Of a DNA stretch of 64,000 nucleotides, positions 1-64,000 are shown piece after piece (the first letter of the stretch is position 1; each line of letters begins with the position of its first letter). The stretch is from Treponema sp. (GTDB lineage Bacteria; Spirochaetota; Spirochaetia; Treponematales; Breznakiellaceae). The position numbers and the translations under genes were made by a program. The notes beneath the pieces were generated by a model. That model ran no database searches and was not told the origin of the DNA. It was given only the letters and a program-made list of their open reading frames with translations. The DNA lies in assembly GCA_031254315.1 (NCBI GenBank), contig JAIRUQ010000071.1:1-64000 (forward strand). The letters run 5' to 3'.

Positions 1-1083
1 ACGGTAAACGTGATGGGTCCGGGAATGGTAGTTGATATTGAACATTTAACGGGCGAGATTAAGGCTCTTAAAGAAAAAGGCATAAATATTACAAGCGAGA
101 ATTTAAAGGTTAGCGACAAAGCTTTTATTTGTATGCCGTATCATAAAAAGCAGGATATTCTGGAAGAGGATCGCCTTGGCGATAAAAAATACGGCTCGAC
201 AAGGCGCGGAATTTCTCCCGTATACGGTGACAAGTATATGAAAAAAGGTATAAGGGTTGGCGATCTTTTTGACATGAAAAGTATTGAAGAAAAGCTGACA
301 GGAATTCTTGAATGGAAGAACATGACGCTCAGCGGCTACGGGCACAAAACTGAACCTTCCGATATACTGCAATGGCTTAAAGACTACGGAAAAGAAATTG
401 TCCCCTTTATTACCGACACAACCGATTATTTAATGGCGGCTGTCAGCGCAGGTAAAAAAATTCTATTCGAGGCTCAGCTTGGTGCGTTACGTGATATTGA
501 TTACGGTATTTATCCGTACACAACATCATCACAGACGCTGGCGGCTTACGCTCCAATCGGAGCGGGAATACCGGGTGTGAGGCTCGACTGTGTTATCGGT
601 GTTATAAAAGCATATTCAAGCTGTGTAGGCGAGGGACCGTTTACCGCGGAACTTTTTGGAGATGAATCCAATGCGTTACGTGAAGCCGGGGATGAATACG
701 GAGCCGCCACAGGAAGACCTCGCAGGGTCGGCGGATTTGACATTCCGGCAAGCAAATACGGTGTGCAAATGCAGGGGGCGAACGAACTCACTCTTACAAA
801 ACTTGATGTTCTTTCGTATCTCGAAAAAATTCCCGTTTGTGTCGCGTATGAAGTTGACGGTAAAAAAACAGACCAGTTTCCCACAGGCGACAGGCTTGCG
901 AGAGCAAAACCGGTTTACGAGTATTTGGAAGGCTTCAAAACCGATATATCAAAGTGCAGAAAAGCAGAAGAATTGCCGTCTGCGGCGCTTCGCTATATAC
1001 GCTTTATTGAAAAAGGCGTGGGCTGTCCAATCAAATATGTATCTGTCGGGGCAGGACGGGATGATTATCTTCTATTGGGGTGA
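1..1083 (+). CDS. purA: Adenylosuccinate synthetase, 5' end missing
   Basis: Converts IMP, aspartate and GTP to adenylosuccinate, the first committed step of AMP synthesis in the cytoplasm. The reading frame is open from base 1, so the N-terminal GTP-binding part (about 70 residues in the family) lies outside the window; the first codons read T-V-N-V-M-G-P-G-M-V-V-D, matching the family's GNGVVVDP region. About 360 residues remain. Visible family features are the segment around TTSSQTLAAYAPIGAGIPG, the GEGPFTAEL motif, the TGRPRRVGGFD loop and the C-terminal PIKYVSVGAGRDDYLLL. The next gene starts within a few bases of the stop, so this is probably the upstream part of an operon with three glutamate-synthase-like genes. 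That is an unusual neighbour for purA. Confidence 0.95.
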   Translation, partial: TVNVMGPGMVVDIEHLTGEIKALKEKGINITSENLKVSDKAFICMPYHKKQDILEEDRLGDKKYGSTRRGISPVYGDKYMKKGIRVGDLFDMKSIEEKLTGILEWKNMTLSGYGHKTEPSDILQWLKDYGKEIVPFITDTTDYLMAAVSAGKKILFEAQLGALRDIDYGIYPYTTSSQTLAAYAPIGAGIPGVRLDCVIGVIKAYSSCVGEGPFTAELFGDESNALREAGDEYGAATGRPRRVGGFDIPASKYGVQMQGANELTLTKLDVLSYLEKIPVCVAYEVDGKKTDQFPTGDRLARAKPVYEYLEGFKTDISKCRKAEELPSAALRYIRFIEKGVGCPIKYVSVGAGRDDYLLLG

Positions 1084-1088
1084 GATGT

Positions 1089-1523
1089 ATGAAACGTGTT
1101 TATGTAAATGAAAAATGGTGTTTGGGCTGTCATCTGTGCGAATATTACTGCGCATTTGCCGGAACAAACGAAAAAGACATGGCGAGGGCGTTAAAGGACA
1201 CCATCAAGATCAACTCAAAAATAAAAATTGAGGAGAAGGACGGCGTCAGTTTTGCCGTAGCGTGCCGCCACTGCAGTGAACCGCTTTGCGTAAAAGGTTG
1301 TATTACAGGAGCTTTGACGATTGCGGACGGCGTTATCACAATTAACAAAGATAAGTGCGTTAGCTGTTATACATGCATTTTAAGCTGTCCGTACGGTGCG
1401 GTTTCACCTTCCGATGACGGCGCGGTTCAAAAATGCGAATTATGCGTAAAATCAATTGCGGGAACCCCGGCGTGCGTCAAAGGCTGTCCGAATGGCGCAA
1501 TTGTTTTTGAGGAAAGAGGCTAG
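1089..1523 (+). CDS. 4Fe-4S ferredoxin with four cysteine clusters
   Basis: A 144-residue polyferredoxin of the HycB/CooF-like type, expected to carry electrons to a partner oxidoreductase. Cysteines occur in four groups: C11-C14-C17-C21, C59-C62-C67-C71, C90-C93-C96-C100 and C116-C119-C129-C133. This is room for up to four 4Fe-4S centres. I place the start at the ATG at 1089, with a GGGGTGAG ribosome site overlapping the purA stop; a GTG at 1080 in the same frame would add three residues. The next two genes (FAD/NAD oxidoreductase and GXGXG protein) match the split glutamate synthase gene sets of clostridia and archaea, so electron transfer for that complex is the likely job. The partner assignment is inference from neighbours. 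Confidence 0.85.
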   Translation: MKRVYVNEKWCLGCHLCEYYCAFAGTNEKDMARALKDTIKINSKIKIEEKDGVSFAVACRHCSEPLCVKGCITGALTIADGVITINKDKCVSCYTCILSCPYGAVSPSDDGAVQKCELCVKSIAGTPACVKGCPNGAIVFEERG

Positions 1524-1524
1524 T

Positions 1525-2751
1525 ATGAAACATGTTATAATAGGCAATTCAGCCGCCGGTATCGGAGCGGTAGAAGGCATCAGACAAATTGACAAACAGG
1601 GCGAAATAACAATCATCACCAATGAACCGCATCACACCTATTCGCGCCCTCTCATTTCTTATCTTCTTCTTGGCAAAACCACAGAAGAAAAAATGAAATA
1701 CAGGTCGGAAAATTTTTATACCGAAAACAACTGTACTCTTATGCAGGATGTTACGGTAACTGAAATTAACGCAAAAGCAAAAAATGTTACCGTAACGGGT
1801 GGAAAAACCGTACCCTATGACAAATTGCTTGTCGCCACAGGTTCTTCGGCGTTTGTCCCTCCATTTGAGGGGCTTGATTCTGTAAAAGACAAATTTTCTT
1901 TTATGAGCCTTGATGACGCAAAGCAACTTGAAAAAGCCCTTGACGCTAAAAAAAGCGTGCTGATAGTCGGTGCGGGACTTATTGGTCTAAAATGCGCCGA
2001 GGGCATATTGGGCAGAGTGTCGCATATCACGGTACTCGATCTTGCGCCGAGGATTTTGTCCAGTATTCTTGACGAGGACGGAGCGAAACTGGTTCAAAAT
2101 CATATTGAAAGTAAAGGTGTTAAATTCAAACTTTCCGCAAGTACAAAACGTTTTGAACAGAATACCGCTATCCTTGACAACGGAGAAAAGATTGAGTTTG
2201 ATCTGCTGGTTCTTGCGGTAGGTGTCCGTCCCAATACATCACTGTTAAAAGACATTGCCAAAATTGATAAGGGCATTGTCATTGATGAAAAATCCCAAAC
2301 TTCCGCCGAAGACATTTACGCCGCAGGCGACTGTACCCAAGCCATCGATGTATCATCAGGACAGAGCAGAATAATGGCGCTGTTGCCAAACGCTTACATG
2401 CAGGGGGAATGCGCCGGGGTTAATATGGCTGGCGGCGAAAAAACTTTTGAAAAAGCGATACCAATGAACGCCATCGGTTTCTTCGGTTTGCACATGATAA
2501 CGGCAGGAAATTACACCGGAGAAATATACAGCGAGACGGAAAAAGATCAGTATAAAAGATTGTTTTACAGCGATAATAAATTAAACGGATATATTTTAAT
2601 TGGTAATGTTGATAAAGCCGGTATTTACACAAGTCTTATCAGGGAGAAAACTCCGCTTGATACGATAGACTTCGCTCTTATTTGTGAAAGACCGGGACTT
2701 ATGGCGTTTACCAAAGAAGACAGAAGACTCAAACTGGGGGAGGCAAAATAA
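1525..2751 (+). CDS. FAD-dependent pyridine nucleotide-disulphide oxidoreductase
   Basis: A 408-residue flavoprotein of the NADH oxidase/nitrite reductase large-subunit superfamily. The N-terminal FAD site reads IIGNSAAGIGAVEGIR (residues 5-20), the second Rossmann motif reads VLIVGAGLIG (about 145-154), and the FAD-contact motif AAGDC follows. The start is the ATG at 1525, one base after the ferredoxin stop at 1523, preceded by GAGGAAAGAGG. An upstream in-frame extension would run into the ferredoxin gene and was not used. Between a polyferredoxin and a GXGXG protein, it probably supplies reducing power from NAD(P)H in a split glutamate-synthase-like complex. The exact electron donor and acceptor cannot be read from the sequence. 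Confidence 0.88.
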   Translation: MKHVIIGNSAAGIGAVEGIRQIDKQGEITIITNEPHHTYSRPLISYLLLGKTTEEKMKYRSENFYTENNCTLMQDVTVTEINAKAKNVTVTGGKTVPYDKLLVATGSSAFVPPFEGLDSVKDKFSFMSLDDAKQLEKALDAKKSVLIVGAGLIGLKCAEGILGRVSHITVLDLAPRILSSILDEDGAKLVQNHIESKGVKFKLSASTKRFEQNTAILDNGEKIEFDLLVLAVGVRPNTSLLKDIAKIDKGIVIDEKSQTSAEDIYAAGDCTQAIDVSSGQSRIMALLPNAYMQGECAGVNMAGGEKTFEKAIPMNAIGFFGLHMITAGNYTGEIYSETEKDQYKRLFYSDNKLNGYILIGNVDKAGIYTSLIREKTPLDTIDFALICERPGLMAFTKEDRRLKLGEAK

Positions 2752-2752
2752 A

Positions 2753-3469
2753 ATGAACATAACGGCATTAGACCTTGATTTTAAGGAACTCAATGAGCGT
2801 GTAAAATCTGCATCAGGAGATGTTTGCATAGACGCTTGTTTTGGACAGCGGTTCATTGGTTCAGGCGCGAAAGGAAAGACGATAACAATTAACGGTACGC
2901 CTGGTAACGCATTAGGTGCATATCTGGACAGCGCGGTTATTAAAGTGAACGGTAATGCGCAAGATGCCGTTGGCGACACGATGAACGACGGAAAAATTAT
3001 AATCCACGGCAATGCCGGTGACGCTCTTGGTTACGCGATGCGTGGCGGATGTATTTACGTTAAGGGAAATGCCGGCTACAGAACCGGCATCCACATGAAA
3101 GAATACAAAGATAAAAAACCCGTGATTGTAATAGGCGGCAAAGTCGGCAGTTTTCTTGGTGAATATCTCGCCGGAGGATTGATCGTAGTGCTTGGTATTG
3201 ACGCTGACACTGCGCCCGTTGGATATTTTACCGGAACCGGAATGCACGGCGGACGAATTTTCATCCGTACAAACGAGGAACTCTCCTCACTTCCCGCGCA
3301 AGTTGTAGCGGAAAAAGCGAGCGAAGAAGATTTGAAGGAAATCAAACCCTATGTATCAGAGTTTGCCGGACACTTCAACATGAACGCAGAAAAACTTATA
3401 AAAGACAAATTTTTAGTTTTAAGACCAAACGCGAAGAATCCGTATAAACAGCTTTATACTGCGAATTAG
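2753..3469 (+). CDS. GXGXG-domain protein (glutamate synthase alpha C-terminal domain)
   Basis: A 238-residue stand-alone version of the beta-helix domain that ends the large subunit of glutamate synthase. Repeated glycine motifs run through it (NGTPGNALGAYLDS, NGNAQDAVGDTMND, HGNAGDALGYAMRGG, KGNAGYRTGIHM), as is typical of the fold. The ATG at 2753 is one base beyond the stop of the flavoprotein gene and sits after an AGGAGG-like GGGGGAGG, so the two are translated together. In split systems this domain works with a class II amidotransferase and an FMN synthase domain. Neither is in the window, so they may lie upstream of purA or elsewhere. Downstream, AT-rich non-coding sequence begins at once. 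Confidence 0.88.
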   Translation: MNITALDLDFKELNERVKSASGDVCIDACFGQRFIGSGAKGKTITINGTPGNALGAYLDSAVIKVNGNAQDAVGDTMNDGKIIIHGNAGDALGYAMRGGCIYVKGNAGYRTGIHMKEYKDKKPVIVIGGKVGSFLGEYLAGGLIVVLGIDADTAPVGYFTGTGMHGGRIFIRTNEELSSLPAQVVAEKASEEDLKEIKPYVSEFAGHFNMNAEKLIKDKFLVLRPNAKNPYKQLYTAN

Positions 3470-3550
3470 AGGGGAGCGGTTTTGGTACAAGGATTTGCAA
3501 TGTTCTCTTTTGAGGGTTAGATACCTTTTTTTGTTTTAATACTAGAATTA

Positions 3551-3582
3551 GTATTATATAAATATATTTTATATTATAATAC
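3551..3582 (+). other. AT-rich inverted repeat
   Basis: GTATTATA at 3551-3558 pairs with TATAATAC at 3575-3582 around an A/T-only centre. It lies between the GXGXG gene and the putative cassette boundary at 3633. A stabilising 3' end or weak terminator is possible, but there is no clear T-run. The rest of 3470-3632 shows nothing I recognise. Confidence 0.4.
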
Positions 3583-3689
3583 GGGATATTGTGTTAAAAC
3601 ACATAATATTGAATAAAATCCTTATATATGATGTTAGGCAACATTTATACTGAAATAGTTGCAAAATGAAAAAAATGTATTTTTTGCTA

Positions 3690-3718
3690 TTGACAAAAGT
3701 ATAGATACACACTATAAA
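3690..3718 (+). promoter_or_regulatory. Sigma-70-type promoter for the lipoprotein gene
   Basis: TTGACA at 3690-3695 and TATAAA at 3713-3718 are separated by exactly 17 bases, near-consensus, with the ATG 32 bases downstream. Confidence 0.75.
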
Positions 3719-3750
3719 TTGAAATAGTGTTATATTTTTTGGGGTGTTTT

Positions 3751-4527
3751 ATGAAGAAGATTTTTATTATCGTACTTGTTAGTTTTACCTTTTTTTCATG
3801 TGTTTCTGGCTCAACAAGCTCCCCGAGTCTCGATTATTCACAAAGAATCATAATAAATAGCCTCCCAGAAAGTACCGAAACAGAGAAATACATTGAATAT
3901 GAAAATGGTTTCATAACTGTCCAAATAAATAGAGCAATCTATTATAAATTTAACGATGAACCTTTTAATGCATTTAATCTTATAAATATATATTATAATA
4001 AATATGGGGAGCCTTATTATCGAAGAGAGGCTACTATACGTAAATATTTAAATATTAACAACAGAACAGTTGAATGGTCAATAATTAGTTTAACCCCAGA
4101 AACTGCGATCGCAACATATGAAGCGGAACCTTTCTTTTCACTTATAAAAGAAGGTATTGCTTCATTTAAAATTACAGTTGGAGAAATTGAAACAACAATA
4201 AATACAACAATTCAAATGCTACCATTTGGAGTTAATGCAACTTATGATAATTTAATAGAAATACTGGGATTTCCAAATAAAGAAAGTAGGGGAAGTGCTG
4301 TATGGCCAAGTGACACAAAAGTAGATTTTAGTTCTTATACTACAACTCGTAGAGGTCAGTCTATAAGCGTTACACATTTACATTATGATAGATATCCTAA
4401 TGTAATATTTGCATTTATTAATACCAGAAACAGTGGGACGGTCTTACAAGATGGTCGGATTACCTATGATAATCAATTTAGACTAATACAATCTAATATT
4501 AATAATGATTTAAGACCAAAAGATTAG
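3751..4527 (+). CDS. AT-rich predicted lipoprotein, unknown function
   Basis: A 258-residue protein with a lipoprotein signal: MKK, a hydrophobic run, then the lipobox FFSC with the acylated cysteine at residue 17. It is expected to be anchored on the periplasmic or outer-membrane face. The mature part is rich in N, Y, I and T, with no family I recognise. The start is the ATG after GGGGTG; an upstream in-frame ATG lacks such a site and would put charged and hydrophobic residues ahead of the signal. The gene has its own near-consensus promoter and sits inside what looks like an integron cassette. Its base composition differs strongly from purA upstream and from the aromatic operon, consistent with recent acquisition. 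Confidence 0.8.
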   Translation: MKKIFIIVLVSFTFFSCVSGSTSSPSLDYSQRIIINSLPESTETEKYIEYENGFITVQINRAIYYKFNDEPFNAFNLINIYYNKYGEPYYRREATIRKYLNINNRTVEWSIISLTPETAIATYEAEPFFSLIKEGIASFKITVGEIETTINTTIQMLPFGVNATYDNLIEILGFPNKESRGSAVWPSDTKVDFSSYTTTRRGQSISVTHLHYDRYPNVIFAFINTRNSGTVLQDGRITYDNQFRLIQSNINNDLRPKD

Positions 4528-4589
4528 GAATAATATTAAGTATGAATATAATACTAATACTAATACTTTATAAAAGCATCACAAACGTC

Positions 4590-4632
4590 GCCTAACAAAC
4601 GGTAAATGCTTACCGCCTTTCAGCGGTTAGGG
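4590..4632 (+). repeat. attC-like recombination site
   Basis: GCCTAAC at 4590-4596 (R''-like) and GTTAGGG at 4626-4632 (R'-like) enclose the inverted repeat CGGTAA/TTACCG. An alternative hairpin ACCGC/GCGGT overlaps it. Folding resembles an integron attC hairpin, but the site is shorter than usual and the unpaired spacers are unequal (3 and 10 bases). The remainder of the gene-free stretch to 4855 holds no gene I recognise. Confidence 0.45.
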
Positions 4633-4855
4633 TTGCATTTTTGCTAGGTCAACCTGTCACTTAGTTCTTTCTCGTTCCTACATTAAAACTCCACCACATT
4701 GTAAGTCTCTTGGTTCCCGTCTGGCAAAATTATTGCAAGCGGAACATAACTCCACGGAAAAACGATGTAAGACCCTATCTTCCCATGGAAATTTCACGGT
4801 AAAAAAACAAAGTAACGTAAAGCATAAAAATAATACACAAAAAGATTTTGACCTA

Positions 4856-4884
4856 TTGACTAAAGCTTCAAATTCAGTTATAGT
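4856..4884 (+). promoter_or_regulatory. Promoter for the antitoxin gene
   Basis: TTGACT (4856-4861) and TATAGT (4879-4884) are 17 bases apart, and the ATG of the antitoxin lies 18 bases beyond. In such systems the antitoxin usually represses this site. Confidence 0.65.
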
Positions 4885-4902
4885 TATATCCAAGAGGTGT
4901 TT

Positions 4903-5142
4903 ATGGCAGTTGCTACTATAAATTTAGCATTCGATGATGATTTAATTAGGCAAATTGACTCGATCGCAAATAATGAATCCCTTACTAGAACTGATTTAAT
5001 ATATAATTCTGTAAAGATGTATATTAACCGCAAGCAAAAATTGCAGGAATTATACGCTTATGGAGAAAGTGTTGCATTAAAAAATAATTTTACGGAAGAA
5101 GATATAATGGAAGAAATAAAGAATTATAGAAACAATCAATGA
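4903..5142 (+). CDS. Ribbon-helix-helix antitoxin-like protein
   Basis: A 79-residue protein. The N-terminal part (VATINLAFDDDLIRQIDSIA followed by NNESLTRTDLIYNSV) has the ribbon-helix-helix pattern of CopG/VapB-type DNA-binding antitoxins, and the acidic C-terminus (TEEDIMEEIKNYR) fits a toxin-binding tail. The ATG at 4903 follows AGAGGTG; a GTG at 4897 is possible but sits inside that ribosome site. Its TGA overlaps the ATG of a short ORF that looks like the start of a PIN-domain toxin cut off after about 14 residues. The antitoxin is therefore probably orphaned here. Confidence 0.75.
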   Translation: MAVATINLAFDDDLIRQIDSIANNESLTRTDLIYNSVKMYINRKQKLQELYAYGESVALKNNFTEEDIMEEIKNYRNNQ

Positions 5143-5213
5143 AAATAACGCTGGATTCAAATATTTTTGTGTCTTCATATAACCTAAAAGCGTATTACAT
5201 CCACGCCTACTGA
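5139..5213 (+). pseudogene. Truncated PIN/VapC-type toxin remnant
   Basis: Starting in ATGA overlap with the antitoxin stop, this frame reads MKITLDSNIFVSS, the usual opening of a PIN-domain ribonuclease with its first catalytic aspartate (D6), then turns into unrelated sequence and stops after 24 residues. The rest of the PIN domain is absent. The break coincides with the 3' end of the radical SAM gene on the other strand, so a rearrangement or insertion probably removed the toxin body. Confidence 0.6.
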
Positions 5214-6271
5214 GCCATCCTCATCTCGTGCTGAACACAAACCAGAGGACTATCCTTCTTTTCATCCCATAAGTGCATGGCTCCTCCGCTACAATTTTTA
5301 TAATCCTTGCAGTGTGAGCAGATTCCGGTCTTTGTCCACTTTCGGTTTCTCATAACGTCAAAACGGCTATTCCAGACTTCCAAAAAATCATCCTGATAAA
5401 TATTGCCCTGTACAAAATGGCGGTTGATATTTGGACACGCCGATATTGAACCGTCAATCAGTATTGAAGCGATATTTATTCCGGCACGGCAGAAAAAACC
5501 GGAATCACGAACTTTCCCCTCATATTTACCTGTATATGCTTCACAGCTAAATTGAACATTGATGCGTGGGTCTGTACGGGACAGGGCGATAAAATCCATC
5601 AGATACGTTAGTTCTTCACCGCTTAAAAGCATGTCGCTGTTATTTGCCGCCCTGCCGATTGGCGCTATGGTAAAGAGCCGCCACGCTTTGACATTTTTTG
5701 AGAGCAGAAATTCCTTTAAATCGGACAGCTCCCGAATATTTTTATGATTAACGCACGTAACCACATCATAAGTCAGCCCCTTCGTGGAAGTGATAAGGCT
5801 CAATGCCTTAACTGCGTTTTTGAAACTTTTATCATTTGCACGTAACCAGTTGTGCGTGTCTTCAAATCCGTCAAGGCTTATGGTTAAAGATTCCATCCCT
5901 GCCGCGAGAAGCTCATCGTGAACATCAGGGGTGTACATATAACCGTTACTCACTATACCCCAATGAAAGCCGTGTTCTCTCAATATTTTGCCGCCACGGA
6001 AAAGATCACGATGCAAGAGAGGCTCCCCTCCTGTTATGGCAATCGTTATACTATCGGGATTATAAACATTTTTTAGGGGCAGTATTGCCTTGAGAAAATC
6101 ATCAAATGGCATATCCTGAACTTTTGAATGACTGGTGCAGTCCGAACCACAATGGCGGCATTGCAGATTACATCGCTGGGTACATTCCCAAAAGAGATAT
6201 GTTAGTTCATGTATTTTTGCTTCGTTCTTTTTGAATTGGTTATAAAAAAACTGCGCAAATCTATTGGGCAT
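5207..6271 (-). CDS. Radical SAM/SPASM enzyme of the rSAM/lipoprotein system
   Basis: A 354-residue iron-sulphur enzyme. The SAM-binding 4Fe-4S motif is C34-x3-C38-x2-C41 (CNLQCRHC), followed by the ITGGEPLLHRD segment and a C-terminal SPASM-like cysteine set (FFCRAGI, ISACPN, ICSHCKDYKNC). Such enzymes usually modify peptides. It directly follows a small lipoprotein gene, with no base between that stop and this start (on the minus strand the lipoprotein gene is first in position but lies downstream of its own promoter at 6.66 kb, so lipoprotein then enzyme is the transcription order). This matches the rSAM/lipoprotein gene pair catalogued from Bacteroidetes and spirochaetes (from memory TIGR04133/TIGR04134). 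The substrate and product are not known. Confidence 0.88.
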   Translation of the reverse strand: MPNRFAQFFYNQFKKNEAKIHELTYLFWECTQRCNLQCRHCGSDCTSHSKVQDMPFDDFLKAILPLKNVYNPDSITIAITGGEPLLHRDLFRGGKILREHGFHWGIVSNGYMYTPDVHDELLAAGMESLTISLDGFEDTHNWLRANDKSFKNAVKALSLITSTKGLTYDVVTCVNHKNIRELSDLKEFLLSKNVKAWRLFTIAPIGRAANNSDMLLSGEELTYLMDFIALSRTDPRINVQFSCEAYTGKYEGKVRDSGFFCRAGINIASILIDGSISACPNINRHFVQGNIYQDDFLEVWNSRFDVMRNRKWTKTGICSHCKDYKNCSGGAMHLWDEKKDSPLVCVQHEMRMAQ

Positions 6272-6649
6272 TTACTCTTTGCGTTCCAGAAAAACATTAA
6301 GAGGTCCGTCATCGGGATTCCATGTAACTTCCTTATTATGGAACTCCCCGTTTTCCGCACCGTCAATATCCTCAAATAGTACCGTATACTCCTGGTCCCT
6401 GACAAAAAGCCGGTATCTCCCGTCGCGGTCAGTTAGATCATACTCATCATGATTATAGTTGACTGTAACCGAAACGCAAATACCCGGAATTGGTTCTTGG
6501 GCATCATCACTTTTTACTGTCCCATTTAAGGAAACATTATAAGGCGGCGGTCCGTAACAAGCCTGAAATGTAATGGCTACGGCTCCCAAACTCAATGCGG
6601 TAAGAACCTTTCGCAGAAGTCTGCGTCCTCTTAAAGCAATTTGTTTCAT
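6272..6649 (-). CDS. Radical-SAM-associated putative lipoprotein
   Basis: A 125-residue protein that begins MKQIALRGRRLLRK and continues with a hydrophobic run ending FQAC (lipid-modified cysteine at residue 31). The mature start YGPPP is typical of the lipoprotein partner in rSAM/lipoprotein systems. The remainder (VSLNGTVKSDD, then a DRDGRYRLFV segment) resembles a carboxypeptidase-regulatory-like beta-sandwich. I choose the ATG at 6649 because GGAGG lies 6-10 bases upstream; an in-frame start further up lacks this. It immediately precedes the radical SAM gene in one transcript and is the obvious candidate substrate or scaffold. Confidence 0.8.
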   Translation of the reverse strand: MKQIALRGRRLLRKVLTALSLGAVAITFQACYGPPPYNVSLNGTVKSDDAQEPIPGICVSVTVNYNHDEYDLTDRDGRYRLFVRDQEYTVLFEDIDGAENGEFHNKEVTWNPDDGPLNVFLERKE

Positions 6650-6834
6650 TTTTTGCCTCCAATTAATCCTATACCCCAAATAAGGAAACTGTCAATGAGG
6701 ATAACCCCTTTTCTAAAGCCCCTAAATTGCGGTATACTAGTACATGGAACATTTCGTATAAAAAGGGATTATTATAAAAGGATAAATAATTATTTGAGAC
6801 TAACAAAATTGGCAATAAATTAGAGGAGAAAAAA

Positions 6835-7845
6835 ATGATTGCGGTAGTGAGACGCGGAGCAAGTGAACAGCAGATTGATAATCTGGTGGCATGGTTCCAT
6901 TCGAGAGGGCTGAAAACCAATATATCCAAAGGTGATATTCAAACTATCATCGGACTTATCGGTGATACAAGCAAGGTTGATATCGATCTTTTGGAAGGGC
7001 TTGAAATTGTCGAGTCCGTTAAACGGATCACGGAACCTTTTAAGAGCGTCAACAGAAAATTTCATCCCGAAGATACGGTGGTGGACATTGGCGGAATAAA
7101 AATCGGCGGCGGTAATTTTCAGATGATTGCCGGTCCTTGTTCGGTGGAGTCGTCGGAGCAGATTCTCAGCGTAGCCGAAAGTGTGAAAGCTTCGGGTGCG
7201 TGTCTTTTGCGAGGCGGCGCTTTCAAGCCGCGCACCTCGCCCTATGATTTTCAAGGTTTACGCGCAGAGGGCATTGAACTTCTGCTGGAAGCAAAGGCAA
7301 AAACCGGAATGCCGATTGTTACGGAAATCATGAGCGCGGCGCATTTACATTTGTTTGAAAAGGTTGATGTCATTCAGGTTGGCGCGCGCAATATGCAGAA
7401 CTTCGAAATGCTAAAAGAATTGGGGCGTTCTAAAAAGCCGATTCTTCTGAAGCGTGGATTTTGCAGTACGCTTCAGGAGCTTTTAATGAGCGCGGAATAT
7501 ATTATGGCGGAGGGCAATCCCAACATCATTCTGTGCGAGAGAGGAATACGAACATTTGAAACATTTACACGTAACACTCTTGATCTGTCTGCGGTTCCTG
7601 TGTTGAAGGAGCTTTCTCATCTGCCGATTATCATTGACCCAAGCCACGCTATTGGAGTTTCCCGTTATGTGAAACCGATGGCGTTAGCCGCTGTAGCAAG
7701 CGGCGCAGACGGGCTGATCGTTGAGGTGCACAATGACCCGAAGAACGCCGTCTGCGACGGGGCGCAGTCTCTTACGCCGGAACAGTTTGACGATCTCGCA
7801 GGACGTGTGCGGCGAATACGTGAAGTCATAACAAATGAGCAATGA
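6835..7845 (+). CDS. aroF: 3-deoxy-7-phosphoheptulonate (DAHP) synthase, type I-beta
   Basis: First enzyme of the shikimate pathway: condenses phosphoenolpyruvate with erythrose 4-phosphate. The 336 residues comprise an N-terminal ferredoxin-like regulatory domain (about 1-70), as in Thermotoga-type enzymes, then the barrel with AGPCSVES, RGGAFKPRTSPYDFQG, QVGARNMQN, LLKRGF, LCERGIRTFE and DPSHAIG. The start follows TTAGAGGAG. A TATACT box at 6733-6738 may be its -10 element, leaving a leader of about 95 bases. It heads a seven-gene aromatic operon. The regulatory domain suggests feedback control by tyrosine or phenylalanine, which is known for the family but not shown here. Confidence 0.95.
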   Translation: MIAVVRRGASEQQIDNLVAWFHSRGLKTNISKGDIQTIIGLIGDTSKVDIDLLEGLEIVESVKRITEPFKSVNRKFHPEDTVVDIGGIKIGGGNFQMIAGPCSVESSEQILSVAESVKASGACLLRGGAFKPRTSPYDFQGLRAEGIELLLEAKAKTGMPIVTEIMSAAHLHLFEKVDVIQVGARNMQNFEMLKELGRSKKPILLKRGFCSTLQELLMSAEYIMAEGNPNIILCERGIRTFETFTRNTLDLSAVPVLKELSHLPIIIDPSHAIGVSRYVKPMALAAVASGADGLIVEVHNDPKNAVCDGAQSLTPEQFDDLAGRVRRIREVITNEQ

Positions 7846-7876
7846 GCAGGGAGCAATGAGTAATGAGGAATGGGAA
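7832..7876 (+). repeat. Low-complexity ATGAGCA/ATGAGTA repeat
   Basis: Degenerate repeats of AATGAG-type units start in the last codons of aroF and continue into the gap before tyrA. They create several in-frame ATG codons that could mislead start calling for tyrA. Confidence 0.6.
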
Positions 7877-7939
7877 GAGGGCAAGAACAGAGAACAGAGA
7901 GATGTCTTACTTTTCTCATTTCTCTTTTGGAGAGCGGCA

Positions 7940-8773
7940 GTGAATATCGCTATCATCGGATTAGGGTTGATAGGTGGCTCATTGGCAAAAGCGTACAAAG
8001 CCGCCGGGCACACCGTTTATGCTCACGATACCGACAAAAGTATATTAGATTTCGCGTCTATGTCCGGTGCGACGGATGGGATTTTGAACGAACAGACGAT
8101 GAAGAAGTGCGAATTATTTCTGCTCGCCATTTATCCGCGCGCGGCGATTGAATATTTGAATGAGTGGGCGCAGTACATTCCGCAAAATAGCACAGTTATT
8201 GACTGTTGCGGTACAAAGAAAAATATTTGCGCTACAGGGTTTCAAGCCGCAGAGCGTTATGGTTTTACATTTGTCGGCGGACACCCGATGGCTGGCACTG
8301 AGCAGTCAGGCTTCAAGCATAGCAAGGCGACAATGTTCAAAGGAGCGTCGATGATCATCGTTCCTCCAGTGTTTGACGACATACAATTTTTAGAAAGGAT
8401 AAAACGGCTTCTTGAACCTGCCGGATTTGGCAAAGTAACAATCACTACTGCAGAAAAACATGATGCGATGATTGCGTTCACTTCGCAGATGGCGCATTTA
8501 GTTTCTAACGCTTTCATCAAAAGCCCGACCGTGCTTGAGCATAGCGGATTTTCCGCAGGGAGTTACAAAGATTTAACACGTGTTGCTTGGCTCAACGAAT
8601 ATATGTGGGCAGAGTTGTTTCTTGAAAACAAAGATCATCTTTTGCACGAACTCAATCTTTTTCTTGCCTCGCTGGGAGAATACAAGGATGCGCTGGAATC
8701 AGAAGATCCCGCCAAATTACAAGCCCTTCTATATGACGGCAAACGTTTGAAAGAAGAGGTAGATCGAAGATGA
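7940..8773 (+). CDS. tyrA: Prephenate dehydrogenase
   Basis: Oxidatively decarboxylates prephenate to 4-hydroxyphenylpyruvate for tyrosine synthesis, using NAD(P). The 277 residues start with the Rossmann motif IAIIGLGLIGGSLAKAYK; VIDCCGTK and GGHPMAGTEQSG are the family substrate-site motifs. I choose the GTG at 7940 because it lies directly before the nucleotide-binding strand and after GGAGAG. The upstream in-frame ATGs fall in a low-complexity repeat and add an unrelated 35 residues. No C-terminal ACT domain is present, so feedback control would have to act elsewhere. It is the second gene of the aromatic operon; aroB follows after 16 bases. Confidence 0.92.
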   Translation: MNIAIIGLGLIGGSLAKAYKAAGHTVYAHDTDKSILDFASMSGATDGILNEQTMKKCELFLLAIYPRAAIEYLNEWAQYIPQNSTVIDCCGTKKNICATGFQAAERYGFTFVGGHPMAGTEQSGFKHSKATMFKGASMIIVPPVFDDIQFLERIKRLLEPAGFGKVTITTAEKHDAMIAFTSQMAHLVSNAFIKSPTVLEHSGFSAGSYKDLTRVAWLNEYMWAELFLENKDHLLHELNLFLASLGEYKDALESEDPAKLQALLYDGKRLKEEVDRR

Positions 8774-8789
8774 AAAGGATAGGGCGAAG

Positions 8790-9845
8790 ATGAGAAGCGT
8801 AACGATTAACGCATCGAAAACTTATGACATTTTGATCGGCGATGGGCTTCTCTCTCAAGCCGGAGAAAAAATAGCGGCGGTTTGCAAAGGAGAGTCTGCT
8901 TTGATTGTAACCGATGACGCTGTAAATGCGTTGTACGGTTCCGCTGTCGAACAGTCGTTGCAAAAGGCAGGATATAAGACTGACAGATTTGTGTTTCAAA
9001 ACGGAGAGCAGTCAAAAAACCTTGAGACGTACACTTCGATTTTGAGCGCATTGGCAAAAACGAACATAAGCCGCTCTGATGTGCTGGTTGCGCTTGGCGG
9101 CGGCGTTACAGGCGACATGGCAGGTTTTGCCGCGGCTACATATCTGCGTGGTATACGATTTGTGCAAATTCCAACGACGTTACTCGCCATGGTTGATTCT
9201 TCCGTAGGCGGCAAAACCGCTGTTGATCTCCCAAGTGGCAAAAATCAGGTTGGTGTGTTCTATCAGCCTGATATAGTTCTGTGCGACTACAGTACGCTAA
9301 AAACTTTGCCGGAAGAATTTTTTACTGACGGATGCGCAGAAGTGATCAAGCACGGAGTTATTTTAAGCGCGGAGCTTTTTGATTTATTGAAGAAACCGAT
9401 TCTCCCGCAAATGGAAGACATTATCGCACGCAATGTTACAATAAAAAGTGATATAGTTATGCAGGATGAGAGGGAGACCGGTATCAGGCAAATATTAAAT
9501 TTTGGACACACAATTGGTCATGGTATCGAGAAACACAGTAATTACCGCATTTCCCACGGTAAAGCCGTCGCAATCGGCATGGTCGTTGCAAGCAGGGGAG
9601 CATGGCGAATGGGTCTGTGCAGTGAAGATTGCCACACAGAGATTGTTGACATGGTTAAGCAATATCGTCTCCCCGACAAGACCGACATCACACCGGAGCA
9701 GTTGATCTCTGCGGCGTTTTTTGACAAGAAGCGCAGTGGTAAAAATATTTCGCTGATTATTCCAGAAAAGATTGGCAAATGCGTAATAAAAAGTTTCAGC
9801 ATGGATGAGCTGGCGGCTTTCATCAAGATGGGGATGAGCAAATGA
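8790..9845 (+). CDS. aroB: 3-dehydroquinate synthase
   Basis: Cyclises DAHP to 3-dehydroquinate, requiring NAD and a divalent metal. The 351-residue protein has family landmarks in order: GEQSKNLET, ALGGGVTGDMAGFAAATYLRG, PTTLLAMVDSSVGGKTAVD, KNQVGVFYQP, the metal-ligand region DGCAEVIKHG and FGHTIGHGIE. The start ATG is preceded by GGGCGAAG. Position between tyrA and aroA, with short gaps, puts it in the same transcript. The length is normal for the family. Confidence 0.96.
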   Translation: MRSVTINASKTYDILIGDGLLSQAGEKIAAVCKGESALIVTDDAVNALYGSAVEQSLQKAGYKTDRFVFQNGEQSKNLETYTSILSALAKTNISRSDVLVALGGGVTGDMAGFAAATYLRGIRFVQIPTTLLAMVDSSVGGKTAVDLPSGKNQVGVFYQPDIVLCDYSTLKTLPEEFFTDGCAEVIKHGVILSAELFDLLKKPILPQMEDIIARNVTIKSDIVMQDERETGIRQILNFGHTIGHGIEKHSNYRISHGKAVAIGMVVASRGAWRMGLCSEDCHTEIVDMVKQYRLPDKTDITPEQLISAAFFDKKRSGKNISLIIPEKIGKCVIKSFSMDELAAFIKMGMSK

Positions 9846-9870
9846 GCAAAGATAGCAAGAGGATCGTATA

Positions 9871-11145
9871 ATGAATGTGCGAATACAGCCGGGACAGTTA
9901 AACGGCGTTGTGCAGGCGATCCCTTCAAAATCACAGGCACACAGAGCGCTCGTCTGCGCGGCGTTAGCTGATGCGCCAACTCAAATAAATTGCAAAGGCG
10001 AGTCCGAAGATATTTCTGCTTCAATAGATTGCCTGACCGCGCTTGGAGCGGACATTCGGCGAGATACCGGCAGGTTTTCAGTAATTCCGCTCAACAAAAA
10101 TGTGTGTGAAGGCGACGCTTCATTGCCCTGTGGAGAAAGCGGCAGTACATTTCGATTTCTTCTGCCTGTCGCAGGCGCATTGGGACGAAGCGCGTCTTTT
10201 CTATTGAAAGGGCAGTTGCCAAAACGCCCCCTTTCTCCCCTTGATGATGAATTAACCGCCCACGGGTGCGTACTGTCCCCACAAGGCTCAAATCCGTTTC
10301 GCATAACAGGACAGCTTGCGCCTGGTAAATACGCGCTGAACGCTGGAGTTTCCTCTCAATTTATCAGCGGACTGTTGTTCGCTCTCCCCTTGCTAGGCGA
10401 AGACAGTGAACTGCGCCTGCTTGGAAAAGTTGAATCATTCCCTTATATTGAATTAACTATGGCAATGTTAAAATTATTTGGCGTACATAGCGCCTTTAAT
10501 ACGGAGGGCGAAGTGTTTTCAATTCCGGGAGGACAAACATACCATTCACCCGGCGAAGTGAGCGTTGAGGGCGACTGGTCAAACGCCGCGTTCTGGCTCA
10601 GCGCAGGAGCGATTGGCGAGGAAAGCGTAACTTGCGCAGGGCTTGACTTGCAATCTCCACAGGGAGACAGGGCAATTCTTGACATCTTGGCGCAGTTCGG
10701 TAGCCGTGTTGAAACAGACGCAAACAAAGCGGCTGTTTCAGGCGGCAAACTTCACGGCATAGAAATTGACGCGCAAAACATTCCCGACCTTGTGCCAATA
10801 CTTGCAGTTGCCGCTACAGCCGCAGAAGGGACAACTGTTATTCGCAATGCGGGGCGTCTGCGAACCAAAGAAAGCGACAGACTTGCGGCTGTAACTGACG
10901 TACTGCGCGGATTGGGCGCGAATGTAAAAGAGACAGAAGACGGATTAGTTATCAATGGATGTGCGCTCACAGGAGGGAATGTTTCCTCATGGGGAGATCA
11001 CAGGATTGCGATGTCTGCCGCTATAGCGGCGACAGTATGCAGAGAGCCTGTCGTTATTCGAGATGCGGAAGCGGTCAACAAATCGTATCCCGGTTTTTTC
11101 GATGACATGCAAAAGCTGGGCGGCTCTGTTCATATAATGACTTAA
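9871..11145 (+). CDS. aroA: 3-phosphoshikimate 1-carboxyvinyltransferase (EPSP synthase)
   Basis: Transfers the enolpyruvyl group of phosphoenolpyruvate to shikimate 3-phosphate. The 424 residues show the two-domain enolpyruvyl transferase pattern: PSKSQAHRALV near the N-terminus, CGESGSTFRFLLP, the LKGQLPKRPLSPL segment, VEGDWSNAAFWL and RTKESDRL. The glycine-containing PEP loop is CGESGSTFRF rather than the GNAGTAMR of enterobacterial class I enzymes. This sequence type is seen in clostridia and spirochaetes. The gene follows aroB after 25 bases and precedes aroC by 15. Confidence 0.95.
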   Translation: MNVRIQPGQLNGVVQAIPSKSQAHRALVCAALADAPTQINCKGESEDISASIDCLTALGADIRRDTGRFSVIPLNKNVCEGDASLPCGESGSTFRFLLPVAGALGRSASFLLKGQLPKRPLSPLDDELTAHGCVLSPQGSNPFRITGQLAPGKYALNAGVSSQFISGLLFALPLLGEDSELRLLGKVESFPYIELTMAMLKLFGVHSAFNTEGEVFSIPGGQTYHSPGEVSVEGDWSNAAFWLSAGAIGEESVTCAGLDLQSPQGDRAILDILAQFGSRVETDANKAAVSGGKLHGIEIDAQNIPDLVPILAVAATAAEGTTVIRNAGRLRTKESDRLAAVTDVLRGLGANVKETEDGLVINGCALTGGNVSSWGDHRIAMSAAIAATVCREPVVIRDAEAVNKSYPGFFDDMQKLGGSVHIMT

Positions 11146-11160
11146 AAGGCGGGGAACAAA

Positions 11161-12255
11161 ATGTCATCTCAATACGGAAAAAAATTAAAAATATCGATTT
11201 TCGGGCAATCACACTCTCCCGCAATCGGCGTTAATATTGACGGATTGCCAGCCGGAATTGCGCTTAACATGGACGCATTACACGCGTTTCTTGCGAGAAG
11301 AGCGCCGGGACAAAGCGAACTTGCGACAGAGCGTAAGGAAGATGACACACCGGAAATCCTTTCGGGGCTTGTGAACGGCGTTACCTGCGGTGCGCCGCTT
11401 ACTGCAATCATCCGTAACAAAGACACACGATCTGCCGACTATCATGAGTTATGCGACATTCCACGTCCTTCTCATGCCGACTATTCTGCCCATGTTAAGT
11501 ACGGCGGAAATCAGGATGTTGCAGGCGGCGGACATTTTTCCGGCAGACTGACAGCGCCGTTATGTGTCGCAGGCGGCATTTGTCTGCAAATATTGCATAC
11601 GCTCGGAATAGAGATAGGGGCGCATATTTTGCGTATCGGCGGCGCGGAAGATTCTACATTTGATCCTGTGCGTGTGTCGGTGGCAGATTTTACCGCAATT
11701 CAAAGCAACCCACTTCCTGTTATGCGCCGTTCAGCAGGCGACGCTATGAGGACTGCCATTTTAGCCGCAAAAGAAAAAGGCGACTCTGTTGGTGGCGTCA
11801 TCGAATGTGCGGCAATTGGTCTGCCGTCTGGATTGGGCGACCCAATTTTTGACGGAATTGAAAACCGAATTGCGAGTATTGTATTTGGCATACCGGCGGT
11901 TAAAGGCATTGAGTTCGGAAACGGTTTTGCCGCCGCAGAACGCACAGGCTCACAGAACAACGACAGCTTTTATATGGAAGCGGACACCGTGAAAACACGC
12001 ACGAACAACTCAGGCGGCATTCTTGGCGGAATAACAAACGGAATGCCCGTTTTATTCCGCGCGGCATTCAAGCCAACTCCGTCCATCGCTTTGGAGCAGA
12101 AAAGCATAAGCCTCTCCCGAAGGGAAGATACCGTTTTGCAAATAAAGGGAAGGCATGATCCTTGCATAGTGCCGCGAGCCGTACCATGCGTTGAAGCCGC
12201 CGCCGCCATTGCGTTATACGACACATATTTAGATAATATTATGTTAAATAAATAA
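11161..12255 (+). CDS. aroC: Chorismate synthase
   Basis: Removes phosphate from EPSP to make chorismate, using reduced FMN. The 364-residue protein carries the conserved FGQSHSPAIGVNIDGLPAG, RAPGQSE, GGNQDVAGGGHFSGRLTAP and MRRSAGDAMRTAI segments of the family. It is of the normal (bacterial) length without a fused flavin reductase, so reduced FMN must come from another enzyme. The start follows AAGGCGGGG. It lies in the middle of the aromatic operon and feeds both tyrA and pheA, which flank it in the cluster. Confidence 0.95.
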   Translation: MSSQYGKKLKISIFGQSHSPAIGVNIDGLPAGIALNMDALHAFLARRAPGQSELATERKEDDTPEILSGLVNGVTCGAPLTAIIRNKDTRSADYHELCDIPRPSHADYSAHVKYGGNQDVAGGGHFSGRLTAPLCVAGGICLQILHTLGIEIGAHILRIGGAEDSTFDPVRVSVADFTAIQSNPLPVMRRSAGDAMRTAILAAKEKGDSVGGVIECAAIGLPSGLGDPIFDGIENRIASIVFGIPAVKGIEFGNGFAAAERTGSQNNDSFYMEADTVKTRTNNSGGILGGITNGMPVLFRAAFKPTPSIALEQKSISLSRREDTVLQIKGRHDPCIVPRAVPCVEAAAAIALYDTYLDNIMLNK

Positions 12256-12281
12256 ACTTATGTTAAACGGAGGAGATTAAA

Positions 12282-13424
12282 ATGGATTTGCAGGATTATC
12301 GGGCAAAAATTGACAAGGTGGATGATGAACTGTTGCGCCTTTTTAAGGAGCGAATGGATATCTCCAATCAAATTGCGCAGTACAAGAAGGAGCACAATCT
12401 GCCGGCTCTGGATGCCGCGCGGGAAAGGGAGAAGTTATACGAAATATGCGAAAACGCTGGAGAAATGCGCACTTATGCACACGCGCTGTATTCCATGCTG
12501 TTCGATCTCAGCTTGGCGCATCAGGGAACTTTGCTGAATGCAGAATCGAAACTCTTTAAAAACATTACTGTTGCGCTGGAAAACACACAAAAAGAATTCC
12601 CTCAACATGCGCTTGTAGCTTGTCAGGGCGTAGAAGGAGCGTATTCGCAAATCGCTTGCGACAGACTGTTCTCCGAGCCGAACATTTTTTACTTCACAAA
12701 TTTTGACGGCGTGTTTTCGGCAATTCGCAACGGTTTGTGCAAGTACGGAGTACTACCGCTTGAAAACAGCACAGCCGGTTCTGTCAATATGGTGTACGAT
12801 CTCATGATGAAGTACGAGTTCAAAATTGTGCGAAGCATACGACTCAAGATCGATCACAATTTGCTGGCAAAACCCGGTATTCAAAAATCCGACATCAAAG
12901 AAATATTTTCCCATGAACAGGCAATCAATCAGTGCGTGGATTATCTGAAAGGGTTTGATAAAAACGTGAAAATCACGACTGTTGTCAACACTGCCGAAGC
13001 CGCGAAAATGGTAGCGGAATCTGATCGAAACGATATCGCCGCTCTTGCCTCGCGCTCCTGCTGTGATTTGTACAGTCTGAAATGCCTTGAAGGCTCTGTG
13101 CAGGACAAGGGAAACAACTATACTCGCTTTATCTGCATTTCCAAAGACCTCGAAATTTATCCGGGCGCGGAAAGAACGAGCGTTATGCTGACAACTGCGC
13201 ACAAACCCGGAGCGCTCTACAAAGTGCTTGGTCGCCTCTACGCCCTTGGCATCAATATTGTGAAACTCGAAAGCCGTCCCATTCCCGATTTGGATTTTGA
13301 GTTTATGTTTTATTTCGATTTGGAAACTTCGGTGTATTCGGGACAATTCCGCCAGCTTATGTGCGAATTGGAAAATCTGTGCGAAGAATTTCACTACCTT
13401 GGAAGTTATCTAGAAATTGTATGA
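12282..13424 (+). CDS. pheA: Bifunctional chorismate mutase/prephenate dehydratase (P-protein)
   Basis: Converts chorismate to prephenate and then phenylpyruvate for phenylalanine synthesis. Three domains can be seen in 380 residues: an AroQ-type mutase helix bundle (about 1-90, YRAKIDKVDDELLRLFKERM...), the dehydratase domain (CQGVEGAYSQIA, VLPLENSTAGSV and the catalytic-region TRF in NNYTRFICIS), and a C-terminal ACT domain (about 300-380, with HKPGALYKVL and KLESRPIP), the usual phenylalanine sensor. The ATG follows GGAGGAG. Its TGA overlaps the ATG of the next gene in ATGA, so the two are translationally coupled. Confidence 0.95.
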   Translation: MDLQDYRAKIDKVDDELLRLFKERMDISNQIAQYKKEHNLPALDAAREREKLYEICENAGEMRTYAHALYSMLFDLSLAHQGTLLNAESKLFKNITVALENTQKEFPQHALVACQGVEGAYSQIACDRLFSEPNIFYFTNFDGVFSAIRNGLCKYGVLPLENSTAGSVNMVYDLMMKYEFKIVRSIRLKIDHNLLAKPGIQKSDIKEIFSHEQAINQCVDYLKGFDKNVKITTVVNTAEAAKMVAESDRNDIAALASRSCCDLYSLKCLEGSVQDKGNNYTRFICISKDLEIYPGAERTSVMLTTAHKPGALYKVLGRLYALGINIVKLESRPIPDLDFEFMFYFDLETSVYSGQFRQLMCELENLCEEFHYLGSYLEIV

Positions 13425-14644
13425 AAACATTTGGCTTACTTGGCGAGAAACTCAGTCACAGTTTTTCACCGCTAATCCATAGCCGCCTCGGTGATTATGC
13501 GTATCCGTTATATGAAATTCCGCCGGACAGCGTTGACAATTTTATGAAGGAGAAACGCTTCGATGGAATTAACATAACAATACCGTACAAACAAACGGTA
13601 GTGCCATACTGCGCAGAACTTTCAGAGTCAGCGAAGTTAATCGGCAGTGTGAACACAATCGTAAAAATGGCGGATGGTTCGCTGTTCGGTCATAACACAG
13701 ACTACCACGGATTTCAAACAATGCTTGAGTTGGGAAAAATCGATCCAAAAGGCAAAAAAGTTTTGATACTTGGCGACGGCGGTTCGGCTCGTACAGTTCG
13801 GGCAGTGTTAAACGGCATGGGTGCGAAAGAAATTGTTACAATCTCGCGCCGTGGAGAGGACAATTACGAAAACATTAACCGCCATTTTGACGCTGATATT
13901 ATCGTGAACACAACCCCCGTCGGCATGTATCCCAACAACGGCAATAGCCCTCTTCCCCTTGACGGCTTTACGAAGCTGTCAGGTGTGGCGGACTTGATCT
14001 ACAATCCGGCGCGGACAAAGCTTCTGCTTGATGCGGAGCGGCTTAATATTCCGCACATTGGAGGACTTATAATGCTGGTGGCTCAAGCGGAAGCCGCAAG
14101 CCGTCTTTTCATATCATGCCCTCCGCGTCCGGAACTGGTAACCGATATTCACAACATGATTCAAAAAAAGACACGTAACATCGCTCTTATCGGTATGCCC
14201 GGTTGCGGAAAAAGTACAATCGGCAGAACACTCGCCAAAGCGCTTGAGCGTCCCTTTGTCGATATTGATAAAAAAATTGAAGAAGCCGCAGGAAAAACCA
14301 TTCCGCAAATATTTGCGGATGACGGAGAGCCGGTGTTTCGTCAATTAGAAACGCAAATACTCGGTAATGAAGCCAAAGGCAACGGACTTGTAATCGCCGC
14401 AGGAGGCGGCATTGTAACGCGCGAAGAAAACCGCGATTTACTGCGGCGAAATAGTTTGATCGTCTATCTAAAACGCGAATTGGCTGACCTCATCACGGAT
14501 GGGCGTCCGTTGTCCCAAAGCGTTGGCATTAAAACGCTGGCGGAACAGCGCCTGCCCTTGTACGAAGCATGGAGTGATTGCACCGTAACGGTAGGAGCGA
14601 ATCCAAAAAGCACGGCGGAGCGGATTCAAGAGGCTATACAATGA
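13421..14644 (+). CDS. aroE-aroK: Fused shikimate dehydrogenase-shikimate kinase
   Basis: One 407-residue chain carries two shikimate-pathway enzymes. Residues 1 to about 248 are AroE: SHSFSPLIHS, NITIPYK with the catalytic lysine 57, HNTDYHGF with aspartate 94, and the NADP site GDGGSARTVRAVL. Residues from about 252 are shikimate kinase: Walker A GMPGCGKST (258-266), VDIDKKIEE, the GEPVFRQLE segment and AAGGGIV. The fusion joins the reduction of dehydroshikimate to the phosphorylation of shikimate. It starts in ATGA overlap with pheA; a longer upstream in-frame start would lie wholly inside pheA. It ends the aromatic operon, which contains no dehydroquinate dehydratase. Confidence 0.94.
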   Translation: MKTFGLLGEKLSHSFSPLIHSRLGDYAYPLYEIPPDSVDNFMKEKRFDGINITIPYKQTVVPYCAELSESAKLIGSVNTIVKMADGSLFGHNTDYHGFQTMLELGKIDPKGKKVLILGDGGSARTVRAVLNGMGAKEIVTISRRGEDNYENINRHFDADIIVNTTPVGMYPNNGNSPLPLDGFTKLSGVADLIYNPARTKLLLDAERLNIPHIGGLIMLVAQAEAASRLFISCPPRPELVTDIHNMIQKKTRNIALIGMPGCGKSTIGRTLAKALERPFVDIDKKIEEAAGKTIPQIFADDGEPVFRQLETQILGNEAKGNGLVIAAGGGIVTREENRDLLRRNSLIVYLKRELADLITDGRPLSQSVGIKTLAEQRLPLYEAWSDCTVTVGANPKSTAERIQEAIQ

Positions 14645-14676
14645 TGGCAAGTAAAACAAATTAGAGGTGAGATATA

Positions 14677-14853
14677 ATGAGAATCTTGTGTCATTATACA
14701 AAAAATGAAACTGCAAAAATAATATTAGAAAACATGACGCTTAGATTTGGGAAAGTTGTTGATTCAAATGATCCTGTCAAAATTAAGAGTAATATGAAAT
14801 CCGCTATTTTGGGTATTTACATACCGCGTAAAAAACTAAAACCTGTACGTTAA
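14677..14853 (+). pseudogene. Truncated DUF2971-like ORF
   Basis: A 58-codon frame begins MRILCHYTKNETAKIILENM and continues to LRFGKVVDSNDPVK. This resembles the opening of DUF2971 proteins, which start with a HYT...IL...L...NDP pattern and are normally over 200 residues. The match stops after about 36 residues, and the frame runs into the 3' end of the convergent outer-membrane gene. AGAGGTGA precedes the ATG. The likeliest reading is a 5' fragment of a lost gene, but a short real gene cannot be ruled out. Confidence 0.4.
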
Positions 14854-15759
14854 AGCCGCCGCGACCCTGTAAAATTCCAAGTGTACCGGATTTGAAGTAT
14901 CAACAGTCCTGTCGCGGTAATATAAATCTTTCCAATTTGACTGTTCAAAGTTTCTGCAGGTTATGAACTGCGTGATTAACGTAATGCCAAATTGTTCTGT
15001 GATTGTAAAACTGAGAATAGCGGAGAAACACCAGCGGATTAAATCATCCCCCCAGAGTTCGCGGTTTGGAGTATCGTATAAGCGCAGTTCCATTTCTGCG
15101 AGAAGACCGACAAGACTGAGAAAAATCGGCATTTGGTATCCAATTAAAAAATTGCCGTAATAGTTAAAACCATTACAATTTTCGCCGCTGTCATTTTCGT
15201 AATACCATGCCTCGTGCTCCTTTGCCCGTGAGTAGCCCTTGTAGTTAATTTCATGATAACTTCGGGCGACTATGTGATTCCAGTCTCCCGGATAAATCGC
15301 GGCTAAATCAAACTGAATCGTTCCCCCAACTTGGGCTTTCCAGAGAATACCATCAAAAGCGCTACCGTTGTTTTCCCAACCGCCGGAGGCAGGCTGATTA
15401 ATTCCAATCCCGTAAACTTCACTGCCAAAAAGCTCAATATTCCAGCCCGTTCCGATTCTGCCTCCGGCTGAAAACTCAAAAAACGCTACCGGCGTCCAGA
15501 CAGTTTCAAAAAGAGCGTTAAGCGAAATAGGAGAGATTTCTCCTGTTAGGGCAAGGCGGATGTTATTACCGGAAGTAAGAGGGTTATCGCCCTGCAAAAA
15601 CGGAAAGATAAAACTTTGTGTAAAACTGAGTTTCATTTCCGGTAAAGATGAAATCTGCAGAAGCAGATCGCTTGTTGATGTGTAAGTTTCATCTGTTTCC
15701 TGCGCGGTGAGTATATGTGCAAATAAAACAAAAACGAGTAAAAATACAATTTTTTTCAT
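14836..15759 (-). CDS. Predicted outer-membrane protein with signal peptide
   Basis: A 307-residue protein starting with a clear signal peptide (MKKIVFLLVFVLFAHILTAQ, probable cleavage after TAQ). Many alternating hydrophobic stretches with aromatic residues follow, and the chain ends in ALTYRF; a terminal phenylalanine is typical of beta-barrel proteins recognised by BAM. No enzyme motif is visible. Its stop overlaps the end of the DUF2971-like fragment on the other strand. It lies 9 bases downstream of the CPBP protease gene on the same strand and may be co-transcribed with it. Function unknown. Confidence 0.7.
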   Translation of the reverse strand: MKKIVFLLVFVLFAHILTAQETDETYTSTSDLLLQISSLPEMKLSFTQSFIFPFLQGDNPLTSGNNIRLALTGEISPISLNALFETVWTPVAFFEFSAGGRIGTGWNIELFGSEVYGIGINQPASGGWENNGSAFDGILWKAQVGGTIQFDLAAIYPGDWNHIVARSYHEINYKGYSRAKEHEAWYYENDSGENCNGFNYYGNFLIGYQMPIFLSLVGLLAEMELRLYDTPNRELWGDDLIRWCFSAILSFTITEQFGITLITQFITCRNFEQSNWKDLYYRDRTVDTSNPVHLEFYRVAAALTYRF

Positions 15760-15768
15760 AATATGCCC

Positions 15769-16683
15769 TTATAAATAGTTGTTAATTTTATTCAACATAA
15801 TTTTTTCTTTGCTTATATAATAATCATAAATAAATATTCCGGCATTAAAAATCAACAGAGTTATAAAGCCGGGTAGTCCTGTCGTTCCTGAGTTTAAATC
15901 ATTTCCGCCGCTAATAAGCAATATTGCAATACCGGCTATTGCGTTATGTGTTCCATGCGCTATTGCCGCAGAAATTACAGATTTTGATTTTATCGTTATG
16001 TATTGAATTATCGGGGTAAGTAAAATGCAGTAGACAGTCATCATTAAAATGCCTATTTGCGGATGCTGAGGGTAGTTGTGCCCCATCAATATTAACGGTG
16101 CGTGCCAGATTCCCCAAACAGAGCCAATGATCAATGCCGCTTTAAAGAAGTGCATTTCTTTGAATTCTTTTAGTAAAAATCCTCTCCAGCCAATTTCTTC
16201 TCCAAAGCCGGCTATCGCGTTTATTGTTATACCTGCGATTAATGCCTGCACTAACGTTAGCAAAATAAAGACGGAGGTTGGAATAGAGCCAATTTGAGCT
16301 TTGACACCTTCAATAGTTTCGGGCGGCATCATATCTTCAATTCTGCTAAAATATCCGGTCATTTCCGGGCTGTAGGTTATTTCTGGAAATAAAATACTTA
16401 CGCCTAACGTACAAAAAGTGAATAGCGGAAATATTAACCATGCTACTAAAAACCATCTGTTTATTTTAAAAGAAATTGATAAGTCAGAAAATATACGTTC
16501 TTTATGTATAGTTTTCACTATAATTACAGAAATAAAAGGGAAAAACATATATACCATCGCCATTAAAGTAAATACAACTTGATTGTTATTATCTGTGCGA
16601 ATTAAATAAAATATCGCCGCCATCGAATAACTTAAAACAAAAGTGAAAATTAAAAATAAACACGCTTTATTAATTTTTCTCAT
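15769..16683 (-). CDS. CPBP-family intramembrane metalloprotease
   Basis: A 304-residue polytopic membrane protein. The CPBP (CAAX protease/bacteriocin-processing) motifs are present: GFGEEIGWRGFLLKEF supplies the EExxxR signature, GSVWGIWHAPLIL the second (H) motif, and AIAHGTHNAI the third. About eight hydrophobic segments can be counted. Members cleave within membranes or process peptides, and some give immunity to bacteriocins; the substrate here is unknown. The start follows AAGGAG on the minus strand, 14 bases after the yjbQ stop, so yjbQ, this gene and the outer-membrane gene may form one transcript. Confidence 0.88.
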   Translation of the reverse strand: MRKINKACLFLIFTFVLSYSMAAIFYLIRTDNNNQVVFTLMAMVYMFFPFISVIIVKTIHKERIFSDLSISFKINRWFLVAWLIFPLFTFCTLGVSILFPEITYSPEMTGYFSRIEDMMPPETIEGVKAQIGSIPTSVFILLTLVQALIAGITINAIAGFGEEIGWRGFLLKEFKEMHFFKAALIIGSVWGIWHAPLILMGHNYPQHPQIGILMMTVYCILLTPIIQYITIKSKSVISAAIAHGTHNAIAGIAILLISGGNDLNSGTTGLPGFITLLIFNAGIFIYDYYISKEKIMLNKINNYL

Positions 16684-16697
16684 AAAATTCTCCTTAT

Positions 16698-17102
16698 TTA
16701 TTCTCCCATCACCCGAACATTCACCTTTCGTGTACGCGGTCCGTCGTACTCATTAAACCATATTCCCTGCCATGTTCCCAAAAGCAGTCTTCCGCCTGTA
16801 ACAATCAAAGTAAGAGAAGCTCCCACGACGCTTGACTTGGTGTGTGCCGCAGAATTTCCTTCGCCATGACGAAACTCTCTGCGGTCTGGGGAAATAATGT
16901 TTAAGGCGAGATTTACGTCATGCGGAACGTCGGGGTCTGCGTTCTCATTGATTGTTACCGCCGCTGTCGTGTGCGGAGTAAAGACGACGCAGATTCCTTC
17001 GCGCACACCGGAAGAAGCGACTCTTTTTTGCACTTCGCTAGTAATGTTGATCCAGTCAGTTTGTCCGCCTGTGCGAACGTTAAATTCAGAAAGTGTTGTC
17101 AT
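16698..17102 (-). CDS. yjbQ: YjbQ/UPF0047 family protein
   Basis: A 134-residue cytoplasmic protein. It matches the YjbQ family through VFTPHTTAAVTINENADPDV, FRHGEGNSAAHTKSS and LGTWQGIWFNEYDGPRTRKV, which contain its conserved histidine and asparagine cluster. A secondary thiamine-phosphate synthase activity has been described for the E. coli member; the physiological role is uncertain. It is full length and preceded by a GAGG-like site. It is followed closely by the CPBP protease and preceded by the alkyltransferase-like gene. Confidence 0.92.
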   Translation of the reverse strand: MTTLSEFNVRTGGQTDWINITSEVQKRVASSGVREGICVVFTPHTTAAVTINENADPDVPHDVNLALNIISPDRREFRHGEGNSAAHTKSSVVGASLTLIVTGGRLLLGTWQGIWFNEYDGPRTRKVNVRVMGE

Positions 17103-17111
17103 AATATTTCC

Positions 17112-17576
17112 TCACTTTAATTGGTATAACTTCTTTTCATAATTTTCGATCAGACAGCGTTTCCCCTTTTGAATAACTGTATGCCCTTCCGCTTCAAGAC
17201 GTGTTTTTTGGCTTTCAATGCCGTCAGGGAATTTTTCGTTTAGCTGACCGTCTTTTTTTAATGTGCGCCACCACGGAGTTTCGTTTTTGCCGAATCTCTC
17301 TTCGCTGGCATGGGCGGCGATGTTTACAAAAATGCCTGCGGTCATGGGACAGGCGCAACCTGCTTTGTATTTTGCCGCCATGTGCGCCATCATGCGATCA
17401 ATGGTAATAACTTTTCCTTTAGGGATTTTTTTCATCAATTGATCGTATTCAATGGGAGCGGGAATAGCCATTGTTTTGGTTTTATGGCGTTCTATTTTTC
17501 GCGGATCATTGATTTTTACAACTTTGGGCAAGTCGCCCGAAAATTGCAGTTTTTCATTAAAAGTTTTTTTTGCCAT
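17112..17576 (-). CDS. Alkyltransferase-like (MGMT-family) DNA-binding protein
   Basis: A 154-residue protein related to the DNA-binding domain of O6-methylguanine methyltransferases: IPKGKVITIDRMMAHMA is the helical region, and PWWRTLKKDGQLN with QKTRLEAEGH is the active-site region. The acceptor cysteine of the PCHR motif is replaced by tryptophan: PWWR at residues 101-104. That is the hallmark of alkyltransferase-like proteins, which bind alkylated guanine and hand it to nucleotide excision repair rather than repairing it. The start is the ATG at 17576, with AAGGAG upstream. The N-terminal ~40 residues, rich in lysine, are an extension relative to ATLs. UvrB is encoded at 45-47 kb, so a partner pathway exists. 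Confidence 0.75.
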   Translation of the reverse strand: MAKKTFNEKLQFSGDLPKVVKINDPRKIERHKTKTMAIPAPIEYDQLMKKIPKGKVITIDRMMAHMAAKYKAGCACPMTAGIFVNIAAHASEERFGKNETPWWRTLKKDGQLNEKFPDGIESQKTRLEAEGHTVIQKGKRCLIENYEKKLYQLK

Positions 17577-17606
17577 TACTGACTCCTTTGTCAGCAAGTC
17601 ATCCGC

Positions 17607-19526
17607 TCATTTTGAAAGCAAGCGATTCAGCCGTTTAACAAAATCCGCAGGGTCGTTCAACTTTATCCCTTCCACAAGCAGAGCCTGATCGAGTAACACC
17701 CCGGCTACATCGGCAATACGATTTTCATCATCAATATTTTTTAAGCCTACGACAATCGGATGATCGCCGTTCACTTCCAGAATTGGTTTAATCTCCGTCA
17801 TTGCCGTCTGTCCCATCGCCTTGAGCATTTGTGCCATCTGTATTGAAGGATCGTTTTCGTCTGCGACAATGCAGGACGGCGAATCATGAAGTCTGCGGGA
17901 AAGTTTAACGTCTTTTACACGGTCGCCGAGAGCCTTTTTAATCTTTTCAATCACGGGCTTAGCTTCTTTTTCTGCGTCCTTGTCTTTCTTTTCACCTAAC
18001 TCTTCGTCCGCGCCCGCGCGATTTACCGCTTTGAGTTCCCAGCTTTGGCTTTCGATCTTGCCGTCTGCGCCGGGAGTTTCCTTGCGGTAACTGTGCAGGC
18101 TGGGAATAACAATGTCGTCAATGTCATCGCTCATGACAAGGACTTCGATTTCTTTTGCGCGATAGGCTTCCAGCAGGGGAGAGGAGCGAAGAGTTTTTTC
18201 ATCGCCGCCTGTGATGTAATAAATGTGCTTCTGGTCGCTTTTCATTCGGGAGACATAATCGGCAAAACTTGTCCACCCTTCGACAGAAGTGCTTTTGAAG
18301 CGTACAAGTTCTTGAATAGCGTCTCGATTACCGAAATCCTGATAAAGCCCTTCTTTTAGCGGACGGTTAAACTGAGAAACAAAAGTTTCCCACTTTTCTT
18401 TTGCTTCATCGGAGCCTGAAACGGCGTTATCTGCCATTTGTTTAAATTCGGAAAGCAGTTTTTTTACGGAAGCGTTTTTTATGTTGAGAAGAACTTTATT
18501 CTGCTGTAAAATCTCACGGCTTACGTTGAGAGGCAAATCTTCGGAATCAATCACGCCGCGCACAAAGCGCAGATATGTCGGCATCAATTCCTTGTCATCA
18601 TCAGTGATAAAAACACGTTTTACATAGAGTTTAACGCCCGGCTTATAATCGACATTGTATAAATCGAAAGGCGCTTTTTTGGGAATGTAGAACAAAGTTG
18701 AATATTCAAGAGTACCTTCGGCTTTTGTATGAATGTAGTGTAACGGCGCGTCAGTATCGTGACCTAACTGCTTGTAAAACTCGTTGTAATCCTCGTCCTT
18801 GAGTTCATTCTTCGCTCTCCGCCAAAGAGCAGTCCCGGAGTTAATTCTATCGGTTTTTGTTTTGCTCCCCTTTTCAGCACCTTTATCGTCCCACTCTTTT
18901 TCATCATAGGTGAGATAAATGGGAAACGCCACATGGTTGGAGTAACGCTTAATTATATCTTCGATTGACCAGCGGTTAGCGTATTCCGCCCCCTCATCTG
19001 TGAGGTGCAACAGCACCGTAGTCCCCTGAGTATCACGCGCCGTACTTTCAATTTCAAAACCTTCTTTGCCGTCGCTTATCCATTTCCACGCGCTGTCTTC
19101 GTTGGCTTTTCGGCTTATTACTTCAATTTTGTCTGCGACCATAAAAGCGGAATAAAATCCCACCCCGAACTGTCCGATTAAATTGGAATCTTTTTTTGCG
19201 TCCTCGGCGAGTTTTTCAAGAAACGCTTTCGTACCGGAACGGGCGATAGTTCCCAGCGAGTCAATCAAGTCCGCTTCGTTCATGCCGATTCCATTGTCGG
19301 AAACCGTCAAAGTTTTCGCGTCTTTGTTGAACGAAATATCAACGCGCGGATCAAAGTTGATATTTTTGTAGACTTCGTCCGCAACGGTCAGGTACTTGAG
19401 CTTGTCCAGAGCGTCGGAGGCATTTGAGACAAGCTCCCGAAGAAAAATCTCCCGGTTGGAATAAAGCGAGTGAATGATAAGATGCAGAAGGCGGCTGACC
19501 TCAGTTTGAAATTGGTGTTGTGCCAT
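17607..19526 (-). CDS. htpG: Hsp90-family chaperone HtpG
   Basis: An ATP-driven cytoplasmic chaperone dimer of 639 residues, normal for the family. The GHKL ATP site is complete: the EFL/RELVSNASDALDKL N-box, VSDNGIGM, GTIARSGTK and GQFGVGFYSAFMVA. The middle domain contains the GVIDSEDLPLNVSREILQ signature and a catalytic arginine region. The acidic linker and C-terminal dimerisation domain follow. The ATG is preceded by AAGGAGCC. The divergent MFS gene starts 65 bases beyond, so the two promoters share a short gap. Confidence 0.97.
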   Translation of the reverse strand: MAQHQFQTEVSRLLHLIIHSLYSNREIFLRELVSNASDALDKLKYLTVADEVYKNINFDPRVDISFNKDAKTLTVSDNGIGMNEADLIDSLGTIARSGTKAFLEKLAEDAKKDSNLIGQFGVGFYSAFMVADKIEVISRKANEDSAWKWISDGKEGFEIESTARDTQGTTVLLHLTDEGAEYANRWSIEDIIKRYSNHVAFPIYLTYDEKEWDDKGAEKGSKTKTDRINSGTALWRRAKNELKDEDYNEFYKQLGHDTDAPLHYIHTKAEGTLEYSTLFYIPKKAPFDLYNVDYKPGVKLYVKRVFITDDDKELMPTYLRFVRGVIDSEDLPLNVSREILQQNKVLLNIKNASVKKLLSEFKQMADNAVSGSDEAKEKWETFVSQFNRPLKEGLYQDFGNRDAIQELVRFKSTSVEGWTSFADYVSRMKSDQKHIYYITGGDEKTLRSSPLLEAYRAKEIEVLVMSDDIDDIVIPSLHSYRKETPGADGKIESQSWELKAVNRAGADEELGEKKDKDAEKEAKPVIEKIKKALGDRVKDVKLSRRLHDSPSCIVADENDPSIQMAQMLKAMGQTAMTEIKPILEVNGDHPIVVGLKNIDDENRIADVAGVLLDQALLVEGIKLNDPADFVKRLNRLLSK

Positions 19527-19590
19527 GTTGGCTCCTTATAGAATAATTAGTTATTTTGTTGTAATCTTAAAATATCAAAAAGGCGGGAAA

Positions 19591-20754
19591 ATGTCAAATA
19601 TAATTCTTTTGGGGCTGGTCAGCCTCTTTACCGACATAAGCACTCAGATGGTGTACCCCATTCTGCCGCTGTATCTTTCGGCAGTGATGGGCGCGGGACC
19701 GGCGATTATCGGGATAATTGAAGGAATTGCCGAAAGTCTTGCCAGCATTGTTAAACTTTTTTCTGGAATTGCCGCAGATAAATACGGAAATAAAAAACAC
19801 CTCGCCATTTTTGGTTATGCTTCGTCCACGATAAATAAAATTATCATTTTATTCGCAAGCACATGGACAGGCGTTTTAATCGCCAGAATTATTGACCGTT
19901 TTGGCAAGGGCATACGCACCGCTCCCAGAGACGCGATAATTGCGGAGTCCGCCGAAAAATCGAAGCTGGGCAAGGCTTATGGTCTTCACAAGGGAATGGA
20001 TTTGCTTGGAACAGCCATCGGCATTTTTCTTGCGTGGCTAATTCTCGCAAGCACGGTAAACAGCGACAATCAATACAAAACTATTTTTCTCTATTCCCTC
20101 ATTCCTGCGTTTATAGGGCTTGTCTTTTTATTTTTTATCAAAGAGAAAAAGCAGGAAGTCGTCAAAAAGAAAATTGAATTTAACTGGAAAAATCTTGATA
20201 CAAGACTGAAATTATTTATGGTTTTCATTTTTTTATTCACGCTTGGCAATTCATCTAACGCTTTTATTTTGTTACGCGCCTACGATGCAGGTTTCTCAGC
20301 GCAAAACGCGATACTTCTTTACTTTTTATTTAACATGACAGGCTCCCTTCTTTCCTACCCAGCCGGAATTTTATCTGACAAAATCGGCAGGAAGAAAATC
20401 CTATGCGCCGGATATTTTCTGTACGGTCTTGTGTATCTTGGGATTGGCTTACTTACAAGCAGTGCGGCATTTATCGCGTTATTTGTTATTTACGGATTTT
20501 ACACCGCTCTTACCACCGGCGTTGAACGCGCGCTGATTGTTGATCTAGTGCCGCCGGAGCACAAAGCCGGAGCGTTGGGTCTTCACGCCGCCATTGTAGG
20601 GATAGGACTCCTGCCTGCTTCAGTTATCGCGGGGTTTTTATGGTCGTGGCTTGGACCTTCAGCGCCTTTCATTTTCGGCGGCGTGCTGGGGTTCATCACT
20701 TGTATCGGCGTGTCTGTTATTTTGAGCGTTAGGAGGAAAGAGGAGGGAGAGTGA
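19591..20754 (+). CDS. Major facilitator superfamily transporter
   Basis: A 387-residue inner-membrane carrier with about twelve hydrophobic segments. The MFS motif A-like loop is seen between helices 2 and 3 (SGIAADKYGNKKHLAIFG) and again in the second half (AGILSDKIGRKKILCAGY), showing the usual two six-helix repeats. The segment RIIDRFGKGIRTAPRDAIIAES is characteristic of a subgroup of bacterial MFS proteins with unassigned substrate. The start is the ATG at 19591 after AGGCGGG; a longer in-frame ORF to 19525 overlaps the divergent htpG start. Substrate cannot be inferred. Confidence 0.88.
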   Translation: MSNIILLGLVSLFTDISTQMVYPILPLYLSAVMGAGPAIIGIIEGIAESLASIVKLFSGIAADKYGNKKHLAIFGYASSTINKIIILFASTWTGVLIARIIDRFGKGIRTAPRDAIIAESAEKSKLGKAYGLHKGMDLLGTAIGIFLAWLILASTVNSDNQYKTIFLYSLIPAFIGLVFLFFIKEKKQEVVKKKIEFNWKNLDTRLKLFMVFIFLFTLGNSSNAFILLRAYDAGFSAQNAILLYFLFNMTGSLLSYPAGILSDKIGRKKILCAGYFLYGLVYLGIGLLTSSAAFIALFVIYGFYTALTTGVERALIVDLVPPEHKAGALGLHAAIVGIGLLPASVIAGFLWSWLGPSAPFIFGGVLGFITCIGVSVILSVRRKEEGE

Positions 20755-20826
20755 GTATTTAGATGCCATTCTTCACAATTGTATGTTTTTAGGTGGATTA
20801 CAGTGTATCAAAAATAGTTTGGAAAT

Positions 20827-20861
20827 TTGGTTAATTCTTTTCATAATAAAGAATTAACCAA
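20827..20861. repeat. Perfect 14-bp inverted repeat
   Basis: TTGGTTAATTCTTT (20827-20840) and its exact reverse complement (20848-20861) enclose a 7-base loop. It lies in the convergent gap between the MFS gene and the RecD-like gene. There is no adjoining T-run on either strand, so it is more likely an mRNA 3'-end stabiliser or a protein-binding site than a classic terminator. The rest of 20755-21047 is AT-rich with no gene. Confidence 0.6.
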
Positions 20862-21047
20862 AGAAAGAACGATGCTTTAGATATTTGAAAAATACATAGG
20901 TTTTTAAGATATAAAAAAATATGACAAGTGTCTGATAATTCCTATACTACCTAAGATAGATCAAGTCTTATGTTCATACCATGTGATATTGTGTGTTTTA
21001 CATGAATATTTTATGTGCCCATTATAAGCAGAATTGTCATTTGTATA

Positions 21048-24000
21048 TTATATTGTTTCTATTATAGACTGAATTTTTTGCGAGTTAATTGCGCCGGATA
21101 ATTCATCTTGGGAAATTTTCAATAATCCGTTTTCAATCGTTATTCCATTTTCCGCATATATTTGTTTTTTACGCTCCCAGTCCTTGCGGTATCCATAATC
21201 CCCTAACATCCCGAGGTGTTCCCAATATATTGTTTCTCTATTGGGTTTCTTTATCGTGAAATCGGGAAGAATTTTTTCACCGTTTTGAAACACTAGTAGC
21301 CTTTCATAGGCATAAGTCACCTTCTCCCGGTATAGTGCGTCTGCAACAATTACTTCCGATTTGGAGCGTACCCGTTCTCCTGCAAGCGTTATGTGGATGA
21401 GTTTGCTGTCATACCAACCTGATTTCAATTCTTTAAAAACTGGTTCTATAAATAGGTTTGTTTTTCTGTGGGCAAGATCGGAATACTCCGGATCGGCATA
21501 TTTCTTTAATTCGGTCGGCTGTTTATTGTAAACAATATATATTTTTTCGCTTTGACGGGTAAATGCGGTATAAAGCAATTCTCGTACGACAAACGGATCT
21601 ATTCCGCGCTCAGGTTCAACGAGAACAAATATTGTCATCTTGAAACCCGACCCCTGCGCCTTGTGCGTTGTTAAAGCATAAGCGAGTTCAGGGGCTAAAT
21701 CACTCTCTGTAATGCCGCTTTTATAGTAATATTTCTTTTCATTTTGGGAAGAAAAAATGACCATATGACTTTTATCATATATTCCGCAAACTAATCCTAT
21801 TTCTCCGTTTGCAAGATAACCATCATGTTTTTCCTGATTTTTTACGTTAATAACTTTCTCACCATAAGCTATAGCGTCTATTCCCAGCGGATGTTTTGTT
21901 GAGCGGCGCTTATGTTTACCCTTATAATAATCTTTAGGACGATACTTTAATTGTATTTGTTTATTTAAGGTACGCGAACCTGTCGTTTCATTATTTTTGT
22001 ACGGCGTAAGGATTTGCCAGTCTTCAACAGCTTTTGCATTTTCAAAGCTAATCCATCCATCATCATTGACAATACCGCCAAGCGATAAATCAAAGCTTTC
22101 TATGTCATTGATTTCTTCTTCTTTTTCGAGAATATTAAAAATTATTTGCGGCAAAGTTGAAATGTCTTCACACTTCATGAATTCTACATTCTCGGAATCT
22201 CTCTCAATCTGCTCAAATATATCATCACTTACCTGTGCTGCCCAATCCTCTGTGAAAAGCTTGCTTAATTCAACATCAAGCCTCTGCTTACTTGAATCAT
22301 TCTTTTTTTGCCTGTTAGTTATAAGTAAATTGGCATAATGTAATTGCCCTTTTTTTTCACACAATTTTTGTACCAGTTCGTAAAACGGCTTCCCTGTACC
22401 TATTGGAGGTAACTGATTCGGGTCTCCGACAAAAATTACACGTTTAGCGTCGGATACCGCTTCCACTAAAGCTCCTAACATTTCCTCAGTAAGCATGGAA
22501 CACTCGTCTATGATTATGGTATCGGGAATTTTATTATCTTTCTTTCCAGAAAGATAATATGACCATGTATGGGCATCGCAGTGATCCGTTTCTTTTAAAT
22601 ATTGGAAGAGTGTCTGCGGTTTATGTTTTATGTCCTGTTCATTCAACTTTGTACTCAAAACAACCCTTGCCTTTCCTGTCGGCGCTAACACAAGGATACG
22701 GCCGCGTTGGATTGCCTCATTCATACACAACGCAACAAGCGTAGTTGTCTTGCCTGTACCCGCTCCGCCTGTCAAGACGGATACTTGCGCCTGCGCCATC
22801 TTCCTTATTGCCTTGATTTTTTCATCACGGGCGGCGTTTTCACGTTCATCATCAGAAGGCTTTTCCGAACTAAGGGCTTTCTTGAGATGCTCCTCCCAAT
22901 TATCATCAACTTCGTTTGATTTTTCCAAACGTCTGTCTATGAATTGGTGAATTACATCATCAATTTTATCAATTCGTTTGAGTTTTAGGGCTGTCTCGGT
23001 ACTTTCAACATTATCTTCAGATATTGTTGATACCTCAAATTGAATAAACACATCTTTGAATTCGTCTTTTAACCGCTTTATAGTTACAAGGCGAATACTT
23101 GTTTCGATTTCTTGAACATCAGAACGGAATTTACAGACAGCTTCTACTACATCATTTATTAACATCAAACTGCTACCATGTTTTGCTTCACGTTCAAGAA
23201 CAGACAAAATAATTGCACGCAATCTCCGTTTGTCATCAGGGTCATGTACTTGATTTGCTTTGTCGCTTTCAGGTATTTGCTCCAAAACATATTCAGGCGG
23301 AAAAATAGAAATATCTATTTTCCCTATGCCAATCTGATACCGCTGTTCCAGCATATATGTCTTTTCGTACAAGATATACGGATTGTCCACAATATCAGTA
23401 GAGTAGTCTTTCTTATGTATATCCGTTAGCTGATTTGCATACTTTAGCATTTTGTTTGTGCGTAAAGTATCATCCAATAGCAATGCCGCTTGCTCCGTAG
23501 TTAACGAGATGCGGGATAAAAGTTTTAAAAATTCCTTCTTTTCGTTAATTTCATAATCCAAGTCTTCGATTATCGTTCCCGTGATTTCTAAAGCAATTTT
23601 TTTCATTTCGATCGGGAAAATTGTATGAATATTCTTTATCCCGACAATTAAATTCTCCCAAAGTTCCGTATCTTTGTAGGCAGTTCTTAACGCATTCGCT
23701 ACATCAAATCCATATGGAACACCTAATGCTGATAAAACAGCACCTAATCCCGGGTACACCCCTCTGTCTTCCCAAGCCGCCTTTAACTGTTTTTTACACC
23801 AAGAGATGCAATCATCCCAACTTTTTCCCTTACCAAAACTGAGTTTTATTTCTTTGTATTTACGCAATACTTGAATAATACTGTTCAAAGTGAGAATAAG
23901 GGCATCACTTGAAATGTGTTCTGTCGCATAAGAAAATTCGTTATAATATTCTTCCGGTGCGATAACAATCAAATCTTCAGGATCTTGATCCGGATGATCC

Positions 24001-24734
24001 CTCAAATATGCTTGAATCTCTTTAAACGGAAATAGAAATCCGTTGTTTCTATCAGTACGTATTGTATGGCCTATCTGCCGCTCCCATAAAAATGCTCTCA
24101 TTTTTTCTGTACCGTCATATGATTCGGAGCCATTGTACTCCTGCAATTTTCCGATAGAACTTATGAAACCTATTCCTGTTATTATCCTCCCAGGGCTCTC
24201 AATAAATGGAACAGCTTTTGCATACGCGACAACAAGGGATTTGTTTAAGATTATATCTCGGTAAAAATATTCGAATATATGTTTTTGATTTATACCGTTG
24301 GATATCCAGTTACCGCTTCCGACATCAATTTCCAAATTCGGTTTGTACTGAGTGAAATAGCGATCATTGGGGGAATCGTCAGAATCGTCCTTTAGTGTCC
24401 ACTTGTATGGTGTCCCAACAAAAGAATATGCTTTAATATGTAAATCCGTCTTACTAATATGATCGAAATGTTTGTCATAATTATATGGGTGCGAACGGGT
24501 AACACAAACTTCGTGATCGGACATAAACATACCCGATTCTGTTATACACGGGGGTATAAATTCACTATCCGACTCGACTATACATCCCGCACAGTCCCGT
24601 TCTGCTAAATCATCTTTCTCTTTGGCTATATTCTTCAGCACCCGACAGGACTGATTTCTATCGGGTTTATTGCATACTGAACCATTCCAATTATTATCAT
24701 GCCAAGGTACTCGTATTGATAGATGCTGTGTCAT
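21048..24734 (-). CDS. RecD-like superfamily 1 helicase with C-terminal nuclease-like domain
   Basis: A 1228-residue protein, third gene of a three-gene operon. The N-terminus starts HLSIRVPWHDNNWNGSVC and is cysteine-, tryptophan- and histidine-rich; its role is unknown. A RecD-type helicase core follows, with Walker A TGGAGTGKTTTL near residue 658, Walker B IIIDECSML, VGDPNQLPPIG, ALTTHKAQGSGF and YTAFTRQSEKIYIVY. The last ~150 residues (RSKSEVIVADAL, LPDFTI near 1157 and WEHLG near 1172) look like a PD-(D/E)XK nuclease fold. The start overlaps the end of the GHKL gene by 38 bases and has its own GGAGG. It is probably a DNA-unwinding and cutting effector. Confidence 0.82.
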   Translation of the reverse strand: MTQHLSIRVPWHDNNWNGSVCNKPDRNQSCRVLKNIAKEKDDLAERDCAGCIVESDSEFIPPCITESGMFMSDHEVCVTRSHPYNYDKHFDHISKTDLHIKAYSFVGTPYKWTLKDDSDDSPNDRYFTQYKPNLEIDVGSGNWISNGINQKHIFEYFYRDIILNKSLVVAYAKAVPFIESPGRIITGIGFISSIGKLQEYNGSESYDGTEKMRAFLWERQIGHTIRTDRNNGFLFPFKEIQAYLRDHPDQDPEDLIVIAPEEYYNEFSYATEHISSDALILTLNSIIQVLRKYKEIKLSFGKGKSWDDCISWCKKQLKAAWEDRGVYPGLGAVLSALGVPYGFDVANALRTAYKDTELWENLIVGIKNIHTIFPIEMKKIALEITGTIIEDLDYEINEKKEFLKLLSRISLTTEQAALLLDDTLRTNKMLKYANQLTDIHKKDYSTDIVDNPYILYEKTYMLEQRYQIGIGKIDISIFPPEYVLEQIPESDKANQVHDPDDKRRLRAIILSVLEREAKHGSSLMLINDVVEAVCKFRSDVQEIETSIRLVTIKRLKDEFKDVFIQFEVSTISEDNVESTETALKLKRIDKIDDVIHQFIDRRLEKSNEVDDNWEEHLKKALSSEKPSDDERENAARDEKIKAIRKMAQAQVSVLTGGAGTGKTTTLVALCMNEAIQRGRILVLAPTGKARVVLSTKLNEQDIKHKPQTLFQYLKETDHCDAHTWSYYLSGKKDNKIPDTIIIDECSMLTEEMLGALVEAVSDAKRVIFVGDPNQLPPIGTGKPFYELVQKLCEKKGQLHYANLLITNRQKKNDSSKQRLDVELSKLFTEDWAAQVSDDIFEQIERDSENVEFMKCEDISTLPQIIFNILEKEEEINDIESFDLSLGGIVNDDGWISFENAKAVEDWQILTPYKNNETTGSRTLNKQIQLKYRPKDYYKGKHKRRSTKHPLGIDAIAYGEKVINVKNQEKHDGYLANGEIGLVCGIYDKSHMVIFSSQNEKKYYYKSGITESDLAPELAYALTTHKAQGSGFKMTIFVLVEPERGIDPFVVRELLYTAFTRQSEKIYIVYNKQPTELKKYADPEYSDLAHRKTNLFIEPVFKELKSGWYDSKLIHITLAGERVRSKSEVIVADALYREKVTYAYERLLVFQNGEKILPDFTIKKPNRETIYWEHLGMLGDYGYRKDWERKKQIYAENGITIENGLLKISQDELSGAINSQKIQSIIETI

Positions 24735-27700
24735 TATTTTCCTCCATTTTTTCGAGAATGATTTTTATTTCGGCGAGGTGTTTTTGTGTAAAATATATGT
24801 CTATATTATCAGTCAATTTCACTTCGCTATCACCATAGTGGGAATTTATCAGCGCTTGTTTAAAAGTCGACATTATTGCCGGATTGTTCCTTAATTGCCG
24901 ATATTCAGCCGCGCAATTCGGACAAAGCGATAAATACATCTGCTCTAATTCCTTTCGGGGATTAAGATAAAGGAACATTTCAGCTATTTCCCAATGTCCT
25001 TTGACATTATGACATTTTTGACAAAATCCACCATAGCGATACTCGGTATTCTCTCTATCGCCGCCGCCGCTTATTCTTACGCTTCTGGTTACATCTGCAA
25101 ATTCTACATATTTGGCATCACAGAACGTCTTAATAGTACTTTCAGTGAATCTATTGATATCCACAGGGATATCTTCTGTTGGCCATTCATCATTGTTAGC
25201 AGCCGTTGGGTCATATTCCTCAACTCTCGGTGCCAAATATTCAAGTATTTTTCGCATTTGTTCTTCTGATAAATTGCTTAGTTTATCAATAATATCATCG
25301 GTTGGGTCTTCTTTGAAACCAAGAATTTTATATATTTTCGAATATCTGTCGATTTCACCGTACAAAGTCGCATCAAGTTCTTTTCGGGTTATATAACTGG
25401 CTTTCACAAAATTTCCATTACTACTATATAACCATTTTTGTAATTTGATTATCTTTAGTAAATCGCTTTCATCGGGAATACGGTCTTGTCTGCTTACCCC
25501 ACGAAGATAAACGCCTTTCAAATTGTTTTCCACTTTTTTCAGCATTCTAAATAACAATGCGGATTTTGATTTTTCCCCATTAGTTATACGGCTCAAAACA
25601 TCATAAATATAATCGAAGTTAAGCCATTTTTTAAAACTACCGTTGTTTGTACATGATGCGTTACCTTCATACCAATTATCTTTACCAAAATTTACTACTG
25701 TGTTCTTTACACCCAATTTGCTTAACACTTGCAAATCTATTTTTGTAATGCCATTGTTAACATAGAATTCTTCATCAAGAATGCCAATATTGCATGATAC
25801 TCCAGAGAAGTATTCCATTATTGAAATATCTAATACTGAATCAATACCGCAATAGAGTTGTCCTGAAGAACAAGTACCCAGATATACTTTATCATCATCT
25901 GTTGTGAAATATCTTAAAAATATTTTATTTCTAAATTCATCAACAGCATTTGCATGACTTTCTTCTTTCAGAAATTTTATCGCACGCTTTAGTTGCGATA
26001 TTTCTTCTTTTTCGCTAATCTTCTCGTCATTAGACCTACTTGTTAATTCCCCTATGAGATAATCATATCCTTCAGGTTCGACAATGTTCATTGCGTCCAG
26101 AAACTCTTGACATTCTCTGACAATAAATTCATCAACAAAATTAAAATCTCTAATAGCTTTACTTGCGTTTTTTGGGTATACAAACACTTTTTGCGTATAC
26201 GTCCGCTTGCTTCTATCATAGGTATAGGATTCCACAAATTCATCTGATTTGGTCTTAATCATCGGTACAGTCGAAAATTCTTGTCCTTTACCCAACTTGC
26301 CCCTTTGTTCTTTCAAGAGATATTCATAAAATGAAACAAGCCATTTATTATCGATCTGCTTCAGAAAATTTGTATTATTGCGTAAAAGTGCAGGAAGTTC
26401 ATCTGCACCTGTTTCTTTCACTAAAAATTGTTTTGTCAGTACATTATGTAATTCAGCAAGATCTGGAGCAGTTGCAGTAAAATAGGTTGGTAACCATTTG
26501 GCTTTTTGATTTCCCACCAAAGAACATAGTTTTTCGTCACTGAACAAATCTGCTATTTTTTCTCCACGAACGATATGGGCATTTTCCCGAGTGACATAAT
26601 CATCTTCGTTAATGGTGAGTAAAAGGCGTTCTTCATTTATTAATGTTATCACTTTTTTGTGTAAACTTTGAAGAAAGCCATAATTTTTATTATTATCAAG
26701 GGGAAGAAAATTGAGAAATTTCAGTGTAAGCCATTTTCGGTCACGAATGTCAAGAATTGCATCATGCAATAGAGCGGCTAGTTCATCGCTTAAGTAAAAG
26801 TTTTCTTCCGTACCAGGTATGCCACCGCGATTGGGAGTTGTTCCATAAGGGGCTTGTACAACAAAATTGACATTACTCGCTGTATCCGTTGGAAAATAAA
26901 CGCAAATATTTTTTTCGGGGGCAAAAGAAAAAACAGGTACACCGTCCTTGCCCCATTCACAGGCAAAAGCAATATTTATGTCTTTTTTGTAACAGGTAGG
27001 TCTGGAATACATCAGGTAACTTACATCATCAATATCGTTTTCACCAATTCCTGTAATTCTAAAACAATTTTCGCCAATTTTTTTCTTTTCCAATAAATAA
27101 GTACCGTTACAATTCAATTCTCCAGAGATTTCAGTTACAGAATACGATATTTCCTCAATATTTCTCATAAACAGTAAAACCGAAGTCCCTAATTTTCTTA
27201 ACCTTTTACTAAGGTTTTCGTGAAGGGCTTCAATTGTTTTATAGCCAGAAAAATCTTCGCTGACGCAAAGAGGAAAGATGTATTTTGTCGTATATTCATC
27301 AGGAAGGTTAATGTCGTCCTCGCTTTTTCCCAGTGGACTTAAATAGCGAAAGTCTTCAATTTTGTACGCAAAACCCGGTAAGTACTCTTTTTTTTGTTCT
27401 TTGTAATGGCTCGGCTCACAAATCAGGAAAACTGTCTTGCAAATGCCAAATACTGATTTAAAGCCGACCCCGAATTTGCCAATTGCATTAACTTCTTCAA
27501 TTTTAGTTGTCAAGGCAACGCTTCTTATACTTGTCAGATTGGCTTGTGTGAACGGTTCGCCGTTATGAAGCACTTCAAGTCTGTCCGGAAACATGGTAAA
27601 ACTGACCTTGGTCGCTTTACAATCTTCGGCATTTTGAAGCAGTTCATATATAAAGTGCGCTTTGTCCGTATATAACTGAATTATTGTTTTGGTTGCACGA

Positions 27701-27753
27701 ATCAAATCCTCACGTTCATTAAGATCGGCATTGAGATCATTGACATCTGACAT
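24697..27753 (-). CDS. Sacsin-like GHKL ATPase
   Basis: A 1018-residue protein. The N-terminal ~250 residues are a histidine-kinase/Hsp90-type ATP site: FIYELLQNAEDCKA (residues 34-47, with E37 and N41), VLHNGEPF (61-68) and IGKFGVGFKSVFG (91-103). The HNG variant of the G1 box and the FGVGFKSVF box are the sacsin type. The long middle part has no motif I recognise. Near residues 910-955 a CQKC...CPNC set suggests a zinc-binding module. It overlaps the SNF2 gene by 17 bases at its 5' end and the RecD-like gene by 38 bases at its 3' end. A GGGGGAAC site precedes the ATG. Its likely role is as a sensor or clamp of the defence complex (inference). Confidence 0.82.
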   Translation of the reverse strand: MSDVNDLNADLNEREDLIRATKTIIQLYTDKAHFIYELLQNAEDCKATKVSFTMFPDRLEVLHNGEPFTQANLTSIRSVALTTKIEEVNAIGKFGVGFKSVFGICKTVFLICEPSHYKEQKKEYLPGFAYKIEDFRYLSPLGKSEDDINLPDEYTTKYIFPLCVSEDFSGYKTIEALHENLSKRLRKLGTSVLLFMRNIEEISYSVTEISGELNCNGTYLLEKKKIGENCFRITGIGENDIDDVSYLMYSRPTCYKKDINIAFACEWGKDGVPVFSFAPEKNICVYFPTDTASNVNFVVQAPYGTTPNRGGIPGTEENFYLSDELAALLHDAILDIRDRKWLTLKFLNFLPLDNNKNYGFLQSLHKKVITLINEERLLLTINEDDYVTRENAHIVRGEKIADLFSDEKLCSLVGNQKAKWLPTYFTATAPDLAELHNVLTKQFLVKETGADELPALLRNNTNFLKQIDNKWLVSFYEYLLKEQRGKLGKGQEFSTVPMIKTKSDEFVESYTYDRSKRTYTQKVFVYPKNASKAIRDFNFVDEFIVRECQEFLDAMNIVEPEGYDYLIGELTSRSNDEKISEKEEISQLKRAIKFLKEESHANAVDEFRNKIFLRYFTTDDDKVYLGTCSSGQLYCGIDSVLDISIMEYFSGVSCNIGILDEEFYVNNGITKIDLQVLSKLGVKNTVVNFGKDNWYEGNASCTNNGSFKKWLNFDYIYDVLSRITNGEKSKSALLFRMLKKVENNLKGVYLRGVSRQDRIPDESDLLKIIKLQKWLYSSNGNFVKASYITRKELDATLYGEIDRYSKIYKILGFKEDPTDDIIDKLSNLSEEQMRKILEYLAPRVEEYDPTAANNDEWPTEDIPVDINRFTESTIKTFCDAKYVEFADVTRSVRISGGGDRENTEYRYGGFCQKCHNVKGHWEIAEMFLYLNPRKELEQMYLSLCPNCAAEYRQLRNNPAIMSTFKQALINSHYGDSEVKLTDNIDIYFTQKHLAEIKIILEKMEENNDTASINTSTLA

Positions 27754-30700
27754 CTTGTTCCCCCTTTATAATAAACACACCCTTTACAAGCAAAGAAAAA
27801 TGAATATCGGCTTTTTCGGCTATATCTTTTAATCGCGCCGTTTTTGCTTCAAAATCAGCGGTAAGGTTTGCAACCTCACCGTCGCGGATACTCTCAATAC
27901 CCCTTGTTTCAGCGATTCTAATTCGTTGATGGTAGCTTTGTGTAAGGCTCTCAATTTTGTAATTGCATAGGTTTTGAGCGTCTTCACGATATTTTGCGTT
28001 AGCTGTTTCCCACAGCCTAAGGTGTTTGTTCTCAAGCGCACCCCACGCTTCGGCATAATTGTCTGCATCTAATTGAACTTGTATTGCCGACCTGATTATA
28101 TCATGAAATTCACTTCTAATCAATTCATTTTCACATATAGGTTCAAGCCTTACATAAGGGCGCTCTCCGGTGTATTCCCATGAATATAACGAAAACGGGT
28201 ATATCCCTACAGGAATATCAATACTGCTGATCGATAACGCGATTTGCATTTCGCCGCTATTGGCATAGAACTTTGCAGCCTGTCGTGCCAATGGATGGGT
28301 CGGATTTATGAATATTGCTTTGGGGTCATTCCGAGCTTCATCTTGTTCGAATGTAATTCTGCACGACTGTTCCGGACTTCGTAAAAACCCGCTCCATATT
28401 TTTTCTTTGAAGCCAAGGGCGGTATTATCTTCTTTTATCGGCAGTTTTGCCTCTGCAGAAAGTCGGAGAAGCCTGCCTTCAAGATGTTTTTTGCCGTCGT
28501 TAAGACGATTTTCAAAATAACCTTCAACAAGATGTCTGATAGAATTAGCGGAAAACCATTGGTTATCCGCTCTGTCCAGCGATGCTGTAAAATCGGAAAT
28601 ATCTATCCCGAAAAATTCTTTTGATTCGTTCTCTAACTTTTGTGTTTCTCTTATGTTACGAACTTCATTTTCCGCAAGTTTTTCTAATTTTTCCGCACGT
28701 TGTTCCGCAGTTAGGCTGTTGTCAAAAACAATTTTCTCAATTCCGTCAGCCAGTTCACCCAAGATTTCAGCACAATCACCTATGTTCTGCTCAAAAATTC
28801 CTATACGGTCAAGACAACGATCGTATATATCGGCATCAAGTGTTCCTTCGGTAATACAGTTGTAAATATGGACTTTCTCGTTTTTTTGGCCGCGCCTGTC
28901 AATACGACCTATTCGCTGTTCAATACGCATTGGATTCCACGGTAAATCATAGTTTACTATTGTGTCGCAAAATTGGTAATCCAAACCTTCGGAACCTACT
29001 TCAGTAAAAAGTAAAATATCTATTGCAACTTCTTCATTTCTGGGTTGTGCGAATCGTTCACGAATATTATAGCGGGTATCATCTTTAACATCTCCATTCA
29101 CAACCGCAACTCGCAGACCGGTTTTTTGCTTGATTCTCCGTTCTAAATAACTCTGCGTATGCCTGAATGATGTGAACAGAATTATCTTATTGTTATCCAG
29201 TTTTTGCTTTTCGTTAATGATCTCCAACAGTTTATCAAATTTACTATCTTCCTCCGGTAAATTTTTCGAAAGCTCGATCAAATTTATCGCCATTTCAACA
29301 ATTGTATTCGCTTCACTTTCTGAAAGGACAATATCTCCATCTAAATCATAGTTATCGGTTATTGCGGCAACACCTTTGTTTGTCAGCGTTTCAATAGATG
29401 GTGCAAGCCCGAAAATGCAGCTTGCCGCCTGATGCCGCAACGTACTCATCATAAATTTTATGTTCCTGCCACCGTGTAAAATCGTAAGCACCTGTGTTTC
29501 AAAGTCAATTAGAGTATCGTGTATTTCCTGTTGGTAGGCAGTAAAACGCGATCGCAAAGTATGAGCGTCCCGGATACAGAAACTATCAGCAATATCTATA
29601 CGACGGGTACGGTTTATCATATTGGACAAGCTGTTAAGGCTTTCTGTTTCGTCAATTAACCTTACACGATCCGTTCGGGAAAATCTGCCTTTTTCTATCC
29701 TGTTAATAATCTGCATGTACAACGGATTGGGTACAATCACTTTTTTTCCCCATTCCGTTTCGGCTACGGATTTTAACAATTCGATAACTTCACCCTCATA
29801 ACCGTCACCAAGCCGCAGATCACGGACAGCCTTGTGGATAAAAGAGTTTGGGGCTGTCATAGCATCAAATGTCGTCTTGTCAATTACCCTGTCAGGGAAG
29901 AGTACGTTAAGCAGGGTAAATAAATCGTTACTTCCAAGCTGTAAAGGCGTTGCCGTCAGAAAAACAACCGCATCAGCATTCTCACAAAAGTATCGCACCG
30001 CTTTATGGACATTTGTATAACTGTTTCGGATATGATGCGCCTCATCAACTATTACAAGATCAAAGTGGGGCGGAGGGTCAATATCTTTTAAGCCAGGTAT
30101 TCTCGGATGGTTGCCGTTTATTACTTCTTCATTCATCAATATTGAATATGGTATTATTGCCTTCCCATATCGGTTTGGCCATTCTCCGTTACGATCACAA
30201 TCTTTTAGAATATTTCGTAACCTGCCGCCATCAACAGGGGAAAATTCTTCGTCGAATTTATCTTTCATTTCCATTTCCCACTTGCGTTCAGCTACAAGCG
30301 GCTTGGGGCAGATTATAAGTACATTATTCAGCGCAGAACGGGCATGGAGTTCTTTAAGAATGAGTCCCGCTTCTATAGTTTTACCGACACCGACGCTGTC
30401 AGCAATTAACAAGCGCGGGACATCTGATTTAATCAGCTTCAATGCGGGTCGGAATTGATAGGGTACAAAGTCAACTTTGGCGGCGTTGAGGGAATATAAG
30501 CTGTCAAAAGACGGCTTGTTTATTTGAAAGGCTGTCAATGAACGAAGCAATTCCGCAATTGATACTGTTTTTGCGGCTGTGTCAATATTTTCAAGTTCGA
30601 TTTGTCCTTCATAGAAAGACTTTATCCCGCCATCAATAAATACATCATATTTTTTTGTTATGCCAACAGTACTGATTTTCCTAACCATGCCCTTAGCTGT

Positions 30701-31279
30701 TGGATTTGCTTTCAGATAAATAATATCACCCTGTTTAATATCACTCCCTGTTTCGTGAAGGTTAGAACTTTGACCAATGGTTGAAAATGTTTGAACCATG
30801 GCGGGAACATCGGTTATTCCTTCAACTTTAAGGGTATGTACTAAACTCTCAACTTCTTTCTGTAACGATTCTTTGCCGATACTAAAAATAACAAGGAAAT
30901 CAATTGAAGTTTGTAAGTCTTCTAAAATTGTATCAAGGGTAAATATATTTGATGACAAATGTGCCCAGCGGTTTTTTACAACAAACATCTTTTCAATTGT
31001 TGTTCTATCTTTGACTTGTAAAAACCCCAGTCTGAGAAGATCGTTTCGATTACTTGTCAATATGCGTAATAGCGTAATTAAGTCTATTTTAGATATTTCT
31101 GTTTCATTATTTATGTTTATACGCTGTTTTTGTTTGTCAGATAATCGTGAAACAACACCTTTACTCCACCATTGTTCGTTAAAAACTTTTGACAGGCACC
31201 ACTCAAGCCATTTCGATAATGAAACAGTGCAAATTTTCTGTATCTTGGCAATATTATCAACTATTGTTTGATATTTCAT
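27737..31279 (-). CDS. Swt1-type HEPN domain fused to SNF2/RapA-like helicase
   Basis: A 1180-residue protein, first gene of the operon. Residues 1-~135 resemble a Swt1-type HEPN domain, with KNRWAH at 102-107 in place of the usual RNxWAH. Residues ~180-235 look like a small beta-barrel. The helicase core follows: IADSVGVGKTIEAG (Walker A lysine 300), VDEAHHIRN (DEAH 412-415), FLTATPLQ and, in the second lobe, EQRIGRIDRRGQKN. The core is of the HepA/RapA class also used by DrmD of DISARM. The C-terminal ~250 residues include a coiled-coil-rich stretch. No good ribosome site precedes the ATG. The best reading is a translocase that scans foreign DNA (inference). Confidence 0.82.
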   Translation of the reverse strand: MKYQTIVDNIAKIQKICTVSLSKWLEWCLSKVFNEQWWSKGVVSRLSDKQKQRININNETEISKIDLITLLRILTSNRNDLLRLGFLQVKDRTTIEKMFVVKNRWAHLSSNIFTLDTILEDLQTSIDFLVIFSIGKESLQKEVESLVHTLKVEGITDVPAMVQTFSTIGQSSNLHETGSDIKQGDIIYLKANPTAKGMVRKISTVGITKKYDVFIDGGIKSFYEGQIELENIDTAAKTVSIAELLRSLTAFQINKPSFDSLYSLNAAKVDFVPYQFRPALKLIKSDVPRLLIADSVGVGKTIEAGLILKELHARSALNNVLIICPKPLVAERKWEMEMKDKFDEEFSPVDGGRLRNILKDCDRNGEWPNRYGKAIIPYSILMNEEVINGNHPRIPGLKDIDPPPHFDLVIVDEAHHIRNSYTNVHKAVRYFCENADAVVFLTATPLQLGSNDLFTLLNVLFPDRVIDKTTFDAMTAPNSFIHKAVRDLRLGDGYEGEVIELLKSVAETEWGKKVIVPNPLYMQIINRIEKGRFSRTDRVRLIDETESLNSLSNMINRTRRIDIADSFCIRDAHTLRSRFTAYQQEIHDTLIDFETQVLTILHGGRNIKFMMSTLRHQAASCIFGLAPSIETLTNKGVAAITDNYDLDGDIVLSESEANTIVEMAINLIELSKNLPEEDSKFDKLLEIINEKQKLDNNKIILFTSFRHTQSYLERRIKQKTGLRVAVVNGDVKDDTRYNIRERFAQPRNEEVAIDILLFTEVGSEGLDYQFCDTIVNYDLPWNPMRIEQRIGRIDRRGQKNEKVHIYNCITEGTLDADIYDRCLDRIGIFEQNIGDCAEILGELADGIEKIVFDNSLTAEQRAEKLEKLAENEVRNIRETQKLENESKEFFGIDISDFTASLDRADNQWFSANSIRHLVEGYFENRLNDGKKHLEGRLLRLSAEAKLPIKEDNTALGFKEKIWSGFLRSPEQSCRITFEQDEARNDPKAIFINPTHPLARQAAKFYANSGEMQIALSISSIDIPVGIYPFSLYSWEYTGERPYVRLEPICENELIRSEFHDIIRSAIQVQLDADNYAEAWGALENKHLRLWETANAKYREDAQNLCNYKIESLTQSYHQRIRIAETRGIESIRDGEVANLTADFEAKTARLKDIAEKADIHFSLLVKGVFIIKGEQDVRCQ

Positions 31280-31362
31280 TTGTCAATCTCTATAATTTCC
31301 CATATTTTCTTGTGTATATCAGTTTAAGTATATCTTAAGTTATTACCCTATTCAAGAAGAAA

Positions 31363-32706
31363 CTATCCATCCCTCACCAAATTCCCAATCGCATACAGCG
31401 GATAAACATCAATATCCCCATGGCGCCTGAAGTTTTCAAGTGATGTCCGCACACCCCTTTTAATATGCTTTTCTTTCATGAATAGCCGTAGGCTTTGCAT
31501 ACTGCCCTGTGTTCCCGATTTAACTTCAATGGGAATAATGCGACTGCCTTTCTGAACAATAAAATCAACTTGAGCGTTGCCATGTGCGGAATCGGAGCCA
31601 GCCGCTCTCTGCCAGCAGAATAATTCTCTCGGTGTATAACAGGAAGAAGATTTTAACAATTCCAGCCCTGTAAAAATTTCTGCCAAAGCGCCGCGATTAA
31701 CAGCGGAAAAATCATCAGCGGGCAGTATTTCAGAACGGAGACCAAGGGTGTGTAGAAAGAGACCGGTATCGCAGGGAATCATTCGGCGGTATTTCAACTT
31801 TTTTTCAGCGCCAAGGGGAATGCCGTTGGCGGCGGTATGAGTAACCGGATGAACCAGCCCCGCCATGATGAGAAGTTCAAGCGCTTGTTTTACAGCCGCA
31901 CTTGGAGTTCCGGGAGCGGCGCGTTCGTAGACAAACTTACCTTCGGCTTGGCGCATAACAGATTCAAACACTTCATTCAGAAGCAGAAGCGGCGTGCGTT
32001 TACGGTATTTAGCGAAATCTGTTTTAAGTACGGTTATAAGATCGTTCAAAACAAGTTCGCCGTTAAGCAAATCCCGTTTGCGAACATATTTAGAAACCGC
32101 TTCCGGCATTCCGCCGCAAATCAAAAAAATTTTCAGTCTGCCTAAAAGTTGCTGATGAATAGGCTCGGCAAGCGGTCTATCGGGGGACGCTGTTTTAATA
32201 GCTTCGCATAACGCATCTTCATTCAGAGCGTTTAAAAATTCATCGAATCCAAATGGGTAAATAAAAAGGGATCGAATACGACCAATACCGAAAGAAGGGA
32301 TTTCTTCCAAGGCGAATTCAAGAAGGGAACCGGCGGCTACCACATGAAGCCCGGCATACTTCTCATAAAAATACCGAAGTTTTGCCAAAGCCGCCTGACA
32401 ACTTTGAATCTCGTCAAAGAAAAGCAGAGTCTCTCCGGGAATTATCGGCGTATGGTAATAGATGGCAAGTTGTTGGCAAATTTCCTGAGGAGAAAGGGAC
32501 GATTCGAAAAAACTTCTTACATCTTTGTTTTCATCGAAGTTTATCTCGACAAAATATTTGAAATGTTTCCCTAATTGTCTTAGAGCCGAAGATTTCCCTA
32601 CCTGTCTTGCCCCGCGCAAGAGTAACGGCTTCCTGTCAGGGGGCTTTTCCCGGCTCCAAGCGAAGAGAATTTCATCGACATTTCGTTTAAAATATTGATT
32701 TCTCAT
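31363..32706 (-). CDS. AAA ATPase with DUF4143 domain
   Basis: A 447-residue member of the AAA_14/DUF4143 family: Walker A LRGARQVGKSSAL, Walker B LLFFDEIQSC, sensor motif HVVAAGSLLEFAL, and a C-terminal DUF4143 region ending in a nuclease-fold-like stretch (QVDFIVQKGSRIIPIEVKSG). These proteins are common, often near mobile or defence genes, and their function is not established. It lies 83 bases upstream of the SNF2 gene on the same strand and could share its transcript. Two tandem 67-base repeats lie just before its start. Confidence 0.88.
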   Translation of the reverse strand: MRNQYFKRNVDEILFAWSREKPPDRKPLLLRGARQVGKSSALRQLGKHFKYFVEINFDENKDVRSFFESSLSPQEICQQLAIYYHTPIIPGETLLFFDEIQSCQAALAKLRYFYEKYAGLHVVAAGSLLEFALEEIPSFGIGRIRSLFIYPFGFDEFLNALNEDALCEAIKTASPDRPLAEPIHQQLLGRLKIFLICGGMPEAVSKYVRKRDLLNGELVLNDLITVLKTDFAKYRKRTPLLLLNEVFESVMRQAEGKFVYERAAPGTPSAAVKQALELLIMAGLVHPVTHTAANGIPLGAEKKLKYRRMIPCDTGLFLHTLGLRSEILPADDFSAVNRGALAEIFTGLELLKSSSCYTPRELFCWQRAAGSDSAHGNAQVDFIVQKGSRIIPIEVKSGTQGSMQSLRLFMKEKHIKRGVRTSLENFRRHGDIDVYPLYAIGNLVRDG

Positions 32707-32707
32707 A

Positions 32708-32850
32708 TTTTCCTACCCAAAAATAGCATAATTTCTGATAAAATGCAAGGCAAAAATAGGCTAATTTTTAAGAAATTCCTACCCAAAAACAGCACGGTTT
32801 TTGAGAAAATGCAAGGCAAAAAAATGGCAAAATTTTAAGAAAATTCAACC
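32708..32850. repeat. Tandem repeat of about 67 bases, two copies plus a partial third
   Basis: Copies at about 32712 and 32778 share CCTACCCAAAAA, AAAATGCAAGGCAAAAA and a TTTTTAAGAA-type end; a degenerate third start (CAACCCTAAAA) follows. They lie directly upstream of the DUF4143 ATPase gene, so they may include its promoter or operators. Confidence 0.65.
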
Positions 32851-32883
32851 CTAAAATTGTTTCTTTGGCGCACAAAAAAGTTT

Positions 32884-32986
32884 CAATTCCCCTCACCTCT
32901 GTGGCTTAATTGAGTTCTTGAGATTTCGTTGTTGTGAGCAAATTAATTCGTTAAATTAAAAAATTTCCTGGAGGTGAGGGGAATTG
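32884..32986. repeat. Copy 1 of a tRNA-end-bearing repeat
   Basis: CAATTCCCCTCACCTC (32884-32899) and its exact inverse (32971-32986) enclose about 71 bases. The same arrangement, with a related spacer, recurs at 33243-33339, where the right arm is the 3' end of tRNA-Ala. This copy looks like a duplicated fragment of the tRNA end and its downstream flank. Confidence 0.65.
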
Positions 32987-33242
32987 CTCTCCAGTCGCAA
33001 AACATACGCCCCTTCGGGTCGTTTGCCGAGAAGAAGGATTTACTGCACCGCCATACGGCGGTGTGGCGTCATCCTGTTTGCTCCTTCCGAGCCGCCTACA
33101 CGCTCCCCGGCGCGTACGACCTAACGGTCGTTTGCCGAAAGGAAATATTTAAACGCCGCCATTCGGCGGCTAACGTCATCCATGCGCCGGATTTTTTCTC
33201 ACAAGGCTACGCCTTGGCATTAAATACAGGAGCGTTTCGGTT
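32987..33242. repeat. Palindrome-rich segment between two tRNA-end repeats
   Basis: Contains a string of short palindromes (ACCGCCATACGGCGGT, GCCGCCATTCGGCGGC, CCCTTCGGG) and two related halves sharing TCGTTTGCCGA and AACGTCATCC/GGCGTCATCC. A 95-codon ORF crosses it but has no family signature and ends in the repeat itself, so I do not call a gene. It is similar in style to the palindromic clusters near 55.0 and 57.8 kb. Confidence 0.5.
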
Positions 33243-33339
33243 CAATTCCCCTCACCTCTAAAACTTTCTTGAGTTTCTAAAAAGTCATTGTTATTGATAA
33301 TTTCTTCAGTAAAAGATTTCCTGGAGGTGAGGGGAATTG
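33243..33339. repeat. Copy 2 of the tRNA-end-bearing repeat
   Basis: The left arm at 33243-33258 matches the last part of tRNA-Ala in plus orientation; the right arm at 33324-33339 is the real tRNA 3' end on the minus strand. A 23-base block ending the copy is identical to copy 1. Confidence 0.65.
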
Positions 33340-33395
33340 AACCCCTGACCTCTTGAATGCCATTCAAACGCTCTAGCCAACTGAGCTACACCCCC
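33322..33395 (-). tRNA. tRNA-Ala (anticodon GGC)
   Basis: Read on the minus strand, the acceptor GGGGGTG pairs with CACCTCC (one G-U). The D arm contains GCTCAGTTGGCTAGAGC. The anticodon stem TTTGA/TCAAG holds the loop ATGGCAT with anticodon GGC (codon GCC, alanine), and the T arm contains GGTTCAATTCC. The discriminator base is A, and CCA is not encoded. It lies between the accessory island and rlmB, a typical place for integration of mobile DNA. Confidence 0.95.
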
Positions 33396-33451
33396 GGAAG
33401 TTTCTTAACTATAAGGAATTGATGGGTTTGTGTCAACCCAAGCGCTCTTCG

Positions 33452-34171
33452 TCATCCCCTCTGCCGCCGCACCTCGTACAACAGCACTCCGGCGGCAACC
33501 GACACATTGAGCGAATCAATTCTGCCTTGCGACGGTATTCCTACCATGCCGTCGCATTTCTCGCGCAGTAAGCGCGAAATGCCGCCGCCTTCACTGCCAA
33601 GAACAAACGCTATCCTGCCGCTTAAATCTTTTTTGTAGATGGGGTCGCCTTCCATGTCGGCTCCGTAAATCCAAAAACCGGCAGTTTTAAGGTCTTCCAT
33701 CGCGCGGACAAGATTTGGGGTCTCCGCTTGCGCGACCCATGAAACGGCTCCCGATGAAGTTTTGGAAATGACTTCGGCGTGTTTCGCGCTACGGCGGTTG
33801 CGTCCAAGAACCAAGTCAACCCCGAACTGGTCGCAACAGCGCAGGATCGCGCCGTAGTTGTGCGGGTCGGTGATTTCATCAAGAATGAGGACAAGCGCGT
33901 CTCTGCGGTCTTCAAGGGTGGCTATGAAATTTTCAAGGCTGACGCTGTTGCTTCCGCCGTCGTCTTCAACTTGAAGAGCGATGCCGCGGTTGTCGGGCGC
34001 GATACCGTCAAGGTCGAAAGTACCCGTGCGTTCAAGACGTATTTTATTGTTGACCGCGAGCGTAACAATTTCCTTCGCGCGAGGACCGGCTTTTGCGACA
34101 AGCAGGGGACCGCAGGGAGCGCCTGATTTGATTCGCTCTTCAATTGCGTGAAAGCCTGTTAAGTACGTCAT
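33452..34171 (-). CDS. rlmB: 23S rRNA 2'-O-ribose methyltransferase, TrmH/RlmB type
   Basis: A 239-residue SPOUT methyltransferase that methylates a ribose in 23S rRNA (G2251 in E. coli), using SAM. The N-terminal part (TGFHAIEERIKSG) is the small substrate-binding domain. The SPOUT signatures are LDEITDPHNYGAILR, FVLGSEGGGISRLLREKCD and IPSQGRIDSLNVSVAAGVLLYE, which form the trefoil knot. It is full length for the family. Its start overlaps the end of the DUF2156 gene by 4 bases, so the two are coupled. A second TrmH-type gene is at 55.1 kb. Confidence 0.92.
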   Translation of the reverse strand: MTYLTGFHAIEERIKSGAPCGPLLVAKAGPRAKEIVTLAVNNKIRLERTGTFDLDGIAPDNRGIALQVEDDGGSNSVSLENFIATLEDRRDALVLILDEITDPHNYGAILRCCDQFGVDLVLGRNRRSAKHAEVISKTSSGAVSWVAQAETPNLVRAMEDLKTAGFWIYGADMEGDPIYKKDLSGRIAFVLGSEGGGISRLLREKCDGMVGIPSQGRIDSLNVSVAAGVLLYEVRRQRG

Positions 34172-35064
34172 TGTGATTTTACCCCTCTGTATTTTTGCAC
34201 AAAACCGCAGGGACGGTAAGTCATCTTTGCCTGCCGCAAGCCTTCGTTCCCCAAGTCTTGTTCGCGGTTGATTAGCGTGAAAAATCTTGGCAGAGATTCT
34301 GCAAATGCCTGATTCACAAATTGATAAATGCCTCTGTATTCTTCAATAGCTTTTTCAAAATGAATGACGAAGATTTTCCCCCTGGCAACGCTCTCCCCCA
34401 AACACCATGCGGCAGGTTTTCCGGCGACAAAGAAAAGAGAACCCCTCAACGCAAGCGAGTCAAACAAGTCTAACGCTTCTTTTGCGGATTTATAGTCTGC
34501 GTCATCTCCGTCACTCTTTGATAACGCGTTCTGCCGCCATTGATCCAAAACTTCAATCGCCGCAGGAATAAGAGCCGAGGTCATTTGACGCTGTTCATGA
34601 TCAGGATATGTATTTAAAAAATGATTAACATGGTTTTTCTTTTTGTGAAATTTCTTTCCGGCAAGTTCCGCTAAATCACTGCGGTTATAAAGATAGTCAA
34701 AATTGTTTTTGTCTTCCTCAAAAACAATACCGTACTTTTCAAGCTCTTCACGGACAGGAGATAAAACAGTTTCTGAAATATTTTTCCAGTAATCATGAGA
34801 TGCAAACAGCGATTCAAGCGTTTCCCATTCCGGGGCGGAACATGGGGTCATAAAAAAAGTTTTACCGTCTTGTTCGCCTGAAATGATAAAACCGCCGTCT
34901 TTGCCGTTACGCGAGATACGATAATTGTACTTGCTTCTAAAAAGATAAAGCCCTGCGAACGAAAACTCCGATACGCCGTCCGCTGTCAGAGAAAGACGAG
35001 GATGTAAATCATCCTTTAAATTGAGGTCTAAAGGGGCAAAATCGGGGTAACATGGAACGGACAT
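34168..35064 (-). CDS. DUF2156 (LPG synthase C-terminal-like) protein
   Basis: A 298-residue cytoplasmic protein with the GNAT-type double fold of the DUF2156 family, also found as the catalytic end of lysyl-phosphatidylglycerol synthase. Recognisable features are YLYNRSDLAELAGKKFHKKKNHVNHF and the later YRGIYQFVNQAFAE and GNEGLRQAKMTYRPCGFV. There is no membrane part, so a soluble acyl- or aminoacyl-transferase is likely; the substrate is unknown. It overlaps the AI-2E transporter stop by one base and the rlmB start by four. Confidence 0.82.
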   Translation of the reverse strand: MSVPCYPDFAPLDLNLKDDLHPRLSLTADGVSEFSFAGLYLFRSKYNYRISRNGKDGGFIISGEQDGKTFFMTPCSAPEWETLESLFASHDYWKNISETVLSPVREELEKYGIVFEEDKNNFDYLYNRSDLAELAGKKFHKKKNHVNHFLNTYPDHEQRQMTSALIPAAIEVLDQWRQNALSKSDGDDADYKSAKEALDLFDSLALRGSLFFVAGKPAAWCLGESVARGKIFVIHFEKAIEEYRGIYQFVNQAFAESLPRFFTLINREQDLGNEGLRQAKMTYRPCGFVQKYRGVKSQ

Positions 35065-36161
35065 TACGTTTCGGTCTTCTCAAGCTCCGCTTTTTTAGCC
35101 TGTACCGCCTTTCGTGATCCAATCAATATTGAAACAGGCTCCATAATCGGGATATTTTCGCATACGATCTTGATGATAACGGTCATGGGAACGGCAAGAA
35201 CCATGCCGGCGAAACCCCATATCCAGCCCCAAATTGTTAATGAAATTATTATCATCAACGGAGAAATCCCCACATTATCGCCGATAATTTTTGGATCAAT
35301 AATATTTCCAAGAATCATATTTACGGCGAGAACAATTACAACTACAAGAATTACCGGTCCCGGGTTAGGCCAGAACTGAACAAGCGCGAAAACAGACATA
35401 GCGGTTCCTGCTACAATGCTTCCAAGTGTTGGGATGAAGTTTAACATAAATTGAATAACGCCCCAAACAATCGCAAATTCCAGTCCGATAAAAGAAAAAA
35501 TTACCGCAAAAATAACGCCGTTTACAAGAGATATAAGAAATTTAGCCGCAAGATATTTTGTAATCTGTGATATTATATCGTTTCCCATGCGTTCTATACG
35601 CTCTCTGCGGTTTTCGAACGCTATCTCCAGCTTTTCCCTGAAGTAGCCCGTCTCAACCAGCAGAAACACCACGAAGAAAATAGCTAAAATCGCAGAAGTT
35701 ATAAATTTCAAAACATTATTGGAAACAGAAATAGTAGAATCACGTATCCATTTGCGTATTGCCTCTTGATCCCAGAGATTTTCCCATGTAGTCAGCGCTT
35801 CATCATTTGGAAGATCAAATAATTTAGCCGCCCATGTGTATACTTCCTTAAAGCGATCCTCGTATTGCTCTTGTTTAGCAACGACCATTTTCCCAGATGT
35901 AAAAAGCACCGTCCCAAAAAGGCACATTCCTGTAACTATTATTACAACTACCAGCAATATCGATATAAATCGTGGGCATTTAATTTTATCCAGAACTTTT
36001 GTCAACGGAAACAATACAAAAGCCAAAAGAGCGGCGATTGTAAAGGGAAGGATTACAGACGCGGCTATTTTTAAAACAGCCCCTGCGACAATAATGCTGA
36101 TAAAGACCATCAAGAAAAAGACGGCTCTGCCGGAATGAAAGGTTTTTAAGACTTTATTCAT
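35064..36161 (-). CDS. AI-2E/PerM family membrane transporter
   Basis: A 365-residue inner-membrane protein of the UPF0118 family, with hydrophobic segments grouped in the N-terminal third and the C-terminal half, and a soluble stretch (about residues 75-145) between them. The C-terminal GNIIDPKIIGDNVGISPLMIIISL followed by GWIWGFAGMVLAVPM is characteristic. Members have been linked to autoinducer-2 export and sodium/proton exchange; the substrate here is unknown. It heads a three-gene operon with the DUF2156 gene and rlmB. A candidate sRNA is transcribed divergently from the gap upstream. Confidence 0.88.
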   Translation of the reverse strand: MNKVLKTFHSGRAVFFLMVFISIIVAGAVLKIAASVILPFTIAALLAFVLFPLTKVLDKIKCPRFISILLVVVIIVTGMCLFGTVLFTSGKMVVAKQEQYEDRFKEVYTWAAKLFDLPNDEALTTWENLWDQEAIRKWIRDSTISVSNNVLKFITSAILAIFFVVFLLVETGYFREKLEIAFENRRERIERMGNDIISQITKYLAAKFLISLVNGVIFAVIFSFIGLEFAIVWGVIQFMLNFIPTLGSIVAGTAMSVFALVQFWPNPGPVILVVVIVLAVNMILGNIIDPKIIGDNVGISPLMIIISLTIWGWIWGFAGMVLAVPMTVIIKIVCENIPIMEPVSILIGSRKAVQAKKAELEKTET

Positions 36162-36204
36162 AGTTACAGTATGTCATAAATAAGTACAATAGGCAAGAAA
36201 TTCC

Positions 36205-36233
36205 TTGACTCCGAGTCCAGAAATTATTATGTT
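36205..36233 (+). promoter_or_regulatory. Promoter upstream of the candidate sRNA
   Basis: TTGACT (36205-36210), 17 bases, TATGTT (36228-36233), pointing right into a gene-free stretch that ends in a strong terminator. Confidence 0.5.
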
Positions 36234-36239
36234 TAGTAT

Positions 36240-36386
36240 TGACTGATGATACGTTTTAGATGAATGGATTCAGCAGTTATATTCTCTACATCTCATCTGT
36301 AAATCAGGCACCTCGTGCAACAGCTGGCGTATATCAGCGGCCTCCCGGGTTTCCTCACCTCCTTTTCCCGGGGGGTTTTTCTTTTA
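36240..36386 (+). ncRNA. Candidate small RNA
   Basis: About 147 bases between a promoter-like pair and a rho-independent terminator, with no convincing ORF. It contains short hairpins (GCACCTCGTGC and CAGCTG near 36317-36335). The terminal loop contains TCACCTCCTTT at 36355-36365, the same letters as the anti-Shine-Dalgarno tail of 16S rRNA, so it could pair with ribosome-binding sites of mRNAs. This is inference from layout; no known RNA family was recognised. Confidence 0.4.
36341..36386 (+). terminator. Rho-independent terminator of the candidate sRNA
   Basis: CCTCCCGGG (36341-36349) pairs with CCCGGGGGG (36367-36375), including one G-U pair, across a 17-base loop, and is followed by TTTTTCTTTT. 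Confidence 0.8.
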
Positions 36387-36390
36387 TAAT

Positions 36391-36423
36391 GATAAAAAAG
36401 CATCCCGGCGTTTTAAACACCGG
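36391..36423 (-). terminator. Terminator of the outer-membrane protein gene
   Basis: On the minus strand CCGGTGTTT pairs with AAACGCCGG (one mismatch), followed by GATGCTTTTTT. It lies about 50 bases beyond the stop of the OMP gene. Confidence 0.65.
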
Positions 36424-36468
36424 AATACAGTTGTTATTTGAGGTGAAGTTTTTAGAAGTTTTCTTATC

Positions 36469-37488
36469 TTAAATTTGAAGCCTTGCTCCCATACTAAATC
36501 CCCAACTGGAATCAAGGAAATTGTACATACCTGTTATGTCTAATTTGATGACTGTCATATTGACAGAAAAGCCGCCAAAAGCGCGTACATTAAGCCCTTC
36601 AACCTCAAGCATTTGAGAAAAACCGTTCTCATTGACGTTGGTAATACCGAAAGACCTTAAAGCAGTGAGAACAGAGTCAAGAGAAACAGGAGTGCCGCCG
36701 TTTTCAGCCGTAACATCCGCGTCTATTTTATATCCGGTTTTTGACCATGCATAGCTTACGCCCACGCCGGCATAAGGAGTAATAACCACAAGGGGGAAAG
36801 AAGCATGGATTTTAAATTCCAGACAACTGGTTTCCCAAAGAAGCCCCAATCTTGGGTCATCTATTTTAAGTGTGTAATTTGTTCCCCCGTCATTAAAATC
36901 GAATGATTGTCCTGCGGGAATAGGAGCGGAAACTCCTCCTTTCAGATAATTGAAACCTAAACCGACAGAAAGTTTCAGCGGAAGCGTTTTTCCGGTTATA
37001 AGTGCGTAACGGATATCCGCACCTAAGAGCATATAATCAAGGTGCATTTTAAGTTTGTCGAGAAACAGTACATTATCCGTGCCTACGTCCATATAGCCGA
37101 ATTTTAAGCCAATATCAAAGGGAAGAAAAAAGCCCCCAATTCTGGCTTCTAAAGCCCATGCCGAAAGCGGGAAGCCTACCGGCAGATCATTTATTGGCAG
37201 GTCAAAATCGAACATATCTGTTAATTGGTTGATTGAGCCAATATTCATAAAGGTGGTTCCTGTTGAAAAACCAATCCCAAAATGGGGTGGTAACTCGGTA
37301 AACTTCCCTATATATGCGTCAGACCAGTTCAATCCCAGTGTGGAATGAAATGGTAGCGCTTTTGCCATATTCTCTGAAAAACTGTTTACGCTCGACTGTA
37401 AATCTTCAAGTGTGTCTGAAAAAACCGGTCCTGAGGCGAATATTAGCAATATTACGCTTATTATCAGGATTTTACGGGATTTTTTCAT
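36469..37488 (-). CDS. Predicted treponemal outer-membrane protein
   Basis: A 339-residue protein with a signal peptide (MKKSRKILIISVILLIFASGPVFS, cleavage expected after VFS). Many amphipathic strands follow, such as GIGFSTGTTFMNIG and ITPYAGVGVSYAWSKTGY, with an ending of SWGFSMGARLQI. Glycine-rich strands with aromatic pairs suggest a beta-barrel. It does not show a family signature I can name. The start is preceded by TTAGGAGGAAAATATG. The gene is monocistronic, with a half-copy of the AGTTTTTAGAAGTT palindrome and a terminator after its stop. Confidence 0.72.
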   Translation of the reverse strand: MKKSRKILIISVILLIFASGPVFSDTLEDLQSSVNSFSENMAKALPFHSTLGLNWSDAYIGKFTELPPHFGIGFSTGTTFMNIGSINQLTDMFDFDLPINDLPVGFPLSAWALEARIGGFFLPFDIGLKFGYMDVGTDNVLFLDKLKMHLDYMLLGADIRYALITGKTLPLKLSVGLGFNYLKGGVSAPIPAGQSFDFNDGGTNYTLKIDDPRLGLLWETSCLEFKIHASFPLVVITPYAGVGVSYAWSKTGYKIDADVTAENGGTPVSLDSVLTALRSFGITNVNENGFSQMLEVEGLNVRAFGGFSVNMTVIKLDITGMYNFLDSSWGFSMGARLQI

Positions 37489-37659
37489 ATTTTCCTCCTA
37501 AGTATATTAATAATGTACATATATATTACATTATATCATCAATAATAATAAAAAACCAACGAGGCGGCAATGAGTAACAAGGGTAATTATGTAAGAATAT
37601 AGTAAGAAATTGCCTTTTGGCGGCTTATAACACCCTTTTTTCAACATAATTTAAACTCT

Positions 37660-37688
37660 TGCATAAAAATATGGAATATCGTAATATG
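37660..37688 (+). promoter_or_regulatory. Promoter of the acyl-CoA synthetase gene
   Basis: TTGCAT (37660-37665), 17 bases, TAATAT (37683-37688), ending 35 bases before the ATG. Confidence 0.55.
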
Positions 37689-37723
37689 ACACAATTCCAC
37701 ATTTTGTCAAACTGGAGAGTACA

Positions 37724-39634
37724 ATGGAACAGACATTACCTTTAATGCTTAGGGCGAGGGCAAAGGAAACGCCGGACATCGTAATTCAGTATTTTAAGGA
37801 TAAAGAAGGCAAATACCGTTCTATTACCTATCATCAATTTTATGAAGAAGTACGCTTTGTTACTTCCGCTCTTATGGAGTTGGGCGTAAAACGCGGTGAT
37901 CACGTTGGTTTGATTTCAGATAACCGTCAGGAATGGATGCTTGCCGATTTCGCTGTCCTTTCTCTAGGCGCTGTTGATGTTCCGCGCGGATGTGATATTA
38001 CTATTCAGGAACTTACCTATATTTTGAGTTTTACAGACTGCAAAATTGTATTTGCGGAAAATCAAAAACAGGTAAAAAAAATTCTCTCCTGCAAAGCGGA
38101 TCTTCCCGTCCTAAAAACAATAATTTCTTTTGACCCCGTAGACAGTGAAACCGAAGCGGAGGCTGGTTCTGCCGGGGTAAATATTCTGTACTTTGTCAGC
38201 GTTATCGCAATTGGTCATAAGCGCGAGAATATGAGCCCGGGCGGCGCGGAAGCTGAAATGGAGAAGGGTAACAGCGAGGATACTGCAACCATTATTTTCA
38301 CTTCCGGCACTACAGGCGAGCCAAAGGGCGTGGTTCTTTGTCACAGAAATTTTTTGTGCCAACTGCCGCATTTTAATTTATTCTTTGAATTGAAGCCCGG
38401 CGATATTTGGCTTTCTATGCTTCCTGTCTGGCATGTGTATGAGCGGACTATTGAGTACGCGATCTTTTATCACAGCACCAGTGTCGCCTATTCAAAAGCG
38501 ATTGCGCAGATTTTATGGGAGGACTTTAAGGCGATACGTCCGCACTGGGTGGTCAGCGTTCCCAGAGTTTGGGAAGCGATCATGGACGGCATTAACCGTA
38601 ATATCAGAGCCAAAAGCGGCTTTAAAAAGAAGATGTTTGATATCGCTGTCTCCTTTTCCATGATGCACACATATTTTAAGGATTTGACTTTTTGCCTTCT
38701 GCCTAATTTTCACGGACGTATACGCCCGCTGGACTGTGCAATTGGTTTTTTCCCCTGGCTTCTGTCTCTCCCCCTGCGGGGACTTTCCCAGCTTATCGTC
38801 TTTAACAGAATCGCACGCGAATTTGGCGGACGTTTTAAGGCGGGATTTTCAGGCGGCGGCTCTCTGCCCGCGAGAGTAGATTTGTTTTTTAATTCGATAG
38901 GGATGCGCCTTCAGGAAGTTTACGGTTTGACGGAAACTTCCCCGTTTCTTTCGATACGGCAGTACAAGCGTTCACGGCGCGGAACAATCGGGCAGGTACT
39001 GCCCAACACAGAGGCGAAAATTGTAGACGCTAACGGCAAATCACTGCCGCCCGGTCGCAACGGAATTATTTTTGCGAGAGGCGATCAAGTGATGAAAGGC
39101 TACTATAAAAAGCCCGAAATAACCGCCGCCGTTTTAAGCGAAGACGGCTGGTTTAACACCGGCGACATAGGTATGCTCACCCACAACAATGAATTGCGCA
39201 TAACAGGCAGGGCGAAAGACACAATTGTCTTGAGCGGCGGTGAAAACGTAGAGCCGGTTCCCATTGAATGTAAGCTGAGGGAAAGTCCATACATTCAGCA
39301 GTGCATGGTAGCAGGGCAGGATGAAAAGTACCTCGCGGCGATTGTCATTCCGTGGCAACAGTCTATTATGGACTTTGCCGAAGAAAACTCAATCCCGATT
39401 GTAGATTACGAACTTTTGTTGCAACAGCCGGAAGTAATCGAACTTATCGCCAGTGAAATTTCCGCTCGTATAAACTACAAAACCGGATTTAAGCCTTATG
39501 AGCGAATAAATAAATTTGTTCTTTCGCCGAAGCCCTTTGAACCCGGAAAAGAACTTGCCGCCAAGGGCGAACTTCTCCGCAGACGAATCATGGAAAACTA
39601 CGGGAAAGAAATTAATAAGATGTTTAAGGGCTAG
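37724..39634 (+). CDS. Long-chain acyl-CoA synthetase (AMP-binding)
   Basis: Activates fatty acids to acyl-CoA through an acyl-adenylate. The 636 residues include the AMP-binding P-loop TIIFTSGTTGEPKGVVL, the QEVYGLTETSP adenine motif, the NTGDIGML segment with the ribose-contact aspartate, and the ITGRAKDTIVLSGGENVEP hinge. The catalytic lysine region follows (KGELLRRRIMENYG). The C-terminus suggests the eukaryotic-like long-chain group common in spirochaetes. The ATG follows CTGGAGAG. It is isolated: divergent from the OMP gene and followed by the SRP RNA. Confidence 0.93.
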   Translation: MEQTLPLMLRARAKETPDIVIQYFKDKEGKYRSITYHQFYEEVRFVTSALMELGVKRGDHVGLISDNRQEWMLADFAVLSLGAVDVPRGCDITIQELTYILSFTDCKIVFAENQKQVKKILSCKADLPVLKTIISFDPVDSETEAEAGSAGVNILYFVSVIAIGHKRENMSPGGAEAEMEKGNSEDTATIIFTSGTTGEPKGVVLCHRNFLCQLPHFNLFFELKPGDIWLSMLPVWHVYERTIEYAIFYHSTSVAYSKAIAQILWEDFKAIRPHWVVSVPRVWEAIMDGINRNIRAKSGFKKKMFDIAVSFSMMHTYFKDLTFCLLPNFHGRIRPLDCAIGFFPWLLSLPLRGLSQLIVFNRIAREFGGRFKAGFSGGGSLPARVDLFFNSIGMRLQEVYGLTETSPFLSIRQYKRSRRGTIGQVLPNTEAKIVDANGKSLPPGRNGIIFARGDQVMKGYYKKPEITAAVLSEDGWFNTGDIGMLTHNNELRITGRAKDTIVLSGGENVEPVPIECKLRESPYIQQCMVAGQDEKYLAAIVIPWQQSIMDFAEENSIPIVDYELLLQQPEVIELIASEISARINYKTGFKPYERINKFVLSPKPFEPGKELAAKGELLRRRIMENYGKEINKMFKG

Positions 39635-39680
39635 TGTTCCGTAACAACAAACCTACTCCCAACATCAATTTTTAAACATA

Positions 39681-39709
39681 TTGACCACCTTTCGTATTAC
39701 AGATACCAT
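39681..39709 (+). promoter_or_regulatory. Promoter of the SRP RNA gene
   Basis: TTGACC (39681-39686), 17 bases, TACCAT (39704-39709), six bases before the predicted 5' end of the RNA. Confidence 0.65.
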
Positions 39710-39714
39710 AAACT

Positions 39715-39822
39715 GTCCTGCGTCAGGAACCGTGCGAGTTGTCGCCGCCCAACCCCGCCAGGTTCGGAAGAAAGCAACGGTAAGCGGATGACTACTGCGC
39801 CGCGGATCTCCTGGCGCAGGGC
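39715..39822 (+). ncRNA. ffs: Signal recognition particle RNA (4.5S, small bacterial type)
   Basis: The conserved SRP domain IV is present: CCAGGTTCGGAAGAAAGCA contains the GGAA tetraloop and the asymmetric internal loop bound by Ffh. The 5' end GTCCTGCGTCAGGA pairs along 14 bases with the 3' end TCCTGGCGCAGGGC, giving a single hairpin of about 108 bases without an Alu domain. This RNA works with Ffh and FtsY in targeting membrane proteins. A minus-strand ORF of 90 codons across it is a chance frame. Confidence 0.93.
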
Positions 39823-39902
39823 ACTTGTTCAGCAAAATATAAGCCAATTTTTGGCACTGGATAATACTGGTTTTTTTTGTCAATCTTCTATAAAATAACC
39901 TT

Positions 39903-41342
39903 ATGGCAGTTTCAGGGTACGAAGTTACCGCTTCCAAATACAGACCAAAAACATTTGACGAACTGGCAGGGCAGGAATTTGTCGTTTCTACCCTTCAAAA
40001 TTCGCTAAAAAACGGACATATCGCTCATGCTTACCTCTTCTCAGGACCACGGGGGTGCGGTAAAACCAGCGCCGCCCGTATTTTAGCTCGCTCGCTTAAT
40101 TGCACCGCAAACAACAGCGAAAAAGGCGAAGAAGGACCATGCGGAGTCTGCGATAACTGCAGAGCAATCAGCCAAGGGGCAAGCATGGATGTAATCGAAA
40201 TTGATGGCGCGTCCAACAATAAAGTTGATGAAGCGCGTCAAATAATTGATGAAGTGCTTTTTCCGCCTCAGGCAGGACGTTACAAAGTCTACATAATAGA
40301 CGAAGTTCACATGCTCACCAATCAGGCATTTAACGCCCTCCTAAAAACCATTGAAGAGCCGCCGCCTTACATTGTTTTTATTTTCGCTACAACAGAACTG
40401 CACAAAGTTCCGGCAACGATAAAAAGCAGATGTCAGCAGTTTAATTTCAGGCTTATACCTGTCGAGACAATTCAGGGAATACTAAAAAAAATCTGCGCGG
40501 AAAAAGGAATTAACGCCGAGGATGACGCGTTGTTCTGGATAGCCAGAGAATCAACAGGCAGTATGAGGGACGCCTTCACCCTCTTTGACCAAATCGCCTC
40601 TTTTTCCGCAGGAAGCATACGCAGTGATTTAATCCGCGAAAAATTGGGCATAACAGGACTTGAACAACTCAACGCGCTTGCGGAAGCTTGCGCGGAAAAT
40701 GACGCGCCAAAATCTTTCGCGCTTGCGGATGAAATCCTTGAAAGCGGAGTGGCGATCGAACAGTTTATAATAGATCTTGCCGGCTATTACCGCAGTTTAC
40801 TCCTGCTTAAAAACGGAATAACAAGGGAATCACTTTTAGGCTACCGTCCGTCTCTTTTTTCAGCAAAGGCGCTTGAAACTTACAATTCAATTCGTCTTGA
40901 ACAGGCGCTCGACATTTTACTTGAATGTTACCGTAATATACGCTATTGCGTGTCGCCTCGCTTTGAGCTTGAGACCGCTGTTTCAAAATTGACATGGCTA
41001 AGCAAATGGGTGTCGCCTGTGGAACTTAAATCTGCGGTTGATGACGCTCGCGGTATTCTTGGGAAGAACCGTATTCCGGGGCAGGCGGCAACAGTTTCGC
41101 GTAACGAGGCAGTTCGCCCTGCGCAAGCGGCTCCCGTAAACAACGGTGCGCCAAACCCGCCCCCGTCATCCGGTGGACGCTCCCTCGCAGATGAGTTTCA
41201 TCGCATGGTCGCCGCCAGAGAAACCGCCTCCCCTGATGATGATGTCCCGATGTGGGACAACGCAGTACACAGATCGGAAAAGGAAATTCCGCCGCAAGTA
41301 GAAAATGTACTTGCGATGATACCGGGAACAGTTGTTCCATAA
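39903..41342 (+). CDS. dnaX: DNA polymerase III subunit gamma/tau
   Basis: The clamp-loader ATPase of the replisome. In 479 residues: KYRPKTFDELAGQ, Walker A SGPRGCGKTSAAR, a zinc module with CxxC pairs (GPCGVCDNC), DEVHMLTNQAFNALLKTIEEPP, the ATTELHKVPATIKSRCQ arginine-finger region, and a proline/alanine-rich C-terminal tail from about 395. It is longer than E. coli gamma but shorter than tau, and I saw no obvious slippage site at the right place. No ribosome site precedes the ATG; a TATAAA box ends 8 bases before it, so the mRNA may be leaderless. It heads the dnaX-ebfC-recR operon. Confidence 0.95.
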   Translation: MAVSGYEVTASKYRPKTFDELAGQEFVVSTLQNSLKNGHIAHAYLFSGPRGCGKTSAARILARSLNCTANNSEKGEEGPCGVCDNCRAISQGASMDVIEIDGASNNKVDEARQIIDEVLFPPQAGRYKVYIIDEVHMLTNQAFNALLKTIEEPPPYIVFIFATTELHKVPATIKSRCQQFNFRLIPVETIQGILKKICAEKGINAEDDALFWIARESTGSMRDAFTLFDQIASFSAGSIRSDLIREKLGITGLEQLNALAEACAENDAPKSFALADEILESGVAIEQFIIDLAGYYRSLLLLKNGITRESLLGYRPSLFSAKALETYNSIRLEQALDILLECYRNIRYCVSPRFELETAVSKLTWLSKWVSPVELKSAVDDARGILGKNRIPGQAATVSRNEAVRPAQAAPVNNGAPNPPPSSGGRSLADEFHRMVAARETASPDDDVPMWDNAVHRSEKEIPPQVENVLAMIPGTVVP

Positions 41343-41356
41343 TATGGAGTAAAAGA

Positions 41357-41680
41357 ATGAATGTAAATCCATTTGATTTATTAAAGAACGCTCAAAAGAT
41401 TCAGGAGCAGATGAGCGGCTTTCAGGAAAAACTGGGCGGCATTTCCGCGACAGGAGCTTCCGGCGCAGGTCTTGTAGAAATTGACATTAACGGAAAACTG
41501 GAAGTGCTTGCCGTACGCATTGCGCCGCAGGCTGTTGAAGGCGGCGATCTGGAAATGTTGCAGGATTTGATTATGTCAGCTTTTACCGATGGCATGGCGA
41601 AGGTGAAAGAGGCGATTAGCGGAGAGGTCGGCGCTATGACAGGCGGAATTAATCTGCCCGGTTTTCCGGGGGTCATGTGA
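41357..41680 (+). CDS. ebfC: YbaB/EbfC nucleoid-associated protein
   Basis: A 107-residue small DNA-binding protein, first studied as EbfC in Borrelia. It begins with NPFDLLKNAQKIQEQM, the family's amphipathic helix, followed by VEIDINGKLEVLAVRIAPQAV. A glycine/proline-rich C-terminus (TGGINLPGFPGVM) is typical. The start is the ATG at 41357 with GGAG upstream. The stop overlaps the recR GTG. The order dnaX-ebfC-recR is conserved widely and links it to replication and recombination functions. Confidence 0.93.
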   Translation: MNVNPFDLLKNAQKIQEQMSGFQEKLGGISATGASGAGLVEIDINGKLEVLAVRIAPQAVEGGDLEMLQDLIMSAFTDGMAKVKEAISGEVGAMTGGINLPGFPGVM

Positions 41681-42264
41681 ATGCCCTGGACAGGCTGATA
41701 ACTTTATTTTCAAAACTTCCGGGTATCGGGAAAAAAAGCGCAGGGCGAATCGCGTACTACATTCTTGACAGCAATCCCGTCCTCGCCGGAACTTTGGCAA
41801 AAGAACTGACAGGTCTGCATCAGGCGATTCGCAGGTGTACCGTCTGCGGCGGCTTCACCGAGACCGATCCTTGCTCAGTCTGCGCCGACACTTCGCGCGA
41901 TCACTCTCTCATCTGTGTTATAGAAAGCGCGCAGGATATGCGCATAATAGAAGACGCCCGCGAATTTCCCGGAGTTTACCATGTTCTTGGCGGTTTAATC
42001 GCTCCGCTTGAAGGAATAAGCCCCGCTAACCTCTCCATAGATAAACTTATCAGCAGACTTGGCAAAGGCAATGTAAAAGAACTGATACTCGCTCTTAACC
42101 CCACAGTTGAAGGCGACACGACAGCCCTATACCTGCAAAAAACATTAAAAGATTTTCCTGTAGAGATAACCCGTCTTGCATCCGGTATGCCCGTTGGCGG
42201 AAACATTGAGTACATCGACAAACTCACCCTTTCTCGCAGTTTCCGAGGTCGCGTGAAGGTGTAG
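41677..42264 (+). CDS. recR: Recombination protein RecR
   Basis: A 195-residue RecFOR-pathway protein that helps load RecA at gaps. It has the helix-hairpin-helix segment (LPGIGKKSAGRIAYYIL), a C4 zinc finger (CTVCGGFTETDPCSVC), and a Toprim domain (LICVIESAQDMRIIEDAREF... followed by the LILALNPTVEGDTTALYL acidic region). The GTG at 41677 overlaps the TGA of ebfC, so translation is coupled. A short gap with AT-rich sequence follows before the next, unrelated gene. Confidence 0.95.
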   Translation: MNALDRLITLFSKLPGIGKKSAGRIAYYILDSNPVLAGTLAKELTGLHQAIRRCTVCGGFTETDPCSVCADTSRDHSLICVIESAQDMRIIEDAREFPGVYHVLGGLIAPLEGISPANLSIDKLISRLGKGNVKELILALNPTVEGDTTALYLQKTLKDFPVEITRLASGMPVGGNIEYIDKLTLSRSFRGRVKV

Positions 42265-42337
42265 GGTGGGTTTTCTTACAAGTCAAATTAATATTAAAAA
42301 ATAATAAAATAGTGTATAATTGAATTAGGAGTCATTA

Positions 42338-42868
42338 ATGAATGATGAATTAATAGAAAATGCTCAGGAGCATAGACTGTATGACGAAACATATTCCATA
42401 AAATATAATAAAATGAAAAATATATTTAAATATATGTTATTTATAAATACATGTATATGTATTATTGGTATCATATTGTATATTTTTAGAATTATAAGTA
42501 TAAGAAATGTTGAAATAATGATAGCTTATATTTTCTTTTCAATGGGAATTCTTTATATAATTGATGGGATACATGGAATAATGTATTGGTCTGATTTTGC
42601 AAAACAAAAAAATGGTGATGCTAAATATATAATAAAATATTATCCAAATATTTGGGAAAAAATAAATCCTTATGTAGAAATATTTTGGTTATGGAAATAT
42701 AGAGAATTTTTACTTGGAGAATATATACCAAAGAATACTGATCCTATAATTGATAGAATAAGAAATGACAGAAGAAAAGTAAAGATATATTTTTTGCCTT
42801 TTATATTAATGATGTTTTTTATTATTACTGTATTAATAATAACATTCATAAAATATTATGAATTGTAA
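42338..42868 (+). CDS. AT-rich membrane protein, unknown
   Basis: A 176-residue protein with two adjacent hydrophobic segments (about residues 31-50 and 58-80) and one at the C-terminus (about 151-172), rich in I, Y, K and N. No family is recognised. TTAGGAG lies before the ATG. Composition is strongly AT-rich compared with recR next door, which suggests acquisition. Independent of recR, since a 73-base gap with poly-A stretches separates them. Confidence 0.65.
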   Translation: MNDELIENAQEHRLYDETYSIKYNKMKNIFKYMLFINTCICIIGIILYIFRIISIRNVEIMIAYIFFSMGILYIIDGIHGIMYWSDFAKQKNGDAKYIIKYYPNIWEKINPYVEIFWLWKYREFLLGEYIPKNTDPIIDRIRNDRRKVKIYFLPFILMMFFIITVLIITFIKYYEL

Positions 42869-42917
42869 TGGACTAAATTTTATGCGTTTTTATGTGATTT
42901 TAGAGTATGGAGGATAA

Positions 42918-43661
42918 ATGAAAAAAATTATTTTTTCTGTTGTCGTTTTTTTGTTTTTGATGGAGAATGTTGGCATAGTTAGTGCCGAAGATCAAGATAG
43001 CCAGTCCCGGTATATGACTGACCAAGGAGCCGTGGATGTAAGAACTATCGATCCCACCGAAATGGTCAGACCCTCAGAAAATGAAAGGGCTAGAACGCTA
43101 TATAATATGGGGACAGACTTCATGCGCCAAAACAGATTAGAGGAGGCTGAAAATTACCTAAGAGAAGCTATTGCTTTGGATCCTGAATTTGTAGATGCCA
43201 TGGATCACCTTGGCATTGTATACAGGAGACAAAACCGCCTTGAAGAAGCGGAGGAGATGTACCTAAGATCAATAGGGCTAAATGACAAAAATAAAGTTCC
43301 ATTCATGAATTTAGCTGTGGTTTATAGGATACAGGGTAGATTAAATGATGCGTTGGGATTATATAGAAAAGTGATAGAAATAAATCAAAATGATCCTGAA
43401 GGGTATTATGGAATAGGCGAACTTTTCTTTATTGCCGGCAGTTATGAAATAGCAATGCCATTTTTTGATAGAGCATTGGAACTATATATAAACCTGAGTT
43501 CATCATTAGTATATGATGTTTATTATTATAAAGGTATGATATCTTACATAAGAAATGAATTTGATGATGCATTAAGATATTTGGAGGAAGCTAGAATAGG
43601 AAACCCAAATAATGAAACAATTGAAAGGATAATCAATGAAATTAGGAATAGAAGGGGATGA
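42918..43661 (+). CDS. Secreted TPR-repeat protein
   Basis: A 247-residue protein. Residues 1-~24 form a signal peptide (MKKIIFSVVVFLFLMENVGIVSA). From about residue 57 several tetratricopeptide repeats can be seen: ARTLYNMGTDFMRQNRLEEAENYLREAIALDP split over the first, then DAMDHLGIVYRRQNRLEEAE, PFMNLAVVYRIQGRLNDALG, GYYGIGELFFIAGSYEIA and YYYKGMISYIRNEFDDALRYL. Such periplasmic TPR proteins act as scaffolds. GGAGG precedes the ATG. It is AT-rich, like the preceding membrane protein. Confidence 0.8.
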   Translation: MKKIIFSVVVFLFLMENVGIVSAEDQDSQSRYMTDQGAVDVRTIDPTEMVRPSENERARTLYNMGTDFMRQNRLEEAENYLREAIALDPEFVDAMDHLGIVYRRQNRLEEAEEMYLRSIGLNDKNKVPFMNLAVVYRIQGRLNDALGLYRKVIEINQNDPEGYYGIGELFFIAGSYEIAMPFFDRALELYINLSSSLVYDVYYYKGMISYIRNEFDDALRYLEEARIGNPNNETIERIINEIRNRRG

Positions 43662-43835
43662 GCCTCCGCGGAGCAGAGCTCCGCGGTATCTTAAACATTG
43701 AGTTATATCAAGCGGAGGCTCGTTCGAGAGGAATTTTATTATACCGTCTGGTTTAATACCAAACCTACTAATATTTTAACTTATTTCAGCCGGAGCAGAG
43801 CTCCGGGGTATTAAACCAGACTTTCGAATAAATCA
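43662..43835. repeat. Cluster of palindromic repeats
   Basis: GAGCAGAGCTCC occurs twice (near 43673 and 43796), each followed by a GGTATnTTAAAC-like block. GTCTGGTTTAATACC (43746-43760) is inverted at 43808-43822. AGCCTCCGC (near 43662) pairs with GCGGAGGCT (near 43721). A third GGGTATTAAACCCC lies near 43935. It resembles the palindromic clusters at 33.1, 55.0 and 57.8 kb in style. Apart from a doubtful small ORF at 44013, I see no gene to 44300. Confidence 0.6.
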
Positions 43836-44012
43836 ATGCCACTGCTTATAATGTGGAGTTATGTGCAATAAAAAAGAAAGTGTTGAAAATAATAATCAAC
43901 AACTTCGTCCTAAAGCTCCCTCGCATAGCGAGTTCTTGGGTATTAAACCCCTCAACACGAATAAAACCAATATGGCAGAAAGAGAAAATGAGATATAAAT
44001 CAGTTGGCAAAT

Positions 44013-44156
44013 ATGATAAAAAAATGCAGGACTTGTGAGAGAATCAACCCAAACTGTAGGTTCGAAGTTCCGAACAAGTCAATTATTATTTTTTATGAAA
44101 CTGAACACAAAGACACTGTAATTTTGGAAGCACAGGCGGAATGTTGTGTAATTTAA
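44013..44156 (+). CDS. Possible small cysteine-containing protein
   Basis: A 47-codon frame, MIKKCRTCERINPNC then ...EAQAECCVI, with a CxxC pair at residues 5-8, a cysteine at 15 and a CC near the end. No good ribosome site and no known family. It may be chance. Confidence 0.25.
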   Translation: MIKKCRTCERINPNCRFEVPNKSIIIFYETEHKDTVILEAQAECCVI

Positions 44157-44193
44157 AAGAATTTGTTTTAAATATTTAAAATCTTTTATGTTA

Positions 44194-44280
44194 AGGAGAT
44201 GCTCTTGAAAATTTCATAGGCATCTCCCAAAATAAAATGGAGTTATTCAAAAACAAAAGCTCTTGAATAACTCCATCTCT
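44194..44280. terminator. Two adjacent strong hairpins
   Basis: GGAGATGC pairs with GCATCTCC (about 44197-44229), and ATGGAGTTATTCAA pairs exactly with TTGAATAACTCCAT (about 44237-44276). They lie between convergent features, just beyond the LRR gene stop, and probably end transcription or protect 3' ends; T-runs are poor. Confidence 0.45.
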
Positions 44281-44300
44281 AACTTTACTTTAGAATATGA

Positions 44301-44921
44301 CTAAAATCTGCCCCTGTAACCAGCCCGTCTTAATGCCGCCTGAGGTCCCAGCGGTAAACTTCTGCAATTACTAAAAGAATTATTTCTGATCTGTATTGAT
44401 GTTACAGAACTGGGGAAAGTAAGACTGATTAAAGACGAACAATTGTTGAATGCATTAGTTTCTATTAGCGCGATTGTCGCCGGCAGAGTAACAGTGGTAA
44501 GCCTGGAGCAGTTGGCAAATGCGCTGGTTCCTATTGTGGTAACACCTTCAGGAATCTCTATAGATTCTATGGCAGAATTTGCAAAAGAAAAATTGCTTAT
44601 GACTGTCAGATTGGGCGAAAGAGTAACGCCGATTAAATTCCTGCAATCTAAAAATGCGTTAATGCCAATTTCTGTAACACTCTCTGGAATTATAACTCTG
44701 GTGATCCTTTGATTTCTGGCAAAAGCCAACTCAGCTATTATTTTTACCGGTATGCCTTGAATTGTGGCTGGAATGCGTACTTCCACCGCTTGTCCTGTAT
44801 ACCCCTTGATAATAATACCTGAGGCATCATCTGTTAAATCAGAATTAAAGTCTGTCTCTAACTGCGCCCAGAGCGGCATCAATATTGCCGTCATAATTAA
44901 AAGAAAAATTATCCGTTTCAT
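44301..44921 (-). CDS. BspA/TpLRR-type leucine-rich-repeat protein
   Basis: A 206-residue exported protein: signal peptide MKRIIFLLIMTAILMPLWAQ, then repeated 23-residue LRR units of the BspA type (ITRVIIPESVTEIGINAFLDC, LIGVTLSPNLTVISNFSFAN, SIEIPEGVTTIGTSAFANC, LTTVTLPATIALIETNAFNNC, LISLTFPSSV...). The family in treponemes mediates attachment and surface interactions. About five repeats are present, so it is short for the family. The tail LPLGPQAALRRAGYRGRF is basic and ends in phenylalanine. The ATG follows AAGGAG. Confidence 0.85.
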   Translation of the reverse strand: MKRIIFLLIMTAILMPLWAQLETDFNSDLTDDASGIIIKGYTGQAVEVRIPATIQGIPVKIIAELAFARNQRITRVIIPESVTEIGINAFLDCRNLIGVTLSPNLTVISNFSFANSAIESIEIPEGVTTIGTSAFANCSRLTTVTLPATIALIETNAFNNCSSLISLTFPSSVTSIQIRNNSFSNCRSLPLGPQAALRRAGYRGRF

Positions 44922-45057
44922 ATAAAACTCCTTGTTTTTAGTATGTTATAATATTACATATATTATAACACATTTGTACCAAATTTACCATATAGATGAG
45001 AAAAATTCAAGGTCAATCTTGTGAAGAGAGGCGCTTCCTCTAGCCCTTAGCAGTAGC

Positions 45058-47043
45058 CTACAGCCTGTCTTTAATCCGTGTAATTTCGTCCCTGAGCGCG
45101 GCGGCTTGTTCAAATTCAAGGTTTTTTGCGTGTTCCAGCATTTCGCTCTCAAGGAGTTTAATTAATTGTTTGCGCTGGGCGGGAATTAATACATTATAGG
45201 ACTTCTTCAAAACCTCGATTGTATTTGCCGCCGCGCTGTCCGCTTCTTCGATATGGCGGGTCAGTATTTCTGCGATTGCTTTTTTGACTGTCGCAGGGGT
45301 GATGCCGTGTTTTTTATTGTAAGCGACTTGTATCTCTCTTCTGCGGTTGGTCTCTGAGATTGCCTTTTCCATTGCATCGCTCATGCGGTCGGCGTACATG
45401 ATTACCTTGCCGGCGGCATTACGGGCGGCGCGTCCTATTATTTGAACAAGGCTTGTAAGTGAGCGTAAAAAGCCGATTTTGTCCGCGTCAAGAATCGCTA
45501 TAAATGAAACTTCCGGCAGGTCAATACCTTCGCGTAACAAGTTAATTCCTACGAGGATGTCAAAGTCGCCTTGGCGAAGCTGGGTAAGAATTTCTACCCG
45601 TTCAATGGTTTCTACTTCGCTGTGAATGTAGCGGACTTTAAGCCCCAGACCGGAAAGGTAGTCGGTTAAATCTTCCGCCATTTTTTTTGTAAGGGTGAGG
45701 ATAAGAGAGCGCTCTCCTGCCTTAATGCGTTTTTGCACTTCGGCGTAGATGTCTTCCATTTGACCTTCACTTGGGCGAACTTCAATTTCCGGGTCTAAAA
45801 GACCGGTTGGGCGTATTAACTGCTGTACAACACGAGCGGATTGTTTAATTTCTGTTTCGCCCGGAGTAGCGGAGACAAAAACCGTTTTGTCCAGCCGCTC
45901 GACAAATTCATCGTAGCGAAGAGGGCGGTTGTCAAGAGCGCAGGGGAGACGGAAGCCGTAATCAACGAGGTTTTGTTTGCGACTGCGATCCCCTGCGTAC
46001 ATCGCGCCTAATTGCGGCAAAGTAACATGGCTTTCGTCGATGAACGTTAGGTGCTTTTTTGGGAGATAATCAACCAGCGTGTCGGGGGATTCGCCGGGTT
46101 TGCGACCTGCCAAAAGAGCGGAATAATTTTCGATGCCGGGGCAGTAGCCCATTTCGGTCAACATTTCGATGTCATACTCGACGCGGGTTTTAAGGCGTTC
46201 AGCTTCCATTATTTTGCCGTTGGAATTAAAGTATTTAAGACGGTCTTTAAGTTCCTGCTTGATTGCGCCCATAGCGTTTTGTATCGTTTCTGCCGGCATA
46301 ACAAACTGCTTGGCGGGATAAATCAACGCACGGTCGATGTCTTCAAGCATTTCACCTGAGACGGGATTAAAACGGCGGATACGTTCGACGCGATCCCAGT
46401 CAAGATCGACACGGTAGGCTTCTTCCATGTAGGCGGGAAAAATTTCCAGTGTGTCGCCCCGTCTGCGGAAGCGTCCCCGTTCAAGAACAGCGTCGTTGCG
46501 CTCGTATTGCAATTCTACAAAGCGGCGGATTAGCGAATCAACATCAACGGTTTCGCCCTTTGAAAAAGTAGCGGTCATTTTTTTGTACACATCGGGCGTT
46601 ACCATTCCGTAAATACAGGAGACAGTTGCCACGATGATAACGTCCTCACGTTCCATCATGCTTCTTGCCGCGGAGAGACGCATTCTTTCAATCTCGTCGT
46701 TTATTGAAGCGTCTTTTTCGATATAAAGGTCTCTGCTGGCAACATAAGCTTCCGGCTGGTAGTAGTCATAATAGGAAACAAAATACTCAACTGCGTTGTC
46801 GGGAAAAAAACTTTTAAATTCGCGGTAAAGCTGAGCGGCAAGCGTTTTGTTGTGGCTTACAACCAGCGTGGGCATTTGTACAGCTTCTATGATCTTCGCC
46901 ATAGTAAAAGTTTTGCCCGAACCTGTAACGCCCTGCAATGTCTGATACTTATCTCCGCCCCTTATGCCGCCCGCAAGCGCGGAAATCGCCTCATTTTGAT
47001 CGCCTGCCGGTTTAAAAGGAGAAACTACTTCAAACTGCCTCAT
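45058..47043 (-). CDS. uvrB: UvrABC system protein B
   Basis: Damage-verification helicase of nucleotide excision repair. The 661 residues begin MRQFEVVSPFKPAGDQNEAI and include Walker A LQGVTGSGKTFTMA, the beta-hairpin YYDYYQPEAYV, DESHVTLPQ, and the RPTGLLDP and RIIGRAARN-type helicase motifs (QIIGRAARN). The C-terminal UVR domain (LESEMLEHAKNLEFEQAAALRDEI) binds UvrC. I prefer the ATG at 47043 because the family starts here; a GTG five codons upstream is possible. Neither start has a strong ribosome site. Confidence 0.95.
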   Translation of the reverse strand: MRQFEVVSPFKPAGDQNEAISALAGGIRGGDKYQTLQGVTGSGKTFTMAKIIEAVQMPTLVVSHNKTLAAQLYREFKSFFPDNAVEYFVSYYDYYQPEAYVASRDLYIEKDASINDEIERMRLSAARSMMEREDVIIVATVSCIYGMVTPDVYKKMTATFSKGETVDVDSLIRRFVELQYERNDAVLERGRFRRRGDTLEIFPAYMEEAYRVDLDWDRVERIRRFNPVSGEMLEDIDRALIYPAKQFVMPAETIQNAMGAIKQELKDRLKYFNSNGKIMEAERLKTRVEYDIEMLTEMGYCPGIENYSALLAGRKPGESPDTLVDYLPKKHLTFIDESHVTLPQLGAMYAGDRSRKQNLVDYGFRLPCALDNRPLRYDEFVERLDKTVFVSATPGETEIKQSARVVQQLIRPTGLLDPEIEVRPSEGQMEDIYAEVQKRIKAGERSLILTLTKKMAEDLTDYLSGLGLKVRYIHSEVETIERVEILTQLRQGDFDILVGINLLREGIDLPEVSFIAILDADKIGFLRSLTSLVQIIGRAARNAAGKVIMYADRMSDAMEKAISETNRRREIQVAYNKKHGITPATVKKAIAEILTRHIEEADSAAANTIEVLKKSYNVLIPAQRKQLIKLLESEMLEHAKNLEFEQAAALRDEITRIKDRL

Positions 47044-47172
47044 ATACCACTTAATCACAGTATAGTGGTATTGTCAAGGTAAGAAATTTATGATAAAATT
47101 AGGTAGTATGTACTTGACGGATGCCAATATATTTTGGAGAATAAGACTATATTCATTAAATGAGGGATAATT

Positions 47173-47352
47173 ATGAATTTTGAAAAATTAAAAGAAAAGG
47201 TTGATTCTGTTAAAGTTGTAGAAGAATTGATCATGTTATCAAGCAAGGTCTTTGAAAAAAGCAGTGATGATGTAATAAAAGTTATTGAAATGTTTATTAC
47301 AAAGTCATATTTATTGGGCAAGAAAAACATGACAAAAACAATTGAAGACTAA
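47173..47352 (+). CDS. Small hypothetical protein
   Basis: A 59-residue frame: MNFEKLKEKVDSVKVVEELI..., lysine-rich, predicted all-helical, with no signal or family. GAGGGA lies 6-11 bases before the ATG. The next small gene follows after 19 bases on the same strand, so the two may be co-transcribed. No homologue is recognised by eye. Confidence 0.5.
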   Translation: MNFEKLKEKVDSVKVVEELIMLSSKVFEKSSDDVIKVIEMFITKSYLLGKKNMTKTIED

Positions 47353-47371
47353 AATTATCTAGGAGGTTAAT

Positions 47372-47515
47372 ATGCCGGATAAAATCAATGCAGAATGTAA
47401 GTGCTCTTATCCATGTAGCCGCCACGGTAATTGCGCCGCCTGTATGGAATATCACCGCAAGGACGGATCAAGAACAAATTGCGGAAAAGACGGGAAGACT
47501 AAAGAGGCTAAATAA
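47372..47515 (+). CDS. Small cysteine-rich (DUF6485-like) protein
   Basis: A 47-residue protein with cysteines spaced as ECKCSYPCSRHGNCAACMEYHRK, then C near the end. The pattern (C-x-C-x3-C-x5-C-x2-C-x2-YHR) resembles DUF6485, a family of unknown function in anaerobes that probably binds metal. AGGAGG is an ideal ribosome site seven bases before the ATG, which strongly supports a real gene although it is short. Confidence 0.7.
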   Translation: MPDKINAECKCSYPCSRHGNCAACMEYHRKDGSRTNCGKDGKTKEAK

Positions 47516-47517
47516 GG

Positions 47518-48408
47518 TTATACATTGCCAATGTGAACATAGGCAAGTTTCTTTTTTGCTTCCCCGGCGATTTGTTTTAAAAAGCCTGCATCCGTAGGGG
47601 GGGCGTTCCAGTGGTAATCCGGGTGATAGGCTGTTAAGTGCCAGGGGATTTCACGGTCTATACCAGCGATAAAATCCGCTATGGCATATAACTCTTCCTT
47701 AGAATCGTTTAAGTCAGGCACGACCAGTGTTGTTATTTCGATATGAACGCCCATTTTATAACAAAGTTTAATAAAATCAAGAACAGTCTGAAAATTATCC
47801 CCCGCACTTCCGTAACCAAGAGTTTTTCTGTAAGTTTCCGCAGAGAAACATTTTAAGTCAACATTTGCCGCGTCCGTAAGTTTTAAAACTACTTCGGCGG
47901 CTTGCGTGGTAATACAGCCATTCGTTACCAGTACATTCGCAAGCCCGTGATTGTGCGCGAGGTTCATGCAGTCGAGGACATATTCTATATGAACAAGAGG
48001 CTCCGAATATGTGTAAGCGATGGACGGGGAGTCCTGTTTAAGCGCAGATGAAATTATTTCTCCCGCCTGCATCCACTTGCCTTGTATGTCTGTGTTTTGA
48101 GAGATGTGCCAATTTTGGCAAAAAGGGCAACGGAGATTGCATCCGGCAAAACCGAGCGAGAGTATTCTTGAGCCGGGCTTAAAATGATAAAGAGGTTTTT
48201 TTTCAATTGGGTCATTCGCTAACGCAGAAATAAATCCGTAAAACGGAATTATTCCCTTCCCGCCCTTGTTGCCCCTTACGCCGCACATGCCAAAGCCGCC
48301 GCTTTTAATTTTGCATTTATTTGGGCATAGTTCGCAGATGACATCTTCCCCGTCTTCAGAGAGAAACATTGGAGGACGCAAAACCGGTGAAAATTCTGAT
48401 GTGTCCAT
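47518..48408 (-). CDS. amrS: AmmeMemoRadiSam-system radical SAM enzyme
   Basis: A 296-residue iron-sulphur protein of the AmrS/PflA-like group: N-terminal cysteines C25-x2-C28-x3-C32 and C42 (CELCPNKC and MCGVRGN), the SAM motif C90-x3-C94-x2-C97 in GFAGCNLRCPFCQNW, then AYTYSEP and LVTNGC. The family usually continues about 30-40 residues past YVHIGNV with another cysteine set; here the chain stops exactly there. The AMMECR1 and MEMO partner genes are not in the window. It follows the small gene at 48.4 kb with a 1-base gap, so they form an operon. Substrate unknown. Confidence 0.83.
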   Translation of the reverse strand: MDTSEFSPVLRPPMFLSEDGEDVICELCPNKCKIKSGGFGMCGVRGNKGGKGIIPFYGFISALANDPIEKKPLYHFKPGSRILSLGFAGCNLRCPFCQNWHISQNTDIQGKWMQAGEIISSALKQDSPSIAYTYSEPLVHIEYVLDCMNLAHNHGLANVLVTNGCITTQAAEVVLKLTDAANVDLKCFSAETYRKTLGYGSAGDNFQTVLDFIKLCYKMGVHIEITTLVVPDLNDSKEELYAIADFIAGIDREIPWHLTAYHPDYHWNAPPTDAGFLKQIAGEAKKKLAYVHIGNV

Positions 48409-48409
48409 A

Positions 48410-48793
48410 TTAAAGATTAGCTTGAGGGCGGTTATGCAGGATATGTTCTTTAACTGCCCTTACCTTGTTCGCAAACTGTACAGGGTCGTTTACCTCGAAT
48501 GGTTCAAGTATTATTCCGACAGCCCCGCGCTGTACCCAAAGTTTTACCAGCGGTACGCCTTCGCCTTTTTCGGTTACCGCAGAGGGAATTTCTTCTACAA
48601 ATAAAATATCATCTAAATTGAATTCCAGCACAGCCGGTTCTTTTTCCAGAGGATTGTTTACAAGAATAAGTTTGCTTTTATCGGACGGATGTGTTCTTGG
48701 ATAGCCGGTAAAAGGGACGCCGTCATTGGGCTGACCTTTTGTATATTTGGTTATGCTACTTAACGGCAGTATTTCCAGATAGTTGTTATTCAT
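48410..48793 (-). CDS. Conserved-looking hypothetical protein upstream of amrS
   Basis: A 127-residue soluble protein beginning MNNNYLEILPLSSITKYTKGQPN, with a central LDDILFVEEIPSAVTEKGEGVPLVKLWVQRGAVGII segment. It has no signal or motif I recognise. AAGGAGATCGAC precedes the ATG. The stop lies one base before the amrS start, so both are read from one transcript. Hydrophobic beta-strand-like stretches suggest a compact domain. Confidence 0.7.
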   Translation of the reverse strand: MNNNYLEILPLSSITKYTKGQPNDGVPFTGYPRTHPSDKSKLILVNNPLEKEPAVLEFNLDDILFVEEIPSAVTEKGEGVPLVKLWVQRGAVGIILEPFEVNDPVQFANKVRAVKEHILHNRPQANL

Positions 48794-48812
48794 GTCGATC
48801 TCCTTATAGGGG

Positions 48813-48842
48813 AACTACTAAAAACTTCAGTTTTTAGTAGTT
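48813..48842. repeat. Palindromic repeat, family AACTnCTAAAAACT
   Basis: AACTACTAAAAACT (48813-48826) and its exact inverse (48829-48842) form a 14-bp stem with a 2-base turn. It belongs to the dispersed set also found at 53.26, 54.71 and (half) 36.45 kb. A second, looser hairpin (GAGAAAACCGC with GCGGTTTTCTC, about 48857-48909) follows. Confidence 0.65.
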
Positions 48843-48912
48843 TTCTTACCCTCTGGAGAAAACCGCATTAGAACAATTCTTTATGTAAAAAAATTAGCGG
48901 TTTTCTCTAAGG

Positions 48913-48951
48913 AACCTCTAAAAACCCAACCGGGGTTTTTAGAGGTTCCAA
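48913..48951. repeat. 17-bp perfect inverted repeat
   Basis: GGAACCTCTAAAAACCC (48913-48929) pairs exactly with GGGTTTTTAGAGGTTCC (48935-48951) over a 5-base loop. It resembles the 48813 repeat with changed arms. It lies in the divergent gap before nudC, where a terminator is not expected. Confidence 0.7.
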
Positions 48952-49027
48952 TATATAATATAGAACAATTATTATTGATTAACAACATATTCTTAAGTAT
49001 GATTGATCAGGTAATTAGGGGGATTTG

Positions 49028-49825
49028 TTGGACAAGCGAGCGTTTTTCTTTCTTAATGACAGTCTGCTCCTGCCGGCTGAGCTTTCCGATTCACAGATAA
49101 GCGAAGGTCTCCCCCTTGAATTGTCAAAAGAATTTGACGCTCCCGATATTTTTGAAATTCCCGGTATAGATGAGCCGCTTTCCATGATTACCGGAGTCTC
49201 CGTTTCGCCGCAAGCCGAAATACCGTCAACTTGGCGGGCTATTCCTGTCCGGCGGATTCTTGCCATATTTGGCGGCATAAACGACGGCGAAACAAGAAGG
49301 ATTGTCCGCGCCTGCCACATTGCCCAATGGAGACGGGATTCCCTTTACTGCGGAACCTGCGGTACAAAAAATAACGATGTTCCCTCTCAGGCACAACGCA
49401 TCTGTCCCAAATGCGGCAGGCTGGAGTTCCCAAGGATTTGTCCTGCTGTCATTGTCATTATTACCGGTGATGACAATAGGATTCTCCTTGCTCATAATAA
49501 ACGGTTCAAGACCGGGATTTACAGCCTCATCTCCGGTTTTAACGAAGCCGGGGAAACGCTTGAAGAAACCGCAGTACGGGAAATCCGTGAAGAGGTAAAC
49601 ATCGAAGTTAAAGACATTGTTTACATTAAATCCCAGAGCTGGCCATTTCCCAATTCGCTGATGTTGGGTTTTAGCGCACGTTATTCATCGGGGACAATTA
49701 AACCGGATGGCGAAGAAATTGAAGATGCAAGATGGTTTGCAAAAGACAACTTGCCCGAATTGCCAAGTGAAGGTTCTCTTTCGCGCTATCTTATAAATGA
49801 ATGGCTTAATGGGAACTTCAAATAG
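49028..49825 (+). CDS. nudC: NAD(+) diphosphatase, Nudix (NudC-like)
   Basis: Hydrolyses NADH/NAD and can remove NAD caps from RNA. The ~265-residue protein has the N-terminal NUDIX-like domain, a four-cysteine zinc ribbon (CGTCGTKNND... and CPKCGR), and the Nudix box GFNEAGETLEETAVREIREEVN followed by SQSWPFPNSLMLGF, whose QPWPFPxS-type motif marks the NudC group. The start appears to be a TTG: two in frame at 49025 and 49028, and I choose the second for better spacing from TAGGGGGA. It is transcribed divergently from the small gene upstream of amrS. Confidence 0.9.
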   Translation: MDKRAFFFLNDSLLLPAELSDSQISEGLPLELSKEFDAPDIFEIPGIDEPLSMITGVSVSPQAEIPSTWRAIPVRRILAIFGGINDGETRRIVRACHIAQWRRDSLYCGTCGTKNNDVPSQAQRICPKCGRLEFPRICPAVIVIITGDDNRILLAHNKRFKTGIYSLISGFNEAGETLEETAVREIREEVNIEVKDIVYIKSQSWPFPNSLMLGFSARYSSGTIKPDGEEIEDARWFAKDNLPELPSEGSLSRYLINEWLNGNFK

Positions 49826-49846
49826 TATCAGTTTTTAGAGATGCCA

Positions 49847-51262
49847 TTACTTCTCACTGCGCAAAAGTTCGACGATTCTCCAGTTTTTACGTTTGTCGCG
49901 TTTTAAGGTAAGTACATCGCTTCGGTTTCTTGCATAGTTTTCATCAGGAGACCAAAGCAAATAATTTGTGCGGTAAACCACAAGCCCATTGTCTTCACTG
50001 CCGCCGGCAAATTCAACATCCAAATCTGTTACGCCAAAAACATTGGGAGCCGGAAGTTCTCCTCCGGTAGCCTTCCAAACTTTTGCCTGAATAATTGACG
50101 GAGCGTTGGTCATTTCATAAGCCTGTCTTTGCTTAACAATCGCGTAAAAAGTCGCGGCGACATTTATATCGGTTCTGTCCGCCCCCTGAATACACGCCTC
50201 CATAAACATGTGATTTAAGGAGCTGAACGCGTCGTAATAAGCACTAACAACTTGTTCAGGCGTCATTCCTTCCGTTGTAAGACGCTGAGAAAATCCTTTT
50301 GCCGTGCTAAGCACAACAAAGAGAAGGAAAAAAAAGCCAACCGAGGCTCCTATCAGTAAGTATTTATGGTTTGCGGCAAAACGTCTTGTCTTTACGGTAA
50401 CATTTTGCTTGAACAGGAAAAGTTTTTTTTCTTTTTCACGCAGTTCTTTTTTTTCCGCAGGCAAATTAATGAACAGCGGTTGAACAGCGGTTTCCGTATT
50501 AGCTTTATCCATCAATATTTCCAGAATACCTGAAAGAATATCTGTCCCGTTTTTTGTCGTTCTTTTGTTAGCGACAGGCAGAAGAAGAGCGGATTGAATA
50601 AGGGAGGACAGTTTTTCATTAAGAGCCGGAGCGGCAAGATGGGCAGGTAGAAAGTTGCCTTCCCTCATATCCTGATAAATTTCTGGGGTGGGATAGGGAT
50701 GAGACCCTGTCAGTATTTTGTACAGCATTACTCCGGCGCAAAAAGCGGCGATGTCCATTCCGGCTAAATCCGGGCAGTTATAGCGATCCATCTGCGAACC
50801 TTCGATAAAAAGACAACGGTTGGATAAATTTTCCGGGGCAAAGAAAACACTGCCCTTTGGGTTATCTGCTTTATCATCACAAGTAACAAAAGCCGCGCCG
50901 GGGTTAAGAGCGGAGCGTGTTTCACCAAGAAACATTTTTGCCCTAATCCAGCAAGTTACCGCCTGCAGGGCGGTTTGCTGTGCGGCTTCAGATATATTTC
51001 CTATTGTAGAGTCAACTTGCTCAAGAAGCAGATCGAGTCTTTTGCCCTGAAACAACTGACCAAAAACCCTCATTGAACCGTTGTTGTCGTAAACACCTGC
51101 CGGTTTCCACACTTCGTGTGAGCCATCGGGATTAACGATATAACCCGGCTCAATTAAACTCTGAGACATTTTTGTCCGCGCGAAAGAACGCGGATCAAGT
51201 CCTGTATCAAAACATATAGACGGTTTATTCTCAACATCAGCTATAAGAATTCTCTGTTGCAT
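49847..51262 (-). CDS. Membrane protein with pseudokinase-like domain
   Basis: A 471-residue protein. Residues ~1-270 contain a stretch resembling the C-lobe of a protein kinase (GSVFFAPENLSNR, CPDLAGMDIAAFCAGVMLYKILTGSHPYP), but no glycine loop, VAIK lysine, HRD or DFG can be found, so it is probably a pseudokinase. A lysine-rich stretch leads to one transmembrane helix (YLLIGASVGFFFLLFVVLS), after which about 160 residues (EGMTPEQVVSAYYDAFSS...) lie outside. It follows hflK-hflC on the same strand with a 12-base gap, which suggests a role with that membrane complex (inference). Confidence 0.65.
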   Translation of the reverse strand: MQQRILIADVENKPSICFDTGLDPRSFARTKMSQSLIEPGYIVNPDGSHEVWKPAGVYDNNGSMRVFGQLFQGKRLDLLLEQVDSTIGNISEAAQQTALQAVTCWIRAKMFLGETRSALNPGAAFVTCDDKADNPKGSVFFAPENLSNRCLFIEGSQMDRYNCPDLAGMDIAAFCAGVMLYKILTGSHPYPTPEIYQDMREGNFLPAHLAAPALNEKLSSLIQSALLLPVANKRTTKNGTDILSGILEILMDKANTETAVQPLFINLPAEKKELREKEKKLFLFKQNVTVKTRRFAANHKYLLIGASVGFFFLLFVVLSTAKGFSQRLTTEGMTPEQVVSAYYDAFSSLNHMFMEACIQGADRTDINVAATFYAIVKQRQAYEMTNAPSIIQAKVWKATGGELPAPNVFGVTDLDVEFAGGSEDNGLVVYRTNYLLWSPDENYARNRSDVLTLKRDKRKNWRIVELLRSEK

Positions 51263-51274
51263 TATTATCCTATG

Positions 51275-52252
51275 CTATCTTGGAGAATACAGATACCGGA
51301 AATATTCCATGTCTGTTGTAAGCGTTTTGTCAAACTTTGGCATGGTCTGCCTGTATGATTCTATCGCTCTCCAGAAATCATAAAAAGCTCTGGTTCCGGC
51401 GTCGCGGTTGTAAGCATCGGCATATATTCTTGTTGCCTCTGCGTCTGCCCTACCACGTATTATTTCGGCTTGCATATAAGCGGCTGAAAGTATGGAGCGC
51501 TTATCGTTCTCCTTTCTGCCAAGCCATTCCACCTTGCGACCTTCACCTTCGGAACGGTATGCCATAGCGATCTGGTTTCGTTCTCTTACCATACGGGCAT
51601 AGACGCTTGAGGTTAATTCGTTAGAGTAACTAATCTGCCGTATTACAATATCAATAAGTTCAATGCCGAATTCGGAAACCATACGCCGTGAACAACGTGT
51701 AAGTATTTCTTCCGCAAGCTGGCGGCGTCCGCGTGTAATAGGTTCATAACCGGAAGTGGACACATTGCCGGCAACCCCTTCTTCAAGGGCTAAACCCAAA
51801 GCATCTTTGTCAGGAGTACGTTCCATAATAATATTTGAATTCCGTAACGATTCCAGAAGAGGATTTGCTGTTACTACAGTGGGTACTTCGGAGTCGATAA
51901 TTTGCGAAAGTTTACTGTAAGCTTCACTGACAGCCTTAACGGACTCATAAAATTTCTTGGGATCAGCTATACGCCAGCGCGCTACAACATCAACAAAGAT
52001 GAATTGTCTTTCTGCTGTCGGTATAAGACCCGGAGTGCTGTCATACGCTAATATCTTTTTCGGATAACGAACAACTTCGTCTATAAAAGGAATCTTTACG
52101 TGAAGTCCGGCATCGGTAATGACATTTGTTATCCGTCCTAATTGAACAATTACTGCCTGTTCGCCCTCATTTATCACATATAATGGACCGGCTATTAGAA
52201 TACCGATAAAAATTACAAAAATTACAACAATAGTTGTTAGTGTTTTTTTCAT
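51275..52252 (-). CDS. hflC: HflC, SPFH/band 7 membrane protein
   Basis: A 325-residue protein, partner of HflK in the complex that regulates the FtsH protease. A single N-terminal membrane helix (TTIVVIFVIFIGILIAGPLYVI) is followed by the band 7 domain starting NEGEQAVIVQLGRITN, a coiled region with R-E-R-N-Q-I and SEGEGRKVEWLGRKEND, and YADAYNRDAGTRAFYDFWRA near the end, which is the HflC signature. Its start overlaps the hflK stop by one base (ATGA-type), so the two are made together. Confidence 0.92.
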   Translation of the reverse strand: MKKTLTTIVVIFVIFIGILIAGPLYVINEGEQAVIVQLGRITNVITDAGLHVKIPFIDEVVRYPKKILAYDSTPGLIPTAERQFIFVDVVARWRIADPKKFYESVKAVSEAYSKLSQIIDSEVPTVVTANPLLESLRNSNIIMERTPDKDALGLALEEGVAGNVSTSGYEPITRGRRQLAEEILTRCSRRMVSEFGIELIDIVIRQISYSNELTSSVYARMVRERNQIAMAYRSEGEGRKVEWLGRKENDKRSILSAAYMQAEIIRGRADAEATRIYADAYNRDAGTRAFYDFWRAIESYRQTMPKFDKTLTTDMEYFRYLYSPR

Positions 52253-53208
52253 TATCTGTTTCCTCCCAAATTCCTTAAAGGCAGGAAATTTTCCAGATTG
52301 CGGTCTATCATAATCGTTTTGTCCTCACCGGAGAATACATCTTCGACCATTTCATAGTACAACCGTTGTCTTGTAACTTCAGGGGCGCGACGGAATTCTT
52401 CATATACTGAATTAAAACGGGCTACATCGCCCCTTGCATTGTTTACGCGTTCTGCCGCGTATCCCTGCGCTTCCTGAATCCTCTGCTCGGCTTCACCTCT
52501 TGCCTTTGGAACCTCTTCGTTGTATGCCTGTTGCCCTTCGTTGATTAGCCGTTCAAGGTCTTGTTGAGCCTTATTTACATCATCAAATGCCGCCTGTACG
52601 CCGGAAGGAGGAAATACATTTTTAAGTTGTACCGCAAAGACATTAATTCCCAGACCATAACTATTGAATGTTTCGTTCATTAAAACCACGCCAGCCGCCT
52701 GAATCGCACTGCGTTCAACGCCCATTACATCCATGATTGCGCGGTCGCCTACGAGCATATTAATCACTGAGCGCGATACATCCCTGATTGTTTTGACACG
52801 TTCATCATTCATTACGTTAAAAGTCCACGCTTTTGGGTCGGAAATACGGTATTGAATGATCCATTCAACGTCTATAATATTCAAGTCTCCTGTAAGCATT
52901 GTAGACTCAGCTGCTTGGCTGGATTGATTTTGATAATTTCCGCTTCTCATGGTACGAGGACCAAATTCCTGTGACTGCACTGTTTCAACATTTACCGTAT
53001 AATTTCTATCTATACCGAAGGGAAGTTTCACATGAAGACCGGGACCCTTTGTGTCGATATATCTGCCAAAACGTGTAATTACCGCCCGTTCGGTCTGATC
53101 AACAATGTAAATACTGGTACTTAACAGGATAAGCGCCAATATTCCCACGACAACTGTCACGAGCATTTTTGGGCTTAATCTGCCCATTTTTGAAGGATTG
53201 AATTTCAT
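52252..53208 (-). CDS. hflK: HflK, SPFH/band 7 membrane protein
   Basis: A 318-residue partner of HflC. One N-terminal membrane helix (MLVTVVVGILALILLSTSIYIV) precedes the band 7 domain (DQTERAVITRFGRYIDTKGPGLHVKLPFGID), followed by the LTGDLNIIDVEWIIQYRISDP segment typical of HflK and a helical region rich in alanine, glutamate and arginine (EVPKARGEAEQRIQEAQGYA). It lacks the glycine-rich N-terminal extension of E. coli HflK. It is the first gene of the hflK-hflC-pseudokinase operon. Confidence 0.92.
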   Translation of the reverse strand: MKFNPSKMGRLSPKMLVTVVVGILALILLSTSIYIVDQTERAVITRFGRYIDTKGPGLHVKLPFGIDRNYTVNVETVQSQEFGPRTMRSGNYQNQSSQAAESTMLTGDLNIIDVEWIIQYRISDPKAWTFNVMNDERVKTIRDVSRSVINMLVGDRAIMDVMGVERSAIQAAGVVLMNETFNSYGLGINVFAVQLKNVFPPSGVQAAFDDVNKAQQDLERLINEGQQAYNEEVPKARGEAEQRIQEAQGYAAERVNNARGDVARFNSVYEEFRRAPEVTRQRLYYEMVEDVFSGEDKTIMIDRNLENFLPLRNLGGNR

Positions 53209-53260
53209 GAGTTAAGTATACTATGCCTGTAAAACACTAGCAATAGCGGGAGTTTATGAA

Positions 53261-53290
53261 AACTTCTTAAAACTGAAGTTTTTAGAAGTT
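53261..53290. repeat. Palindromic repeat, family AACTTCTAAAAACT
   Basis: AACTTCTTAAAACT (53261-53274) and AGTTTTTAGAAGTT (53277-53290), one mismatch, 2-base turn. It lies between the divergent hflK and phosphofructokinase starts, so its role is not termination of either gene. Confidence 0.65.
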
Positions 53291-53375
53291 CCCATTATTT
53301 AGTTGTATAATATTAAAGACAGTAGTATAATTAAATATACCATATAATGTGGGATATCAAAAAGGAGTTCTTTTT

Positions 53376-54707
53376 ATGGATGAGAGTCTTGATTTTACTA
53401 TTGAGGAGCTTGGCAAGCCATCGGTTCAATCACCGTTAAAGATGTCCAAAAAACCGGGGGATAAATCCGCCGATTATGTTACAGACGACAAGTTTGTACG
53501 TTTAGGGGCGTTTGTTGTTCCGGGGGAACAGCCTGCCATCAAAAGATCACAGGTGCTGGAATGTGCCGGTCCCAGAGAGCATATCTATTTTTCACCTGCC
53601 CATGTTCATGCGGGTATTGTTAGTTGCGGCGGTCTTTGCCCCGGTATTAATGATGTAATCCGGGCAATTGTTCGCTGTCTGTCAACGCGCTACGGAGTTA
53701 CAAGGATTTCGGGGATTCGCTATGGGTACAGGGGATTTTTGCCTGAGGAACAGTTTGGGGTAAAAGAGCTTGATTCTGATATCGTTGACGATATTCACAA
53801 ACTTGGCGGCACTTTTTTAGGCAGTGCGCGCGGCGGCGGCAGAGAAGTAGAGAAGATTGTCGATACAATGGAAAAGCTCAATTTGAATATGCTCTTTACA
53901 ATTGGAGGAGACGGCACTCAGCGCGGAATGCTTGATATTGCCGGGGAAGTTGGCAAAAGGAACTTAAAAATCGCCGTGATTGGAATACCCAAAACCGTTG
54001 ACAATGACTTTGCCTTGATGGATCGCTCTTTTGGCTTTAACACCGCTGTTTCCAAAGCGGTAGAAGTTGTTTCAGCCGCCCACATGGAAGCGGCATCTGC
54101 GATTAACGGCATTGGTCTTGTAAAAGTAATGGGCAGGGATTCCGGCTTTATCGCGGCGCATACCGCACTTGCAAGCCACGAAGTGAACTTTGTGCTGATC
54201 CCCGAAGTGCCTTTTAATCTGGAAGGCTACAACGGCTTTTTGAGTCATCTGGAAGAGCGGCTCAAAAAACGCAAACACGCTGTAATTGTTGTCGCCGAGG
54301 GAGCGATGCAGGATTTACTCTTAAAAGAGAAAAAACTCGATGCCGGCGGTAATGTTAAAATGGAGGATGTCGGAACCTACCTGCGAAGCAGAATCATCAA
54401 ACACTTTGAAGAGAGAAAAATGGAAATCAACTTAAAGTACATCGATCCAAGTTACGCGATTCGTTCTGCTCCGGCAAACCCCGACGATTCAATTTATTGC
54501 GAGCGTTTAGGCAATGCGGCGGCTCATGCCGCGATGGCTGGAAAAACCAAAATGATCATAGGGCTTGTAAACAATGAATTTGTGCATTTACCGATTAAAC
54601 TGGTAATCAGCCATCGCAACAAAGTTGATCCGGAAAGCAGTCTGTGGCGCGATACGCTGGACGCTACTCATCAGCCCCCGCTGATGGTTAATAAGTTTGG
54701 GGATTGA
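53376..54707 (+). CDS. 6-phosphofructokinase
   Basis: A 443-residue enzyme of the group with an N-terminal extension found in spirochaetes, plants and trypanosomes. The substrate-site motifs are [34 protein letters not shown] and [11 protein letters not shown]. The glycine after GGD (GGDGT, not GGDD) points to ATP rather than pyrophosphate as donor. The lysine in PKTVDND is shared with pyrophosphate enzymes and with the plant-type ATP enzymes, so the donor remains uncertain. The ATG at 53376 follows AAGGAG; the longer upstream frame lacks support. A palindromic hairpin directly follows the stop. Confidence 0.9.
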
Positions 54708-54709
54708 TG

Positions 54710-54739
54710 AACTTCTAAAAACTGAAGTTTTTAGAAGTT
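54710..54739. repeat. Palindromic repeat after the phosphofructokinase gene
   Basis: AACTTCTAAAAACT (54710-54723) and its exact inverse (54726-54739), followed by TTTCAT. Immediately after the stop codon, so this copy could act as a terminator. Confidence 0.65.
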
Positions 54740-54889
54740 TTCATAACCTCAGGAGAAAATTTCACTTGTGTATTTCTGTTTGTTGTGAAGCGGAAAAAGT
54801 AACGGCTAGCAAAGAACTATGAGAGTGGGAAACATAATACCAATGAATTCAGAAATGTATGCTAAATAAGTACTTGAGGGGTGGCAGAG

Positions 54890-55040
54890 GTAAGCGTGCC
54901 GTGGCTCCGCCACGGTGCGCTTACCTCTGATGCGCCAATATAATGCAGTCCGCAGGACTGTTTCTTTGATAAATTCAAAACGGCGTAGCGCCAAAAATGC
55001 TTTACAACAGATATGGTAGGCTGACTTTAGTCAGCCGTGT
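54890..55040. repeat. Cluster of GC-rich palindromes
   Basis: In order: AGAGGTAAGCG...CGCTTACCTCT containing CCGTGGC/GCCACGG, CAGTCC/AGGACTG, GGCGTAGCGCC and GGCTGACT/AGTCAGCC. The last two also occur, altered, at 57.83-57.90 kb (GGCGTGGCGC...GACTTTAGTC...GCGCGCCC). I see no gene in 54740-55084. Confidence 0.6.
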
Positions 55041-55084
55041 GCGCGCCCCAAATAAACTCCTTGAGCATACATTTCTGCAGAGCC

Positions 55085-55855
55085 CTAATGCTCATAAATA
55101 GCGTGAAGGAATAACGCGGCGGCTTGTGATACATTCAGGCTGTCGATGTTGCCCGTCCCCGGAATACGGAGCAGGTGCGAACAATTATCCTTCACGTCTT
55201 TAGGAAGCCCTGTCTCTTCGTTGCCAAGCACAAGGGCAACACCAGAGCGCTTGTTTTTTTCTTTCGCGGTTTTAATAATATCGCCCATGTCGCTGATTCT
55301 CATTCTTGCCCTTGTGTCCGTACCAATCGTGATAAGCCGTTTTGACGCGTCTTTTAAAAAGGCGGTTGTGCTTTTGATACTCCGTATTGTTAAATGTTCG
55401 ATAGCTCCCTCGGCGATACGGTATGCGCTGGTAGTCAGCCGCGCTTCGGTGTCTTTTTCGTTCAATATAATATAAGCGGCATTAAAGAAAGCCGCCGCCC
55501 TTGCAATCGCGCCCAAATTGTGGTCGTTCCCCACAGAATGAAGAAGAACGCCCGTTTTTTTTTCACTCACCCAAACCTCAAGGTCTTCCAAACTCAGTGG
55601 CTCAATTAGGGGCTCTTCAATCATCGCCACTACGCCCTGATGGTGGACGCTCTTACAGACACGTTCAAGTTCCTCCTCTTCGCAGAGCTTGTAGGGACGC
55701 TTGCGTTCGGCAAGCTGTTTGCAAATGTCTGTAAATGATTGAAGACGGTCTTCGCGGAGGAAGAGGCGATTGATTGTTTGCGGATGGTGTTCTGCGACAG
55801 CCAGCACGGCATTCATTCCGCAGACAGCAAGTTCATCGGTTAGTTTGTTACGCAT
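55085..55855 (-). CDS. TrmH-family (SpoU) RNA 2'-O-methyltransferase
   Basis: A 256-residue SPOUT enzyme. Motifs are HSVGNDHNLGAIARAAAFF, ALVLGNEETGLPKDV and IPGTGNIDSLNVSQAAALFLHAI; together these form the knotted SAM site. An N-terminal substrate-binding domain precedes them (to about residue 95). It is distinct from RlmB at 33.5 kb, and its target RNA cannot be told from the sequence. I use the ATG at 55855 because the family start follows; the 12 residues upstream are hydrophobic and lack a ribosome site. A TATACT box 6 bases upstream suggests leaderless translation. Confidence 0.88.
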   Translation of the reverse strand: MRNKLTDELAVCGMNAVLAVAEHHPQTINRLFLREDRLQSFTDICKQLAERKRPYKLCEEEELERVCKSVHHQGVVAMIEEPLIEPLSLEDLEVWVSEKKTGVLLHSVGNDHNLGAIARAAAFFNAAYIILNEKDTEARLTTSAYRIAEGAIEHLTIRSIKSTTAFLKDASKRLITIGTDTRARMRISDMGDIIKTAKEKNKRSGVALVLGNEETGLPKDVKDNCSHLLRIPGTGNIDSLNVSQAAALFLHAIYEH

Positions 55856-55897
55856 AAGATAGTATACAACAAATACAATACTTGGTATCATATTTTT

Positions 55898-56701
55898 GTG
55901 GTAAAGCGAAAAACAAACAAGAAGGCGAACTCCAAAGGTTCTCAGGCTATAGTCATCTTTTGGCTTGTTTTTGTTATTGTAATTATTTGCGTTTTTATGG
56001 CAAATGCGTCAACAATTCAAAAGAATTTTAATCTTTTTAAGACTCGTATTACAGCCCCTGTAGGTTCCGAAGAAGATTTATTAGCGGATGAAGAAGACAC
56101 TGTTGAAACTCTTGTTCTGGAGCAACAACAGCAACCGCAACGCAGTACTCCCGAACAGCCAACCACGCCGCCTGCCCCTGTGGAGCCGCCAAAACCTCAA
56201 ACTCCGGAGCCGCAGAGACCTGCGACTCCTCCTACTCAGCCTCAAACTCAACAACAAACTCAGCCGCCGACACCGCCTGCGCAAACCAGAGACAGGGCTA
56301 TTTATTTTACCAATATTGGCAGTGACGGACAGATTCTCCATTCCAGAGTAACGCGCAGAATTACGGTCTCTGATTCACCCATGCAAGATTCGTTAAATGC
56401 GCTACTTGCCGGACCTTCCGCCGAAGAGGTTGGCAGAGGCATAATAAATCTTATTCCGCAAAACACCCGTGTAATTTCGGCGACAGTTCGCGGAAACACC
56501 GCCTACATTAATTTTAGTGAAGATTTTCTGTTCAACACATTTGGCGTAGAGGGCTATGTCGCCCAACTGCGGCAGATTGTTTGGACGGTAACAGAGTTTC
56601 AAAATGTAAGAGACGTTCAAATACTGATTGAAGGCAGAAGGATTGATTATCTTGGCGAAGGCATTTGGATCGGAAGCCCGATTAGCAGACAATCGTTTTG
56701 A
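55898..56701 (+). CDS. GerMN-domain protein with membrane anchor and proline-rich linker
   Basis: A 267-residue protein starting with GTG: basic N-terminus, one membrane helix (AIVIFWLVFVIVIICVFMA), a long low-complexity linker rich in P, Q, T (about residues 80-130), then a GerMN domain: RAIYFTNIGSDGQILHSRVTRRI... and DSLNALLAGPSAEEVGRGIINLIP. GerMN domains bind peptidoglycan in spore formers and occur in many envelope proteins. The gene is divergent from the TrmH gene, with a 42-base gap, and has no ribosome site; it may be leaderless. Its role is probably envelope-related. Confidence 0.75.
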   Translation: MVKRKTNKKANSKGSQAIVIFWLVFVIVIICVFMANASTIQKNFNLFKTRITAPVGSEEDLLADEEDTVETLVLEQQQQPQRSTPEQPTTPPAPVEPPKPQTPEPQRPATPPTQPQTQQQTQPPTPPAQTRDRAIYFTNIGSDGQILHSRVTRRITVSDSPMQDSLNALLAGPSAEEVGRGIINLIPQNTRVISATVRGNTAYINFSEDFLFNTFGVEGYVAQLRQIVWTVTEFQNVRDVQILIEGRRIDYLGEGIWIGSPISRQSF

Positions 56702-56711
56702 GAAGAAGAAG

Positions 56712-56783
56712 ATCAACGAATTACGCGAATTAAACGAATAAAGACGAATGAATATCGATGTAATATTCGTGTAATTCGTTGAT
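56712..56783. repeat. Long inverted repeat between convergent genes
   Basis: ATCAACGAATTACGCGAAT (56712-56730) is nearly inverted at 56761-56783 (ATTCGTGTAATTCGTTGAT). Similar ATCAACGAATTA occurs at 63899-63910. It lies between the convergent GerMN and ymdB genes and probably serves both 3' ends. Confidence 0.6.
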
Positions 56784-56839
56784 ATAATTTTTGGGGAAAT
56801 CAGTAACAGAGAAGAGTAAGTCTCTAATTGTTCATTGTT

Positions 56840-57691
56840 TCAAATCCGCCGAATAGAAACCGCTCTTCCGGTTTCCGCGTCAATCTCAGCGATAACGCCC
56901 TGCAGATGCCCCGGCTTTTTTTCTGCCGCTGTTTCCATGTGATACAAAACCTGCTTGCGAGAGCGTTCAAGACAGATTTTTGGCTCCATACCGATTACAC
57001 TGTCAAGATTGCCGGTCATTCCAAGGTCGGTGATGTATGCGCTGCCCTTTGGCAGTATTCGCTCATCGGCAGTTTGCACATGCGTATGAGTGCCGGCAAT
57101 CAATGATACGCGACCGTCAACATAATAGGCGAGCGCTTCTTTTTCACGGCTGGATTCAGCGTGGAAGTCTACAAGTATTAACGGAAATACGTTGGGCATC
57201 GGCTTGCCGTCCGCCGATATGAGCGGATGATAGTCCATTGCCTTGCCGACATGAATATTTATAAGATGATCGAAACATTGAAAAGGGCAGTCGATAGCGT
57301 TCATAAATTCCCGCCCCTGAAGATTAATCGTTATCCAATTTATATTTTTAATTCTTATGCTTGCAAATCCTGTACCTGAAACAATCTGCTCTGTTGAAGA
57401 GCCGGACGGATAATTCGCCGGGCGCAACATATGACCTTCAGTTTCCAGCACAGTCCAAAATTCACGTTTTTCCCAGATATGGTTGCCGGAAGTAACAACA
57501 TTCGCTCCTGCCGCGATGATACGTTGAAAATCTTTTTCGGTCATGCCAAAACCTTCTGCGGCATTCTCTCCATTAACCGTAACAAATTCGATATTTTGTT
57601 CTTTAATCAGAACCGGCAATTTCGCTTCGATAGTTTCAAGTCCCTGTTCCCCAACCACATCGCCAATCATCGCGGCTTTAACTATATTCAT
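56840..57691 (-). CDS. ymdB: YmdB-family metallophosphoesterase
   Basis: A 283-residue enzyme of the TIGR00282 family that hydrolyses cyclic nucleotide or related phosphodiesters. The metallophosphoesterase motifs are MIGDVVGEQGLE, NGENAAEGFG, SGNHIWEKRE, ILVDFHAESSREKEALAYYVDGRVS and IAGTHTHVQTADE. I start at the ATG at 57691, where MNIVKAAMIGDVVG begins the fold; the upstream in-frame extension of six residues lacks a ribosome site. It is monocistronic and convergent with the GerMN gene. Confidence 0.92.
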   Translation of the reverse strand: MNIVKAAMIGDVVGEQGLETIEAKLPVLIKEQNIEFVTVNGENAAEGFGMTEKDFQRIIAAGANVVTSGNHIWEKREFWTVLETEGHMLRPANYPSGSSTEQIVSGTGFASIRIKNINWITINLQGREFMNAIDCPFQCFDHLINIHVGKAMDYHPLISADGKPMPNVFPLILVDFHAESSREKEALAYYVDGRVSLIAGTHTHVQTADERILPKGSAYITDLGMTGNLDSVIGMEPKICLERSRKQVLYHMETAAEKKPGHLQGVIAEIDAETGRAVSIRRI

Positions 57692-57735
57692 TCTTAGATA
57701 GTGCCACAATTATCCATGTTATGTAAAGCATGCCC

Positions 57736-57764
57736 TTGATAGAAATGTCTGTCTCAGATACAAT
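57736..57764 (+). promoter_or_regulatory. Duplicate promoter copy, upstream
   Basis: TTGATA (57736-57741), 17 bases, TACAAT (57759-57764), then ATG at 57771, which opens only a 15-codon frame (MTRGAQVCTRKRVDE). About 174 bases upstream of a matching copy that drives the real gene. Confidence 0.6.
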
Positions 57765-57774
57765 AAGCACATGA

Positions 57775-57905
57775 CTAGAGGCGCCCAAGTATGCACGCGA
57801 AAGCGTGTTGATGAATAAGTCAGCACGGCGTGGCGCACGAAAAACGTAACCAAGATGAAAAGGGTGCGAGGACTTTAGTCTGAGTAGCGCGCCCGGCTCC
57901 TAGCC
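57775..57905. repeat. Palindrome-rich insert between duplicated promoter/start sequences
   Basis: Contains ACGCGAAAGCGT, GGACTTTAGTC and GCGCGCCC, and shares an order of motifs with the cluster at 54.89-55.04 kb. It separates two copies of a promoter-plus-start block, so it looks like an inserted short element with target duplication, or a tandem duplication with later divergence. Confidence 0.55.
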
Positions 57906-57909
57906 TCTC

Positions 57910-57938
57910 TTGATAGAAATACCTGTTTCGTATACAAT
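57910..57938 (+). promoter_or_regulatory. Promoter of the hypothetical gene at 57945
   Basis: TTGATA (57910-57915), 17 bases, TACAAT (57933-57938), only six bases before the ATG. Transcription would start at or very near the start codon. Confidence 0.7.
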
Positions 57939-57944
57939 AAACCT

Positions 57945-58613
57945 ATGGTGAGAGGAATCCTTCTAGCCGGTAACGAATCCGCTCTTTATCGTGCGATTGA
58001 AACAGAAACAATCAACCGCGTGGAACAATTTGCCGCGGCTTTAATACCGAACAGGCTTTCTGAAGTGATAAAAACTTCCGAGACGGAAAATGAAAGGCGC
58101 ATATCTATTGACTGGAACCCCTCAAGCCAGCTTTCTGCCCGAACTTTGGCTCTTGCCGCGGAAAACCGGCTTGAGCATATTGATGAGGCAATCCTGATTT
58201 GTTCGCCCCCTTCCATTCGCAGTAGCCCATCGGGTCTTCCGCTGACTGCCGTTGAAATTATTCTTAACGACCACATAAAAGGATGGTTCTTTCTTGTAAA
58301 AGAATTGACGACGATTTTTAAAAACCGCAAACGCGGAACATTAGCTCTTGTTTACCACGATATAAATTCCGGTTCAGGAAAAGATGAAGCCGCAGACATT
58401 CTTGGACCATCGGCTCTCGCCTCCTTCCGTGCCCTTACCAATGGCTTGCTTTCTGCGGCGCATAACGAACCGTATTTCACAGTTGGTTTTTCCTGTTCCG
58501 ACACAGGAAATGAAACAGCATTTGCCTCCTTCCTGTACAAATCCATCGATGAAGTAACAAAACGCTCCAACGGTAAACTGCACAAATTCGGCAAGTTCAA
58601 TTTCTTTAAGTAG
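57945..58613 (+). CDS. Hypothetical protein, possibly Rossmann-like
   Basis: A 222-residue soluble protein starting MVRGILLAGNESALYRAIET. The opening (hydrophobic strand, then GxxxxxxA) and the later ALVYHDINSGSGKDEAADILGPSALASFRALTN stretch recall a degenerate short-chain dehydrogenase, but the catalytic YxxxK is not seen, so I do not assign it. There is no ribosome site; a near-consensus promoter ends six bases before the ATG. A second copy of this promoter and start lies 174 bases upstream. Confidence 0.7.
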   Translation: MVRGILLAGNESALYRAIETETINRVEQFAAALIPNRLSEVIKTSETENERRISIDWNPSSQLSARTLALAAENRLEHIDEAILICSPPSIRSSPSGLPLTAVEIILNDHIKGWFFLVKELTTIFKNRKRGTLALVYHDINSGSGKDEAADILGPSALASFRALTNGLLSAAHNEPYFTVGFSCSDTGNETAFASFLYKSIDEVTKRSNGKLHKFGKFNFFK

Positions 58614-58639
58614 ATTTCAATAAATATTATGAAAAATTA

Positions 58640-58668
58640 TTGACAAATTATCAAAAAATGTATATAAA
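58640..58668 (+). promoter_or_regulatory. Near-consensus promoter
   Basis: TTGACA (58640-58645), 17 bases, TATAAA (58663-58668). The same hexamers and spacing as the promoter of the putative cassette gene at 3690. Confidence 0.75.
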
Positions 58669-58720
58669 TATAATAATTGAGTAACGTATGTTTTCCGAAA
58701 CAAATTTGAAAGGAAGAGGC

Positions 58721-59065
58721 ATGAAAATGAAAGGGAAATTGGTTTTATTTTTTGGCGTTCTGTTGGCTTTTTCTTCCGGTGCATTTCCGTGTTATGCCCA
58801 ATCACAAAACAATGACCAGCGAATTGTCGGTACATGGGTAAATGATAAACATGCAGAAGACGTACAGGTATTCAATTCAGATGGGACAGGCTACGATAAA
58901 GATGGACCTTTTACATATGAGATTTCCGGCAATGAATTAATTTATCGTCAGGCTGGAACAACATACACATTTTATTATTCCATTTCAACAGATGGCAGAA
59001 CAATGGTTTTGATATATACGGCTTTCGGCATTAGCGCAAGCGATAAATACACGCGGAGAAGTTGA
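58721..59065 (+). CDS. Small secreted lipocalin-like protein
   Basis: A 114-residue exported protein. The signal peptide is MKMKGKLVLFFGVLLAFSSGAFPCYAQ; the mature part begins with RIVGTWVNDKHAEDVQVFNSDG, then FTYEISGNELIYRQAGTTYTFYYSIS. The GTW start and alternating strands resemble small lipocalin-like or DUF5640-like proteins. The cysteine near the end of the signal is not a good lipobox. The ATG at 58721 follows GGAAGAGG. The next gene begins 5 bases after its stop, so the two form an operon. Confidence 0.7.
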   Translation: MKMKGKLVLFFGVLLAFSSGAFPCYAQSQNNDQRIVGTWVNDKHAEDVQVFNSDGTGYDKDGPFTYEISGNELIYRQAGTTYTFYYSISTDGRTMVLIYTAFGISASDKYTRRS

Positions 59066-59070
59066 GGGTT

Positions 59071-59664
59071 ATGAATGTAAAATACAGGAGATGTATTATC
59101 GTAATTGTAATATTTCTTCTTGTAGTTTCTTGCAAGAAAGAGACAGCAAATAATATTGTTTCTGATGAAAAAGAGAGTATAACAGTAATACATAATCCTA
59201 AAAGTAGAGATAATTTTGATAAAGATTACTATTATTCTACAATAATATTTAATACAAATATTAGGAATACTGAAAATGGTTCTTCAAATATCCTATTAAA
59301 AACGGAGGCGGGTTGTTCTCTGACAGGATTTTCCATAAAAGATGATTATTTTCTTGAAACAAAAAATATAAACAGAATCTATATAGCTTCAACAATGGAA
59401 GAGTTAATTCGAATACAGGATAGCTTTATATATTTGCCATATTGGGAAACATTTTCTGATGATTATTTTGAGAATAACCATTTAGTTTTTGTTATAACAG
59501 GTTATGGGGGTAGTGGTGATTTGAGGAATGAACGCATTGAACAAATTAATGGAAAGTATTCATTTAATATAGAACATTGGTTTAGAGGAAATGAAGGAGA
59601 AGGACCTATTTTCCCTTATTGTGGATATACAGCATTGTATATTTTAGAAATACCAAAAACATAA
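59071..59664 (+). CDS. AT-rich predicted lipoprotein, unknown
   Basis: A 197-residue protein starting MNVKYRRCIIVIVIFLLVVSC, with the lipobox LVVSC and KKETANN after it, so it is membrane-anchored. The rest is N-, Y- and I-rich; a GYGGSGDLRNERIEQINGKYSF segment followed by an aromatic end (YCGYTALYILEIPKT) does not match a family I know. It follows the small secreted protein gene closely. Codon use is AT-rich, unlike clpS/clpA downstream. Confidence 0.7.
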   Translation: MNVKYRRCIIVIVIFLLVVSCKKETANNIVSDEKESITVIHNPKSRDNFDKDYYYSTIIFNTNIRNTENGSSNILLKTEAGCSLTGFSIKDDYFLETKNINRIYIASTMEELIRIQDSFIYLPYWETFSDDYFENNHLVFVITGYGGSGDLRNERIEQINGKYSFNIEHWFRGNEGEGPIFPYCGYTALYILEIPKT

Positions 59665-59745
59665 ATTGTAAAACAATTTATGTTAATTATTTAAAACATT
59701 TTGTTATAATTATTTGCCTTTCTTTTCAATGTTTCTTTACACTCG

Positions 59746-59832
59746 GGTTACTCTATTTCTTTACACTACGAGCCCAATTCCAACTCCAACTCATTCTTCT
59801 TGTTGTTTTCATTCTGGTTACTCTATTTCTTT
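59746..59832. repeat. Direct repeat in the 3' end of a lipoprotein gene
   Basis: GGTTACTCTATTTCTTT occurs at 59746-59762 and 59816-59832, 70 bases apart, followed by related ACACTACG/CCACTTCG. The second copy lies inside the coding end of the minus-strand lipoprotein gene, where it makes a basic tail. Confidence 0.55.
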
Positions 59833-60349
59833 CCACTTCGCCTTGACTTTGCGTATGACTAATAATAATACAGTTTGTTATATCAATATAAATAACATCT
59901 AGATATTGTATTTCAGTTTCATCCATAGGTACATGCACACTTTCAGCAATTAACGCTTTATGCCTTTCTACAGTTTTCAAGCTTCCTTGAATTGTTATAG
60001 TGTCTCCAATATGGATATCTCTATCAACAATTCCATCAATATAAAAAAACACTTCCCATCCGCATTCGTATACATCGCCAAAAACGATAATTGATACTTC
60101 CTGATAATCAATAATGTTGCCAAAGGCATCCTCTCTATCTCTCATTGGTCTATTTATTTCTGTTATTACTTCCGTTATTTGAATTCTAAATAATTTATAA
60201 TAATCTATCGTTTGTTGTTCGTTTAAATTAAATTTTTCTACTAATTCCAATGGCGTAATACTTATTATTTCTTTTCCTGTTTTTGTATTATTCTTATTCG
60301 GGCAACATATAAACATAAAGGAAATTAAGATAATAAAAAAGTATTTCAT
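59753..60349 (-). CDS. Predicted lipoprotein with OB-fold-like region
   Basis: A 198-residue protein with lipobox FICC at residues 12-15 (MKYFFIILISFMFICC). The region EVSIIVFGDVYECGWEVFFYIDG, then HIGDTITIQGSLKTVERHKALIAESVHVP, resembles the tRNA_anti-like/OB-fold domains often found in small lipoproteins. The C-terminal SQGEVERNRVTRMKTTRRMSWSWNWARSVKK is highly basic and is encoded by a directly repeated sequence, so the original end may have been altered. The family is not certain. It converges with the preceding lipoprotein gene. Confidence 0.65.
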   Translation of the reverse strand: MKYFFIILISFMFICCPNKNNTKTGKEIISITPLELVEKFNLNEQQTIDYYKLFRIQITEVITEINRPMRDREDAFGNIIDYQEVSIIVFGDVYECGWEVFFYIDGIVDRDIHIGDTITIQGSLKTVERHKALIAESVHVPMDETEIQYLDVIYIDITNCIIISHTQSQGEVERNRVTRMKTTRRMSWSWNWARSVKK

Positions 60350-60430
60350 ATTCTGATATTCCTATGTTTGTATTTTAAACCGGGGGTAACCGCCTGTCAA
60401 GAATAAGACACAAATACTCCTCTTCACACC

Positions 60431-60459
60431 TTTACAATCGCCCTTCAATTCTCTACAAT
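60431..60459 (+). promoter_or_regulatory. Promoter of clpS-clpA-aat
   Basis: TTTACA (60431-60436), 17 bases, TACAAT (60454-60459), ending five bases before the clpS ATG, so transcription probably starts at the start codon. Confidence 0.7.
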
Positions 60460-60464
60460 AAATT

Positions 60465-60770
60465 ATGGAACCGCGAATCAAGGAAAGACCGGCTTCTAAA
60501 ACAAACGAAAAGGTTAAGGAGCCGGAGCAATTCAAGGTGGTTCTCCTGAACGACCACTATACAACAATGGATTTTGTTGTTGAGGTTTTGGTGATTATCT
60601 TCCATAAAAGCATTGAAGATGCTAACATGATTATGCTGGATGTACACCAGAAGGGCAGGGGAGTGGTAGGAGTCTACACTTGGGACGTTGCCACAACCAA
60701 GATGGAGCAGGTTCATGTTGCCGCGAAATCGAACGAATTCCCGCTGAGATGTATTGTTGAGCCGGCATAA
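60465..60770 (+). CDS. clpS: ATP-dependent Clp protease adaptor ClpS
   Basis: A 101-residue adaptor that binds N-terminal degradation signals and passes substrates to ClpA. After a basic N-terminal tail, the core reads FKVVLLNDHYTTMDFVVEVLVIIF, containing the NDxxTxMxxV pocket, then VYTWDVATTKMEQVHVAAKSNEFPLRCIVE. It lacks an upstream ribosome site, and its promoter abuts the ATG. The next genes are clpA and aat, which complete the bacterial N-degron pathway. Confidence 0.94.
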   Translation: MEPRIKERPASKTNEKVKEPEQFKVVLLNDHYTTMDFVVEVLVIIFHKSIEDANMIMLDVHQKGRGVVGVYTWDVATTKMEQVHVAAKSNEFPLRCIVEPA

Positions 60771-60820
60771 GGATAGAATAAAATCGATTTTTATGGTATA
60801 TTATTTATAGAGGGTGAAAG

Positions 60821-63187
60821 ATGAGAGTTTCCGGGCATGTACAGGCGATTATTGACGCCGCCTATAATGAAGCAAAACTTCGCAACCACGAGTATCTTAC
60901 GCCGGAGCATATTTTGTATGCCGCGCTGGCGTTTGATCAGGTTCAGGGAGTGCTGTTTTCCTGCGGAGCGGATTTAGGTCAGATTAAAGACGGGATGGAA
61001 AGTTTCTTTGAACAGAAAATGCCAATTTCGTCGGGGGAGCCTACAAAGACCGTTGGCTTTCACAATATTATTGAACGCGCTCTGATCCATTGCCAGTCGG
61101 CGCAGAAGGAAATGATCGATGTCGCGGATATTCTTGTTTCTCTCTATGATGAAGAACGCTGTTACAGCGCTTATTATCTGCGCAAAGCCGGAATTAAACG
61201 GCTGACTCTTTTACAGACGCTGTCTCACAATTCCGGAGATGATAATTTTTTAACCTCACCAAAGGGCGGCAAATACGCAGGTGTTGATGAAGAAGCCGAT
61301 GCCCAAAGAAAGGGAAATAAAAAAAGCGCGCTGGAACGTTATGCGATAGATTTGACAGCTTTAGCGCGGGAGCAAAAACTGGAGCCTGTTATCGGCAGGA
61401 AAGAAGAACTTGACCGTACGGTGCAGGTGCTTTGCCGTAGAATGAAAAATAACCCTATTCATGTCGGCGATTCGGGCGTAGGAAAGACGGCAATTACCGA
61501 AGGACTTGCCCAGAGGATTGTTGCCGGAGATGTTCCCCCGCTCATTCGCGATTTCACTATTCTTTCGCTGGACATGGGCGCTATTGTAGCAGGAACGAAA
61601 TACCGCGGCGATTTTGAAGAAAGAATCAAACGCATTGTCGAAGAACTGTTAAAAAAAGAAAAGGTTATACTTTTTATTGATGAAATTCACACGCTAGTCG
61701 GGGCAGGTTCTGTTTCAGGCGGAGCGTTAGACGCTTCCAATATGTTAAAGCCCGCTCTTGCGTCGGGAAAACTTCGCTGTATCGGTTCGACAACGCATGA
61801 AGAATACGGCAAGTTCTTTGAAAAAGATCGCGCGCTCTCGCGGCGTTTTCAAAAGATCGATATTAATGAACCTTCCCAAGAAGTCGCTGTCGATATATTA
61901 AAAGGACTTAAATCCAGATACGAAGATTATCACCATGTCCACTACAGCGATGAGGTTGTGGAAACTGCCGTGCGTCTTTCCGCGCAATTTATCACAGAGC
62001 GCCGCCTTCCCGATAAAGCAATTGATGTAATTGATGAAGCAGGCGCTTTCGCGCGGATAGAAGCGTACAAAAAGCAGACAGAAGAAGACAAAAGTGAAAG
62101 CACTGATAGCATGACAGCTAACGAAGCGGCTGAAAACGCCGCTGAAGAAAAAGAGTCATCCACTGTGCAGGACGCTCATATCGAAAAGATTGAAATTAGC
62201 CTGCCTGTTATCGAAGCTGTTGTTTCAAAAATAGCGCACATACCGCAGAGGTCTGTGGGTGAGAGCGAAAAGGACAAACTTAAAGATTTGGAGACAAGGC
62301 TTAAAGAAAGAATCTTTGGACAGGATGAGGCGGTAGGCGCTGTTGTCAAAGCGGTCAAACGCTCAAGGGCAGGGTTTAGGGCGGACGGTAAACCGGTCGC
62401 GAACTTCCTCTTTGCGGGACCCACAGGCGTTGGGAAAACAGAGCTGGCTCGTCAGCTTGCGGAGATACTCGGCATTGCGATGCTCCGCTTTGACATGAGC
62501 GAGTATCAGGAGAAATATACGGTCTCGCGTCTTATCGGCTCTTCGCCCGGTTATGTCGGTTATGAAGACGGCGGTCAGCTTACGGATGCGGTTCGCAAAC
62601 AGCCGCACGCCGTGGTTTTGTTAGACGAAATTGAAAAAGCGCACAGCGACATTTTCAACATACTCCTGCAAATAATGGACTACGCCACTTTAACCGATAA
62701 TCAGGGACGCAAGGCGGATTTTCGCAATATAATTTTTATAATGACAAGTAACGCCGGGGCAAGGGATATTGGCAAGGGGCTTATCGGTTTTGGAGACCGT
62801 ATCATGGGTGACAGCGCGGTTAACGATGCGGTGGAGAAACTCTTTACCCCTGAATTCCGCAACCGCCTTGACGCAGTGGTGCGCTTTGGGCATCTTTCAC
62901 GCGACATTATGGTCTCTATTGTCCGAAAAGAATTAGACGCTTTCACAACACAGCTTGCGGAAAAGAAGGTAACTCTTACTGTTACGGGAACATGTGTGGA
63001 CAAATTAGCCGAAGAAGGTTACAGCCGTGAGTTTGGCGCGCGAAATGCCGGACGGCTCATCGAGGAGAAAATTAAAAGTTTCTTTGTTGACGAAGTTCTT
63101 TTTGGCAGTCTGAGTGAGGGCGGCAGTGCGGTTGTGGACTGGCGCGACGGCTACTGTTTGGATTTGCCTGAAACTGTGGAAGCATAG
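60821..63187 (+). CDS. clpA: ATP-dependent Clp protease ATP-binding subunit ClpA
   Basis: The unfoldase that feeds ClpP. The 788 residues have an N-terminal repeat domain ([30 protein letters not shown]-like, about 1-140), a first AAA module with [33 protein letters not shown] and [12 protein letters not shown], an acidic insertion ([20 protein letters not shown]) with repeats of alanine and glutamate, and a second module with [13 protein letters not shown] and the ClpB-like [19 protein letters not shown]. The ATG follows AGAGGGTGAAAG. It overlaps aat by one base. Confidence 0.95.
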
Positions 63188-63876
63188 TGCCGGTTTTTTC
63201 TCCCGGTCCCGATCCGGATTTTCCCTATCTTGATGAAACAGTCCGTTTTAAGTTCCCCGACCCGGAAAAATGGAACGATGATATTATTTCTGTCGGCGGA
63301 AATCTTTCACCGGGAATTTTGCTTTCAGCTTATGAGCAGGGAATTTTCCCGTGGTACGGTCCCGAAGATCCGGTTGTTTGGCAATCACCCGATCCTCGCT
63401 GTGTAATTTTTCCCGATAACTTGCACATTTCATCTTCTATGCAAAAAATATTTAACAAAAAAACTTTTAATATAACTTTTGATGAAAACTTTGAAGGAGT
63501 TATCAGAGGATGCGCCGAAAAAAAGCGCCCGAACCAGAACGGAACATGGATTACAAATGACATTATCGAAGCTTATATGGAATTGCACCGTCTTGGCTGG
63601 GCACATTCCGCAGAAGCATCGCAGGACGGAGAGCTGGCAGGCGGCTGTTACGGCGTTTTGATGGGCAGAGCGTTCTTTGGCGAATCAATGTTCGCGAAAA
63701 GGAAAAACGCTTCTAAAGCCGCCTTTCTTAGCCTTGCGGAATTGCTTTTTAAAAACGGTGTTGCTTTCATTGACTGCCAAGTGCCGACCAACCACCTGAT
63801 GAGTCTAGGCGGAGAGAGGATGGAACGCATGGATTTTTTGGAATTGTTAAAGTTGTATAAGATTTCACGGTATTGA
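63187..63876 (+). CDS. aat: Leucyl/phenylalanyl-tRNA-protein transferase
   Basis: A 229-residue enzyme that adds leucine or phenylalanine to proteins with basic N-terminal residues, making them ClpS/ClpA substrates. Family motifs are VGGNLSPGILLSAYEQGIFPWY, WQSPDPRCVI, TWITNDIIEAYMELHRLGWAHSAEA, GGCYGVLMGRAFFGESMF and IDCQVPTNHLMSLGGE. The GTG at 63187 shares its first base with the clpA stop codon, so the two are translationally coupled. The clpS-clpA-aat order shows a complete N-end rule module. Confidence 0.94.
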   Translation: MPVFSPGPDPDFPYLDETVRFKFPDPEKWNDDIISVGGNLSPGILLSAYEQGIFPWYGPEDPVVWQSPDPRCVIFPDNLHISSSMQKIFNKKTFNITFDENFEGVIRGCAEKKRPNQNGTWITNDIIEAYMELHRLGWAHSAEASQDGELAGGCYGVLMGRAFFGESMFAKRKNASKAAFLSLAELLFKNGVAFIDCQVPTNHLMSLGGERMERMDFLELLKLYKISRY

Positions 63877-63922
63877 AGGGTGTATTATCTGTTTAATCAT
63901 CAACGAATTATCCTTACTACGT

Positions 63923-64000
63923 TTATATAGCGGCAGTTATCCGTTCCTGAATCATTTCATCAACAAGCTCTGATGGCGTTTTATGGACAGCATCGGCGTG
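63923..64000 (-). CDS. C-terminal end of an unidentified protein
   Basis: Open from the right edge for 25 codons to a TAA at 63923: the last residues read ADAVHKTPSELVDEMIQERI, then TAAI. Too short to assign; the gene runs in from beyond the window on the minus strand. Confidence 0.4.
   Translation of the reverse strand, partial: HADAVHKTPSELVDEMIQERITAAI

Follow-up and report, generated by a model that had tools for sequence, protein, structure and literature searches.

A decayed gene cassette in a treponeme genome and integron-like arrays headed by recombinases lacking the I2 insertion

How a single integron-type gene cassette might come to lie between two chromosomal genes with no integrase beside it is the question raised by a locus of a Treponema sp. 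The window analysed here is a stretch of 64,000 nucleotides (contig 109, bases 1 to 64000, of a 3.1-Mb assembly), and it comes from a MAG with 5.85% contamination, the MAGs compared with it being fragmented assemblies. A sequence-only reading of the window had proposed an intact lone cassette carrying one lipoprotein gene. Judged from its sequence, the segment is an integron-type gene cassette despite a decayed attC, and it has the following features.

3633 to 3644, forward strand: cassette start on the R' box side, G^TTAGGCAACAT; an identical 12-mer begins an intact cassette of contig C30
3690 to 3718, forward strand: cassette-internal promoter TTGACA-N17-TATAAA, from the sequence
3751 to 4527, forward strand: AT-rich orphan lipoprotein gene, an ORF of 258 aa; signal peptide with ...FFSC lipobox read by eye
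4584 to 4702, forward strand: left part of the attC (R'', L'', first hairpin, central stretch), matched by an attC HMM
4585 to 4596, forward strand: R'' box ACGTCGCCTAAC; the 12-mer also terminates the intact C30 cassette
4601 to 4609, forward strand: L'' box GGTAAATGC; an intact attC of contig C27 has the identical L''
4626 to 4632, forward strand: GTTAGGG, an internal attC stretch and no boundary, aligned to internal GCTCGGG or GCTAGGG of intact sites
4703 to 4826, forward strand: presumed decayed right attC half, inferred from the weak collinear remnants AACGATGTAAGACC (4761) and AACGTAAAGC; the right end of the cassette has no fixed position

The GTTAGGC that opens the segment was found at 3633–3639, one base to the left of where the sequence-only reading had placed it, and the GCCTAAC and GTTAGGG that it named are present at 4590–4596 and 4626–4632. 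The start of the segment after G^TT is complementary to its own R'' (GTTAGGCAACAT / ACGTCGCCTAAC). Each of these two 12-mers occurs once in the window (expected 0.005 and 0.002), and together they are the exact two ends of one intact array cassette elsewhere in the same genome, on C30. Given that both are shared with an intact cassette, the ends of the window's cassette are beyond chance. The proposed assignment to the integron type was borne out by this own-end complementarity and by the cassette's own promoter, which is near consensus as had been described, and the single AT-rich lipoprotein gene was likewise recovered as one ORF. The lipoprotein ORF matched no Pfam family and had no relatives among 39 related genomes.

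We built an attC HMM from 13 sites, with the window's own site excluded. On the 64-kb window it matched 4584–4702 in one piece as positions 1–110 of 186 (E = 3.7e-8), corresponding to the left 60% of an attC family of approximately 190 nt. This was the only attC match in the window; a CALIN comprises at least two attC without a nearby integrase. A second attC HMM recovered the window site at 9.1e-8 and gave no further match in 159 kb of control loci. The HMM alignment sets GTTAGGG, which is one substitution from the GCTAGGG of sister sites, opposite the internal stretch gcggctcGgG. In an alignment with eight intact sites, the window continues past GTTAGGG with GCGGTTAGGGTT...GCTAGGTC...CTCCACCACATT, collinear with the sites of C27 and of G010. 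The match through 4702 thus makes GTTAGGG internal, and its earlier designation as right boundary and R' box does not stand. The 43-nt attC that would run from GCCTAAC to GTTAGGG was rejected, its hairpin (z = −1.3 and −1.4) being little better than shuffles. We also dropped a right end near GCTAGGTC (4643), a motif that is internal in the sister sites.

Past 4702 there was no significant attC match, and positions 4638–4840 taken alone matched attC sites at chance level; the extent of the decayed half is therefore a reading of one collinear alignment. The whole window site folds at z = −0.8, compared with −9.5 and −6.0 for intact sites, and of a complete attC (R'', L'', L', R' and hairpin fold) the left 110 of 186 positions are present. 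Given this fold value and the unrecognisable sequence from 4703 onward, we consider the attC decayed and not part of an intact cassette. The empty site that had been predicted (...ATGATG joined to TTAGGGTTGC) is consequently without basis, and, with the recognisable L'/R' half gone, the cassette should no longer be excisable. It is highly probable that 3633 to about 4826 is a decayed (fossil) cassette of an integron-like system native to the genus.

To the right of this segment lie three further features.

4856 to 4884, forward strand: promoter-like TTGACT-N17-TATAGT ahead of the next ORF, from the sequence
4897 to 5142, forward strand: small intact RHH-antitoxin-like ORF of 81 aa, named by eye
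5139 to 5213, forward strand: PIN-toxin-like ORF, MKITLDSNIFVSSYN..., ending after 24 codons; family named by eye

The RHH-antitoxin-like ORF had no Pfam match, and the PIN-like ORF breaks off at a radical-SAM gene; the toxin-like ORF is thus cut short while its antitoxin-like partner is intact. The promoter-like motif, the RHH-like ORF and the PIN-like fragment are probably the remnant of a second cassette. Inspection by eye of the sequence left of 3633 revealed no attC right half or attI-like sequence. Among loci of the neighbouring genes from relatives, a set with no same-species genome, none had the gene order of the window, and the flanking genes were nowhere found together.

A BLAST search with the right end of the cassette led to related palindromes on other contigs of the same genome. 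Several cassettes lie on contig C30, where the attC sites measure about 190 nt and read GTCGCCTAAC-ACAC-GGTATACG...CGTATACC-TTTTCGC-GTTAGGCGAC. On contig C52 the recombinase gene is followed by a G^TT junction and then by a first cassette, which starts with GTTATGCGAA and ends in TTCGCATAAC ahead of its attC. About 15 contigs have copies or fragments of attC; many of these are situated at the end of a contig, and some are incomplete or decayed. At least two of the apparently live arrays, on contigs other than that of the window, are headed by a related tyrosine recombinase, so that the description of the cassette as lacking an integrase holds for the window but not for the genome, in which two related recombinases head arrays. 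The junction of the first cassette is G^TT, with a stretch common to C30 and C52, from which no general attI motif was derived. Several truncated or decayed attC sites were also seen on contigs C119, C59, C70 and C37 (loci L133, L136, L137 and L140), and cassette decay seems to be common in this genome. Contigs C52 and C74 (L033 and L035) are similar but not identical and carry the same queD-like gene, which may mean that the MAG mixes strains or that a duplication has occurred.

We then examined loci from a genome scan, comprising 51 from Treponema or other spirochaetes, for which sample codes suggest termite guts as the source, and 29 from Paenibacillus, Saccharibacillus, Cohnella, Bacteroidota and Chloroflexi. 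Linkage was counted only for loci with at least 1 kb of downstream sequence. The recombinase gene was followed by attC on its own strand in 17 of 31 treponeme loci, with 28 downstream and 4 upstream sites, and in 19 of 21 loci outside the treponemes. The remaining 14 treponeme recombinases had no attC there, and not all members of the family therefore head arrays. Cassette arrays in the same orientation and ending in attC were found in L143, L171, L196, L205, L212, L228 and others; L198 departs from this usual layout, its downstream attC sites being on the opposite strand. I2-less recombinases head arrays in Paenibacillaceae (L205, L212, L203, L208 and L215) and in Bacteroidota (L226 and L228). 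The order in Saccharibacillus sp. JS10, for example, is recombinase, G^TT, a NUDIX-like gene (named by eye), attC and the next cassette.

Treponeme cassettes lying between intact sites (n = 31) had starts and ends complementary over 5.9 nt beyond GTT, versus 2.6 nt for shuffled partners. For cassettes of the other phyla (n = 59), own-end complementarity was 4.2 versus 1.2 nt, above all 2000 shuffles; their site sequences differ, as in TAACATAATATTCACG...CGTGAATACAGGAACGTTA, and the boundary rule is unchanged. Site counts for Paenibacillaceae depend on the R-box filter, which was loosened after a first, strict result had undercounted, and the boundary statistic with shuffled partners is independent of the choice of filter. 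Among treponeme cassettes, 39% had promoter-like motifs within their first 150 nt, compared with 5.7% in shuffles.

A search with TIGR02249 found no IntI above the cut-off, and matches in two pieces only, in 25 genomes of the genus including the present one; the 11 array-bearing genomes likewise had none above the cut-off. The array recombinases match Pfam PF00589, and the catalytic-type residues are invariant. An alignment with canonical IntI of the same order shows the genus proteins to be without the block IHEAD...WQW, the insertion I2 of approximately 31 residues found in integron integrases. Nearly all of the roughly 75 relatives measured, including every measurable array-linked recombinase, have 23 residues between KGxKxR and WxF, versus 54 in 7 of 7 canonical IntI. 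From these sequences, a class of recombinases without I2 appears well supported. The nearest solved structures by fold were V. cholerae IntI4 and XerA, on the basis of a moderate-confidence model (pLDDT 75, pTM 0.47) that served fold matching only; by sequence they were the XerC-like 4A8E and then IntI4. A PADLOC search gave no match. In a recombinase tree, IntI formed one clade (100/100) and the array-linked I2-less genes were scattered across the treponeme clade, so that the linkage of recombinase and array looks old there; the order of IntI and the I2-less genes is unresolved in this tree, in which the Xer branches are long, and the tree does not decide between gain and loss of I2. Residues 1–120 of the treponeme recombinase encoded at L033:759-1943 and of its relatives form a conserved, beta-rich NH2-terminal extension ahead of the SAM-like domain; it corresponds to no Pfam family, is absent from canonical IntI and is seemingly present in some Paenibacillaceae. 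This extension might take over part of the role of I2.

The attC sites follow the plan R''–4 nt–L''–hairpins–L'–about 7 nt–R', with a length of approximately 190 nt, or about 80 nt in some. Although R boxes vary among cassettes, those of any one cassette remain complementary; the L boxes co-vary as well (8.1 nt versus 4.7 nt with swapped partners), and both facts suggest that the site is recognised in its folded form. In most sites the L stem is unbroken, with an exact 7-nt complement in 49 of 57, whereas in the attC of a relative with canonical IntI one base bulges in this stem. The joint lack of I2 and of an extra-helical L-stem base in the same systems is coherent, but the place of the extra-helical bases might be taken by a conserved base located just within L'. 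The ends of the 31 treponeme cassettes match over about 10 nt, nearly always followed by one mismatch (A at the start versus G) and then a renewed match; the recurrent A/G position is possibly a conserved A.C mismatch in the folded site.

Intact copies consist of a tyrosine recombinase gene, an attI-like site with G^TT and an array of cassettes on the same strand. The first bases of a cassette (GTTANNNGNN) complement its own R'', and a free circle would thereby rebuild a near-perfect site. Recombination would join attI to a folded attC, with the crossover at G^TT; both this activity of the I2-less system and its single-stranded DNA mechanism are what we infer from the sequences. The lipoprotein cassette, with its own promoter, lies between two chromosomal genes; its route of arrival there is likewise deduced.

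Other explanations of the window differ greatly in their probability. That chance palindromes mimic a cassette is hardly conceivable: single 7-mer matches are each weak, as this explanation would have it, but the two 12-mers shared with the C30 cassette and the attC HMM matches at E values of about 1e-8 to 1e-7 speak against it. We also regard as very improbable an intact lone cassette that has a 43-nt attC up to G^TTAGGG and occupies a secondary chromosomal site. Its R''- and R'-like boxes do pair in 6 of 7 bases and enclose an inner stem of 6 bp; against it, the fold is no better than that of shuffles, the family HMM continues past GTTAGGG, and sister sites carry GCTAGGG or GCTCGGG internally at this position. 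A more open matter is whether the same decayed cassette is the stump of a longer array rather than a single attG-like insertion that later decayed. The layout of the promoter, RHH-like ORF and truncated PIN-like ORF resembles that of a second cassette, and decayed fragments of attC abound in this genome, but by eye no attC right half or attI-like sequence lies left of 3633 and no second R'' survives; the chances of such a stump are slightly below even.

For the wider system, the alternative is that the I2-less recombinases are bystanders and that a canonical IntI located elsewhere, lost or in another cell moves the arrays. The 14 of 31 treponeme loci without a nearby array are in keeping with this notion, as is the description of the insertion as essential in PMC7790495 and PMC8138268. 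We nevertheless judge it unlikely, given that the order of recombinase, G^TT and array is constant in three phyla, that no IntI exceeded the cut-off in the 25 plus 11 genomes, and that the attC sites are unlike the bulged IntI type. We instead favor, with a probability of about 0.72, a branch of integrons in Spirochaetota, Bacillota (Paenibacillaceae) and Bacteroidota that works with integrases which never had or have lost the I2 helix and with an unbulged attC L stem.

Compared with the chromosomal integrons of canonical IntI, such as those of Treponema denticola and the V. cholerae superintegron, the present systems are alike in having a recombinase, an attI-like site and same-strand arrays, as well as palindromic attC sites with R and L boxes, a G^TT crossover and complementary cassette ends. 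They differ in that the recombinase lacks the I2 of about 31 residues and has an NH2-terminal extension, that the L stem has no bulged base as in T. denticola-type attC, that the array follows the recombinase gene and shares its strand, and that cassettes often carry their own promoter. They are therefore not integrons by the strict definition, which calls for an IntI with I2, but are integron-like in anatomy, and they look like a separate branch of integrons. The window cassette resembles a CALIN in that no integrase adjoins it, but it has one decayed attC only and recombinases exist elsewhere in the genome. It shares with cassettes at secondary (attG-type) sites the presence of one cassette at a chromosomal GTT and a left flank in which no attI-like sequence was noticed; its right junction, in contrast, is not preserved, and the insertion reaction is unreadable.

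I2 has been described as a requirement for capturing cassettes and as the innovation that underlies integron integrases, docking extra-helical bases in canonical integrons (PMC7790495), and the extra domain distinguishes IntI from other recombinases (PMC9024848). Within the portion of Smyshlyaev et al. 2021 (PMC8138268) drawn on here, the insertion is described as not fully conserved and yet essential for integron function, and insertion-less members of the integron-like simple tyrosine recombinases are not tied to attC arrays. The Treponema integrons previously described are based on IntI, with their gain dated after the split of the termite-gut species (PMC3607928), and Firmicutes have been credited with a single complete integron and scattered CALIN (PMC9024848). 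We found no description of I2-less integrons in the literature searched, a search outside which preprints and most subscription journals lay.

The window cassette alone is a modest finding, a fossil that points to a larger system. If that system is as proposed, cassettes could be captured without I2, and such systems would escape any integron finder that depends on the IntI-specific domain. They would represent gene-capture platforms in places from which integrons have been considered almost absent, and could explain some of the CALIN reported in Firmicutes. I2-less arrays in three phyla, including Gram-positive bacteria, would also open the origin of single-strand recombination to direct testing.
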